Below are positions 1 through 64,000 of a stretch of 64,000 bases of DNA, one piece after another. The notes beneath the pieces were generated by a model, which was not told where the DNA came from, searched no databases, and saw nothing but the letters and a program-made list of their open reading frames with translations. This DNA comes from Nereocystis luetkeana (Eukaryota > Sar > Phaeophyceae > Laminariales > Laminariaceae), in assembly GCA_031213475.1 (NCBI GenBank), contig JARUPZ010000024.1:1302001-1366000 (forward strand), given 5' to 3'. The translations under genes were made by a program, and so were the position numbers. Positions within the stretch are counted from its first letter, which is position 1; each line of letters begins with the position of its first letter.

Positions 1-284
1 ATAATATACATGCTTGTTTGGGTGTTTCTTGTTGACAGGCCCGAACGATATCATCATATTATTATTGGTTTGTGTGTATGTACAGTATGATCCTTTCTGT
101 AGTATATAGATGATACCTTGTACCTCGTGCCGCTGCTCCTGTTGTACATATGATAACGGTACCAGGTATACATCTCACGATAACAACGCACGATCGTACA
201 GGAGGAGTATAAAGTGCAGCGCGTGGGGGAAAAACAGGACAGAGACAGACAGACGTGAACAAGATGCACTTAGTACTGTAATTC

Positions 285-372
285 ATGTTCGTTTGGCGTG
301 CAAGTGTTTCCGGCTGTGACGTGTTGCTGCTTGTTGTTGTTGTTGTTGTTGTTGTTTTGTCCCTTGCGGTGC
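285..372 (+). CDS. Putative first exon: signal peptide of the monooxygenase
   Basis: ATG at 285 opens a frame reading MFVWRASVSGC, then a run of about 15 Leu/Val residues built from a TTG/GTT repeat, then LSLAVQALLHG. This is a textbook secretory signal with His right after a plausible cleavage site, as monooxygenases of this fold require. The frame continues through CAT-GGC at about 382-387 and meets TAA near 440. No GT donor precedes that stop in the needed phase; a donor at GCG|gtgcag gives phase 0, while exon 2 needs phase 1, and a GC donor after CATG would fit. The signal-like stretch could also be an accident of the microsatellite. Confidence 0.4.
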
Positions 373-3300
373 AGGCCCTGCTACATGGCACGCATGACGC
401 CAGCCGGCAGCTTCATTGCATACATATATATGACGCGTCATATTAACACTCCGTTTGTACGTTTCTCGACGCTTCTCCCTAACTACAACTAACTGCTAAA
501 AAACAGTGTACGGCGGTGGAGCATGGCCTCACTACAGCGCGTACCAGAGGAACGAGCTCGCCAGCAACGGAAACTACTACGAGCCAGACGCCATCGCCGT
601 CCGTCATGGGATATGCGGTGATCCGGAACAGGTGGGCAGCGCGTGCATGTGTGTAGCGTTGCGAAATGCTGCTGTATTGCAAAGTGCGTTGCATACGTAT
701 AATAATACGGTATAGTATACCTGGTAGGGTATAGACGATGTAACATCACCGTGAACAGGAGTAAGTATTACGGTCTCCCGCGATTTTTCGCGCGGTCTGC
801 CGGCTTGTTGAGTATCGCATGTGATGTGTCTCTGTTACTGTATCCATGGTAAACGATACCTGGTATATATGAGTCGAGCGACTTTTGGGAGCCAGGCACT
901 ATTTTTTTTTTTAATATTAACGACATTAATATGAATAGCGGCAATGAATACTATTAATATAATATTTACAACGTCGTAAAAGATTTATAGTACACGGCGG
1001 CTTGGTAGGTGGTCCGCGTGCCTATCAAGATCAATTTCGTGGGTTCAAGTCTCACCGAGTGCATGCTCGTGGCTTTTTCTTGCAAAAAAACAAATGGTTA
1101 GCGGATAGCGCGAGAAGAGCGTGAGTTAGCTATACATTCGATGAAAATCGACGAGCAGTGGGAATGCTGAACCCTATGCGCGACAAAAATTAAAGGCACG
1201 TATCGGGGGGGAGAAGGTCAGACACCTGTGACCACGGCTTGTCCAGAAGGTCGTCGAGGGTAAACCTCCTACGACTTAGGCTGGAAAGTGAGAGTGATGA
1301 TTGAAAAAAAAAAAAGTAATTAGTACTACAGCAGTAGTAATGTTCCCTCTTTAGTGCCGGTATGCGCCAGCCAACAGTAGTACCGGTCGGCTCAAAAATA
1401 GCGGCAACCGGGACTATGCTCCACTCACCGCCACACTAACTAGGCTAATCTCGTACTTCGAAGTTATGTACCCAGCGATTTCACAGGCACTCGTGTTATT
1501 ATGTGCCGTGCAGTCGGCACTACTATTACGGGGGGGCCATAGTTAATAGGACCAAGTATTGTTAGTAAAAATGGTTAAATATACCTGGTATTAATAGGTT
1601 TTTGTGTACACCATAGGTCCTCCGTAATATGAATACTCGACCGACGAGGTTTGTATTTGTTGTTGCTCTCACATTAACTCACAATACAATGCAGTCCGCG
1701 GTCGCAGGACAGGCTCCAATATATGTGTACCTGGTATATATATACGAGTATTACACTGCAGTCCGTGGTCGCAGGCAGGACAGGCTCCGATAACTCTGGA
1801 GTCGGAGAATAATACCCAAGATACAGTATAGATACTGCTGCAGCTCAAGCATATCTATCTACGAGTACACCTCGGACAAAAAAAAAACAAAAAAAAAAAA
1901 AGTGAGGTCCGCGCACGTACGTCTCAGGTACATGCGGCACGCTGTACAAATCGCCACAGAAACCGAGAAGACCGCATAATACCCACAAGAAAAAGACAAG
2001 ATCAAAAAAAGAACTCGCCGTCGAGATATCGAAAATCGAAAATCAAAAATCGAAAATCTAAAAAAGGGAGAGAGAGAACAAGATTTTTGCAGATTGCAGG
2101 CTCGCAAGCTATACGCGAGGGGTGTAGAACAGAGATAAGAACGAAAAACAAGCACACTTATACTCCGCTACCAAGAACACCAAGGAAGCAAAAAAGAAGC
2201 CACTACTACTGTTGTAGACAAAAAAAAAAAAAAAAAAAAAAAAAAAAGAAGAAGACGACGACGAAGCAAAGCAAAAAGAAAAACCAGCAAGCAAAAAGCA
2301 AAAAAAAAACGAAAAAGAGATATTGAGTATACCGGGGCCACTATTGTACTACTGTAGTTTTAGTGCGCGGCGAGTCCTTGACGGTACGGCAAGCCAGTGT
2401 CATCAACCGACATTTTTGGGTATGGCATGATGTAACACATGTTAAGCCCTTTTAGGCCTTGATGACTGCACTCCCATCGACTTGGAAGTGGAGTCAGGCT
2501 TCTTAGGTTTCTGTACAGCCCCTGCAGTGCTAAACGCATACCAGGTACCTGACAATGAGCAACAACTCCACACGGTAGGGGTGTTGCCTTATTATGAGCT
2601 ATGCCTTCTAGGGGTGGCGGCTTAAAAATTGCTCGCCTGAATCATGACTCCGAAGAAGAGCGTTCACGCAAGCCGACCAACTCCCAAAACAAAAATGCTA
2701 CACGTAGTGAAGGTGGACAGAAACCTGTCCACAGCTAGTATACCAACAATAATTCATCTGCGTCACATCAGTTTTGGTTTGCCGTTGAATACTGCCGCGC
2801 TTTTGATCTGGAGAGTTCTTCACTTTCTGTTAGTCGTTTACTAGAACAACGCTACGCATTGTCGGATGGCAAGCATGATAATACTAGTGGCTGACTGGAG
2901 GAGCTCAACCGGGTCATAGAAAAAAACAGCCAAAAAACGGTATACCCCCACCGTCGGATGAGTCTCAATAAACAACGCCGTCAGTGACACCACCGGTGCA
3001 GTGAGTGACATCAATCGATCACCACACCAGCACGGTCTGGCAGGCGTGCGTCAAAACGTGCACCAGGTACTACAGCGTAGTGAATCCAAAATCGTGGGGC
3101 GGGGTTCTGATTCTCGGATGTCTATTCACATCTATTGTGCTCCGTGGTTCGGTTCTGTTCTACTCTAGACTGCTGTGTGAGCTTTATCCTGCGTGCCATA
3201 AACCATAAAGACCGTTGAATTCGCACAAGGGTGCAAGAGTTTTTCGGTCATACATACTTGCTATCTTTCTCGACAATGGTAAGGGCGCTCACGTCGAACT

Positions 3301-6300
3301 CTACCGTATATTTTCGGAAGACTCTCGTCCAAATCTTTCCGAAAAAGCCTCCCTTGTTCGGTATTTTGGCAACCTTAACCTTCCCGTCCTGGAAAAATCG
3401 AGCGCTGAAACGACCGCACCACCTCTGTGCGGATTCCAAAACTATTTATTTACCGGATATATATAATATACCAGGTATATACATATATACCTGATAGCGG
3501 TATTAATCAGGTGCGATTCCCAAACGCGCGGAAACCTTTTTCCGTGTTTTTTCCAGCAAAACAAAAAATGATAGTTCCGTTGGATCTAAGTTAACTCAAT
3601 GTTCCGTCTTCACGTCACAACTTTTTGAGCATGCTGATAGGACGAAAAGAGTGAAAGTTTGGAAGAGTGCCGTTGGATATATTCTACACGTCGGACCGAT
3701 CACGATCTACAGCAGATCTAGACCATCCAGATCCTTACCTGCCGTTATCCTCTTTTAGGACCGCAGTCCCGTTTTGGGGGCAAATCACTTAAGAGTTTGA
3801 ATGGTTTGTCCCCCAAAATGGGACTGCGGTTCTAAAGGGGTTATGAAGTGTTGAGCAGTATGTGTATACTGTCAGGGGCGTCCGTGAAAAAGATTAAGCG
3901 ACACGCCACACCGCCAGAGGTCGGGATGGGAAACCGTTGCAACCGTTGGGATCGCATGATGAAATAAAAAAAAGAAGAAAAAAAGTATATTTTCATTTTT
4001 CACTTGGTTCTAGCCACCCCCCCCCCCCCCCCCCCGCTGTCCAGAGAAAAACAAATCTGTGACGGTTCACATTTTTGTTTTTACGGGCACCCTTGATATG
4101 TCGTAAATTCAATCAACCTCCAGGAACCGTGTCCTAGATCATGCAGACTTTGTGACTACATGTAGAGCTCCCTCTCGGCAACGTGAGCTTTATATATCAT
4201 ACCGGAGGAATGCGGCCGATGACCTGGGGATGGAATGTAGATGAGGAATAGGATATATAGCTACTTAAATGGAATGATGTGGGGAATGGAAATTGGAAAA
4301 CGGCTGGCGGGTAAGCGTAGGAGGAATACTGCTGATTTACGGAAGGATATTCGGTTTGTATTGGAATGGCATCTACGTTATATTGTCGAAGGCAAGCATA
4401 ATAATAATCATACACATCAGCTGTCCTGAAAAAAGTGGATCGCCAAGTGGAAATCGACTTCGAGCCCGAGGTGCGCAACCTTGCAGACCTACCCGAGGCC
4501 CACCATCTCTCTCACTCGCTTTCGGCCTTTCGATTCCCACAAGACGTCAAGGTAAAAAAAATAACTGCAAATCGGTGGAAATGTGAACGGCTAATCCCAG
4601 TGTGTATAAGACAAGCCGAAAGTTGTCACAGCAGGGAGGTAGACTCGGTGCATGGGTTTCCTTTTCTTTCCGACGTTTTCTTCTTTCGGGAAAGTTATGA
4701 GTGATCCATGTTGAAGATCATGCTGCACATTGTCGGATGGCAAGAGAAATAATGATAATAATATGGTGAGGCACCCACGAGGCAGTTACATAGTAAACTC
4801 AATGCTGTCTCTGGAAACTCGCCACACCAGAAATTAAACCAATTCATTGGTGCTGTTATCCGTTTGCAAGAAAATCCGCCTCTAAGCGGTTCTTAGTGGG
4901 ATGCAGCCCACCCTTCATGCGAATCGCCCTACACCTCACGGCGCTTCGCGCTTGGTGCAAGCAATGCCTGCCAGGTCGGTGAAACCCCGACGTGCTCCGT
5001 TCCGGCTTTGCAGGGATGCGAGGGTCTATGGTCATACGACTACGGCCATGCATGAGATCGAGCACATCTCTCCTATCGAGTACACCCCCCTCCTAATTCG
5101 ACGCTGCCCTCCAATTCAAGAATCTCCGCCTCACAAGCGGTTCTTAGTAGGAAGCAGGTCACCCTTCACGCGACTCGCCCAACACGTCACGGCGCTTGGC
5201 GCCCGGTGCAAGCAATGTCTGCCTGGTTGGTGAATACCCGGCGCGCTCCTCCCCGGCATCGTAGGTCTGCCTGGTCGGTCAAACCCCGACGTGCCCCGTC
5301 CCGGCATTGTAGGGATGCTAGGGCCAATGGTCATACGAATACGGCCGAATACGGCCATGCATGTCAGAAATACACCCCCTGCATGCATGACGTGAGTACA
5401 CCCCCCCCCTTCCCTCTCGACATGGTGATTTCTTCTTTTGTGCTCCGTGTATAAGACCGCCGAGGAAGGATCCAACCTCTTCGGGCAAGACAACTCGAAC
5501 TACCCCATTCTGGAGACGTACGCGGAGGGTTCGGTTATGGAGGTCAAAGTCGTCGTGTCTACCAACCACTGGGTGAGTTTAGCGCTAAACCACTGGTGCG
5601 TGCTGCATAATCATCACATGGGTATGGGTACTCGGGAAGAAAAACAAAAGGCGCCACGCCAGTTCTAGTTGTGAGTCCCAAACGGGGGGGGGGGGGTGGT
5701 CCTTAAACCGAGTAAAGTATAATTCTAAAATAACAGGTCGTCTTATTCCCTCGTGCAGAAATCTCGCCGTTCTTGGTCTGACCTTGGGAAGGAGTACTCA
5801 TCGGTTTTTCTTTTTTTTCGTGTTCTCTCGGTATGACCCTAAAAGGAAATCAGATTTTGGGGAAGAGGCTACGCAAAATTCGAGCGCGCAGAGTTAATGA
5901 CTGTCGCCACCCGCCTCGTTCACGGTTTCCGATATTTGCGCTGGTTAGAGAGATAAGAGAGCGATAGTATACTTGCTGGCATGACACTTCCAGAGTTTGC
6001 GATGACGAACGTTTATCTATCTCTTCGCGCGGTATCTCGTTTGAATTGAGTATATTTGTGCTACTCAGGGCACACGAAGTTGATTCAAACAATTGCAGTT
6101 GTCGGCAGATGTCAAGCCTGGTCGTTGCTTACAATCTACCAAGGTGCACATTCGCTTGGCAGGGTAACCTCGGTACGAGCAATCGCCTCACCCAGCGGAA
6201 ACCCTGCCTACTGGCGTTCACTCAAATCAGGTGCCGTGTCAACTACCCAAACAAGCGTTTTTTCGAACAGTATGTAGCCCGACTTCACCCCCACCCCCAC

Positions 6301-9300
6301 CCTTCATGCGAATCGCCCTACACCTCACGGCGCTTTTCGCTTGGTGCAAGCAATGTCTGCCTGGTTGGTGAAAACCCGACGTGTTCCGTCCCGGCCTTGT
6401 AGGGGTGCGAGGGTCTATGATCATACGACTACGACCATGCATGACATGAGTACCCCCCCCCCCCGCCCCTCTCCTGCACCCTCCGCTCCTATCTCGTGTG
6501 CCCGATTGAAGAAATCTGCCAAACGAGCGTCGTCTAGTCCCCCCCCCCCCATCCCCCTCCCTCCACCCCCCCCCCCCCTCCTCCCTCTCCTATTTATCTT
6601 TATGTTGTCCTTCTCCCGCACCCCCGTCCTCCTCCCAACCTGCCCCGTGTGTCCGATATATATACCAACCAGGGCCACCTCGAGTTCTTCATCTGCAACG
6701 CCGACGACATGACCGACCCAGACGGCGTGGTTACCCAGGGCTGCTTCAACATGCATCCGCTCGACCGTGCATCGGACGACGACGCCGCCAGCCGCATCGA
6801 TCCCAACCACGTCGGAAGGTACTTCCTCGACCCCACCTGCCGAGCCTCCGAAACGGACCAGTCCATGGCGGCCGGTGCCTTCACTGGCGACGTGGTTACC
6901 GCCCGCTACCAGCTTCCCGACGGGCTCACCTGCACCCGCTGCATCGTGCAAATGGTCTACTGTGAGTAGATTATTATTTTGTTTGTATATTGAGGCTCTT
7001 ACATCGCGACACGGCAGTGCCTGCTTCCGAACCGATGTTTTTATAAAGGATTGGTAGAGTATTGTCAGGGTATTGTGGTAACGTATCAGTAGGGTATCAG
7101 TAGGGTATTTGTAGGGTATTTGTTGTACACCCACATTGTACTGGAACCAAACTTCTCAATACCCCTCGAAACCCCCTCCACTCTTTCCCGGTGCGCCTCG
7201 CGGCGTCGGTGGGATTGCCTACCCTGCGGTCGGATGTTGTCCACGCGCCAAGTTGCCGATCACTCGCATGCGCGCACCAGTAGCGTAATAACGCAACCAT
7301 CGTGCATCCCCGACACCTCTCGACCCCCCCCCCCAACTCCGCTCTGCATTTCATACCTGGCAGCTTGAGGGAAGTATTGGTCGGTGTCGATGAGTCACAT
7401 GCGCTTGTAGCATACTATCAACCAACGCGACCACCATGCCTCTCATTATTTTGTTTATCCTCTCCCCCTCCACATGCACCTGCTGTATATAGCATGTAAA
7501 CCCAACCATCATGCCTCCCAAGACCTCCACGAAACCCCCCAGGGCTCCCCCCGTCTTGCTAAGTTCACGATCTCGCGACCCCCGCCCCCCGCCCCCATCC
7601 CCCTCCGCTCCCCGGCATGCACGTACCTTCCTCTTGGTCGAATCGATGGCGACACGCAGACACGGGCAACTCGTGCAAGCACCCCGGATACGACGAGTTC
7701 GATCCTTCTTCGTGGGACAGCGAGTGCGCCCCCAACACGGCAGACTGGATCAACGTGGGCGTGGGCATGTGTGGTGATGGAGATTCCTACCCCGAGGAGT
7801 TCTGGAACTGCGCCGACATTGAGATCACGTCTGGTGAGCGAGCGACCGCCCCAGGCGCGTCCGGCGGTGGAGGCCAGAATTCCACGGCGACATTTCTCTG
7901 ACCCAGACCATTGCTGACCGAACATGTCAGGAGACAGCACTTTCACCCCTCGACAGTCAGCAACGTTGTCTTGACACGCCTAGACTGAACCCAAAATACG
8001 AGGTTGTTGTGTCCAACAACCGGCCCTCCCCCCTTGACAGCGCACGTTTTGCCTTGCGTGTCATGTCTCCTGACATCTTTGTTTCAGACTGACGGGGGCC
8101 TTCTCAACTGACAACACTACTCAGCATTCTGTTTTTTTTTTTTCCTTTCCCCCAGTCGTTTTCGTTACGGCAGTAATCATGGCATCGCTTGTCGAGTAAA
8201 TTGCGCATTTAGCTTTTGTCAAGTCGGTGTTTGGGTGGGCTCAGAGAAGATGCAGGCGCGCCCCCGTACTGCAGTAGCACGCGCCTCGCCAGGGCCAGTG
8301 CCAATAGCCAAAACGCAGTAGACATACTGCAAATGCAGCAGACAGGCTGCAACCGCAGCAGACGTACTGCAAACGCAGCGGACAGGGCGAAAACGCAGCA
8401 GGCATACTGCAGGCGCAGTAGACGTACCCCACGAGGTATGTATGCATTCCACCGACGTATCTGCCCCGCTCCTCCTAGTGTCCTCGCGTGAAAAACGTAC
8501 TCTGTATAGAGCAAGAAAGAGTTTTACTTGTCAAATGCCCTCGTGTGAAAGCTGGCCCTGGATTAAACAACGCATCGCCCAATGGTGGCTGGTGGCGACT
8601 AACTGTCCAATGCGGTGTGTTCCAGATGAGCGACGCAGGGTTCGAGACGATGCTCGGAGATTTCCTTGTCATTTGTAGCGCAGGCCCCAGGATGCAAGAA
8701 CATCCCAAAACTGTTCATTTCACACCGCGACCGAAGTAAAAGCGAACCCCAAGCCTGCGGCACAAACCTTGCACCGCCCGCCGTTCACGCGCGATTTTTA
8801 GGCAGTACAGTCTTCGCCTCGCTTTGCACAAGTTAATTAGCTCAACTCCCCCCGCCGTCGCCGCCGCCGTCGCCGTCGTTCCCCCCATGCCCTCGCCCCC
8901 ATATACACACCGCCTACTCTACAGACGGAGACTCTACTCCCACTGCCCCGACCCCATCGACCACTACTTCCTCTGAACCTGAACCCACCCCTGCGCCCGA
9001 TTCCGAGGACTCAGAAGACGCCGCTCCCACGTACGAGCCCACCCCTGCGCCCGATTCCGAGGACTCAGAAGAAGCCGCTCCCACGTACGAGCCCGCCCCG
9101 GCGCCCGATTCCGAGGACTCAGGAGACGATGCGGAGCCCACCCCGGTACCCACCATGTACGAGGACTACACGCCGATGCCGGTCGGGAGCGACGACCCTG
9201 AGAGCGACGACCAGATGCCTTCGTCGTCTGCGGGGCCCGGGATGATGACCATGGCCCCGGCTACTTTCGCGCCGTCTGTTCCTGGGCCGGCGCCGGAGGG

Positions 9301-12300
9301 GGAGGACTGCGACGACCCGGTCGCAGCGTACGAGCAGGTGAAGGAGGGGAGATGCGGGCTGCGGTAGAGAGGGGTACGTAGGATACCTGAGTTTCCTGAG
9401 GCTCTTCACCTGAACATGGTATAGGAGCCCCAACCACCGAGGTGGAGCAATGTTGACAAAAAAAAACTACACTCGTCCAATACGCAATCGTGCGTGGCTA
9501 CGTACGGGTAGGCAGGCACATACTATCGAGTGTATAACCTTGAGAAGTACACATCGGCTTTCCGACAGCAATGTTGGGTACCAGGATATGTAGCTCCTCT
9601 GATCAGGAGATCGTGCCAGTGGCAAACAAAAAGGGTGCAAAAGTGCAAACCTCTGATTGCAACCCCCAACCGGAGCACGGCTCAGGGCGAAGAGTAGCTC
9701 GAGATCACGGTGTGGTTGATGTACGCCTGCGCCTTGAGCTCGCACCCACGGTGTGGTCGGTTGGCTTTGTAGTGCATAGGTGGCCGGGAGAGGAGGGGGG
9801 GGGGTGGGGGCATCCTTGCATATTGTGGGCATAAAAACAATTATTGTGGAGATATCAAACAACAAATGTATATAGCAAGCACACAATCAGGCATACTGAA
9901 AATTGAAAAGTTATCATGACACCTTTTGTGGAGTATAGTACGTCTGCCCTCGATTTCTCAGGTTAGCGCGTAAATAAAAGCCGTCGCGACTACAAGACCA
10001 GGTAGGTGATCACTCCCTTCGCTAGCCCTCTTTGCAACCACCTGGGGGTACAGATGCGGGGTACGATAGTCGCGCGCGGCACGTTTTTCCAAATTTAGAG
10101 AGCAGGCCAGGGCCTCCTCGAGCTTCTAGGAGAAGAATTTCTCGTGGTACAGCTTGGTACACAAAACCCATCGGTATTTCTCTTCCTGCGCTACGTAGAT
10201 ATACCAAGAGTTTTTTTTTTTTCACGTCATCCTGACGTTAGTATACGTATTACCGCCCCGATTTCTCTTTCCCCGGCCCGTTGGAAACCGTTGTGGTGGC
10301 CTAACATCGTCCCCCCGTGCTCCGTCTCGAAAGGGATGCGTGGTCAATGGTCGAATGACTAAGGGAGCAACAAATGAGTCCCCCCCTCTTTCCCCCCCCC
10401 CCCCGCCCTTCCCTGTTGCGACCCCGTGCGTTGCTGTTTCTGCTTCCCCTAGTGCGGTGGGGATGATTACGACGGCTCCACCTGCTGCCGTGCCGGATAC
10501 GAGTGCGAAGACGTCGCCGACTGCTACTCTGAGGTGCGTTCTCGTGAACGGCTCGTGCCCGGCGGGCGCTTTGAAGTTTCCCTAGGTTTTATTTGTGTTG
10601 TGTACTTTGTTCAGGCCGCTGAGGTTCCGCTTTGGTTTTGTGTAGTTGAGCCCGCTGAGGTTTCGTTAGGTTCTTCTTTTTGTTAAACACGCTGACTTTT
10701 TCGTCAAGTTCTGTTTGTTCTAAACCCGCCGAGATTTCGTTGGTTTTTAGCTTCGGTCAAGCCCGCTGAGGTTTTCGTTAGGTTTTGCTTTTTTGTTGTC
10801 TTGACCGCTGAGGTTTCGTTAGGTTTTGACTTGGTTGAATCCGCTCGTAAATAGACCGTCCCTTGTCCCACCGATGTTCTAGCGGCTGGCACCTCCGACG
10901 TGCGTGTGCGGCGTTTCTGACTAGGAACAAAGCCGTATCAGTGGCGAAAAAACAAAATCCGCCACCAACTGTACACCATTTTCGAGGCCCAGACAGGGGG
11001 CGGGGGGTGTACTGCAACCAACTTAAACCAAAACTAGAATAAAAATCGTTTTCCGTGACTTTGTCCAGAACTATCAGCCCGCTGGTACGTTTTTCATTTG
11101 AATTACCTTCATAGGAAAATATTATTATTTCTCTTGCCATCCGACAATGTGCAGCATGATCTTTAACATAGATCACTCATAACTTTCCCGAAAGAAGCAA
11201 ACCTCGGAAACAAAAGGAAACCCATGCACCAAGTCTACCTCCCTTCCGTGCCAACTTTCAGCTTGTCTACTCTATTGATGGCGTTTTCTCCTCTTTTGTG
11301 CACCCCTGGCCCTATGCACAACGGAGTATCACCGACTTGACGGGTTTATCCACCACTCAGGAGCACGTCGTAACGGTCTATACTGCGCGGTTAGCCGGAC
11401 AAACGCTGACCGAAATCTCAATAACTATGATCTACAACTTTAGCGTTGTGCTTGTACGTACATACACCGGGTCTGCTCGCGAACCGACCGCTTGGGCTTC
11501 TCGTCGCCAGATAAAGGGTAAATCCGACCCCCGTTACGTACCGCTGTGCACGCTCGTTCGTGCGCGCTGCATTTACAGACAGTGTGTTCCCTTGTTTATG
11601 CTTGGCAAGCCACCAATTCGGTACATGTTCGTGACGCCCTTACATGTGCTCCCTTGCTTGCTTGTGTACGACAGCCCACCGACCGACGGCCATGTATGAT
11701 ATCGAGCGTACCCCCCCCCCTCTATGCTACCAGTATCGCTGACCATCAATAGGCCTCTTGTCGATATTCTCCAACTTCCCCAACGGCCCACCTCCCCCCC
11801 CCATAAAACAGCGCTGGCTATACCACTGGTTCTCTTTTTCCAGTTCCCTTGACGCCTTGTTTGCTCGCTTTTCCCTTGTGCACGACAGCCTACCAACCCA
11901 CCCGACCCACCCACCCCTCTAAAAAACCGCTGACTAGACCAGTGTCACCTACCAGGTATTTACTATGCTCAATAACGACGAGTCCCTTGGCTTTATCTCA
12001 TGACTAGAGAAATGCCCACTAGTGTTCAGCTCCTTTCACGGGCTGTTCTTCGTTTTTTTCTCTCTTTTTTTTCCGTGCGACAGACTATCAGCGCACCCAC
12101 GCCTCTACAATAGCGCTAACTGGACCGCTTGCCTAAACAGTTCTTCAAGCCCCTTTCACGATTTGTTCCTAGTTTTTCTCTTGTGCACGGCAACCTGCCG
12201 ATCCACACCCCCTCTGTGCACGGCAGCCTACCGGCCCATCCTCCCCTCTAGACCACTCTGTTTATTACTTTTCAAAGCTCTTCCAACGACTCGCCTTTCT

Positions 12301-12676
12301 CTTACGCGCGACAGACACAACCTGCCGGACCCACCCACACCGCCTCTAAAATAACGCCGACAATTGGTAGATGCACTTGCCACCAAGTATCCAAGCTACA
12401 TGAACGACGTGATCTTCGTATATTTTGTTTCTCTTTTGCTCGGCACCCTGCCAACCACCATCTTGTCGCCAACTTTTTGAAGCTCATCTAACGACCTTCT
12501 TCCGCACCGATTTTTTTTTTCTCGGTTCACAGTGCCGCCCTGTCGACGATGCGTGCGTGGACGGCTGGGGGCAGTGCGGTGGGTCGGACTGGGACGGAGC
12601 GACCTGCTGCAAAAACGGGGGGGTGTGCCTGGAAAGGAGCGAATCCTTCTTCCAGTGTGTCCCAGAGCTTCCGTAG
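285..12676 (+). CDS. Secreted AA15-like lytic polysaccharide monooxygenase with two C-terminal CBM1 modules (8 exons)
   Basis: Exons read by splice sites and matching phases: 285 to about 372 (putative), 507-631, 5456-5572, 6673-6961, 7660-7833, 8925-9337, 10453-10533, 12533-12676 (TAG stop). Roughly 475 residues. Exon 1 starts at ATG 285 and codes a hydrophobic Leu/Val signal peptide followed by ALLHG, a possible N-terminal copper-binding His. Exon 2 ends in HGICGDP, exons 3-4 join as VSTNHWGHLEFFIC (second His of the copper brace), and exon 5 ends in FWNCADIEI; these match the AA15/chitin-binding type-4 fold. Exon 6 is a Pro/Thr/Ser/acidic linker with PTPAPDSEDSE repeats. Exons 7 and 8 give two Cys-rich modules with QCGG...TCC, the CBM1 signature. 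All junctions from exon 2 onward are phase-consistent. Known role of the family: oxidative cleavage of chitin or cellulose outside the cell. The substrate is not predictable here. The exon 1/2 junction is unresolved because no good GT donor follows the His codon. Confidence 0.85.
1002..1075 (+). tRNA. tRNA-like pol III sequence, probably a pseudogene or SINE head
   Basis: TGGTAGGTGG resembles an A box. At about 1048-1064, GTGGG-TTCAAGT-CTCAC forms a five-pair T stem with a canonical TTCRANY loop (B box). A run of T follows at 1074-1078, as a pol III terminator would. The seven bases 3' of the T arm (CGAGTGC) have no clear partner 5' of the D arm, so a functional tRNA is unlikely. It may be the promoter head of an unseen SINE. 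Confidence 0.3.
1526..1627. mobile_element. MITE family A, copy 1 (Tc1/mariner-like)
   Basis: Terminal inverted repeats TTACGGGGG...CCGTAA flanked by TA on both sides. The inner sequence (TAGTTAATAGGACCAA...GTAAAAATGGTTAAATATA) is shared with seven other copies in the window. It carries an internal insertion of the ACCTGGTA motif. Too short to code for a transposase, so non-autonomous; the superfamily is inferred from the TA flanks only. Confidence 0.75.
1660..1800 (+). repeat. Dispersed (TTG)n-CTCACATTAACTC repeat with a duplicated GTCCGTGGTCGCAGGACAGG core
   Basis: Starts with a TTG run and CTCACATTAACTCACAATAC, then the core twice (about 1,690 and 1,758). Near-identical copies lie at 37,580-37,660 and 61,395-61,500. 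The edge sequence recalls the TTCACATTAA ends of the long inverted arms at 38.1 and 42.0 kb, so the families may be related. Confidence 0.6.
2040..2330 (+). repeat. A-rich low-complexity stretch
   Basis: Short repeated ATCGAAAATC units (about 2,030-2,060) are followed by a long poly-A tract (2,220-2,246) and Lys-codon-like AAG/AAA runs. Open frames here are Lys- or Phe/Ser-only and have no coding character. Confidence 0.6.
3749..3840. mobile_element. MITE family B, copy 1 (piggyBac-like)
   Basis: A 92 bp near-perfect palindrome with ends CCTCTTTTAGGACCGCAGTC and GGACTGCGGTTCTAAAGGGG, flanked by the direct duplication TTAT (3,745-3,748 and 3,841-3,844). Other copies have TTAA. Termini starting CCY/CCC with TTAA duplications are typical of piggyBac elements. 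No coding capacity. Confidence 0.8.
4017..4035 (+). repeat. Poly-C run (19 C)
   Basis: An uninterrupted C homopolymer in the first long intron. Long G/C homopolymers recur across the window. Confidence 0.9.
4608..4755 (+). repeat. Dispersed repeat E, copy 1
   Basis: This 148 bp stretch (from GACAAGCCGAAAGTTG to GGCAAGAGAAATAATGATAA) recurs in inverse orientation at 11,123-11,268, both inside introns of the same gene. A short piece (CATTGTCGGATGGCAAGC) is also at about 2,856. No terminal structure was recognised. Confidence 0.7.
4864..5420 (+). repeat. Poly-C-tailed dispersed repeat F, two tandem copies
   Basis: Two copies (about 4,864-5,092 and 5,105-5,415) begin near CCGCCTC..AAGCGGTTCTTAG and run through GCGCTTGGTGCAAGCAATG, CCCCGACGTGC and GGTCATACGACTACGGCCAT. 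They end in GAGTACACCCCCC. The second has an internal duplication of the CCGGCAT-GTAGG block. Other copies or parts: 6,260-6,466, 52,890-52,992, 58,770-58,990 (minus), with weaker relatives at 10,316-10,400, 11,640-11,712, 14,372-14,500 and 21,985-22,070. Confidence 0.75.
6260..6466 (+). repeat. Repeat F, third copy with poly-C tail
   Basis: Shares CATGCGAATCGCCCTACACC, GCTTGGTGCAAGCAATGTC and GGTCATACGACTACG-like blocks with the copies at 4.9-5.4 kb. It ends ATGACATGAGTA followed by 13 C. It lies in the intron between exons 3 and 4 of the monooxygenase gene. Confidence 0.75.
8311..8431 (+). repeat. Minisatellite, about 21 bp unit
   Basis: Five to six imperfect units of the type ACGCAGCAGACATACTGCAA lie in tandem inside the intron before the linker exon. 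Units differ at a few positions, so the array is old or under slippage. Confidence 0.8.
10600..10850 (+). repeat. Tandem repeat, about 45-50 bp unit
   Basis: Five diverged units share CCCGCTGAGGTTTCGTTAGG followed by a T-rich spacer. The array fills the start of the intron between the two CBM1 exons. Confidence 0.75.
11123..11268 (-). repeat. Dispersed repeat E, inverted copy
   Basis: Reverse-complement match to 4,608-4,755, including the CTTGCCATCCGACAATGTGC end. Both copies sit in introns of the monooxygenase gene about 6.4 kb apart, so the pre-mRNA could form a long-range hairpin. Confidence 0.7.
11780..12360 (+). repeat. Diverged tandem repeat in the last intron
   Basis: Four related blocks (at about 11,808, 11,925, 12,103 and 12,345) share CCACNCCTCTANAA-AGCGCTRACT followed by a pyrimidine tract and a GTGCACGACAGCCTACC-like stretch. 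Spacing grows from about 120 to 240 bp, suggesting indels after amplification. Each block has a pyrimidine run before CAG and so resembles a splice acceptor. Confidence 0.55.
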
Positions 12677-15600
12677 GGAGTTGCAACAGTGCTGCATTTT
12701 TTGCCGAGCGGGGTGTGGTGCCACGGGCCCCCCCACCTAGGGTTGGAGTTAGCGGAGAAGAACTTTACCGAGAGTGAAAAGATAGCGAGCTTAGTACAGG
12801 GCTGTAGAAATGCCCAGAAAAACTTCGAAGATTTTCCACTAGAAGGATCGTAGCAATAGCATTAGCATAGGGCTAGATGAGGCCAAACATCTTCGTCGAA
12901 GAATTATCACTAAAAGGATAGTTATCACTAAAAGGATAGCAATACGTAGTACAGGTCCACGAAGTTGTTCAATTTCGATCTTCTCCTGTGGCGGAGGCGA
13001 TGGGCGCACGCACGCACGCACGCGCCCGCCTGGCCAGGTTGGCTTGTCGGTAAGAGGCTCAAAAAGCGCGAGGTATTCTAGACTGAGTGGGCACAGCGGG
13101 CGCACACACCCAATCGCTATTGTGGGTATCTATCCCATGAGAGAGTCGCAGGGCGCAATCAGGTGCATTTGTATGGTGTTGGTTCCAGTTACCATATACA
13201 ATTATTATTCGGTGCCATGAGAACCGGCCGGCAGGACAAGAGACCGGACGGACGCGACGTTAAGATTTATTTTAGTCGCTTCTTGCTTCCCGCACGTGTT
13301 TTTTTTTATGTGTCTGTTTCTGCTTCTGCAAAAAAAAAAATCGGGCAATTGTTGGCCCTCCTGTCAGGCGGTTTGGTAATTTTTCGTCCGGTATTGTTGG
13401 TGTTGTTGTCTAAAGGGCAGTATGTTTTTATATCAAAACATCTCTTATAATTTCGGTCAGAGATATACTGCAATGTAGATGAAAGTGTGGTGTGTCGTTG
13501 AGTTCTTATACGCACGTGTTCGTTGGTGCTACGTGATTGGTTACACCTCTGTTCTACTGGCACTCTCCCACTAGCGTGGCGTTATTGCAGTGTTGTAGTT
13601 GTGGGCCTGAGAGGATGGACCTACAGTAGGAGCTTAAGCATCTTTCGAGTTTCTGCACGCCGCCCTGCTCCACGTTAGGTGGCACCCATTTTTGTCTGTT
13701 CTTGATGGCGTGTGCATGGTATTCTACATTTATCAACTGATATCCAAAGTAAGGTAGCCCGCATTTCCAAGTATTGGTGATGTGATGTGTGCATGTTTTT
13801 TTCCATTGGTTGCTACTTGCAGTAGCAGCCTGGAGCGTGGGTACACTTGCGGTCGTCCAAGGTTGCGCGATCGCACCAGGTGTGACCTAGCGGCTCTGAA
13901 GGCTACCCTCTTGTTCCCCTAGTGTAGTGATGTGCCGGCGTAGCATGCCGGGTTGGCGTGAAGGTAGGTGTAGTAGCTGTAAATTCATGGCGCTGAGATT
14001 CTTGGGATTTTTTTAGTTGGGTGAGGTGAAAAAGGAGTTTTTTCTTCTCCCATACATGCAACGCCACGAGCATTTATGGGACTCCAAATGTCGTATACTG
14101 AGCTTCAGCAATAGGGAGTGTCTAGGGTATGTTCAGGACCGTTCTTTTGAGAGGGTTTTTTTTTTTTTTTTTGTGTTCCACATTCTCTCGATTTGTGAAA
14201 TGTGTATCAAGATACGGAGGCGTTCTGTCACAAGTTTTTATTTTGAGCAAAGAAAAGATAAGCGTCTAAGGGTACGGTAGTGGGATCAATACCACGAGTG
14301 CATTATCCAAATAATGTATTATGCTATGGCGGAGACGGGTGTTATGTACCAGTATGGAATAAGGGGTGACCAGGCAGACGTTGCTCGCTTGCACCAAGCG
14401 CACTCGAAGCGAAACGAGGGGAGTTGAGCGAGTCGATTGAAGGGGTGAGCTACGTCCTACTAATACTAAGAACCGCCCGTGAGGCGGACGTTCGTCTTGG
14501 GTGTGGATGATAGCCTCGAATTAATGGATTTTATTTTCCGATGCTGAGGGGGGCGGTATTATTGTGGTGCTATGTGCGCCCTTTGGTAGGGTAAACCCGC
14601 GGGCATCCCGCAGTGTATACCACCACCACCCTGATGAACACAATCAGGAATTGTCCTGCGGACCTTGCCCTCCTGCGGCAGGTTTTGTAGATACCAACGT
14701 GTTCCCGGTTGTGGTGATCGTGTGGATATTACGCTGTCGGATAAAATTACATTGCTTTTCGATGGACGGTAATCAATTACAGGGGGGGGGGGCGTGGTAT
14801 CTATACCTGTGGGAAATATATTCCCAAAGGAGTGGGCGGGGGTCGCCAACGATTCCCCCTGCGTTTGGTGGTCGATGGTGGTGTTGTACTACAACGCCCG
14901 CCCCATGTGACATTTTTGAACGTTCGCGGTAATAGTCGAGAGATACGTACACCTGGTGTAATTAAAACATGCAACAGCATAAGCCCGTGGATGAGAGAGG
15001 GCCTATAAATGCTAAGAACGGCAGGCTTACACGCTTTGGGGGACGATGAACAAGGTTGAAGTCAGAAATCGTGCCCAGCTGCGAGCGCAAGTCTTACGCA
15101 TGTTCGAGGTTGCTGTTCGAGGTTGCTGAGGGTTGGTTGGTGTCGCAGTAGGGTTTTAAGTTTGAAGCCTTGCTCGGTAGGATAGATGCTTCTCGTTGCC
15201 GTGTGTTTATGTACACTGTATGCAACTCGTCTAGCTCATATACTTAGCGTAGGTTTTGTATGGGTCCTTTGTTGTCGGTGCGGTTGTCGTGTGGATGTGA
15301 GATGAAACCTTCTCTCGCGCGATCCAATGCTCAAGTTGGTGGCCCTCGCTGTTGACGATGCCGTTGGTTGTGTGGACGTGAAAAATATGTGTCGCGAAAT
15401 TGGCGAGAGGATGGTTATTAGTCGCCTGGGTGGAGAGAAGGGACGGCCAACGTAGTTCGCACGGCTGCTCAGACAGAGCGGCGGCGGTTCGGTGTCTTGG
15501 TACACACCAGGAGGTGTCATAGGAACGGTCTCGCCAAGCTTACGCTGTAAATTATGGTACGTTTTTGCACCTGTCTCCCCACAACTATTTTCTATGTTTT

Positions 15601-15870
15601 GTTAAGTTTTAGTCGTCTTCGCGGCGTTTTTCGAGACGATGATGCATGAAACTAAACAACGGAAAGCTTCGAATGCACCTTCGCCCGTGTGAACTAGTCT
15701 GCACTGTATATCCATACAAAAACCGGCCAGAAGATAGTGCACACGTGAATACGCTAAAGGTGCACTAAAGGTAGGCTAGCGGCCCCGTGAGGGTTGTATG
15801 TAACTCCACTATAAATCGATTTACTTCCATACTACTACTATAGGTGCATCGCTGCGTGTTTACACTCGCT
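12677..15870. other. Intergenic stretch without a convincing gene
   Basis: Contains short direct repeats (AAAAGGATAG, 12,900-12,945), a CGCA run (13,010-13,024), T-rich runs and a minus-strand relative of repeat F at 14,372-14,500. I found no run of exons with matching phases and donors. Confidence 0.5.
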
Positions 15871-15880
15871 CCGTTGTCAC

Positions 15881-15957
15881 GTAAGGGATACCCAGCCTGG
15901 GAAATGGTCTCAGGCACGTAAGGATACCCACCCTGGGAAATGGTCTCAGGGAGTGGG
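15881..15957 (+). repeat. 38 bp tandem duplication
   Basis: Two copies of ACGTAAGGATACCCA-CCTGGGAAATGGTCTCAGG lie side by side with only a few differences. Confidence 0.8.
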
Positions 15958-16312
15958 CCGCCTTGTGTGGTATACGGTACACAGCGCAGGCACATCCTGT
16001 CAAGCTCTGACCAGCGCACCAGAAAGAATCTTGAACAAGAACACGCGAAGGGAAGTCTTAGCTTGTGCACATACATGCCGGGTCCGCGTTTATGAACAGA
16101 CTCGGGTTTTTCGCAGAACCCTGCTTCTCCTTCGGCACAATAAGTCTACACGTGGACAAGCTGGTTATCACACGCGGGCAGTTCTCCGTGTTCTGCTACA
16201 GGCTCAGTGTATGGCCTAGTGTTCACTGAGTGTGCCATGGAGTGTAGCTAACATGAATACCGCCAGTCGATGCTCTAGATGTGAGATGGACCCTGAATCC
16301 TTATCATCCCGC

Positions 16313-16475
16313 AGTAACCGTGTCTTTCGATCCACCACACAATGCCACGCTGCTGCTGTCGAAGTGGACTTTCCAGCCACACAAACGCCAAAATAATTTT
16401 AATACAACAAGCAACATATTATTCTCGAACGGTTCCCGATCTCTACTACGATTCTTTTTTTCTGTACTGCGTCAA
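16313..16475 (+). CDS. Possible exon of unknown gene
   Basis: Follows a pyrimidine tract and CCCGCAG acceptor and ends before GTGAGG. It is open in one frame (TVSFDPPHNATLLLSKW near the start). A further open stretch (16,708-16,850, starting IGDYVEGVCTEHG after TGTGCAG) would continue in phase 0. No domain was recognised and no start or stop exon was found. Composition is only mildly coding-like. Confidence 0.25.
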
Positions 16476-17149
16476 GTGAGGGGGCAGCGTCTATACATCA
16501 AAATGCCAAGACGCAACAAGTCGTCGAGTGTTGGGAATTTGAAAAGGCTGGATGAACGAACCCCACCAACGCATAACAGTAGAAGCCCAGGTCGCACGCA
16601 CAGACACTTCGGGCGAGACGAAGCCTCAGTCTGAATACGTACGTACGTAGTCAGAGCAAAAAGAAGACCTGGATAGATAGAGGCCGCTTATCTGAAAAAC
16701 TGTGCAGATTGGCGACTATGTGGAGGGTGTATGTACAGAGCATGGCGTAGCTCAAAAAACAAATGTTGAAATACACTCGACCTCAGTCCCTCACCCTATT
16801 AGCCCCTCTTCCGTCTCGGAGATTTCTCGGGAATGGAGATGTCATGAGGTGTCAGTGCGGACAATCAACTTTTTTGTCGCAGAAGCTGGACTAGTCGCAA
16901 ACACTGCACAATCAGTAGGAAAGAGCCATCAGATACCTGGGATATTCTTTTTTCGTAGTCCACCGCAGTGTCAACCCGAAGTTCTCAGATTGGACACCAT
17001 GTTACAAACTCAAAGCGGATGTGTGCTACCGTATATAAGCAATTTTCACATGTCACCAGACAGCTTTGGCGGACTTTAATTGCTCGCCGCGCGATGTATA
17101 GGAAACCCCTATTCTGGTAGGCTCTGGGTACTGGAGACAACTTTTGTGA

Positions 17150-17590
17150 GAATCCTCGGCAGACATCAATTGATAAAACCAACGACTCCGTCACGAAATC
17201 TAAACGGAACGCGCTGGTTAGGGTCTCCGACCCACCTTAGTGTCGCAGTGCTCACACCTCGGTTGGTGGTATCTGGTGAGGGCTGGCCAGGCGACTGATT
17301 TTTTTAAAAGTGGGCAAATCTGTAGAAAACAGATGATGAAAACCTCGACTCCTCTCCGATGGCAAGAAATAGACTTTTTTCAGGTGTGACATCGATCGAC
17401 AAACCCAACGACTGCGTCATGAACTCTGAACGAAGCGCGTTGGTAAGGGGCTCCGACCCACGCTGGTGTCACAGCGCTCACACCTCGGTCGGTGACATGT
17501 GGCGTGGGCACATTTGGCAGCTAGTGTGTAGAAAACAGACGACAAAAACTCTCAACCCCTCTGCAATTGCACAAAACAGAACATTTTGAA
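17150..17590 (+). repeat. Tandem duplication, about 230 bp unit
   Basis: Two diverged units (about 17,160-17,375 and 17,390-17,590). Each has GACATC.ATYGA.AAA.CCAACGACT.CGTCA, GCGCTCACACCTCGGT and GTAGAAAACAGA in the same order. No open frame is conserved between them. Confidence 0.75.
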
Positions 17591-19232
17591 AATTTGGACG
17601 AAGAGAGTAGGACGCCTCGGTCAACTCCTTGCTCCCTAGACCACGGGTTTCAACAATACCTTCAAGGCCATCATATGAACTCATTGGCCTTGCCCGATAC
17701 GAAGCGCGTTGGCCGTGGGTATGTCGAGATCGAAAGTCAATCGTCGCGTGACTGCGCGTGTGAGAGCTGCGAGCTGTGTCTTGTCCTTGTGTGCGGCATG
17801 ATTTCGCGTTTCGCGTTTATACAGCGATTTGATTGGTACATAGCGTGCGTGGCTCGCGTTAATACAGCGACTAGATCGGTGGAAAGCTGGCGTGAGACCG
17901 TCCCGTGCTATTTTAGACTTGCCGCTAGATCTGATACATCGATAGAATCTAAATTTGATGAGGTTCCCCGATCAAGAAGTTCTTGCCTCGCCCAAGCTAG
18001 GCCCGCTGCGTGTTCATCCCATACCGTATAACACGCGAGACAGCACACCCCACGGGACGGATTTCCGAGACGAGCTTCCTCCAAAGCAGGGGATTATTTC
18101 CATACTCCATGCGAAGTATATATGGACCTCATCGCTCGGCGTTTTTGCACCTTCCCCACTGTCAAGAAAATCAGCTTCAATGTTCTTCCGAGGGGGCGTG
18201 ATATCATGCGTGGTATACCCACAGTCGGTAACTAACGAGTAAGATATTGCAAGGCACACATCGGGTCCAAACCATGTTGGGCAGCTCCTGAGGCAACGAG
18301 CCCCGTCAACGACAATCGGTTTCGGGCTCAAAAGTGCAACCCCTAATTGCAACCCCTTGCGTACCGTATAGCGCGGCTCACTGCGCGTGCATACACTCAT
18401 AATTTGGAGGTCACCCTCGTCGTGCGGGTATATGCCACGGGCAAAATAATACCATCATGCTCAGAACACAAATATCATTCAGCTTCATTTTACGGTAGTT
18501 CGCTGCTGCAATGAAATATGGTACCCAAGGCTAGCCTCCACTACGCTATTCACTCCGAAGCTTGCCGAGTTCGTGCACAGACTGCTGCATGCGTCAGCGT
18601 AGTTCATACGTAGCAGTCTAGGGGTCCCACGTCTGGGTCATCCTATCTCCTCAAGGTCAGAGAGTCATCTGCTTACAGCGCTACCAAGCGCGAACGCGAC
18701 GTGAGACAAAAGCGTCCGAAGGGGCTACTAACTTCTTGCTTGAATGCGCAGGAAGCCTTGGTGCCTCGGGTTCGGTACAGCGTTGCCCCCCGGTTCCCTA
18801 CCGGCCACGCCTTAACCGGAAACCCTGCTTGAACCCACTGAGAAAAAGTAGAACACCATCATCGTGGCACTGCTGCGCGAAACAAAAGAAAAGCTTGCCT
18901 TGTCGGCACGGTAGGTTCGGTACCCATTACTTCTGGGGGAGAACTCTTCCGCGAAGCAAAACACACACGCATATGTTCCATGTACCGTTTCCTTCTTTAC
19001 GCACCAAGCTGGAAGAAACAGCGGAGGCCGTACGCAGAGTCCACCGTGTCTTCTCCATGAAGGCACAAACAAAAATAAATAAGGTATCTTGCGTTGCGCC
19101 GGATGAGCCCGGCTGATTGCTACAGCTGGCTGCGTTACGATGCAGCCGGCGAAAAACATTCAGTACTTTACCACTGCTGTACCACCGCTGTGTAACGAAC
19201 GGAGGTGTGACCCCCCGGGGTGTGACTCGTGA

Positions 19233-19234
<2 letters not shown>

Positions 19235-19266
<32 letters not shown>
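19235..19266 (+). repeat. Poly-C run (32 C)
   Basis: An uninterrupted C homopolymer, matched 1 kb downstream by a poly-G run at 20,267-20,300. The true length is uncertain because of sequencing slippage. Confidence 0.9.
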
Positions 19267-19270
<4 letters not shown>

Positions 19271-19934
19271 CTAAGAGGACGAGAGTACAGCCTGGATTGA
19301 ACTGCCTGAAGCGTGTGACCTATAGTTCGTGCTGTTCCTAACTGAAGCAGTGCAGCAAGCATCGACCCGGCCACTCTCCCTCTTGTCACAACCGATGGAA
19401 AGTAAATCGGCCTCTCGCCCTCTTCTCATAGGCTACAGAAAACAGTACCTGGTATACCGTACGGAGCCCCTCGCGTTGTCGGTGTCAAACGGCTGGACCG
19501 ACTTACAAAAGAAACGTCACAGCTGGCGTTTCTGAAATAAGACAAAAAATGCTTCCTGATACGATAGGATACAACACCAAAAAGAAACGGCAACAGACAA
19601 ACGACAGTAAAGAGTGGATGCAATTCCCGCTTCAAGAACCAGTGCGTAATAGGCCTTGCACTACAGGCTAAACAACGAGAGCGAACAAACAGGCGAAACA
19701 GCGAGAACAAAAACGCCCCTCCGTTCTTCCTTCCCAAAGACAAAATTACAGCTGGGCACCATACCGACGGCCAGCCTCGAGCTCCTGAACGAAGCACGTC
19801 ACCATTTTCTCTAAACCCGCCACCCATGTAGGATGGCCACTTAAAAGACACGAACAGCCAACAACCTACCTGCTCCGTCACTGCTGCTCTGCTGCTGCGG
19901 CAGCTACTGCCGCCACAGTTGCTGGTGCTTGCAG

Positions 19935-20263
19935 ACTGCAAGAATAACTCAAGGTTTCTTTTGTCCAGCTACCCGGGCTCGAGCCTGACATCGGTCCCCT
20001 CCTCCGTCAGCGTCCCCTTCTCCGTCCGGTGTGATACATGCGCCAGAGGAGGTAATACAACTAATCTACGAGCGGGCTTGGGGCACCTCAACCTCGAGGG
20101 TGGGAGCTTTGACGGAACGCTTGACCCCGGGGCTTCAAACCCCATATATACTACGGCAGCAGCCATTGAACGCACCGGTTGCAACTTCGAACCCCTCAGT
20201 GAGTAGGAGCCTGTGTCTACATGCGAAATTCAACGGCTGCCCGCCATTGTGGGCAAAGCAATA

Positions 20264-20302
<39 letters not shown>

Positions 20303-22731
20303 CTCAAAGAAGCATGGCGCCGATGAGAGTAAGCCAACTAGGGGGGCATATTCTCAGAACCATGGCCTCGTCGTCAAACGCCGAAACACCCCATCTCATG
20401 TTACACTACAACTTCTAGGGCTCGGTACTGGGTCGGTATCTACTGGAAGTACATTGTTCCTGGCACTACATATCTTGGCTGAGGGAGGTGCCGAGATTCC
20501 AGGATCCTGGTAACTTATTTACGCCCCATTACAACGCCTCTTCGCCGCGATCAAAATCCGGTCGGATCCACGATTCTGGCTGCTGACGCAGTCAGGAATC
20601 TTGCTGCTGGCCAGATTCACGAGTACCTAGCCCTAGTAATTCCAAACAGAGTCCCGTAATTGCTGAAGAGAGAGAATATAACAAGAAGGCGCCATAAAAT
20701 AGCGCTTAACCGGGAACGCAAACCCCTCAATGCCATAGGCAGGCGAGTCAAGCACAACTGAGACCTCCGACACGGCCGCTCCCGCACCCCAGCAACCACC
20801 AGAGTGGGTAGCCTTAGTGCACTGTCACTGCTTTGCTTGGGGAACGCGAGAGCTCCCCCCCCCGGATCCCCCACCCCCCTCTGAGTAGCCTGTCCAACTT
20901 CCGTATCAACCGTGTTGCCATCATACATCAACAGCTAAGGTGGTATCCAAAAATAAAACCAATTTCGCGGCTCACCACCAACGCCAAGGACAGCCGCGCA
21001 CAGGGGCGATGACGGGCCTCGAGGGAGAGGCGAATACTAGCGGCGGAACACCGACCGCACACAACGATTTGCAACGGCTCGTGCAGTGCAACCAAATATA
21101 ATGTTGGCATCGTGAATGCAAGTCATGTACGTGCCATACGGCGGGGGGCATTCGCGTGCGTGTATTGTAGGCGAGCACGCCGTGCCGTGCTTTAGACAGC
21201 TCCACGGCTCAACCTCCAGCAGGCATTGTCCTATCTCCGCCGAATACATCACCACTCCACAAAGCCCTCGCTCACACACAGCGGGTGGGGTGTTCACGGG
21301 AGAAACGCTCCTTCTGTCCTCCAATACCACAAAATCTGCCTACGCTGTTCTCCTGTAACCCGTTGCAAAGACGGAAAAACATGGATTTCGCGGAAGAAAC
21401 ACCTCCTGCCCTCCCTCAACTCCCCAGAACCTCCCTCACGCTGTTCTCGTACAACCCCGTCACAAAGGCCCTAAAGCATCGTCCTTGCGCGCCATACAGC
21501 ACAAGCGCATCCCATCGTTCAATAAATAAGGTGAGTGAGCGCGAGATGCGATGGGTTAGCACTCGCGCCGCATGGTAGCCCTCGCCCCCACTATTTCCGC
21601 TGATAAAAACCCTGCCAATACCACACATATTTACATTCGAGCCGACAAGACTTCGCTGAGTGTTCAAGTTTTTGTTCCTGACACTACGGCCACCTTCTCT
21701 TTAAATGTCCCCACCGTACGTCGCGGTTCTGGGCGGTTATCTGCCTCGGTGGGAATTCCGGGGGGGTGTATTAAAAACAGCCCCCATGCAAGAGATCGGT
21801 TTTTGTGGGCAGCCGCATTTTACCTGCCGGGCGAGGTTTCGAATCATTAACTGTGAAGCGGCTGCCCCCGCCGCAGCGCCCTTATCTGAATAGACTTATC
21901 ATTATTAGCCGGGGGGTGGCCTTTGCACCCCCTCCCCTTCAAGCAACGTAATGACCGCCCAAAAGTTGGAGGTGTCTCAAATAGTCCTCGTCTCGAAAGG
22001 GATGCGTGGTCAATGGTCAAATGACTAAGGCACGCAACAAATGAGTACGCCCCCCCCCGCCTCCCCCCCCTTCAAGCTCCTCCACGCGTTGCATGTTGAG
22101 CACCTGCCGTTCACACAACCCAAGTGCGACCCACTCCTTTCCTGCTAAAGGTGTCAGTCATGAAATGTCGCCCGTTTATTCTTTATTAAAAGAAATCTGT
22201 AGACGCAGCCCTCACTAGCGAGGCGCCGTTGACACTCCGCTGTTGTTCACTGGTGCTATTATCGTTGCTTCCACCGCGGGTGGGCGCCCGTCGGGCGTCG
22301 TCGGTCTCTGTGAACCGCCTGCTGCTGCTGCTGCGACCATTTCCGGCATAGACGCCCCTGCTGAAAGCGCGAAGGAAACGGGGACCATCGTCTTATTGTT
22401 GCTCCAACCGGAGTGGATGAGTGAAGGTAGGAAAATTTGGTGTTTGTGGAGCGGTGTTAAATCTTAATATATACGATGCGAGGCATGTTTGGCTAGGGGG
22501 TATGCATTAGAGAGAGAGAGTACGATTGAAGCTGAACTTGCAGGCGGGGAGTATTTTCGATGGCAAGCACGGGGCACAAAAGACGCGAGGCAGCTGCAAC
22601 AGGGCGGTAATTGCCGTGTTTTGGTTTTTGTCCGTTGTGAGACGGACACCACCTCCAGGGACGAGTGTAACCAAGCCGTAGCTTCGGCAGGATGTTTAGC
22701 GCCAAACATCCGAGCGAACCGCGAAGTCTAG
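19935..22731 (+). CDS. Secreted-looking protein of unknown function (5' end missing)
   Basis: Four exons with fully consistent phases: 19935-20198 (enters in phase 1, leaves in phase 1 before gtgagt), 21579-21715 (leaves in phase 0 before gtacgt), 22219-22426 (leaves in phase 1 before gtagga), 22511-22731 (TAG stop). They code about 270 residues. The first exon holds CKNNS, RCDTCARGGNTT and TGCNFEPL, so paired Cys and N-glycosylation sequons. The third has an Ala-rich PPAAAAATISG segment. The last has CRVLVFVRCETD and DECNQAVASAGC, again with spaced Cys. This points to an extracellular or lumenal protein, but I recognise no family. A start exon was not found; the frame before 19,935 is closed. 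It converges with a minus-strand gene ending at 23,231. Confidence 0.55.
20267..20300 (+). repeat. Poly-G run (34 G) in an intron
   Basis: An uninterrupted G homopolymer just after the first exon of the gene at 19.9-22.7 kb. Together with the C run at 19,235 it makes an inverted pair about 1 kb apart. Confidence 0.9.
21300..21465 (+). repeat. About 85 bp diverged tandem duplication
   Basis: GAAACGCTCCTTCTGTCCTCC...TACGCTGTTCTCCTGTAACCC and GAAACACCTCCTGCCCTCCC...CACGCTGTTCTCGTACAACCC are clearly related. A GTGAGT donor-like site follows at 21,531, but the phases do not fit the neighbouring exons. Confidence 0.5.
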
Positions 22732-23230
22732 GTCTCAAGACAACCTGAACGCCCACCGCACCCAGGGCACCCTCTCGATTCAGGGGTAACTCTTGGCAAA
22801 TTATACTTTCGACTCCTGAAATGCATCGTGCCAGGTCGTATACATTGTGAAAATGCGATGGAGAGCTTGAATCGGAGCCGTTTTGAAGGCGATCTACTAG
22901 CACTATTGCAGCAGCTGCTGCTGTGACATGTCCCCCGCCGATGACACCAAAAACAAGCTCGTATGCGGCGGAACGGCGAAACGTCCTCACGGTGCAATTC
23001 GGCATGTCAGCACGTATCTGTGTGGCGCTCGTGTTTCGCTTGTCTGCGGGCTGCCCCATGGGCTCCATCTTGAAGAGAAGCTGCCAGCGACGAAGGACAA
23101 AAACCAGAGAAAACGTACCTAGGGTCTCGAGCAGAACCGAAAAAGGTGCTGCTGCTACTGCTACTGTGGTCCAAAAAATCTTGAGGGGGCATATCGGTAG
23201 AGAGGGTCGCAAGCAGAAAGGAGAATATAA

Positions 23231-25087
23231 CTAAATGTGCTGCGACCTGTAGTCGACAAAGCCTGGAGGGAACCTATAGAGGTCCCAAGCAGAATGGGAA
23301 ATTAATGTGCTGTTGCTGCTGCTGTCGTCTACCAGGTACGGGCCTTACCCGAGGAGGGCTTACCGTTTGGGAGCACCGCTTCCAGCCTGGCGCTGCTGTA
23401 TCGGTGTCAGGCTGCAGCCATCCGGTAAGTCGACGAACGTACGGCCACCCACGTGCAGGTCGTAGTTGTTGGCGTTTGTCAGGATTCCTTTTGACGGCTG
23501 CGCGGAAAAAACGGGTATTGTGCACGCACACAAAGCAAAATCTCTCAGTCTTGAGAATAGCAGAACTTTGTGATACAAAAAAACAAAATACTGTTGGTAT
23601 TGTGTTCAACGTTCTCCGAAGGCTCGATGTCAACGATCAAGGTTCACCTTTTCATTGGATCTACACCCGAGTTTCCCCTCTTTCCCCTGCTTTTACGGCA
23701 GCATTTTTCTGCACGTGTAAAACAAGTCTACTAAGGGTTTTGAGAGAAAATAACACCCCGTGGCAAGTCAGAGGAGTGCCACCGAGGCAGTGACCTACAT
23801 GTCATATGAGTAAAAACCGGTGTCAAACCCCGTTTGCCCGCGATTTCGTAGGATTTATGTTTTACGTGGGATTTGTTTGTGGCTACCTGGTACATTGCAT
23901 GCCTGAAGCAGCAATGCCAGCAACAGAACAGAGTCAGTATGTCGGCGTCCAAACCATATGTGTGTTGTCTTCACCTCAATTCGTCCTTTCTACCTAGCTT
24001 CATCCGTACACCCCGTGTCCGCCCCGATTATTTATGCTAGAGAGATAAATAATACTTCTGTGGTCACAGGCTGTGAGACAGAGGAATACCAAAAACAAAA
24101 AAGAGTCGCAAATTCAAGTGAAATACCAGCGTACCGGGTACGAGAACACAACAACACAATGAAGACTAGAAAATAAGAACAAAAAAGACGATGAAAAAAA
24201 GAGCTGAAAACAAACAGAATACAAAATGACACAAGGCGATCCGAAAGGCTGCTACTCTAGAAGGAAAGCATGCGTACTCAAGAAGGACAGATAGCTGCTG
24301 CAAAGGACGAAGCAAGACGCAGGAGAGGAAGATACCGGCATAAGGACGGCGGCGGAGAGAGGAAAGGAAACCAAGGGAAAGACAAGGCGATACAAAAAAA
24401 CATCACGTAAATATACTGTAGATACACGTGTACTTTCGTTCCAGCTGGCCTCTAGCTAGGACCAGCCCAAGCAATTATGCTTCGGGGTAGGTAGGCGCTA
24501 CAACTAGCCCACGCAGGCTAGGTTTTAGCGCCAGACGCCGACAGCAGGCGACACGCACAGCACGACTAGCCCGCAGCAGTTGTGCTTCGGCTGGGTTACA
24601 TCTACACGGCATGGATGGCATTTGGTTGGGACAACGCAAGACACCATCAGGAGACAAGAACGCTGGGAAAGGGGAAATATCGTGCTCTGTTATTTTCTGT
24701 TCTGCTCTGCTCTGCTCTGCTCTGCGCATCTGCTACTGCTGTGCTACTGCTGCTGCTCTGCTGAAAGTGTCCGTAGCTGACTGCGTTGCTCTGGTGTGCG
24801 TTTTTGTGTGCTACATTATTCCTTGTCAGAAATGTTTGGCCGTACGAGTGAGTCACCAGAAATATTTTGACTTTCATTTCTGGACCCTTTGTTTGTTACA
24901 GGCTCATCAAGCACTGATTACCGTTGTAGCTCTTCGCAGGCGGCTGTGTTTGTTGTCGTACTCGTAGTATTAATAGCAATATGATCTGATAGCCATACGT
25001 GTACGTTCCCGCTCCATGTTAGCGAATCCGTTCCTCGTAAGATTTTTACATTTTCCGCACTGCTGCTTTGCTGCTGCTGTGGCCGAC
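23231..25087 (-). CDS. Minus-strand gene of unknown function, C-terminal exons
   Basis: Exons supported by splice sites: 25087-24922 (Thr/Ser-rich, with NTTSTTTNTAACEELQR before gtaatc), 23497-23364 (HVGGRTFVDLPDGCSLTP, phase 0 in, phase 2 out before gtaagc), 23273-23231 (FPPGFVDYRSQHI, TAG stop). The last two join exactly in phase 2. At least one exon between the first and second is missing, because their phases differ. Sequons and Ser/Thr bias suggest a secreted or surface protein. No known domain was seen. It ends tail-to-tail with the plus-strand gene ending at 22,731. Confidence 0.4.
23950..24375 (+). repeat. Dispersed repeat D, copy 1
   Basis: Starts GTGTTGTCTTCACCTCAATTC and runs through TACCGGGTACGAGAACAC, AAGCATGCGTACTCAAGAA, CTGCAAAGGACGAAGC and AGATACCGGCATA. 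Copies at 30,500-30,960 (minus) and 49,955-50,350 (plus) share the same blocks in the same order. Its first 120 bp resemble the tips of the inverted arms at 38.1 and 42.0 kb. Confidence 0.7.
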
Positions 25088-25165
25088 CTGTAAATAACAG
25101 CGGTATAACTATTGCAAGTGTGCTGTGCTGGTTCGGTGCTTTGTTTTGCTGCCGCAACAGCTCTT

Positions 25166-26110
25166 CTACTCAGTCTTTGTTCTCCGTGGAACCACCATTA
25201 GTACCACAAGCCCCCAGCGCCATGACTCATAAAATACAAAAATATTGATACGCAAGTATTCAGCCAGGTTGATTTGGGCCTCCTCAATTCTGGCGTCACC
25301 GTCGTCATTGCTGTAACACGGTTCCGAAGGGAAAGCTGTTAAAACGTATAAAATCGCTGGCCTGTGGCAAATACTCGTAGTGTCGACGGGTGGGGTGCAG
25401 TGGTGCCAACGTTGACTCCGATGTCCTCCCACAGTATCGGCCCTCTCGTGAGTAACCTAAAATCGAATGCTAGGCTAACGTCCTCATCCTGGCGAAGGGA
25501 GAAGGGAGTAGACTTCTTACAACAGCTCCCTTCAGATGGAGAGCACCTACGTATATAGGCTAAATATGTATACGTTCCTTCACATTTTACATTCGAAGGC
25601 TGGGTTTTTTCAAGTCTGTTTTCTTGCGAGAAGGCCGATACTACTGTATCAAAACTAACATCACGGAGGCCCATAGTATAAAGGCCGAAAAGAAGCCCAA
25701 GTCGCCCATTCTGGTGCGCTGTATGTCAAGAACCACGGCCTTAATCGAAAATGTTCTCCGTTCCAAATACGCGGTTGATGATAGGCTCTCCGTCGATGCT
25801 ACATGCATATTCCTCATAATAAATAGATACGTTGGAAAATCCCTTTCCCCCCGTTTAGGGCCTATATATTAGGGGCCACCACTAGTGCACGACCGCGACA
25901 CGACCGACTTCCACCTCCAGCGAACGTAAGGCCGGTCGACGTTGAGCCACTCACTTTTAGGTAGCAAATTTGCAGCGTGACGCCCTCACTCGCCCAATCG
26001 ACGAAGCAGTACCCGTGGGCGGGCCTCGCGAACATGTACCGCTTGTTGAGCAACGTTCGGCCGTCGTACTTCACGACGAGCTTCTGGGAGAGCTGTCTCT
26101 TCATGGTAAC
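25166..26110 (-). CDS. Two-exon fragment of a gene of unknown function
   Basis: Exon 26110-25955 follows GACGCAG and ends before gtgagtgg; it reads VTMKRQLSQKLVVKYDG then FARPAHGYCFVDWASEG. Exon 25456-25166 follows cgattttag in the same phase and runs 97 codons to a TAG (EEAQINLAEYLRINIFVFYESW, then a short hydrophobic WGLVVLMVV). An ATG six bases upstream of the first exon, in frame, could be a start. No domain was recognised. Confidence 0.35.
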
Positions 26111-26899
26111 CTGCGTCATGCGCACGGTGTTCGGGAGGACACACGAGAGATTAGCATCGACGGCATGTATCCCGTAAAGCAATTGACATTATGATGGGTT
26201 GGTGGGCCACATATCTGGCAGATCGTCGGTCCCAACCTCATCATGATCCACATCTTTCCGAGGGCAGGTATATTTTCCGATTTAATGATCTGTATGATCT
26301 ACTGCTGTAGCTCATGTTGCCGGGTGGGCGCCGTAAAAAGTTGCACGATCTTGGGGACATGTTTCCTGGGTTGGATATGTACTTTAAAATCAACAGACCC
26401 CGCACAGGATCTCATAACGGCAGGCCAGGATATATCTGATATAACTGATCTATCTGGTCTATCTGATATATCTGATCTAACTGATCAGTCCCAGGTGTGA
26501 AGGGTTGCATGGCATTCGAATGACGGAAACCAGAGCCAAAAACAAGACAAAATGTTATTGTTCCGCTCCTGTGTGTATAGCAAGCTCGAACACTCGTTTT
26601 GAGGTACTGTTAAGTATTTCACGGGGGGTGCGAGGTTTGTAGACCAGCAATCCTCGCAGGCGATCGCGATCTGCGACGATACGCACGAGGCGTGCGAGAT
26701 AAAAAGGAGGGCAGACACGACTGGCGAGCTGGGACTACAGCTTGCTCTGAAATAATCCGCTTGCTGCCTGAGATTCCCATTTCCACTGTTGCTTACTCCC
26801 AGAGCAATCCCGATGCAGCCCATCGTGTAACCCGGCAAAATGACACATATACCCCCCGTCCCGCGCCAATGCACGGGTCAGCGTACACACAGATGGTGG

Positions 26900-28860
26900 T
26901 GAGGATCGAGTCACGGCGTTCCTAAGGAAGAGGTCTCCTATGTTCACAGTCTCGCCCACACACGGAAAAATCGACTTTTTTTCAGACGAACACTTCAGGA
27001 GATGTCAGCAGCGAGGCCACGCGGCATTGCACAAATACTATGTGCATGTATAGGTTGCATCATGAGACCAGTCAATCGTTCCCCTTTTAGGGTTGCGTGT
27101 AGTACGGGGGAGCACAATGTTCAGAACCAAATTGGGAGTGAAAATATGGAGGGGTATACGGTGTTTCGTCCCATTGTGGGTTCTGAATACTATACGCCCC
27201 CCCCCCCCCCCCCCCCCCGTGATATATTGGGGCTGTGCAGGCCTTGCGAACGATGCATTTTTTTCATCACACATTATTTTCGTCACTGCACTCAGCTTGC
27301 TGGCAACAACCAAACACCAACCGCCACACGCCAAAACAGCGATCTTCTACCCTTGCTGCCAGCCGACGGCGGACGACCTGATGAGCGCAGCAGCGCTCCT
27401 CTCACACCCCACGCATTAGCATGGTAGAAGGCGATGCACTCTCCCGCGGCGGCTTTTGTTCGCTGTTGTGGTGGCTTGAGGGCAGGCCAACCGTGACCTC
27501 GAGTCCTTTCGAACAGGCTTGCTTGTGGTTAGTGTTCCTGAAACTGAGTCAATGTGTAACGGTTTTTGCAAAGTATCAACCTCTACAGCCACGCAGCCAG
27601 CTCTATTATTATTTTACTAGCCGCGAGGGGGAAAGCCCCGCCCGCACGTCCCACGGAGTGCAATGTTAGATATCCCGTCGCGATTATGGCCATACCTTGG
27701 CAGTTACTCTTGCGTAAGGGGTCGGAAGATCTCTCAGGAATCTGTTGCCGAGTTGGCGCGCGTAGGCGTTTCGCCGAAAATCTCAAACGGCTTGGAAATA
27801 GAGGAAGGTATTTGCAGAAAAGATACGTTGTATTTCGAAATTCCAGAAAAAAAATGCTGCCAGCGAACAAGAATCCAGACCTTGTTACGAAGCCCTTTTC
27901 GCGCTTAGATTGGGCCCAAAAACTTAGCGGCCCTGACGGGAAAGTATTTTCCCTGTCCGCACTTTATCGGTGACGTCAGCTCGATAGTTCAAAAGATCCC
28001 CCGGGGTACCAGCCAACGTTTGGGGAAACCCATTTTTTTATTGGCGACGTAGCCAAATATACTACAGTAGGCGCCCGCGCGTGGAATCAAAATATTTAGG
28101 GATTTTGCTAGTTTGTGTGCAGCTGGCTTGCAACTTCGACGGCACGGAAACACCTCTTGGGTCGTTTCTGGTAGCCTACGACTGCTGTCTGACGCACCCG
28201 ACACCCTCCCATACCCCATCGGGAGCAGGCCTTAATTTGGCGTTCTGTGGTGCGCTTGTGAGGAGCTGTTTGTGCCTCAAAGGGAATTGCCATTTGTTTT
28301 TCGGCTCATATTGTGCGCCCCAAAAACTCGACCATTTTCGACCACTCTATAATCTCAAAGCCGTGTTGTCGGCCGCTGCTGAGAAAGCGCGGTCGGTCAA
28401 TCTGAAAATAATCACAAGCTGCTGTAGATGAGATACTGAACTATATCGAACACTCGCTCTCTGCTAAGACACGAACCAGCCGAAGGTCCAAACACGGCGT
28501 CTCAAAATAAGCGCCTGAAATATATTTCAGACAAAACATCTCGAGATTGGAGACCCTCGGAACGGATAAGGATCCTCCGTGACCTCACAGAATCACATAC
28601 CCACCCTATACTCTTATCAAAACCAAGAAAAAAACAGTATTTGACTAACCCTTATGGGAACATTTTGAAGGGCTCTAACAACTGAGTTTTCTGCCGAAAC
28701 CCGCGATTGACGTGGCGGGACGGTCAAAAACACCAGTAGATTCCTGAGGATGCTCCCCTGAGTTTTCCGAGAGTTTTTCTTCAACAGTTTTCCGTTTCTC
28801 CATAGTCGTTGTTTGACTGTTCGTCCATATTGCCAGTTCTAAGGACACCATACGTTTTCA
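26900..28860. other. Stretch without a convincing gene
   Basis: Contains a 22 bp poly-C run (27,197-27,218). Several open frames of 80-135 codons lack ATG starts, recognisable domains or splice partners. Confidence 0.45.
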
Positions 28861-28861
28861 T

Positions 28862-28990
28862 CAAAGATCCATTATTTCTGGCCTCAGTTCTGACAAACGA
28901 TACCAGGTATACCGGTATTATTTTGTACATCCATTATTTCTGGCCTCAGTTCTGGCAAACGATACCACAGGTACGGGTATTATTTTTGAC
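28862..28990 (+). repeat. 64 bp tandem duplication carrying the ACCAGGTA motif
   Basis: Two copies of TCCATTATTTCTGGCCTCAG-TTCTGRCAAACGATACCA..GGTA lie head to tail. Confidence 0.85.
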
Positions 28991-29284
28991 CCTCCAGGGA
29001 AAGCTGCTTGGCTGCGCCAAAAGTCAAACCGATGCTCTGGAAAGAAACCTAAAACTGTTCAACAAAGCCCTCGGAAAACTCCGGGGAGCATTTTTGAAGA
29101 GTCCACCGATGTTTTCGACTGCCCCGCCGAGTAAAACCGGCATGTTCGGCCTAAAAAAAACTCAGTTCCTGGAGCCCAGAAATAATTTCCCATAATAGTT
29201 GGTCTTAACCCCTACCGCGGGTACAAACAAACAAATAGAGGGAATAGGGGACTTTTTTTTACCTACTCTACAACCTATGTGTCG

Positions 29285-29568
29285 GACGGTCGGACCTTCG
29301 ACTCTATTTGCAAAAATAAAAATAAAAAAGGATTCAATTGTTGAGAGCGCCTTGCAGCGTGGGTAGGCACAATTCGATGCGAGTCGACGAGGGTAGAAAA
29401 GGCTGAAATCTTCTCGCGATAAAAATGAAGGCGCGTACCGTAGCGGGAAGGGAGCGGGAAGAGCCTGCTATGTGACCCCGGATCTGAGTTACGAGTTGGA
29501 AGGAGAGAGAGAAGAAGATGTGCGAAAAAAATAATAAATGGGATGAGCAAAAAAAAAAAAAAAAAAAT
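29285..29568 (+). mobile_element. tRNA-derived SINE, copy 1 (head lost)
   Basis: Shares the SINE body (GGATTCAATTGTTGAGAGCG ... GGCTGAAATCTTCTCGCGAT ... GATGTGCGAA...AATAAATGGGATGAG) and ends in a poly-A of about 18. Only the last bases of the tRNA-like head (GGTCGGAC) remain. Confidence 0.85.
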
Positions 29569-30289
29569 GTTGATAGAAACGAGAGGCTGGAAAAACAATG
29601 TCCGTTTCGTGGCCTTAATGTCAGTGCGTACTGCAGCTGATTCGAGTATGCAATATTATACCTGTATACTGCTTGATACTTGTGCTGTACCTGGCATGTG
29701 GAGTGCCGAGTCCACCGCGAGGTTTCCCTTCTGTGATATTTTCGTACGAAAAGCTTCCCGTAGTTTGCGAGCGCAGGGGGGCGGGTGGATGGCGGAATGC
29801 CCTCGAAAAAAGATGTCATTGACGCATATTAGTACTGTTTTGCGCTGACTAAAACCTGAGCTTTTAAAGTGAAGACTATACGTAGCGCAGAAACCTGTGA
29901 CATGTTCGGTATGACTGTACTCAAAAGAATCATTTCTATAGGTCAGTCTCCGCTTTGTTTATCCAAAACAAGGCAAACCCACCGATTCCGATGAGGATGC
30001 GTAAGTTGACAGAGCAGCGATGGTTTTCAGACTCGAGTGCGGCTTTATGCCCATTTGATCTGTTTCGATGACCTGCGCTCTCTTTTTCGAGAGAGAGCGA
30101 CTCTGTTGGCGAGCCTGAGGAACGGTGCCAAAACAAAACACAAACTATAGAACACATGACGAGAGCTGAAAACCATCCCACGGACACACGATCGAACGCC
30201 ACAACCTCCCACACCCTTCGACCCGGTGTGCGCCGATGTTATCAAGAAGTTCATAATATGTGTGCTACCTGGTTTTACTACTTATTAAA

Positions 30290-30332
30290 GCATACCAGGT
30301 ACCAGGTACCTGGTACCAGGTACCTGGTATGC
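30290..30332. repeat. 43 bp near-palindrome of WGGTACC units
   Basis: GCATACC, four units of WGGTACC, then TGGTATGC. Arms are self-complementary except at the A/T positions. It is the densest cluster of the ACCWGGT motif that recurs across the window. Confidence 0.85.
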
Positions 30333-30499
30333 TGCTATTAATAGTGCACCATTTTAATATTATGATACGGGCACGTACTATGTTCGTAATTATAGAAGCT
30401 TTGTTTCATTCATCATAATATTGAACAGCTGTTCTTCTGATACTACAGCTGTGTCGACGAATGCAGAAACGTAATAATACATCGGCTGGCTAGGTATCG

Positions 30500-30960
30500 G
30501 TTCGACTATAGCTCTTACAGACTTTTGCCTGCATCTCCCTCTCTTTCGTGTTGCTTCGTTCGCGCAGCAGATACCTGCCCTTCCTGAGTATACGTAATAC
30601 ACTGCTTTCCGTCTAAAATAGCAGCTTTTCTGACCGAACTCCTTGCGTTTTGTTAGTATTCTGTTTACTTTTTCATTTCAGATTTTTAGTTTTTTCTTGT
30701 TTAATTGTCGTTCTGATTTTTTTTTCCGGTCTCGCTTGTGTTGTTGCGTTCTCGTACCCGGTACGCTGGCATTTCACTTGCTTGACACTTGAATTTGCGA
30801 TATATTTTTATTTTTTGGTCTTCCTCTACTGTCTCTCAGTAGTCTGTGACCACAGAATCAGCATCTCTCTAAGATAAGGAATCAGGACGGACACTGACTG
30901 GGTGTACTGATGGAGCTGCGTAGAAAGGACGATTTAATGTGAAGACAACAACAACAGAGG
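30500..30960 (-). repeat. Dispersed repeat D, inverted copy
   Basis: Reverse-complement relative of 23,950-24,375. It begins on the minus strand with GTTGTTGTCTTCACATTAAATC and includes CTGTGGTCACAGACTACTGA and TACCGGGTACGAGAACGC. Confidence 0.65.
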
Positions 30961-31289
30961 GAACGACGTCAAACAAATACCTCAAGGGGAGACTCACGTC
31001 GCACGCACGACGAGCGAGTGAATGCACACATCGGTAATATATTTTACTCGAGGACAACAGCAGCGGCGGTATGTAGCAATTTCTGTCGAGCACTTGAGAT
31101 ATCAAATTGAAACAAAACCATTCATTGTGCTTTTCTGAACGCTACAAAAAAATACGATCTTGAGACTTGAGAGGTCAAGAGGGAAAGAACCGCCAAAACA
31201 AATGACGATTACTGCAACAACAGCACCCTCGGCCGCACGAAGCAACACGAGCTGCTGGGTTTCTTGGGGTGATCCACATTCGGTCTTAA

Positions 31290-32500
31290 TATTCCTTGGG
31301 TTTGCCACGGGATACCACGGAAAGTCCCTTGGTATCCCACGTGATATCCCATGGGAATCACGCGCATGCGCATCCCATGAATAAACCTGATGGTATAAAC
31401 CTGCATCCGATGTGGGGTCACCCCGACCCCATGGAATATACGTTTGATCCTAGGAGAAAATCCCGTGGGATCCCGTGGGACTTCCCATGGGATATTCTCA
31501 ATACTTTAATTTTCTGTCCCATGGGTATTCCCATCTATCTGACTTCCCATGTGACCCTGTATGCCATGGGAATTTCCCATGGTCGCATGGGAAATTCCCA
31601 TGGGACTTCTCAGGGAATAGTATGTTACTTTAAATGTGTTATCCGATGGGCATCCCTATCCTACTGTACTTCCCATGTTAATATCGCGTCCCATGGAAAT
31701 ATGGAAACCCCATGGGACTGCATGTTGCATTTCGCATGGGACTTATCATGGAATATCACAGTACATCCCATGGAAGGTCCTATCCCATAATAATTCCCAT
31801 GAGATATGCCGCGGGGCGTGAATTTCTAATTGGAATTGTCATAGGAAGAACCCATGGCAAATCCCATATCATATTTAGTCCCGCGAATTGCCACGGTTAC
31901 ATGTGGGGCCCCATGAGAAAAGCGGGCATCGGATATCCCATGGGAAATCCAACACACCCCTTGGAAAAGGAAGTCCCGTGCGACATGCACTGCATCCCGT
32001 GGGAAGGGAGCACCATGGAAAGCACAACGCAATGCATGCCATATGGGAAGTCCCATGGGAAGTCACAACGTATCCCATGATGACTACAATGCATCTCATG
32101 GGAAATTCTACGGGAAGCACATTGGGTTTACGGGAAGTACCCTGGGAAGTCCCATGAGATCTCAGGCAAAGTACAATACTCCCATCCCACTCCACCCGGC
32201 TCCCAATTAGTGGAAAGGCTCATGAAACTTCCGATAGGATCCCATGGGGGCTTCCATGGAGGACCCTCTGCCCTACGGAACTTGTTGTGAAGTATCCCAT
32301 GGGGCCCTTTATATCGAGCAGGAACCCCCATGGGAGAGCCACGGGGAGGCCCAGAAGATATCACTAGAGTCCCAAGCGAAGGGTCATATTCCATGGGAAA
32401 TCCTTTGGCCCATTGGGAAGTCTCATGGGATACATACATGATCTCACGGGACAAATTTGATCACATGGGGCATCCAATGATATCCCGTGGGAGAACCACA
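31290..32500. repeat. Cluster of TCCCATGGGA palindromes
   Basis: About 35 matches or near-matches to TCCCATGGGA occur in 1.2 kb, spaced irregularly by roughly 20-60 bp, with unrelated sequence between them. Variants are CCCGTGGGA, TCCCATGAGA and CCCATGGAA. Because the motif is its own complement, both strands give Met-Gly-rich open frames, which I do not take as genes. Confidence 0.85.
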
Positions 32501-32724
32501 GAAAATGTAAACTCAGTACGAGTACTACGGAACTATACACGTAGCATCCGTAGTGATCTGCCTTTAACAAACGCTGTTACTAGCTGGTATGTCGTACAGT
32601 AGGGTTCGATTCGCCCAATTGATGGGAGAGATTTAAATCGGAATCGGAATCGGCTAATCGGAACGATGCCTTCCCTACGGCAAAACATCGGTAAAAACAT
32701 CGTCCCGATTTGCATGATGGCTTA

Positions 32725-32790
32725 CCCTTTCAGAACTCAAGTCCCGATTTGGGGGCATTTCACTTGAAGCATAAATAAGTGGTTTGTCCC
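32725..32790 (+). mobile_element. MITE family B, left half, cut by a SINE
   Basis: Begins CCCTTTCAGAACTCAAGTCC after CTTA and keeps the loop (CACTTGAAG...GTGGTTTGTCCCC). The right arm is replaced by the head of the SINE at 32,789. Confidence 0.65.
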
Positions 32791-33124
32791 CGGTGGTTCA
32801 AGTGGTTAACCTCGAATTCTACTTGTTTGAGTTCTGGGTTCGAGCCCCAGGTGGGTCGGACTTTGACTTTATTTGCAAAAATAAAAAAGGATTCAATTGT
32901 TGAGAGCGCCTTGCAGCGTGGGTAGGCACAATTCGATGCGAGTCGACGAGGGAGGAAAAGGCTGAAATCTTCTCGCGATAAAAATGAAGGCACGTACCGT
33001 AGCGGGAAGGGGGGAGAAGAGCTTGCTATGTGACCCCGGATCTGAGTTACGAGTTGGAAGGAGAGAGAGAAGAAGATGTGCGAAGATAATAAATGGGATG
33101 AGAGAAAAAAAAAAAAAAAAAAAA
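32789..33124 (+). mobile_element. tRNA-derived SINE, full-length copy 2
   Basis: The head (32,789-32,870) has an A box region GGTTCAAGTGGTTAACC and B box GGGTTCGAGCCCC, ending GGTGGGTCGGAC. Then come TTTGACTTTATTTGC, the shared body and a 21 bp A-rich tail. Structure: pol III head, unique body, poly-A, no coding capacity. It would depend on a LINE for mobility. Confidence 0.9.
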
Positions 33125-33585
33125 GGAGCCTGCTATAGCATCTGTAGTTCTAAAGGAGCCAAAAGTTAGGATTCACTCACATGTATGTACGAGCATCGTA
33201 CTGCTGTTGTGATAAACATAAATAAGGATTTAACAAATAATAAGGATTAAAACAAAGGATCCACTCACATTCCAGATTCATTCGCCGATACATCGAATAT
33301 CGTCTGCGCCGAAAATCCAGCCGATTTCACATGGCCCACAGCTGTATTGCTGCTGCAAACCACACTGTGCTTGTGCTTGCTGCTGTAATTATGTAGAACA
33401 CACACAGCTATACAGCAGTACTCTGAAGTATAGTAGTTTTAATATTTTATTATTATTATTTTATTTATTTTCATCCTCCTTGGAGATCTGGGTAACAAAA
33501 ACTTATACGCCCAATACACGCGTTCTTATTTGTGTACCGGTTCTATTACGGGGGACCATAGTAAATAGGACCAAATATATTGTTA

Positions 33586-33787
33586 TTACGGGGGACCACA
33601 TGGTAGGACCAAATATTGTTAGCATAAAAATGGTTAAAAATGCATAGGTTTTTATATATACGGCAGGTCCTATTAACCCTTTTTTAGAACCGCAGTCCCG
33701 TTTTGGGGACAAACTACTTGAAGTTTGGATGCTATGTCCCCAAAACGGGACTGCGGTTCTAAAAGGGTTAACTATGGTCCCCCGTAA
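33586..33787. mobile_element. MITE family A, inner copy
   Basis: Ends TTACGGGGGACC and GGTCCCCCGTAA. Its right arm is itself split by a family B element at TTAA. Removing that insert restores the usual GGTCCTATTAACTATGG. Confidence 0.8.
33677..33767. mobile_element. MITE family B, copy nested in family A
   Basis: A 91 bp palindrome with ends CCCTTTTTTAGAACCGCAGTC and GACTGCGGTTCTAAAAGGG, bounded by exact TTAA duplications (33,673-33,676 and 33,768-33,771). Confidence 0.9.
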
Positions 33788-34500
33788 AACAGTAAAAATA
33801 GGTAAATGTATACCTGGTACCTGGTAGGCTTTTTTAGTGTTTACCTATTTACTATGTGGCCCCATGTAATAGTTCTCATCTGTAGCACACAGATTTTAAC
33901 ATAACACTCCGCCAGTGTTACATGTGTCATGAACTTGCCCGCCCTCTAAATAATAATATTATGGCAAGCTGGTAATATTAATACCTGGTACGTACCTGGT
34001 ACGAGTATAGTATTTTTATTGTCGATCCCTTTTAAGTATTGTTGTGATCATTCGGGCGGGTTCACGCCACCAGGACTTAATACTTACAAACCAGGACTTC
34101 ATGTATACCGAGATCGTCCGCCCGCAACGGCTTTACCTGCAGCACACAGTTTTTAGGTCTTTGTCACGCTGCATGCATTGTTGTGCACATGCAGCTGAAC
34201 GCCCGCAACGGCTTTTTTACCTACATACCAGGTACAGCAGTTTTCAGGTGTTTGTGTTTGTCACGCTGCATGCATTGTGTGTGCGTGAGTGTTCTTTCTA
34301 CCCGTCGACATCCAGCACAACCAGTAGTGTCCGTGCCGATTCTTCAATCCTAGAAGAGATACAAGTTCTGTGTGCATGCAGCGGAATGCAGCGGAACTAT
34401 TTTAATAAAAAACTAAAAAAGCAAGTCAACTGCTGTGAGTTCCACCGATCAGTCGATACTCAACTTCGCAATAATATGCGTGACAGCCGTTCGTGCGTTA

Positions 34501-34604
34501 TACGGGGCACCATAGTTAATAGGACCAAATATTGTGACTAAAAATGATTAAATATATAGGTTTTTATGTCTACCATAGGTCCTGTTATAACTATGGTCCC
34601 GTAA
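34501..34604. mobile_element. MITE family A, copy 4
   Basis: TACGGGGCACCATAGTTAAT at the left and ATAACTATGGTCCCGTAA at the right, with the conserved GGACCAAATATTGT interior and TA flanks. Confidence 0.75.
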
Positions 34605-34910
34605 TAATTCCCCCGCTACAAGTATAATTATGAAAATACGAAATACCTGCACCTTTTCGCCACAGGCACAAAAAAAGCAGCTGAAAAAAAGGTATGCCAA
34701 ATGAAAAACTCCCCGAGGTGAATTACTTGGCTCACCGTCGAAAAGAAAGAAGGAAGGAAGATTATTATCCTCGCTTTTCATACCTGCTGTGTGTGCTCGC
34801 TGTGCACGTACGAGCGAAGCAGTGGACGAATCGATGCCCGCCGGCTTTCGCAACGAGGAACCCATGGAGGGGTGACGCGATCAGTCCTCGCCAGGCACGA
34901 ACAACTGCTG

Positions 34911-35112
<202 letters not shown>

Positions 35113-36495
35113 GTTTGCTGCAGTAAGTGCTCGGCCGCGTTCTGCTGCTGCTGGACGAGCAACGAGCGCCCGAGACAACTTTATCGCCAACAACAACAGA
35201 TGTCACGATGTCACTACTATCGCCAACGACAACACATGACATGCCACCATCTACAGCAGCAGCAGCAGCAGCAGCAGTAGTCAGTGATGAATCGGGCACT
35301 ACGACGCAGCAGTAGTTTTACTCTGTAGCACAGCAGTATGCTGTGCTGTTATGCTGTGCTGTTGTTACGTATCGTATCCATGTACTCGTACAGACTACAA
35401 CAGCAGCAGCAGTAGACTGCGTGCCCTTTCGCTTTTTTTTGCTTGCCTGGTGGATCACTCCGTTTATCTGCAGCGCCCAGATCTTGCACCATGTGTTGCA
35501 CTCTCCCGTGACCTTCCTGGGTGACCCTCGCCGGTAGACCGTTGGCGCTGCCATATTTGAAGTACTGTTGCAGTACCGTGAAGAACACAGCAGCAGCAGA
35601 CCCCCGACTCGTACTTGTATTTTCTGCGCGAACCGCCGCAAACTGCCTTTTTTGCTGCTCACTACTGCTGACGCAAAGAAAATAAATGTAAATAAACCCA
35701 AGATAGGTACGCGTAGTGGCCCGAGGGGTGTCACAAGGAAGAAACGTTACAGTCAGGCTGCCGGCTGCGAGTGAAAGTGGCAGCAGAGCAAGGGTGGGTT
35801 ATGAGGGGTGTGATGTGGGCCAAAGAAGCGGGTCGACACCTCGCCACGGGGCTGTGTGTTCGTGTGTGGGTGCATGTTATTGCTGTAGAAGGTCTTCGAT
35901 CGTGCTGACAGGGGAGAGGGCGCTGAAATATAATTAAAGTTTCCCGACGCGGAATGCGGAATTCGAATAAAAAGCGGTGGTGTTTCTTTCTTCAAGAGCA
36001 CTGTTTTTTTGTATGATATGTATCCACATCAGTAAAGCAGGTTCGTATACATGTTTTCAAGCGAGGTTCTCTCCACGCTATTAGGCTGCTTGCTGCGGGA
36101 GGCATGGGAGGCAAGGGACAAGAAGGAGAGGAGATGAAGTCCAGGACAGTATGTATGTGGTGGTTGTGTGGGTGCTCGGCGTCCTTACCGCCACGGGGTA
36201 TGTTCAACACCAATCCGCACCAAAACTCGAAAGACGACAACAACTACTATTATTAATATTAATACTCTGTTATTATGGCTGCTTGCTGTTGGATACCTGG
36301 TACCAGGTGCTACAGCTGCAGCAGGTGCTACAGCTGCAGCACAGCAGCAGCAGTGTTCTTTCTACTGCAGCTATTAATACCTTCCAGCACAACCATCAGT
36401 GTCTGTGAGGCGATTCTCAAAATCCATCTACGAGAGAGATAAGCTCTGGTAACAAAACTAGGACACAGTATACTGCAATATATTATCTTACAGCC

Positions 36496-36918
36496 GGTCG
36501 CCCCGGTGGTTCAAGTGGTTAACCTCGAATTCTACTTGTTGTGTCTGAGTCCTGGGTTCGAGCCCCAGGTGGGTCGGACATTTGACTTTATTTTATAAAA
36601 TGATGGTATATATATGTCAGCTGTGTGTGAGTTCGACTGATTACATAGTTGATACTCAACTTTGCAAAAATAAAAATAAAAAAGGATTCCATTGTTGAGA
36701 GCGCCTTGCAGGGTGGGTATAGGCACAATTCGATGCGAGTCGAGGAGGGGAGAAAAGGCTGAAATCTTCTCGCGATAAAAATGAAGGCACGTACCCGTAC
36801 AGCGGGAAGGGGGTAGAAGAGCCTGCTATGTGACCCCGGATCTGAGTTACGAGTTGGAAGGAGAGAGAAAAGAAGATGTGCGAAGATAATAAATGGGATG
36901 AGCAAAAAAAAAAAAAAA
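36496..36918 (+). mobile_element. tRNA-derived SINE, copy 3, with internal insertion
   Basis: A complete head with GTGGTTCAAGTGGTTAACC and GGGTTCGAGCCCC, the body and a 15 bp poly-A tail. Between the head and body about 65 bp of unrelated A/T-rich sequence (about 36,594-36,660) is inserted. Confidence 0.88.
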
Positions 36919-37066
36919 GGGTGAAAACAGAGTAGTATTAGTAGACCATTATGTATACAGTATACCAGGTATACTGCACCTACTACTATTAGTACTATTA
37001 ATATTAATACTACGAGAGAGAGATAAGCTCTGGTAACAAAACTAGGGCAGAGTAGTACTGCATTTT

Positions 37067-38100
37067 ATGTTACAGTGTAAAAACAGAGTAGGCCATTCAA
37101 GTACACGTCACACCTATACTATTAATATTAACTGGAGAAAAGCTCCCCAAACGAAGATTCAAACGGGAACCGAGTTGGAATCTATCGTACGCGCGTACGA
37201 CTCCTGTCCTACGAGACACACAGGGTTGCTCCAAGGTTGCTCTGCTGTGCTACAATACCGACACGTACGTGCGCTATGAAGTCGGAGGCGGGAAAACAGC
37301 AGGAGGATTGCCTCCTCCTGCTATCGACGTACACAGCACGCACCAGGTGTTTTTGTGTGGTCCTTCCTCCCGTGAGCTGGGGTCACTTCGCCTGGTTGAA
37401 ATGGTGTGTGCTGGTGCGCCCTGCTCCGTGCTCTCTCGCCAATCCTCCCAGCGGAATAATTAACATGTACGATCGTATTATTCCAATTCGAATCAGAAAT
37501 TTCTTTGCGCCCAATATGTTGTGCTTTCTGCCATTATCTACTTGTTGGTAGTAAAAAAAAACAAAAAGTAAATACTTGTACATGTTGTTGTTGTTGTTCT
37601 CACATTAACTCTCTGACGAAGGAGTCCGTGGTCACACAAAGGTGCTGGAGCCCTAGGAAGATCCGAAAAACCAAAAAAAATAACGAAAATTCGGCTGCCT
37701 CAAAATACACGAGACGAAAAAAGCGCACACAAGATAAAACCAATGTGCAAAACTGAACTAACATGGCCGCGGGTATATCCTCTCAACTGTAACATAGAAG
37801 AGTACCCCCGTTCCCACCACTAACCAACTCGTGGCTGCTGACTACAGCGGATGCTGTTTTAAGTGCTGCCTGCACCGTACGAAACGCACGGTAGTCGTGA
37901 AAACGAAAGAGGAACACACCTGCCTGCTATCTGAGGTGCTGTCAGAGTGAAGACTCGCGGATATGCAGTCAAAAAAGGAGCAATCGAACCTTACTACCAC
38001 AAGAATATCAACGATCGCCATAATCTCTTCCTGGACTGCACAAAAAAGTGCAGCACAGAGTTATGATACCACGTCCCTGATAATTGCGTAGGTTATTCCC
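37067..38100. other. Stretch without a convincing gene
   Basis: Contains a copy of the (TTG)n-CTCACATTAACTC repeat at 37,580-37,660. Other open frames are short and without splice partners. Confidence 0.45.
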
Positions 38101-38110
38101 CATGAAGGGT

Positions 38111-41100
38111 ATGTGTGTGTTCTTCACATTAAACCGTTCTTTCTACCCGTCGACATCCAGCACAACCAGTGTCCGTGCCGATTCTTCAATCCTAGAAGAG
38201 ATACAAGTTCTGTGGTCACAAAGCTACGCCACAGAGATACTACGTTGCCACGTGTGCAGTGTGAACTGCAGTGGGCAATGCAAAGCCATGTCATCATACT
38301 AGATACGACAGGCACGACATACGCAATCTATGAAATAGTGAAACGAAAAGAAACAATCAAAGAGAAAACAAAAACAAGGTAGACAAATCGAAAAAGAAAA
38401 AGAAGAAAAATGAAAGCAAAATCTAAGAGAAGCAATCTGTCGTGCCCCCCCCCCCGCAGGCGAGGTGGCCAACACTTGAAAAAGAACGAGCTGGAAAAAA
38501 GAAGAAATAACAAAAAACACCACTGCTTGTGAACAGAGTAAGACAAAGAACCAAGGAGAAAGTAACAAGGAAAAATAACAAAGGGGAAATAACAGGCAGA
38601 CCAAAGCCCAAAGCACCCTCCAGGTGGCGGCAGCAGCTTGTGGTACGAGTAGTATAGCCAGGTTCTCCCTGCTAATCCGCCTGGTACCTTGCTACCCAGA
38701 CTGCCGTCTCCGCCCTGCGTTCGTCAACTATGCCCAGCCCCTTGGCGTCAGACAATACGAGCCGAGCAGAGCAGGTTCGTCTTCCAACCACGCCACACGG
38801 CTCCTTGAGTACGGCTTATCAATCAGAAAAGGAAGAGGAAGAGGAAAAATGAAATGAAAATCACGGAGAGTCAGCGCAAGAAAGAAAAAAAAAAAAAAAA
38901 AAAAAAAAAAACTAAAAGAGAAGACAAGGGAAGAAGACCACGTTCGAGCCAGCTGCACCAGTTGGTAGCACTAGTAGTATGGTCATATTCTACTTCCTAG
39001 TCGACTTGGTGCCTTGCTACCCTGTCTGCCATCTCCTTCCTACTTTCGTCTACCGCCGTTTCCCTTCTACCCCTCCTGTTCCCCCCCCTCTCCGCATTGC
39101 CTCGGTCGGGCTGTATGCCACTTCTCCTGTTGCCCCCTCCCCCCCCGTTCCTTTGGGCACCATCCACGGCGGATGCGCGGCGCTGTCTACTCATCTCAGC
39201 CTCAGCCTCGTGCCACCTCACCATGAACCGTTCGGCTGCTTCAAGGATCCCCCGGTACCACTTCCCCACCTTTTTGGCTGCAGTGGATCACAACGCGGTC
39301 TCAACTCCAAACACCAAGGGGGCAACTTCCGTTGACCCTTCGGTGGCTCGGAACTCCCTAAGGTCTTCGACTATGCATCTATGCCAAGTCTTACACTGTC
39401 CGCCTGGTCTCGGGTTCTCCCCATCAGCTATCGTCCCGAGCATTACCCGATTGGGTAATCGCTCCTTGCTTTGCCGTGCCACGCCCCCCGCAAAGAAGAG
39501 CCGCCGTTTACGAATGGTCGTTTCGATGCTCTCGCAACGTGTCATCTTGAGGGCCTTCGCGTACGAGAGGGTGGCATGGTCAGTATGAAGTCGGCGCTGG
39601 AAGCCAATGACTCGCAACAGGACTTGGTGGTGAGCCGTTCGAAGCTTGGCAAAGTGTTCCGCTCTGAGGGTCCACGTCACACACCCGTACAGCAGGGTCT
39701 CAATCACCTCGGCCTTCAGCATTCGGACTTTAAGGCTAAGGGGGGCGGTCGTCCTATCATACAACTCCGGGCCGAACCGTTTGAGGCATGCTCGCATGAG
39801 GCGGATCCGTCGGTCGATTTCGAGCAAGAGGTCAGCGTTTTCGTGGATAACGCCGCCTAGGTATAAGAACTGGGTCGTCTGCTTATACCTCTGACCTGCC
39901 GCTTCGATGACGAGCGGTGGTGCGAGGGTTGTCCGGTCTGGTGTTTGTAGGACCATTGTCTCAGTCTTCTTTTCCGACACCGTGAGGCCTGCTGCTTCGA
40001 AGACAGTCACGATGACTGTCATCATTTTTGCGAGCCCTTCAGCCGACTTCGAGACAATTCCTGCATCGTCGGCGTACAACATGCCCCATACAGACCTTCG
40101 CACGCACGCCAATGGCTCCTCCTTCCCTGTTCGAACTACTCCAGCTTCCCAGAGTTGGACCAAATCCCTTACAATGGCTTCGTCTTGGCTGAAGCGTACT
40201 AGTACGACGTGTAACGCAGCAGCGAAGAACACGTTGAACAGTAACGGTGATAGTCGCAGCCTTGCCGCAGCCCCTGCGTGACATCAAACCATTCCGAGAG
40301 CTCGCCGTCATCAGTACGCACGCGAGCCCGCATGCCATCGTGGAAATTACGGATAATTCTCAGCATCTTGGTTGGTACGCCAAAGCGTGTGAGTACCTTC
40401 CATAACAGCTCTCGGTCGACAGAGTCGTACGCTTTCTGCAGATCGATGAAGCACACGTATAAGGGGATTTTCCTCTGTCGTCCGAGCTCTTGCAGCCGGC
40501 GCACGACGAACAACATATCAATCGTTGATCGTGCGGGGCGGAAGCCGCACTGTTCCTCGGGGAGTAGTTCCTCGGTCTCGCAGTAGTTGCTGAGGCGGGA
40601 CGCGACGATTTTCAACAACACTTTGCCTGCGTGGGCAACAAGCGAAATCCCTCTATAGTTGTTGCAGTCAGTTCGATCCTTCTTTTTGTGAAGGACCTTG
40701 ATGATCGCATCTTTCCATTGCTGAGGGACTTCTCCTGTTAACCAAACATTGACAAGGATGTTGTGAAAGCGCTGGGCGAATGCCGGGTGGTCGATTTTTA
40801 GGAGTTCGACCGGGAGACCATCTGGCCCGACAGCTTTCCAATTCGACATCCCCTTAAGTGCTTCGGTCATCTCGTCTATGGATGGTTCATCTTCAAGCGA
40901 CAGTTTAGGCGGTCGCGGTGGCAAGAGGTCGATGATCGTGGGATCGAGTTTATATACAACTCGTTAAACTACAAAGACCAGCAGTGACGACGTGTATAAC
41001 AAGTACCGGTAGATACTATTCTGCCTCGTGAAAAACAATACCAGGAAAAAAACAAACTATGACTGCTTCTCTCGTGATGATAGTGTGCGCGCAGATCATG

Positions 41101-42022
41101 GGTCTCCATGCACCGTCCTCCTGCCGCTCTTCATGGCCGCCTCATCGCCTTGGCCCAATCCACCCGCTCCTTTGCGCGTGCACTCGTTGCCATTCCCTTC
41201 CAGTCGTTTCCCTTTCTCCGTCATCCTGAAAAACAAAATGCTCCTCGCACTTGCGGTTCTGATCTGGAAAATAAAAATTCTCGCGCAGGGGGAGGTCAAT
41301 CCGTCTCTTCCCCGCACGTCGACGCTCAGTCTCCCTCCTCCCTCGTCGTCGAATCCAGCCTCCTACCGGCGCAATAGACTGTGCCGTAGTGTGGCCTGTG
41401 GTGGCGCCTGCCTCCGCGCACGGACATCTGGGTAGCAAGGTACCAGGCGGATTAGCAGGGAGAACCTGGCTATACTACTCGTACCACAAGCTGCTGCCGC
41501 CACCTAGAAGGTGCTTTGGGCTTTGGTCTGCCTGTTATTTCCCCTTTGTTATTTTTTCCTTGTTACTTTCTCCTTGGTTCTTTGTCTTACTCTGTTCACA
41601 AGCAGTGGTGTCTTTCGTTATTTCTTCTTTTTTCCAGCTCGTTCTTTTTCAAGTGTAGGCCACCTCGCCTGCGGGGGGGGGGGCACGACAGATTGTTTCT
41701 CTTAGATTTTGCTTTCATTTTTCTTCTTTTTCTTTTTCGACTTGTCTACCTTGTTTTTGTTTTCTCTTTGATTGTTTCTTTTCGTTTCACTATTTCATAG
41801 ATTGCGTATGTCGTGCCTGTCGTATCTAGTATGATGACATGGCTTTGCATTGCCCACTGCAGTTCACACTGCACACGTGGCAACGTAGTATCTCTGTGGC
41901 GTAGCTTTGTGACCACAGAACTTGTATCTCTTCTAGGATGGAAGAATCGGCACGGACACTGGTTGTGCTGGATGTCGACGGGTAGAAAGAACGGTTTAAT
42001 GTGAAGAACACACACACACACA
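38111..42022. mobile_element. 3.9 kb element with about 590 bp terminal inverted repeats
   Basis: Left arm (about 38,111-38,701) and right arm (about 41,426-42,022) are nearly identical reverse complements. They start at GT/CA runs next to TTCTTCACATTAAACCG and end at TTGCTACCCAGA. Both arms carry the same poly-C/poly-G stretch. A diverged repeat of the inner arm edge lies at about 38,990-39,050. The 2.7 kb centre holds a reverse-transcriptase remnant on the minus strand. No clear target duplication was found. It may be a foldback element that captured a LINE, or an inverted duplication around one. Confidence 0.7.
39288..40924 (-). pseudogene. LINE-type reverse transcriptase, frameshifted and 5' truncated
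   Basis: The first frame (40,924-40,199) has the non-LTR RT order: [57 protein letters not shown] (motif A Asp) and TQGLRQGC. One base is missing at about 40,253, after GGCTGC. The second frame (from there to TGA at 39,288) continues with FFAAALH, the catalytic GMLYADDAG, LTVSEKKTETM (thumb) and a C-terminal RKRRLFFAGGVARQ region. No endonuclease domain lies upstream. With one inserted G the two frames would fuse, so the copy is young or the base is a sequencing loss. The enzyme would copy its RNA at a nicked target in the nucleus. Confidence 0.92.
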
Positions 42023-42387
42023 CACCCCGATTGAGCATTGCTGCTCTGCCGCAGCTGCCTCAAAAAGACGCGCGAATCGTAGGTGTCCGTGCCTGACGCA
42101 CCACGTACGACCCAACTCTACTGCCGCCTGAGCCTCGCGGCCACAGGCAGCAGCGAGAAGGTATCACTCCTTGAGGGTGAGTCCGGCCTTACACCCGCCA
42201 GAAAGACCTACCCCACTCGCTATTAGCCGGATAGGGCATGCCTCGCAGCATTCCTTGCCGAGGCAGCGAGGGGAACGGAAGTACATATACCGGTATAGGT
42301 GACAAAAAGATGAACGAGATGAAACCTCCAAAAAGAAATTTGCCGAGATTTCGAGTGCCGCTTTTATGTTTGTGTGTGTGTTGTTCC

Positions 42388-42574
42388 GTCGACATGTATG
42401 AACGACGAAGGAAGAAAAAGCTGAAATGTTCTCGCGATAAAAATGAAGGCACGTACCGTAGCGGCAAGGGGGTAGAAGAGCCTGCTATGTGACCCCGGAT
42501 CTGAGTTACGAGTGGGAAGGAGAGAGAGAGAGGAAGATGTGCGAAGATAATGAATGGGATGAGCAAAAAAAAAA
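42388..42574 (+). mobile_element. tRNA-derived SINE, copy 4 (3' part only)
   Basis: Starts within the body near GAAAAAGCTGAAATGTTCTC and ends AATGGGATGAGC plus 9 A. The tRNA-like head is missing. Confidence 0.8.
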
Positions 42575-42978
42575 TGTATAGAAGCATATGATATCATATT
42601 GATATCAACTGCATTACAGACTATACGCTTTTAATAGGGTTTGGGAGAGAAAAAATAATAGTTTGGTGTGTATGTGTGGGGGTGTGTGGTTCCACAATGG
42701 AGAGATACCTGGTACCTGGTACTGTGGTACTGGGATGTGCCACTCGTAGGAAGATCACAGCGGCATTGGCACAGCAGTTTGGTAACAGCAGCAGCTGCTA
42801 CAGAACCAGCAGTATATTTGCGAGAGGATCGACGGGGCCGAGGATTTACGGGGGGAGTATAGAGATACAGCACATCATACATGGTGCCTTCGGTCACGAT
42901 CTCCCACCCACTCATCATCCGATTGTTGCGTCAGGAGCAGGGGAGAGCAGGGGGGGCGGGGGGGGGGGGGGGGGGGGT

Positions 42979-43385
42979 TGATCACAGAAGCTGTCGGACG
43001 CGTGCACGTGATACACGCGTGGTCTACACCATGAATGATCGTTGAGGAGGAGCAAATAAAATACTAGTTACAATAAGCCAAACACAACACACACCAGGTG
43101 GATCAATACCTTTCTGTCAGAGACCCTACCACATGAACCACACACAGGAGGTAAGCCGCACCAAGATTGTCACCGGCTGCACCACTCACATATAGACAGG
43201 CAGTATCATTAACATCAAAGCCTGGGCCGTATCATTAACATCATCGACTGCTCCCGGAGGAGCAGCTCCATCCCTCCATCCACGAGGCATACTAAATAAT
43301 GCCCCCATACATAATACGAAACCCCACAATATATGAAACCCCCAATATCCGCAGACCCGTATCAAGCTACCGCATACCACAAACA
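42979..43385 (-). repeat. 3' LTR
   Basis: On the minus strand it starts TGTTTGTGGTATGCGGTAGC and ends GCTTCTGTGATCA. It differs from the other LTR by a few bases and indels (for example ATGAATGATCGTTG against ATGATCGTTG), so the insertion is not brand new. Confidence 0.88.
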
Positions 43386-43429
43386 GCCCCCCTATTCGGT
43401 GCTCGATACGATAGGTCTCGAGTATCTTA

Positions 43430-43560
43430 TCACCAATTGCCAGGTAAAACGGCAGCCCAAATTCCATCCTTCATCGTTGCCAAGGTAAAACGGCAATCCC
43501 AAATTCCACCCTTCAGAATCGATAATGTAAGACGGCAATCCCGATACCAAATCTTTCAAT
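43430..43560 (+). repeat. Three diverged units of about 45 bp
   Basis: GGTAAAACGGCARYCCAAATTCC-type units lie just inside the 3' LTR of the retrotransposon. Confidence 0.6.
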
Positions 43561-44108
43561 CTCGATTCCAGTGGAGACCTCCTAAAATACATCAAGACAG
43601 TAACTATGAGAAGGGAAAAAAACCAACAAACGTAAGCATGTTGGTAAAACCTTCAAACAAAATCAATAACACCGCCTTCACATAGATATCGTACCGCCCC
43701 ATAGCATCGGCCCTCCTGTTTTGCACTCTGGAAGAGCAGAACAACAGAACGTCTCTGATGTAGGACATCTCAAATCGAACTATAATAGCCCCTCTGCTAT
43801 TAGTAGGTGCTCACTCCGGGAGTATGCAAAAGTCAACAACATACTGCATCTAAATTTAAAAGTACTATGGATACTAGTGATTTTGGGTCCCCTGTACGTT
43901 GTGCATACTTAATCAATAGCCAATGGGTACGGCACGATTCATCAAGACCATCGGCATACCCTATTGGCGTATTAACATTACTCAACGCATGAGTACATCC
44001 CAATAATTTCTCCAATTCCCTAAAAATCACTCTTCTCCGTTCTCATCACCCAATACCCCCAAAATATCCGAAACCAAGAAACAAATGAAAGAAATCACCA
44101 CTAATTCA

Positions 44109-44336
44109 TCACAAAGTTAAGCCCAAAACGAAATATCTCAGCGGGCAACGGTTTGATGAGAAAATCGGCATGCTGCTCTGCCGACCGTACGTGTTGATCT
44201 CAGACTCCCCGTTAAACACATGCCTTAGACATCTACATCCAGTAGAGGAAAGCAATGAACAGACATCCGCGCACAAAATCACTCCACCAGAGACAGACCT
44301 CCGGTCAGTACCCTTTCGTGCATGGTCCGCATCCAC
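44109..44336 (-). pseudogene. Degenerate copia RNase H
   Basis: DADHARKGTDRRSVSGGVIL followed by LSST matches the Ty1/copia RNase H pattern (D-D-A-G-dxxdRrStSGy ... LSSTEAEY). Upstream in the same frame are TAA codons, and the sequence after LSST is scrambled, so it cannot code a working enzyme. A related scrap (NTPIGYADGLDES) lies at about 43,900-43,985. Confidence 0.6.
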
Positions 44337-44345
44337 TTATTATGA

Positions 44346-44480
44346 GCTCACTCCAACTGAACTGCACCATCTGCGATAGAAAGTCTTCGTCGTGTTACCG
44401 AGTACAGCTACTATGACACTCCAACTGAACTCCACTATCTGCGATAGAAAGGCTTCGTCGTGTTACCGAGTACAGCTACC
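44346..44480 (+). repeat. About 68 bp tandem duplication
   Basis: ACTCCAACTGAACT.CAC.ATCTGCGATAGAAAG.CTTCGTCGTGTTACCGAGTACAGCTAC occurs twice in a row, in the retrotransposon interior just upstream of the RNase H remnant. Confidence 0.85.
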
Positions 44481-45156
44481 ATTCCCCCCCCTGCTCGGTA
44501 GACGACAAAGCACTCAGCCAAAAAGTTGCGATGTCATTACGACTCCAAAATACCTCAACCATGAAAAAATAAAAAGAAATAAACTCACGTCCAAACACCC
44601 CACAACCCCACCTCTCAACCTCCGTCTCCTGCTCCCTACAATACGGATGCGACACTTGTCTTCCGCCGCGGCTCCATGTTGCCGCGACATGGACTACATC
44701 TCGCAAAGACGCAGGGTGCAGTGGGCAGTATCGGGTGGGTCAGCGTCAGAAATCAAGCCAGATCGTGCCAGAAACCGAGGTTACTCGTTAGATAACGAGT
44801 CACATCACTATGCACTATGTCTACGAGTAGAATCATGCCATCAAACCCCCCCTCATGATTTCACTCAAAACAATAGTGACAAGACAACGTCAGTACCGAT
44901 TTCTATTCATAGTTCGTCTTCCTCATATTCAAGTGGGTAATTGGCAACGCAGGTACGTCCGTTTTGCCATTACAACTCGCGGCCTGGGTAGACACAGCAG
45001 TACCAGGTATGGAATCAGGTAGCAGACGTGGTGCGGTTCCCTCATACCCTCTGGTTAATATACGAGTACGTGAACAGCAGCTGCGGTGGAAATGTTTCTG
45101 TCATATAAGACATACCAGGTATCAGGTACACCACGCCTTCCGTAATATTGCACACT

Positions 45157-46770
45157 TCATTTGAGAACATACCAGCCAAACACAAAGAAAGCACAGAAAA
45201 GGACAAACAAAAAAGAACAAACAAAAAAGATCCAGTCCACCAAAACTAAAGTGGGTGACACTGGAAAAATATTACATGCCTGTTTCCCAGGGTCGAACGG
45301 GAAATCTCGCTTGCCGCTGCTGCCGCCGCTGCTGCCGCCGCTGCTAGTCCCCGCCCCCTCGTAATCCCCGTTTCCCCATCTGCCACCATACCCCCCCCAA
45401 ACCGAGCCAGATCCGTATTCCCAGCCACTCGGTGCCAGCCTCGCCCATATGAGTTTCCCCCGGTCGAAGGGGTACGTTGACCCCCCCTTCTGACCGGAGT
45501 TGCGCACCTCGGACACAGCAACACCAAGCTTCACGACCTCAGGCTCAGCATAACCAAGGCCCACCACCTCGGACACATCAACACCAAGGTCCACCACCTC
45601 AGGCTTAGCATCACCGAGATCCACCACGTTGGACAAAGCAAGACCAAGCTCCACCTCGGACACAGCAAGACCAAGCTCCACCACCTCGAACACGGCAACA
45701 CCAAGCTCCACCTCGGGCTTAGCATCACCGAGCTCCACCATGTCGGACAAAGCAACACCAAGCTCCACCTCGGACACAGCAAGACCAAGCTCCACCTCGG
45801 ACACAGCAAGACCAAGCTTCACCACCTCGGGCTTAGCATCACCGAGATCCACGACGTTGGACAAAGCAACACCAAGGTCCACGACCTCAGGGTAATCCTG
45901 CTGCAGCACAGACGTTACACGCGGCTCTTCAGCATCACAGAGCTCGTTCGGTGGAGGCTCGCGTCGGCAACTCCACACCACATCGGTTGAGCAGCTCGTT
46001 GCCGAGCTCGTCGCTGTCGGCTCCACCCGTGGCTGCTGGGGCGCCGGCGTTCCAGCCTGCGGCGTACTGTAGTAGTTCGGCGCGTAGACGACAGCAGGCT
46101 GGGCAGTGATACACTGCCTGGCCATGCGACCATGAAAGATGAAGTCGTCGCACACACTGTTGGGTGCACGGCAAATCACATCCCTATGCCCTCGGGCGCC
46201 ACACCGTGCGCACATGTAGGATCCGTACATCGACGCTGCTGCAGGCGGAGGGGACTCAGGCTGATACCACACGCGATCGGTGTTACCAGCCGCCCCAGTG
46301 CACCACTCCGAAGCAGTATGTGGCTGCCGCCGTTGCTGCTGCTGCTGCTGATGATGATGATGATGATAATTCTGGCCTCCACCCCAGCGTTGCTGCTGTT
46401 GAGGCTGAGGCTGTTGCTGCCCTCGGCCTCCATACTGCCGCCGATGATGCTGCTCCGCGGTGCCACTGTATTGCCGCTGCTGCTGTTGCTGTGGCTGTTG
46501 TTGTCCATACGACCGCTGCTGCTGCTGCTGCTGCTGCTGCTGTTCATACTGCCACCGCTGCTGCTGCTGTGGCTGTTGCTGTCCATACGACCGCTGCTGC
46601 TGCTGCTGCTGTGGCTGTTGTTGTCCATACGACCGCTGCTGCTGCTGCTGTCCATACTGCCTTTGCTGTTGCTGTCCATACTGCGTTAGCTGCGCTGGTG
46701 TGGCCCGCCGCCTCCATCTCGTCGTTCCTGCTGCGCATCCATATCAAGCAGCTCCTCCATTTGCGCCATA
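45157..46770 (-). CDS. Gag-like protein: Gln-rich region, zinc knuckle, Val-Glu-Leu repeats
   Basis: A frame starting MAQMEELLDMDAQQERRDGG (46,770) runs to a stop at 46,686. The main frame, open from 46,743 to 45,157, lacks an ATG at its head, so a frameshift near 46,700 probably joins them. The main frame reads YGQQQQQRSYGQQQPQ-type repeats and a His run, then CARCGARGHRDVIC (a perfect CCHC knuckle). Next comes CDDFIFHGRMARQC, a second knuckle with Phe and Arg in place of a Cys and the His. A repeat region follows (VVDLGVALSNV, VELGLAVSEV; about 45,510-45,890), then a Gly-rich stretch and a hydrophobic C terminus. In retroelements such proteins package the RNA. It lies directly after the 5' LTR. 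Confidence 0.7.
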
Positions 46771-46866
46771 CCACCACAGACGCCCTTCCACCAGTAGGTG
46801 CTCTCCTCTAACACAGTATATAACCCTTCAGCGTCCTCCGGGCCCGGAGTCACACGATATCGTGTT

Positions 46867-47278
46867 TGATCACAGAAGCTGTCGGACGCGTGCACGTGAT
46901 ACACGCGTGGTCTACACCATGATCGTTGAGGAGGAGCAAATAAAATACTAGTTGCAATAAGCCAAACACAACACACACCAGGTGGATCAATACCTTTCTG
47001 TCAGAGACCCCACCACATGAACCACACACAGGAGGTAAGCCGCACCAAGATTGTCACCGGCTGCACCACTCACATATAGACAGGCAGACAGGCAGTATCA
47101 TTAACATCAAAGCCTGGGCCGTATCATTAACATCATCGACTGCTCCCGGAGGAGCAGCTCCATCCCTCCATCCACGAGGCATACTAAATAATGCCCCGAT
47201 ACATAATACGAAACCCCACAATATATGAAACCCCCAAATATCCGCAGACCCGTATCAAGCTACCGCATACCACAAACA
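46867..47278 (-). repeat. 5' LTR
   Basis: Same ends as the 3' LTR. On the minus strand the bases after its CA end are AACACGATATCGTGTGACTC, which do not match the usual initiator-tRNA primer site. It is followed on the plus strand by 14 G. Confidence 0.88.
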
Positions 47279-47455
47279 GGGGGGGGGGGGGGCGTTTTCT
47301 TGAAGAGTATTTTTTTGGGCTAAGCATCTTTGGCCTCTTTTTGCCTCTCTTGTCTGTCTCTTTGGTGTGCCTCCTCTCGGGCCTTTTGGATTTAGAAGCA
47401 TTGCAAAAAGTACTGCGTGCGGCTGTGCTGCAGCACAAAGCTGCACAACTATGTA

Positions 47456-47572
47456 TCACGGGGGACCATAGTAAATAGACCTACGGTATACACAAAGAAA
47501 AAACTACCATATATATTTACCTGTTTTTACTACCGCAACATTTATTTGGTGTATTTACTATATATACGGTAT
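47456..47572. mobile_element. MITE family A, degenerate copy 5
   Basis: Left end TCACGGGGGACCATAGTAAATAG after TA. The right end (ATTTACTATATATACGGTA) has lost the G/C-rich tip. Confidence 0.55.
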
Positions 47573-48300
47573 TAAGGGTCATGGCGCATAACCTATTAGG
47601 TATGGCGATTGGCGTGTGTACCAGCTCGTAGCTGGTGTGTACGCCTAGACTCGATTGCCGATGGCCGGCACAATACACAGTCAAAATGTTCGAGGCAAAC
47701 ACGTAGTCACTGTCAGGTGACTTTTGTACGTGAAGCTTCAACATAGAAGAGAAGAAGATGGTGTGGTGACCCCAAGCCACATTGTTGATTGATTGCTCAG
47801 CTGGAAGCTGATGATGGTGAGCAAAAGTAGAGCAAAAGTAGAGTGAGCTCAATGGGGAGGGCGGTGCGTGTGCGCTCGCAGCTCGCAACAAAGGACGACC
47901 CTTGCACTTCGGTCAAACAAGAACAAAATGAGGGAATACCCTCGTATTCCGTTCAAAATAAAAAACAACGAAGAGAACCCCCAGATTTACTGTAAAGAAC
48001 AATATATCTTGGGGTACTTATCCATGACCCCAGTGTAGCCTATGTTGTTTCTCCAACCAGAACTACAGTAAAACTATGCTACCGGTCTCGGAGGGATACT
48101 GAAGATATCCTGTCCATTGTGTACCAATGATAGCACGTACTAAATGTGCTGTCTACCGTAGATCATGTACGTACGTACCACAACAGTAGATCCATGGCAA
48201 TACTCGTCATTGGGACTTTATTCTGTGCGTACGGGTGCACAGCAGTATAATATGCGTAAAAAGACAGTAGCTGCTGCTATCCTACTATAACTCAGACTGA
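47573..48300. other. Stretch without a recognised feature
   Basis: A/T-rich with several short palindromic GTACGTACGTAC-type runs. The only longer open frame (minus, 47,517-47,891) has no domain or splice partner. Confidence 0.4.
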
Positions 48301-48303
48301 CTG

Positions 48304-48423
48304 GAAAATTGTCTGTTGTACATAGAATGCGTAAATAAATGTATACCAGATGACGTAAGTGTAATCGAGTAACGAATATGATGGTTACTGACAAGTATCA
48401 TCTCTAATAATACCTCCTCCCGT
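48304..48423 (+). repeat. Direct repeat, left copy
   Basis: About 115 bp (AAAATTGTCTGTTGTACATAG ... GGTTACTGACAAG.ATCATCTC) is repeated at 48,959-49,075 with one 4 bp indel and a few changes. The 535 bp between the copies has no clear frame. Not bounded by recognisable LTR ends. Confidence 0.85.
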
Positions 48424-48958
48424 TAAGCGTACACTTTCTTACTCTGCGTTGCATGCTAAAACTTCTTAAAAAGAAACACACATGCAACATCAAGGAGTGA
48501 TATTGTTTTGGGAACACTTGTACATAATGTACCTGTATGATGGTTCCAAGGATATTCAGTTGTACATGATGTACCTACCGGATGAGATCCAAGGAGTGAA
48601 TTCAACACATAAAAGGGCAATAAAATAACCGAACATAGAATCGTTATGTTCTATTTAATACTACTGCAACACCTGCTTGTATGAGGTGGGTGTGTATACC
48701 TAAACTACATACGAGGGTTGCTACAGAAGTACCTGGTACCTGGTAGTCTTTATAAAGTGAAAATGGTTTGTCGATCCGCTACAATCACAGGAAAGAATAA
48801 ACCTGGTCGAAAGTTCCTGCCGCCCCAAAAACAAACAAAGGAACAATGTGGACGATCACTGCAAGTGGTTTACTGCTTGCTCAAAAAAAGACAACCAGAT
48901 ACAGTAAGTAGTACTTTACCAGAGTTCCCTGCTGTATCCCCCAGGTGCGTCCCCGGGT

Positions 48959-49075
48959 AAAAATTGTCTGTTGTACATAGAATGCGTAAATGTATACCAG
49001 ATGACGTAAGTGTAATCGAGTAACGAATATGATGGTTACTGACAAGCATCATCTCTAATATACGGTCCCTCGTAA
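48959..49075 (+). repeat. Direct repeat, right copy
   Basis: Matches 48,304-48,423 in the same orientation. It is followed by CGGTCCCTCGTAATAA, which resembles the tip of MITE family A. Confidence 0.85.
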
Positions 49076-49129
49076 TAACTGCTCCGTTGTGTAGGGGCAC
49101 TTGCGACATACCCGCGCGAGAAGAGCAGC

Positions 49130-49440
49130 CGGCGTATTTTTATTTTTTATTTTTTTATTTTTTTCTCATCCCATTCATTATCTTCGCACATCTTCTTCTC
49201 TCTCTCCTTCCAACTCGTAACTCAGATCCGGGGTCACATAGCAAGCCCTTCTCCCCCCTTCCCGCTACGGTACGTGCCTTCATTTTTATCGCGAGAAGAT
49301 TTCAGCCTTTTCTTCCCTCGTCGACTCGCATCGAATTGTGCCTACCCACGCTGCAAGGCGCTCTCAACAATTGAATCCTTTTTTATTTTTGCAAATAAAG
49401 TCAAAGTTCGACCCACCTGGGGCTCGAACCCAGGACTCAA
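49130..49440 (-). mobile_element. tRNA-derived SINE, copy 5, with a different head
   Basis: Poly-T at 49,137-49,166 marks the tail, and body and B box (GGGTTCGAGCCCC) match the other copies. Beyond the B box the sequence reads GTTTATCAACGGGCATCATG instead of the usual GTTAACCTCGAATTCTAC, so the D/anticodon region comes from another tRNA or has been replaced. Confidence 0.85.
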
Positions 49441-49954
49441 ACATGATGCCCGTTGATAAACATGTTAACTGGCTGTGAGTATAGCTAAGTGGTTTAACCA
49501 TTGAGGTATAAACGAAGAAAGAGACCTTCTACGATGATAAAGGTTCACCCTGAATTGTCTGAGGCTCCATACCTCACCCGAAAACTGACTTCATTCAGCA
49601 AAAATCAAATTGTACCCCAAATGAAAAATCCCATCGCCAGGTGTATACTTGTACAAGAAAGTCATTTTTCGAAACAAGAATGTGGCATTCCAACGGTTTT
49701 GTGTTGAGAAACCCCGTCCTTCAGGATTTCATTCTAGCGGCAATGCGCTACTACTACCTCTATAATCATCGTAGAACGCGTCCAAAAGAAGCACCTTTGG
49801 TTCATTACGCCCCCCCGCCGATAACATCCTTTGGGGTTGATCAGGCCCCTAATCAGCTCATATAGCCCCCCCTCACCGGTCATGCGTTACTCTACAAACA
49901 AAAGGTGGTTCACTTCATTCATGCGCTTTCGGCTCTCTGGCCGATCAACGAGAA

Positions 49955-50350
49955 GTGTGAGTGTTGTCTTCACATTAAATCGTCCTTTCTACCCACAGCG
50001 TCATCATTAACCCCACTGTGTCCGTCCTGATTCCTTCATACCTTGTCCTAGAGAGATACTAGTCCATGGTTAAAAAAACCGAGTGAAATGCCGGCATACC
50101 GGGTACGAGAACACCACAACGCGAGCAACTAGCAAGGCCAGCAACTAAAGATCGAAAAGGTGATAAAAAACTGAAACGACACCGAATGCAAAAAATGACG
50201 CAAGCAAGGAGATCAGAAATAAGCCTGATTTTAATCAAGAAGGAAAGCATGCGTACTCAAGAAAGACAGATCGCTGCTGCAAAGGACGAAGCAACACGAA
50301 GAAGGGTGGGAAGATACCGGCATAGGGACGGCGGCGGGGAGGGGAAGAAA
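49955..50350 (+). repeat. Dispersed repeat D, copy 3
   Basis: Starts GTGTTGTCTTCACATTAAATC and shares GGCATACCGGGTACGAGAAC, AAGCATGCGTACTCAAGAAAG, GATCGCTGCTGCAAAGGACG and AAGATACCGGCATA with the copy at 24 kb. Confidence 0.7.
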
Positions 50351-50494
50351 ACAAAGGGGCAACAGACAAAAAAAGGCGAGACTAATAGTGTTCTTTTATT
50401 ATCATCGTGGTTATCTCCACTTGATTTCCATGTTTCTACCCACGGCAGAAAAAAAAGAACGTAAAATGCGACGTCACTCGAACACGGGGTACTT

Positions 50495-51085
50495 CTTTTG
50501 TTCGAAATATTCAAGGCGTTCCCCGGGATGGATTGCGCGGACCGTGGAATCGCGAAGAATCAACTATTATTATTATGATAACAGATTGACGAATGAATGT
50601 GGAGTAAACAATCACAAAGAAGCACCATAAGCACCATAAGCAAGACTAAATCACGGCGAATGTGAAGGTGTTGCCTACTGAGGTGAGCTATATATACGTA
50701 GGGGTAAAAGAGCGATCAATTATACCCAGCCCAGGGTAATCCTTTTATCACGCCATCGAATGACGGAGTTGTTTTTTTGTGTTACGAAGTAGGAAGCGCG
50801 ATAGGATGGCGGGATTTATACCGCGGGAATGACGGTGTGTTGTTTTTTCTTTTACGAAGTAGTAGGAAGTGCGGTATGAATTCCCGAGGTAAAAATCCCG
50901 TCGTCTTACCGCGCTTCCTACTTCGTAACAAAAAAAAACAACACCGCGCCATTCGATTCGCCGAGATTTGTCTTTTTTATGGTGCGTTGTCATGGTTTAC
51001 TCCTCGTTCGTCAATCTGTTATGGTTGATTCACCGCGATTCCACGGTCCGCGGGAGTAATCCCGGGGAAGGCACTTGGAAAATGC
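50495..51085. mobile_element. Foldback element of about 0.6 kb
   Basis: Outer arms (about 50,500-50,635 and 50,965-51,080) are inverted copies sharing CGCGGACCGTGGAATCGCG, AACAGATTGACGAA and GCACCATAA. A second inverted pair (TGTTACGAAGTAGGAAGCGCG at 50,779; its complement at about 50,908) lies inside. No coding frame. Its class is unknown. Confidence 0.7.
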
Positions 51086-51106
51086 TTACCTGGTAGTTTT
51101 GATGAT

Positions 51107-51197
51107 GACTGATGAAGCAGCTGAGTGGTTTTTAACCTTCATCATAAACGAACACAAGAAGTATTTATGAAGGAATGGGGTTTGAGTCCCACCAAAT
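51107..51197 (+). tRNA. tRNA-like relic
   Basis: GCTGAGTGGTTTTTAACC (A-box-like) and GGGGTTTGAGTCCCACC (T-arm-like with a G/C stem) are spaced as in a class II tRNA. The acceptor stem is not evident. GCTAAGTGGTTTAACCATTG at about 49,485 is related. Probably a SINE head or pseudogene. Confidence 0.25.
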
Positions 51198-51300
51198 AAA
51201 TGTCCTATCTCCGCTGGTAAAAAGGGAAAACAGGTGGAGAGAACCACGACAATAAGAGAACACTCGACCAGCGAGTCGAAAGTGAAGTGAACCACTATTA

Positions 51301-51405
51301 TTACGGGGGACCATAGTTAATAGAACCCATGGTATGCATAAAAACCTATATATTTAAGCATTTTTACTAACAATATTTGGTCCTAATAACTATGGTCCCC
51401 CGTAA
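51301..51405. mobile_element. MITE family A, copy 6
   Basis: Both TIRs are intact (TTACGGGGGACCATAGTTAATAG and its complement) with TA on each side. One of the best-preserved copies. Confidence 0.85.
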
Positions 51406-52063
51406 TAGTAATAGAGTAAAAGAACGCACGAGTAGGGAGGGGGATCATATGAACGAAAAACTAGGCGATATATAGGAGCCTGATCAACCCCGGAGGATGT
51501 TATCGGCGGGAGGCCATATCGAGCCCAAAGGTACTTCTTCGTTCGTTTATTGAGGTTATACGAAGTTTTGCGATAAGCGGTTCCACTTTGTCCCGAAATA
51601 TATGATTTTTTTATGTGTGAGAATTTCGTCCAAATCGTCCTTATATTGCGGGATAGAGTGGTATTTATTATGACAACAGCGAACAAGACAACTATCACAT
51701 TTCCTACTCGATAACGACATCAGACTCAATTATTTTATGAAACCGGCGAACTGAACCCCTGCTACTGGCAACTCTGTAATGTAACGTATTTCAAAACACG
51801 TATTTTTCAAGGCTGTTCTCGTAACGCGGGGTTGGCATCATTACACCGTATGTACTACGTATGGTCATCTCGGTGTACTCGTTTCGTATCGTGCGGAGTA
51901 GAACCTGTTCTACGTGCTTATTAATACGTGCCGTCGGGACGGAAATGTGAGGATCTCTTGGGCTTCCTCGTGGGATGTGTGGAACTGTCGTCATAATGAA
52001 GCAGGACATTGGGGAGCTGCCCGGCAACGCGAATAGCTATCGCTGCTCAACAGCACATATACT

Positions 52064-52069
<6 letters not shown>

Positions 52070-52097
<28 letters not shown>

Positions 52098-52420
52098 CCC
52101 TCCCATTTATTATCTTCGCACATCTTCTTCTCTCTCTCCTTCCAACTCGTAACTCAGATCCGGGGTCACGTAGCAGGCTCTTCTCCCCCCTTCCCGCTAC
52201 GGTACGTGCCTTCATTTTTATCGCGAGAAGATTTCAGCCTTTTCTTCCCTCGTCGACTCGCATCGAATTGTGCCTACCCACGCTGCAAGGCGCTCTCAAC
52301 AATTGAATCCCTTTTTTTTATTTTTGCAAATAAAGTCAATGTCCGACCCTCCTAGGGCTCGAACCCAGGACTCAAACAAGTAGAATTCGAGGTTAACCAC
52401 TTGAACCACCGGGGCGACCG
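52070..52420 (-). mobile_element. tRNA-derived SINE, copy 6 (full length)
   Basis: Tail of 28 T (52,070-52,097) on the plus strand, the complete body, then the head with GGGTTCGAGCCC (one change in the stem) and GGTTCAAGTGGTTAACC, ending at GGTCGCCCC. Confidence 0.9.
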
Positions 52421-52674
52421 GTCTCATGGAACTTACTGTAGCCGGCAGTTGCGCGTAAAGGTATACCTTGACCTTCGAAAACAAGAGCAAGAATATTTCG
52501 TTCGCATACTACTGCGTACCTGGCCAAGTGCTTATTGTTGAAGCCGTGGCAGTCGCATTTTGTCGCGTCTCTCACTACACGGAGGGCTAGCTAAAGTGCC
52601 ATTCATTGCGAGAGAGATGGCGGTCGTGCGACACAACCCTACTCGTCCAGGCGCGACAGACCTATTGCGGGGGG

Positions 52675-52769
52675 CCATAGTAAATAGGACCAAATATTGT
52701 CAGTACAAATAGCTAAATATGCAAGCGTTTGTGTATACCGTAGGTCCTATATAGTATTGCCCCCCGTAA
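52675..52769. mobile_element. MITE family A, copy 7
   Basis: TTGCGGGGGGCCATAGTAAATAGG and ATTGCCCCCCGTAA ends, TA on both sides. The interior matches the family. Confidence 0.8.
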
Positions 52770-52889
52770 TAGTACTAAATTCAACGAATTACCTTCCTTT
52801 CATGCCTCAGACGACACACATCTCCTTAAGTTGGTGCCCTCGACTGGTGGCACGACAATCTGACGTTTGTTTCAGGCATGTCGTCAACC

Positions 52890-52992
52890 CCCCCCCGCGC
52901 CGCTCCGCTCCGTCCCGGCATTGTAGGGATGCGAGGGTTTATGGCCATACGACTACGGCCATGTATGAAAATGAGTCCACCCCCCCCCCCCG
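52890..52992 (+). repeat. Repeat F, 3' part with poly-C tail
   Basis: CCGTCCCGGCATTGTAGGGATGCGAGGGTT.ATGGCCATACGACTACGGCCATG then ATGAGTCCA and 13 C. Confidence 0.75.
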
Positions 52993-53363
52993 CCACGCCT
53001 CCTCTAGCCGTCTCCTCTCGCTCCCACGCTTCCTCCTCTTCTTCATTTCTCCTTCATCCCCTAGTATTACCCATTCTTTATCAACCAATCGCCTACCACG
53101 GCAACAACAAAACACCCACGAATGAACCAAGACCGACAAAAACGGCAAGCAGCGAGTAGTAGTAGTTTGCTGCGGTACCCTATTACCCCAGAAAAAAACA
53201 CGAAAGGCGAAGTGAAAGGTTGTAGCTTCAAATAAGCTGCTACGTATTGCATAGATATATTTATACCAGGTATCACTCACCAGTACGTTCCTACGTCCAG
53301 GAGGGCACTCCATCAAATATGTTTCGTTTAGTGGTGACAACGGTGTTTTCTATACGCCGACTG

Positions 53364-53467
53364 TTACGGGGGACCGTAGTAAATAGGACCTATGGTACAC
53401 ACAAAAACTATATATTTACCTATTTTTACTGACAATATTTGGTCCTATTTACTATGGTCCCCCGCAA
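53364..53467. mobile_element. MITE family A, copy 8
   Basis: Inverted ends TTACGGGGGACCGTAGTAAATAGG and CCTATTTACTATGGTCCCCCGCAA; the interior matches the family. Confidence 0.85.
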
Positions 53468-53856
53468 TAGTCGATAATCCATCCTGAGATAAAATTAAGT
53501 TTCTATCTATATCAGCATCTCCTAAGATGCACGCAACAGCAACCCAAGCATGCCCACCCGCTGTGTCGTCTCATCTTCATGGTCAAAGAAAGCTTTGAAC
53601 AAGAAACAAACAATCACACAAGGAAGCATAGACGAACGAACGTGTGTGCAAATTATAGATATGAAAAGGTGGCAGGCAACTACTTCCGGTTGTCCGCCAG
53701 CGCCACCTCCCCACCATCGCCTGACCCTCGGCGCTTATTCCGCCGCCGAGACTTTATCCTGTGCGCGTTCATATTGTCCTGCCCCCGCCCCCAGCCCTTC
53801 CGGGTGCTGGCATCGCCCTATTAGTAGTTACACCACCCATGTCGGTCATCACTCAC

Positions 53857-56800
53857 GCAAGGGTTGACCTTGACGGCGGCACCATCCCCACTTCGCTCGA
53901 ACGACGTTTTGTTGCATACGTTCAGCTAAACGAGAGCCGGCTTCCCGCCGGCTGCGTCGTCGGAGGCGTCAACCAGTTAGTCGCTCCCCACCTCCTCCCG
54001 CGCTTATTCCGCCACCGAGACAGTATCCTCCGCGAAATCTAGTTGTTGGGATCCCGCCGCCCCGACCCCAGCAAAAAGAGCGCCTGTGCCGTCTTCGCCG
54101 CACCACCCACTGCGGACGACACTCACACCAGGCCTATTTACCACTCCCACTACTTTTGGATGGGGTTGCAGACGTCGAGCTTAACGGGAGCCGATTTCGC
54201 CGTACAGACGTGTCGGCGAAGGCGCCCAACAGCGCGGCGCGTTTCTCGCCTCGCCCGAGGTAGCTGGCAACCTCGTGCGACGTGTCTTGTGTCGAGTCGC
54301 CCCACAGGGCGTAGTACGCCAGGAGGGTCGGTGACACTTTAGTGTCGAGCCCGGCCTCTGTGGACCGCACACCTTCCTTGCCGAGGGCGCACTAGCTCTT
54401 CAGCAGGTGGTAGTTTGCGACCAGTACGAGCCGCGCACTGAAGGGCCAACTGGTCGTCGTCGGGGTCCTGCGATTGGAGGGCATATTCGGTTGTGCTGAA
54501 GACGACGGTGCTGCCCCAAATGGGAATGTTCTTGATGCCAGTCTTGTAGCGGACGCCGCCTGCAGCTTGCAGGCAGACCAAGTTGTCGTCGACGCTCGTC
54601 TGTTCCATAGCTCCGAGAAAACCGCGAGAAGGAGGGAGGGACCTTCTCAGAGTGAGGGTTGCGCGGGCGCAGTGCAATCTGAGTACGATATCTACAAAGC
54701 AGATTGACTAGTAACATAAGGTCAAGCCGTCTACAGCATCTGGCGATGAAGAACACGACAGTTCGTCACCATTGGCAATAACACGAGGCTTCGAGTGTAC
54801 CGTATGCACTAGGGGCCGTGCCGGTTCAACTGCAGCTGCGATGCCTAACAGCCACCAAGTTTTTGCTTCCGATTATTCCGCAAACAAACCGGCTGCGATC
54901 TAGTGCGTCGTCTTCTCGCGCCCAGCCCAGAAACAACTTACCGTCCACACTAAAACTAGCGAAAAACATGAAGTCTGTGCAATAATCGACACCTTGATTT
55001 TTCATCCAATCGTAGTAGCAAGCTGTTTGGCAAGTCACCAGGGTATTTGAGAGAGACTGATCAGTCTCAGCATTGGCGGCAACGCGTCTTGGCGTCGTGT
55101 CCAGCGGCATACCTTGGTACCCTCCGGTGGAGAGCCACGGTCGATGTGTTCGAAGTTACTGTTCGACGAGTGTCGCTGCGGGCGTCAAGACGAACAGGAA
55201 CGCATGTGGTTAAAACATGTTTACGTGCAAATGGCTCTCTAGCTATGCTACTACCGTTTACTTGCTGTTTGGGGATGGATTAATGGGTGGGCTGGCCCTA
55301 TTGCACTACTGCTTCTTTATGTACAGATCGAGTTCGTCGCTAGAGTGTACTCGATACTGATGAAACACACAAACCAAAAAACGCCGGTATCTCCCCGAGG
55401 TTCACTGAGGCGAGGGACCAGATAGCAGTTAAGAAAAACCCACCAAGCGCCGCGCGGAAACCAGTACGTGGACAGGATGACCGTGAAAGCAAATACGATA
55501 AGAACACATTTTCCAGGTATGCGGTCGTACTCACAGCGAACTTCTCCTCTCTCCAGGCCGCTTCCCACGCTTCCTCTACCCTGTTTGCCACCTCCTCTGC
55601 TTTGCAACCAACTGTGGCGAAAGCCTCTACCTTCCTCCCATAGTGCAGCGTACGTTCGATCACGCCATCGGCTTCCGCGCTGAAGGTCACGACAGTATCC
55701 CTCTGAGAAGTGAAACTGAAAAATGCGAGGAGAACAAACGACGATGCGATGGAAGATCGAACGGAATAGGTGCGCACGGATAGGAGTAAATATTGACGAA
55801 GTCCTTCTCATTGGGGACGGTCGACAAATGCCTATGCAGCACCGACGTTTTACCGCACTTGCGGAGAGATACGCCCCGTCAGAGTTGCAACGATATACTC
55901 CTGTCGCCAGGAAATTCACCATTAATACCCCTCCCCCCCCCCCCCGCGTCACGGTGTATCACGTTTGTAGTATTGAAAACTTACCACCCCCACTTACCGC
56001 TGTATTCCAAAGCTTACCACGTTGATGTGGAAAGCGCATGTTGGCCCCCGGTAAGGTACGTCATACATCACCGCCTGTGTACAACGTGGTGTCTCAGACG
56101 CTGTTGTTACAGTCGCCCTGCCCGGGAAGTTCTGCGGCGTCACCGCCTTGTTGCACCTGAAATCCAAGCCGCCGTCTATGTACGTGGTGCTGCGGTGGAC
56201 GATGAGGTAGTAGTCGAGGGCGCCTGCTAGGCGCCTCATCTTGTTTTTAGCGGTGAGGTCCCCTCCCCTCGAACCGTACTCCACAAGCAACCCGTAGTCT
56301 TCCACAACAAGACCGAGCCCGGACTGCTCGAGATACTCCGCACGTCCCCAAGCAACGCGGCCGGAAAACGCGAGGAAAATAAAGCAACAGCTACGAAAAC
56401 AATCGGTTTGTGTACCGCGGGCCGCAATTTAATGGGAGCACCTCATCCACGCTGACGTGAACCTACATGCCTTTCGAAACAACCAACCAAACGAATGGTG
56501 CGCGCATACACAAATGCAGCTGTAACAGATGATCGGTCCAGGCAACGATTAGTCATGTCAGCCAAACAATGTGAGCTCACCGGTAACGCGGCTTCCGCGC
56601 TTCAAGTATGGGGTGGATAAAGGTACGATGACGGTCCCCTGAGGGTGCAACGCCTCCTTGCAGATGTGGTACACAAGCCTCTTCAGGAGGTCTAAGGAGA
56701 GAGCGTTGTCCTGAAGATGAGGCTCCTGGTTTTTGAGGCTGAGGGAGATGAACACCAACATGGCACGCCTCCGGACCTTGATGTTCAGCATGTCTTTCTG

Positions 56801-59800
56801 AAGGAAGTTCGTACTCAGCGGCGGGAGCAGGTGCAAGCAGGTGTTCTCCTCTCTGTCCAAACCACGGGCGGTGTTGGGGTGCGCGTCAGCAAAAAAACTC
56901 ACTACTATCAATAAATAATACATGTCCTTTTTGGTCGGTAAATAAAGGTTAGTTTGGGGTACACGGCGGTGTTTCAGACCAACAGACAAAAACCGTATAT
57001 ATCGAAGCCATGAGCAAACTACAAACTGTTTTTTTACGCAAACATAAGCTGTACAACGCAGCGGTTACACCGTCCAGGGCGTGTATACCCCGTCAAGCTT
57101 TACAACGCAGCAGTTACACCGTCCAGGGCGTATATACCCAGTAAGCGGCGTTGCTACCGCAACATCCTGTTTGTTGTCTTCACCTGAGCTCGATTTTGAG
57201 TTCGCCCTCCAAACCAGCTGCCGACGGTAGCTTTGAAATATTTTCAAGAGGCTCGGGTGAAGCGCCAGTCTTGCTCCGCTTCCCCTCCGCCTTACCTGCC
57301 CCCTTCCCCCGCGGAACTGGAGGGTCCAGCCTCGTCGTCCTCGCCCGGACTTTCTCCTCGTCGCGTGTTGGCACCTTTGCTCTCGGTCTCACTGGAATCA
57401 CGGCACTTCCACTCAGGAAGCCGTTTGTCTTCACCGGCCGCAATGGCGCCCTTGCAATCGCCGGCGGGGTGTGCCTTGCAGAGCACGCAGGTGTGTCTGC
57501 CCGTCCACGAATGTGGAGCGAGCACAAAAAATGAGGGGTACGTGGTATTTTCATGTCTTTGAATTGCCCCGATCACCTCCTACCTCTTGTTGTATGGGTG
57601 TGTTTGAAAGGGTCGGAAGAGGGGGGGGGGGCGTGAGGCCGTTCGGCGGGGCTAGCCACGGATATTTCCAAGGAACCTGCACAGAAAGTAGTAGTCGTTT
57701 CGCTGTGATCGTTTCGTGTCCAATCTGTCGATATGACAAAATTCGAAACGTGCGTTCTCCCCACTACTGCTTGATTTGCAATGATCGTTGTCTCGTACTT
57801 CGTGACCGCAATACTTGTGGCTCTCTAGGAGACAAAGTCCGTACTGGCAACGGAGGTACTGCAGGTCGAAGGGGACACATACCATACCTTATTTACGTAA
57901 ATAAGAATACCAACAAGCTTAACAGAAAGCCTCAGGTGTTGTTGTTTTCACTACGCGAGTTTTCGTGAGTACCTCAACTTCGGGCATTTGGGGGTACCTG
58001 GCCGTCTCGGGCGCGCCACAAACAGCACACGGAACGAGAGTGTCGCCGTCCTCATCGTCGCTGCCGTCCTCGTCGCTGTTTGTCGCCGTCGCTGTCTTCG
58101 TCGTCGCCGACGCCCACGTCGTCGCCCGTGCCTTTGCCCTTGCCGCCCCTCTTGCCGTTCACAGCACGAGGGAAGGTAGGGGGGACTACTTGAAGCTTGA
58201 GATCGTTGACCGTCTTCTTGGCATCCGCATACTTCTTGTCATACGCGTCCAGAAACGGTCTCAGGCTAGTGTCGATGCCAAATTCCCGACACGCGGAGGA
58301 AGACACCATAAGGAGCAGAACGGCGACGAAAGGAGATCAGGTGCTGGAGCGAAAAAGCAAGACGTGGACAATAAGACGTGTTCGTCCACGAATAGACCAA
58401 AGGTGTTGGTGGTTTAAACGTGCTGCTTGCCAAAGACCCATCGCGATGAAGACTTCCTTAGCAACCCAACGCGACTGCGATCGAACATAAGACAGGTGGA
58501 GCACGGACTCACTGAACGGAGCTGTACAAGTGGCTGCGCTCGAACAGTGTCGGCGTCGCCATCGTCGAGTTCTAGTGCGTGCGCCGGAAGCCCTCTCTGC
58601 ATTTCTTATAACTCAGTGTCCACGCGCCGCTGGTGAGGCTTGATGTAGTTCGCGTAGTGTCCGGGCTCCTCAAACGCGAGTTTGTTGATCACGCTGGTGC
58701 GGGGGGAAAATGGCCCAGGTAATGTTGTCAGAAAATAGTGGGTTTCGCAAGGAGGCGTTCAGGGTGACCCATGCGCAGACGAGGGTCGGGGGCGGGGGGG
58801 GTTGCCCTGGATCTCATGCATGGCCGTAGTCGTATGACCAAAGACCCTCGCGTCCCTACAATGCCGGGGCGGAGCACGTCTGATTTTCACCGACCACGCA
58901 GACATTGCTTGCACCAAGCGCGAAGCTCCATGAGGTGTGCGGCGAGTCACCTGAAGTGTAAATTGCATCCGACCAAGAGGCGCTTGTGAGGTGAAGTTGC
59001 TTGAGGATGACAGCGTTAACGAGGTGAAAGAAAATTACGGCGTGGCAACTTCCAGAGACAGCAATAGGAGTACTGTACAACAGGCTCGTAGGTGCCTTAT
59101 TTTAAACACTATCAGGTACGTCATACCACAATTATTTTCCGTGTGCGAAGTATATCTTCTGCACCCCGCACAAACGAGCTACAGTAGTAGTTCGACCGCC
59201 AGCTGTGACAGGCCAAAACAAACAAAACGGTACCCTGTCTATCTACAGTATCTCGCGTATTTAGCGGCCAGTTTTGCGGTGTCGTTGCCCAACGACGCCA
59301 ACCCAACCTATATTTACATATATATATAGGGGGGGGGGGTCTGTCCAATAATCTAGCAGGGAAATATCCACAAAATGGGGGTGGAAAAAACAACGCGCGA
59401 CCCGCTCCCTGAACAGCTGGAATATATATGCGCGATACTGGACCAGACACGAATCACCCCAGCACACATACACACCCGCACTTACTTGGTCAGTCTTGTT
59501 GACCACTGTTCCCTAGGCACGACGAGCTCGACGCCCCGTAGCCACTCTGCTACGTCCCCCGCCTGCTGCAAAATTGGTTTGAGATCGACCCTTCCCGCGC
59601 CACTCTTAGGGTACCTGCCAAAAACATAATAGCATACGACGAGCAGACTTGGCACGTTTAGAGTACAACACGCAGTTGCTTTTTTTACAGCATCGCAACA
59701 ACGATGTGTACGGGTGGGAATAGAAGCTCAGTGTCTTACCACGGACCATTGGGGTGATTCTTCTCTTCTTGCGAATTGTGATTCCCAGTCAGTCTTCTTG

Positions 59801-61212
59801 CATTCTTACGTCGTAGTTGCTCATATGAACGGCAGAAGACGACGGTCAAGACCGGCTAAAAAACATATGTATTGCGCCGACGGTTGTATCAAACCAATTA
59901 TCTGTTTCGAGTGCATCTACGAACACCACAACGGGTATTGCGGGGAGGGTTTGCCCAAAGCTACCTGACCGCAACTTCTAGAACCAGCGCTTGCTTCCGG
60001 GGCTCTGGCGTCTGCTGTCGGAACAAGGGATCGTGCAGAAAGTTCTTGGTGATGCGATCGAACCCGGGCACCGCCTGTTCCGTCATTCCGAGCTGCACGA
60101 TCTGACGAGTTCAAGCCATTGGCACAGCGAAGTGTACCTTGGCGGTGACCCTACCTGAAAAGCGCAAACAATACAGAGTGTTTCATATGCAAAGGTCAAC
60201 ATGATTCGTTTCCAGGGGATAGACAACATGTCGGTTCTCCCATCTTGGGGAACATCTAGACATAATGCAAAGCGAATGTCGTTGTTGTCGTTGAATTGTA
60301 TGTCGGAGGCATGTTACTTGAAATTGTGAGGCGTCGTGAACATGCCGTTCCGGGGAGTTTCGGCCCCGGTTTTCGTCGTGGCTCGGCCCCGATTTTCGTT
60401 GTGGGTTGGGGTGGGGGGCATACAGGAGGACGCCGGTTTCTGGCACCGCTTCGGTTTGCACCTGTCGCGGCGCGAGTGCGGAATGTCGTAGACAGCGTAA
60501 TCCCGCACTATATAGCTGTGAAATATAGGGGCTGGGTTGTCGGGCGCGAGCCGTCGCCCGTTCACTGCTGTGTTGCCGCTCGCTCGGTGGTTCGGTCGCT
60601 CTTTTCCGAAGTAGTCCAAAACGCCCGACAAACCACACACAACAGCAGTACACGTCGTACACGCAGGTGTCCCATTTCGTCGAACAAGCAATAGTATGCG
60701 GATGTTGTTCACAGGAGGCATGTACTGTACCACGTATCTATCACCGGTATATCATACCTGGAACATATTTTACCTTGCATTTTTCGTATTACATCCGCAT
60801 GCAGGCCTGACGGCAAGGCGCCGTCCTATGACCCTACCCACCACGTCTAGTGATATCTATGTCCTCCCTGTAATATAGCTAGGCAGAAAACGACAACACA
60901 ACAAAAACTATACATTTTATACATCTATCTATGTACACCGTCTTCAGTACGTATACAACCATAAACGCTCACCCTCTTCCAGCGGGCTTTTAACCCCTTT
61001 AGAACCGCAGTCCCGTTTTGGGGGCAAACTACTTGAAATTTGAGTGGTTTGTCCCCAAAACGGGACTGCGGTTCTAAAGGGGTTAAATCCACGCATTTTA
61101 ATTTGACCTCTTTCTTGCGTCGGGACTCCACACGCCACTGGCGCTCGACCTCCGAAATCATCGTTGAGAAGAAGAAAAACCGGTCGTAGGTTGCGCGTTT
61201 CGCATGCGCCTC
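53857..61212 (-). CDS. Large multi-exon gene of unknown function, possibly decaying
   Basis: Exons in order with phases that join: 61212-60973, 60101-59965, 59614-59486, 58693-58513, about 58300-57998, 57496-57296, 56852-56588, 56462-56442 (7 codons), 56335-56018, 55702-55535, 55175-55113, 54599-54373. More at about 54356-54170 and 53925-53857. Start and stop exons were not found. Segments include LTRQ-like helical regions, an acidic run, CAVCGAPETARHTCVLCKAH (two CxxC pairs formed across a splice junction, zinc-finger-like), and a long hydrophilic part with VEEAWEAAWREEKFA. No family was recognised. Oddities: an in-frame TAA at 58,606-58,608, an apparent frameshift in the acidic run near 58,060, unresolved frames at about 54,370, and a MITE inside the first listed exon. 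Introns of 65-1,200 bp carry repeat F and tandem repeats. Confidence 0.55.
57052..57140 (+). repeat. 46 bp tandem duplication in an intron
   Basis: TACAACGCAGCGGTTACACC-GTCCAGGGCGTGTATACCC occurs twice with three differences. Confidence 0.85.
58770..58990 (-). repeat. Repeat F, minus-strand copy
   Basis: Read on the minus strand it runs from GCCTCTTGGTCGGATGC through GCGCTTGGTGCAAGCAATG to GGCCATGCATGAGATCCAGG and a C-rich end. It lies between exons of the minus-strand gene, in the same orientation as that gene. Confidence 0.7.
60994..61082. mobile_element. MITE family B, copy inside an exon
   Basis: An 89 bp palindrome with ends CCCCTTTAGAACCGCAGTCC and GGACTGCGGTTCTAAAGGGG, bounded by exact TTAA duplications (60,990-60,993 and 61,083-61,086). 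Element plus one duplication is 93 bp, so the reading frame of the exon 61212-60973 is kept and no stop is introduced. Confidence 0.9.
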
Positions 61213-61394
61213 CTGTACAACGTTGCATGATGTGGAGCGCCAAAGCAAAGCAAACAAAACAACGCGATACACCGTATGTATCAGCCACCTCCTACGGTAT
61301 ACTACAGTATACACTCGTTGTACGAAGCAGAAAGGGGTATCGTGTCCCAGCTTACGGCCAGTGCCATGACACCTCTACTGTAAACAGCGTGTGT

Positions 61395-61500
61395 TGTTTG
61401 TTGTTGTTGTTGTTGTTGTTGTTCTCACATTAACTCACAATTCAATGCAGTCCGTGGTCGCAGGACAGGCTCCAATAACTCTGGAGTGGAAGAAATACCT
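61395..61500 (+). repeat. (TTG)n-CTCACATTAACTC repeat, copy 3
   Basis: A TTG run of about 30 bp, then CTCACATTAACTCACAATTC and GTCCGTGGTCGCAGGACAGG, as at 1.66 and 37.6 kb. Confidence 0.7.
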
Positions 61501-61975
61501 CAAGTAAAAACAGAGGCAAAAACAAAAAACAAGCATACGCACTGTGTGTACTGCACCCCAACAGTCCCATCACTCCATTCTCCGCCCTCGGTGCTTTTTC
61601 TGTGAGATGGCGCCGTCCGCTGGGCGAAGCGCCTTGCACACGAGTACACATAATAAAAACATACATACAGACAACAACTCGTGCGAGATGTAGTCTGTCC
61701 CATCGTTACTTTTCCATACCTTGGATAACGTAACACTTGACGTTTTTATGTTAGTGTCAGGCGCCAGGAAGAAAAAAAAAGTGATATTACGTTACAACGT
61801 AAACTGCTTTCTGGGGTTTGTGAAAACATCGCGGTAGTGTGTTGAAAAATTGGCGGGTGGTCGCGCAACATTGTGCTTGTTAGAGTGCTATCTCGATCCC
61901 ATATTGGCCGCTGTATATGTTTGTGTCACTGTTACGGTAGGCAGCCTATAGCGAGTAACACTACGTTATTAATAA

Positions 61976-62210
61976 TGTGTTGGCGGAATTCCTAGTGGCT
62001 GTCGGAACACACCTTGAAGGGACAGCGTACATGGTCAATTAAACGTCGACATTATTCCACCGTGTTGTGTGTCAGCAGAATTCTTACTTGCTGCCGTAAC
62101 ACAGTTTAGACGGACAACGTGCAAGGCTAAATAAACGCTTGCATAGCACTATGAGAGTGTGTTAGCGGCATCTTTAGTGGCTACGTATCGTAATACACGT
62201 TAGAGAGATA
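61976..62210 (+). repeat. Three diverged tandem units of about 90 bp
   Basis: Units at about 61,976, 62,068 and 62,157 share GTGTTRGCGGMAT(TC)-CTAGTGGCTG-GTAACACA and a following AAATAAACG. No coding frame. Confidence 0.65.
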
Positions 62211-62307
62211 AACCTTATAATATGTATGGCCAATATGTTTTAACATTATGATACCGTATCAGCCGAAGCAGCAGTCTGTATCGAGAGACGAACGCTAGGG
62301 TGTTAAC

Positions 62308-63016
62308 TAGGGCTGTGAGTTGGCTGACTAATAGTTGCCAGCTACTTATTAGTTGGCGAGGTAATATAGTTAGTTGCGGCGGTGCCAACGATCCAGCTAT
62401 TTTTCTCATTTTGGTTTCCTTGATCGTATTGAGGCTTGTTTGGTACGGGGTACGCATTTCCCGGCGACTCCATGAAGCACTACCACGCTGCGAGCACACA
62501 GAGAGGTCTTCTGCAACTCATTGCGTATCAAGCCGTCGCTACCGACTGTGCCGGTGCCGATGGTGGCAGGGCCGAAGGTGCCGGCAGCGCTGAGCCTGAC
62601 CTTTTTCATATTTTTGTGTTATGTTATTGGTGATGTGCTACTGCTGCGTGCCGCACGAATATTTACGTAATTAATTGTCGTCACGACAAAATGTATCACC
62701 AGTATAAGAGAGACTCCCAAACGGGCACGGCATGTCCATGTTTCTGGCGCATCCCTATAAAGTCTGATAAACTAAGACGAAACAAATTCCCTGTGTCGCG
62801 ATCAAAACCAGAGATAGCCGAGCCGATTACTCATATACTTTTCGAGTGGAAAATGAGGCCAAATCGCCTTTTTTTTGTCGCCTTCAGCGGGATCCTCCGG
62901 AGGCGCCTCCGGCGGGCCCTCCGGGGGCGCTGACTTTAGTCGACTAGTTGGCTGGCTTCGCCAGCCAACTAAGCCAACTACTAACTAGGCGGGAACTAAT
63001 CCAACTCACAGCCCTA
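62308..63016. mobile_element. Non-autonomous hAT-like element with 8 bp target duplication
   Basis: Terminal inverted repeats TAGGGCTGTGAGTTGG and CCAACTCACAGCCCTA are perfect. Both ends are flanked by the identical octamer GTGTTAAC (62,300-62,307 and 63,017-63,024). An 8 bp duplication and TAGGG-type ends are typical of hAT. Subterminal AGTTGG/CCAACT repeats occur at both ends. The 709 bp interior has no transposase domain, so it would need an enzyme supplied in trans. A GC-rich palindromic patch (GGAGGCGCCTCCGGCGG) lies near 62,900. Confidence 0.92.
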
Positions 63017-63171
63017 GTGTTAACGCAAGTCTTGCTACTATAGCATACCTGGTACGTCGAACGGATAACGCATATCATCGATAAAGCACTAGCAATACGC
63101 CAATTCAATGTGTTACCTGTTAGATCGTACCTGGTATGCAATTCATTCAGTAGTACAATAATTCATTCTTT

Positions 63172-63602
63172 TCGGAGAGCTTTTTGTCCAGATTTTCGAC
63201 ATTTTTTTCGCGAAATTTTTCAATCTTCCATGTTTTCCTGTTTTTTTCTCCAAATATATATTCGAATGTTAACGAACTTGATATTTTTGGTTCTTCTGGA
63301 GAATTTCACGAGTAGTGACAGAACGCCTCCGTATATTGATACATATCTCCAATTATTTCCAAACTTTGGAAATTATTATGGAAAAAACGCTCTCCGATAA
63401 GAATGAACCTTTTAGGGTCACTCTTATTATCGAAGAGCTTTTGTTCCAAATTTTCGACATTAGTTTCGCGCAATTTTTCAATTTTCCATATTTTCCTGTT
63501 TTTTTCCCCCAAATAAATATTGAAATGTTAACGAACTTGATATTCAATTATTTCCAAACTTTGGAAATTATGGAAAAGACGCTCTCCGGTAAGAATGGAC
63601 CT
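63172..63602 (+). repeat. Interleaved direct repeats, about 256 bp and 190 bp apart
   Basis: 63,172-63,285 (GAGAGCTTTTTGTCCAGATTTTCGACAT ... AATGTTAACGAACTTGATAT) recurs at about 63,430-63,543. 63,350-63,412 (CAATTATTTCCAAACTTTGG ... CGCTCTCCGATAAGAATG) recurs at about 63,543-63,600. So the unit order is A-B-A'-B', a diverged tandem duplication. Confidence 0.75.
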
Positions 63603-64000
63603 TAGCGAATAACGCCCGTCCCCAATCCAACTTCAACAACATGTTACTGCTGTGTTAGCTCGTACGTGCGAATATGCAGCTTGAGGTATAGATGGATAAC
63701 GTACTGGTGCTATAGATAGATAACATACTGACGGGGATTCCTTTTTGAAACGTTTCATTCCGGGACACTTACTTCCTGAATATCCCCTGTTTTAGGGATT
63801 CATAAATATGGCGGCGTATTTTATCAGGGATGCCATGTTATCCTTCTCTCCCGGGAATATTTTTGTAGATGTTCCCTACTCGGATCTCGGCAAAATTAGA
63901 CAGCAATACGATACTCCGCGACGCCACTTAAGGGCATTTCTAACGACACATATATGGCAAATTTCTCGCCAAAACAGCAAGTTTATGGAAATATGGACTT

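Follow-up and report, generated by a model that had tools for sequence, protein, structure and literature searches.

A brown-algal gene family predicted to encode AA15-type LPMOs with CBM1 modules

The window, a stretch of 64,000 bases from the brown alga Nereocystis luetkeana (contig C24, positions 1302001-1366000), likely holds seven of the nine exons (3-9) of a nuclear gene for a secreted, copper-dependent LPMO of the AA15 type, with a C-terminal pair of CBM1 modules set off by a long, flexible acidic linker. Exons 1 and 2 are likely to lie within 3.8 kb upstream; the window alone was thus insufficient, and the full gene model needed DNA from beyond it.

Results and Discussion

Exon chain of the window gene

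Seven exons on the + strand, spanning 507-12676, form a chain whose joined frame encodes an LPMO_10/AA15 domain, a linker, and two CBM1 modules. The introns between them are 698-4824 bases long; GT-AG borders were found at all six, and the phase agrees at all six junctions. Base composition is GC 0.56-0.68 (GC3 0.71-0.85) in the exons and GC 0.47-0.55 in the introns. Three paralogues on the same contig (g1, g2, and g4) show the same order of exons, the same phases and splice sites, and also the linker exon, and because such recurrence is not expected by chance we take the chain to be real. The original prediction of seven phase-perfect exons is therefore sound for 507-12676 but unsupported for its first exon, which was placed at 285; its counts of seven exons and seven junctions would imply eight exons, and the present model has nine. 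These are listed below with the evidence for each (in negative window coordinates, the base preceding window base 1 is counted as 0).

-3707 to -3529 (C24:1298293-1298471), + strand: likely exon 1; DNA conservation among paralogues
-119 to -16 (C24:1301881-1301984), + strand: likely exon 2; DNA conservation among paralogues
507-631, + strand: exon 3, AA15, YGGGAWPHY...GICGDPEQ, phase 1 in and 0 out; splice sites, tblastn, paralogues
5456-5572, + strand: exon 4, AA15, ends ...VVVSTNHW and bears the second brace histidine (mature His135); splice sites, 5msz alignment, paralogues
6673-6961, + strand: exon 5, AA15, GHLEFFICNADD...TCTRCIVQMVY, phase 1 out; splice sites, PDB match, paralogues
7660-7833, + strand: exon 6, AA15, TGNSCKHPGY...EEFWNCADIEITS, with Phe280 at the axial position and the end of the catalytic domain; splice sites, 5msz alignment, paralogues
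8925-9337, + strand: exon 7, acidic Pro/Thr linker of 138 codons, ending DPVAAYEQ at the start of CBM1-1; splice sites, counterpart in g1, g2, and g4
10453-10533, + strand: exon 8, body of CBM1-1 (CGGDDYDGSTCCRAGYECEDVADCYSE); splice sites, Pfam CBM_1
12533-12676, + strand: exon 9, last Cys of CBM1-1, then CBM1-2 (CVDGWGQCGGSDWDGATCCKNGGVCLERSESFFQC) and the stop; splice sites, Pfam CBM_1

In exon 3, 41 residues are identical in g1, g2, and g4. A stretch at 4408-4551 (VLKKVDRQ...) was rejected as an additional exon: it is out of phase, and the alignment to the solved AA15 structure 5msz passes directly from exon 3 to exon 4. By eye, a dispersed element (CGGCGCTT..GGTGCAAGCAATG..CGGCCATGCATG..) recurs in the introns at about 4880-5400, 6300-6440, 10300-10380, and 11600-11710, with a poly-C run after some copies.

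The join between exons 6 and 7 carries the connection of the two halves of the predicted protein; its support comes from the splice sites, the phase, and the paralogues. No homologous domain crosses the 7833/8925 intron, and the frame of exon 6 stays open as far as a stop at 7901, as would be expected if AA15 and linker-CBM1 were separate genes, the first with its end near 7901 and the second with its start beyond 7833. We consider this arrangement very improbable: the intron has a GTGAGC donor, a CAG acceptor, and a phase 1 match, a similar linker exon occupies the same place in g1, g2, and g4, and the linker ORF has no ATG ahead of the exon. Since both the splice sites and the linker exon are kept in these three paralogues, the CBM1 exons belong, as far as sequence tells, to the AA15 transcript.

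The 5' end of the gene

The exon that had been placed at 285 is not supported: none of the GT dinucleotides past its His could serve as a donor in the phase of the exon 3 acceptor (505-506), and non-canonical GC dinucleotides, at 388, 403, and 418, are the only in-phase candidates there. A GT alternative, 285-436 joined to 538, likewise found little support. It would use the donor GTCATA, and its product covers only positions 34-183 of the LPMO_10 profile, missing His1, with 51.8 bits against 64.1 bits for the domain with the upstream exons. Before the His of the 285 ORF stands A-L-L, in conflict with the -3/-1 rule of signal-peptide cleavage.

A search for an upstream His1 exon by the motif HG..P..SR, and a scan of 19 kb for a signal peptide plus donor, yielded nothing credible; the motif missed exon 1 because the true motif is HAYLMEPVSR. 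Comparison of the DNA of the five C24 copies revealed two more conserved blocks upstream of exon 3, which we assign as exons 1 and 2. Exon 1, for which the first of four possible in-frame ATG starts was taken, encodes a hydrophobic stretch to QPAEG followed by HAYLMEPVSRNFWATDAFQD, and exon 2 encodes SYPDINWCPHCFQSRGPAAVRARAEEHTDPEELA. The splice donors and acceptors are compatible, as are the phases (2, then 1), the last of which matches the phase-1 acceptor at 507. At g6, the second block and exon 3 are continuous, without an intron. The upstream exons give ...QPAEG/HAYLMEPVSRN and hence His1. The nine-exon product has 541 residues, or 502 if cleaved before His1, where a signal peptidase would be expected to act. 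The protein is probably secreted, in line with the secreted enzyme originally proposed.

Catalytic domain

The seven-exon protein matched Pfam LPMO_10 (1.7e-12, 48.8 bits, cut-off 23), and addition of the upstream exons extended the match to full length (profile 1-183, 2.6e-16), with profile position 1 on His1. LPMO_10 does not separate AA15 from AA10. Among the six PDB sequences found at E<=10, the sole LPMO was 5msz (TdAA15A, an AA15 of Thermobia; E 8e-10, and 4e-10 in a separate search), with an alignment beginning at mature residue 90 of 290, and the remaining five were XIAP and disintegrin chains. By its similarity to 5msz, the catalytic part is classified as AA15 over other LPMO families, which bears out the AA15-like domain of the original prediction.

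His135, in STNHWGHLEF, is aligned to APHIGFFEF of 5msz, and Phe280, in EEFWNCADI, stands opposite the Tyr of EEYRNCADI, which we take to be the axial residue. Both brace histidines and an axial residue, as sought for the predicted copper site, are thus present in the gene model, although the exon that supplies His1 lies outside the window, on its upstream side, and is not the one first proposed. Across the nine AA15-CBM1 loci described below, the second brace His and the axial-position Phe are kept at all nine, the broken locus g3 included, and an exon with a GHA[YF] start was found at eight (weakly, E 3e-4 to 8e-4, at g7, g8, and g9; not found at g6). His1 and His135 would be expected to bind copper and to support oxidative polysaccharide cleavage.

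The Pfam profile PF03067 (LPMO_10) gave zero matches when run exon by exon on the N. luetkeana genome. We attribute this to the division of the domain among exons and count it as a false negative, as AA15 exons do exist there. Relatives were found neither in IMG/VR nor in prokaryote genomes by tblastn (E<=1e-3).

Linker and CBM1 modules

The acidic Pro/Thr linker, originally given 137 codons, was found as an exon of 138 with the split codon included. It contains a tandem repeat at 8984-9128 with a 54-base (18-residue) unit, and one 25-mer from this repeat had no match in IMG/VR.

Pfam CBM_1 matched the seven-exon protein in two stretches (4.3e-13, 49.3 bits, cut-off 20.6), and each module also passes this cut-off singly (40.1 and 31.2 bits), so that both of the predicted CBM1-like modules stand. 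CBM1-1 crosses the 9337/10453 and 10533/12533 junctions and CBM1-2 lies entirely within the last exon. In the PDB, CBM1-1 matched the CBM1 of cellobiohydrolase I, and CBM1-2 those of cellobiose dehydrogenase, glucuronoyl esterase, xylanase, and endoglucanase. Searched separately, as had been suggested, the two parts of the protein therefore lead to an AA15 enzyme (5msz) and to CBM1-bearing enzymes, respectively.

The disulfide cysteines C8, C19, C25, and C35 (Cel7A numbering) are all present in both modules, with extra cysteines at C18 in both and at C31 in CBM1-1. CBM1 binding involves a flat aromatic face (positions 5, 31, and 32) together with N29 and Q34. The corresponding residues are Y5, A29, C31, Y32, and E34 in CBM1-1 and W5, S29, S31, F32, and Q34 in CBM1-2, so neither module is canonical throughout. 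Two of the three aromatics are present in each window module, and all three, plus N29 and Q34, in CBM1-2 of g1 and g4. The pair may nevertheless tether the enzyme to cellulose. An AlphaFold model of the last exon alone had a mean pLDDT of 59 and was set aside.

A family of AA15-CBM1 loci

A CBM_1 profile search of the N. luetkeana genome (465,085,209 bases in 1987 contigs; E<=1) returned 23 exon matches, all above cut-off; no match over cut-off was obtained in any of 14 control genomes. The matches were grouped into 14 places (C24 five, C3 three, C12 two, C35 two, C30 one, and C1 one), 13 of which were examined for AA15, the place at 2286 kb on C35 being the exception. Around ten of the 13 places other than the window gene (C24 four, C12 two, C3 three, C30 one), AA15 exons were sought by tblastn. 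They were found on the same strand beside CBM1 at g1-g4 (C24), g6 (C12), g7 and g8 (C3), and g9 (C30), giving nine loci with the window gene, g5; this count is a lower bound, since AA15 was sought near CBM1 places. No convincing AA15 exon was seen within 1.5 kb of the CBM1 places at 142 kb on C35 and 16739 kb on C1. The CBM1 pairs at C12:8971542-8973049 and C3:17236889-17239262 had no AA15 exon in the stretches fetched and are either CBM1-only genes or fragments.

Seven of the nine loci (g1-g7) have two CBM1 exons, and g8 and g9 a single one. The splice-site check covered g1, g2, g4, and g5; the AA15-CBM1 join at g6-g9 is by order and strand. In g1, g2, and g4, the linker exon between AA15 and CBM1 begins and ends much as in the window gene. 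The filter that detected these linkers did not detect one at g6, where the distance from AA15 to CBM1 spans 12.8 kb. Five copies, one of them broken, lie within 115 kb on C24. The broken copy looks like a pseudogene:

C24:1232095-1239977, - strand: g3 (L026-L027), decayed sister copy; in-frame stops and frame breaks

Its neighbors g1 and g2 (C24:1199886-1224565, L023-L025) are arranged head to head, with about 11 kb between the first exons of the two, and their linker exon and adjoining intron appear near-identical by eye, perhaps through recent exchange between inverted copies.

Among the six pairs formed by g1, g2, g4, and g5, Ka/Ks (Nei-Gojobori, linker excluded) was 0.04-0.10 for the AA15 exons (293 codons) and 0.08-0.18 for the CBM1 exons (74 codons), the latter with Ks above 1 in the three pairs that include g5. 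The AA15 values among these four copies point to purifying selection and hence to function. A non-catalytic LPMO-like wall protein or a decaying copy, as might be suspected with g3 broken in the same cluster and a binding aromatic present in g1 and g4 lost from the window CBM1-2, is accordingly improbable in our judgment: the window gene retains both brace positions and the Phe, and its AA15 exons have Ka/Ks of 0.08-0.10 against g1, g2, and g4.

Host genome

CBM1 is known chiefly from fungi and oomycetes. The window contig has no light-harvesting match, so a fungal or oomycete contaminant, or a recent transfer, had to be weighed. Across the genome, 68 exon matches to PF00504, a light-harvesting family, were found, and two of the CBM1 contigs (C3 and C35) are among those that carry them. 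The window contig is 9.97 Mb long, and the CBM1 places are spread over six contigs of 5-22 Mb. Introns of 0.7-4.8 kb, as in the window gene, are not typical of oomycetes. Contamination or recent transfer is on this evidence extremely improbable, even though a 2012 survey, in the excerpts available, reports no CBM1 gene in Ectocarpus or diatoms (PMC3532174). Of the light-harvesting proteins, L044 was searched, and its best match, along the full length of the query, was the FCP17 chain of PDB 9YGV (364 bits, about 92% identity, 15 differences in 179 residues), a structure assigned in the accessible text to the giant kelp Macrocystis pyrifera (PMC13219633); this points to a brown alga. The genome had been described as non-fungal-looking, and both the presence of light-harvesting genes and this best match agree.

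Other features of the window

A U3 snoRNA at 29911-30123 (+ strand) is a full-length match to RF00012 (51.5 bits, gathering 34) and the only Rfam hit in the window at the gathering threshold. Pfam was run on 10 of the 78 window ORFs (>=130 codons), and RVT_1 was above cut-off in two, with nothing else above. Two overlapping ORFs at 39291-40963 (- strand) jointly cover RVT_1 (positions 2-123 and 124-202) and probably represent a LINE-like element whose frame is broken. A CTG trinucleotide array occupies 34905-35111 (69 copies, 96% matches). A Gln-rich open frame of 528 codons at 45160-46743 (- strand) has a zinc-knuckle-like CARCGARGHRDVIC by eye and no Pfam match at E<=0.1.

Possible function

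Brown-algal walls contain cellulose. In the mature enzyme, cleaved before His1, His1 and His135 would hold copper, and the AA15 domain could then cleave a crystalline beta-1,4-glycan oxidatively. The CBM1 pair, which is our reason for proposing cellulose as the substrate, would tether the catalytic face to it, and the acidic linker would space the two parts flexibly. Cellulose microfibrils of the alga itself would thereby be loosened or remodelled locally by oxidation as it grows or reproduces. We regard such remodelling of the alga's own wall as the most likely role, at about even probability. That brown algae more widely loosen their own microfibrils oxidatively, through a locally expanded family of wall-anchored AA15-(CBM1)2 enzymes, is a tentative proposal that we hold with less confidence; if true, it would give these algae, besides the remodelling of alginate, another means of making the wall extensible, and the idea that CBM1 is missing from brown algae would need revision.

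As the main alternative, the enzyme could act in defence on the chitin of epibionts, grazers, or pathogens, with CBM1 providing a general affinity for crystalline polysaccharides. The axial-position Phe is shared with AaAA15A, an oomycete AA15 active on chitin, and the passages available on that enzyme suggest a role for this Phe in chitin degradation by AA15s (PMC8393829). Local tandem expansion, here five copies in 115 kb, may also be taken as common in interaction genes, and each window CBM1 keeps just two of the three binding aromatics. Against this, the two CBM1s are related to those of cellulose- and wall-degrading enzymes, and the pairs measured are under purifying selection. A chitin-directed role is in our view rather unlikely, and remodelling of wall cellulose remains the preferred reading. 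Whether in growth or in defence, the nine AA15-CBM1 loci are specific candidates for genes that modify cellulose in seaweed, and finding CBM1 enzymes as a family in a brown alga has some interest given the 2012 survey without CBM1 in Ectocarpus (PMC3532174, as excerpted).

Comparison with known systems

The architecture itself is not new, contrary to the original prediction's hint of an undescribed fusion. The available text of PMC5823890 includes Phaeophyceae among AA15 carriers and names CBM1 among AA15 fusion partners, and a brown-algal AA15-CBM1 protein may already appear in its supplementary architecture figure. Our full-text literature searches, of partial coverage, gave no title or abstract on a brown-algal AA15-CBM1 gene among the matches listed. 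In the accessible portions of two reviews, AA15 is paired with GH, WSC, or CBM14 parts (PMC8615602, PMC10154629). A 2024 survey of brown-algal extracellular-matrix genes does not use the terms LPMO, cellulase, or chitin in its main text, as far as available (PMC11468063).

The fungal GH61 (AA9)-CBM1 enzymes and the oomycete CBEL (CBM1-PAN) share CBM1 as a cellulose-binding part, and CBEL is tied in the excerpts to the organism's own wall (PMC3532174). The fungal enzymes, however, use another catalytic family (AA9), and CBEL has no catalytic domain. TdAA15A (5msz, PMC5823890) is the best solved relative of the window catalytic domain, but it has Tyr at the position of Phe280 and lacks about 25 residues ahead of EEFWNC. 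The T. domestica AA15 sequences, as given in the parts available, consist of the catalytic domain alone (PMC5823890), whereas the window protein carries a linker and CBM1s. AA15s of Aphanomyces astaci are described in the accessible text as having a signal peptide and His brace, and AaAA15A as having an axial Phe (PMC8393829). The closest likeness in architecture is to the Saprolegniales, where, according to the same portions of that study, more than half of the AA15s in Achlya hypogyna, Saprolegnia diclina, and S. parasitica are fused to CBM1 (PMC8393829). The genes described here differ from those in belonging to a photosynthetic brown alga and in their long introns, and perhaps in having two CBM1 exons at seven of nine loci.
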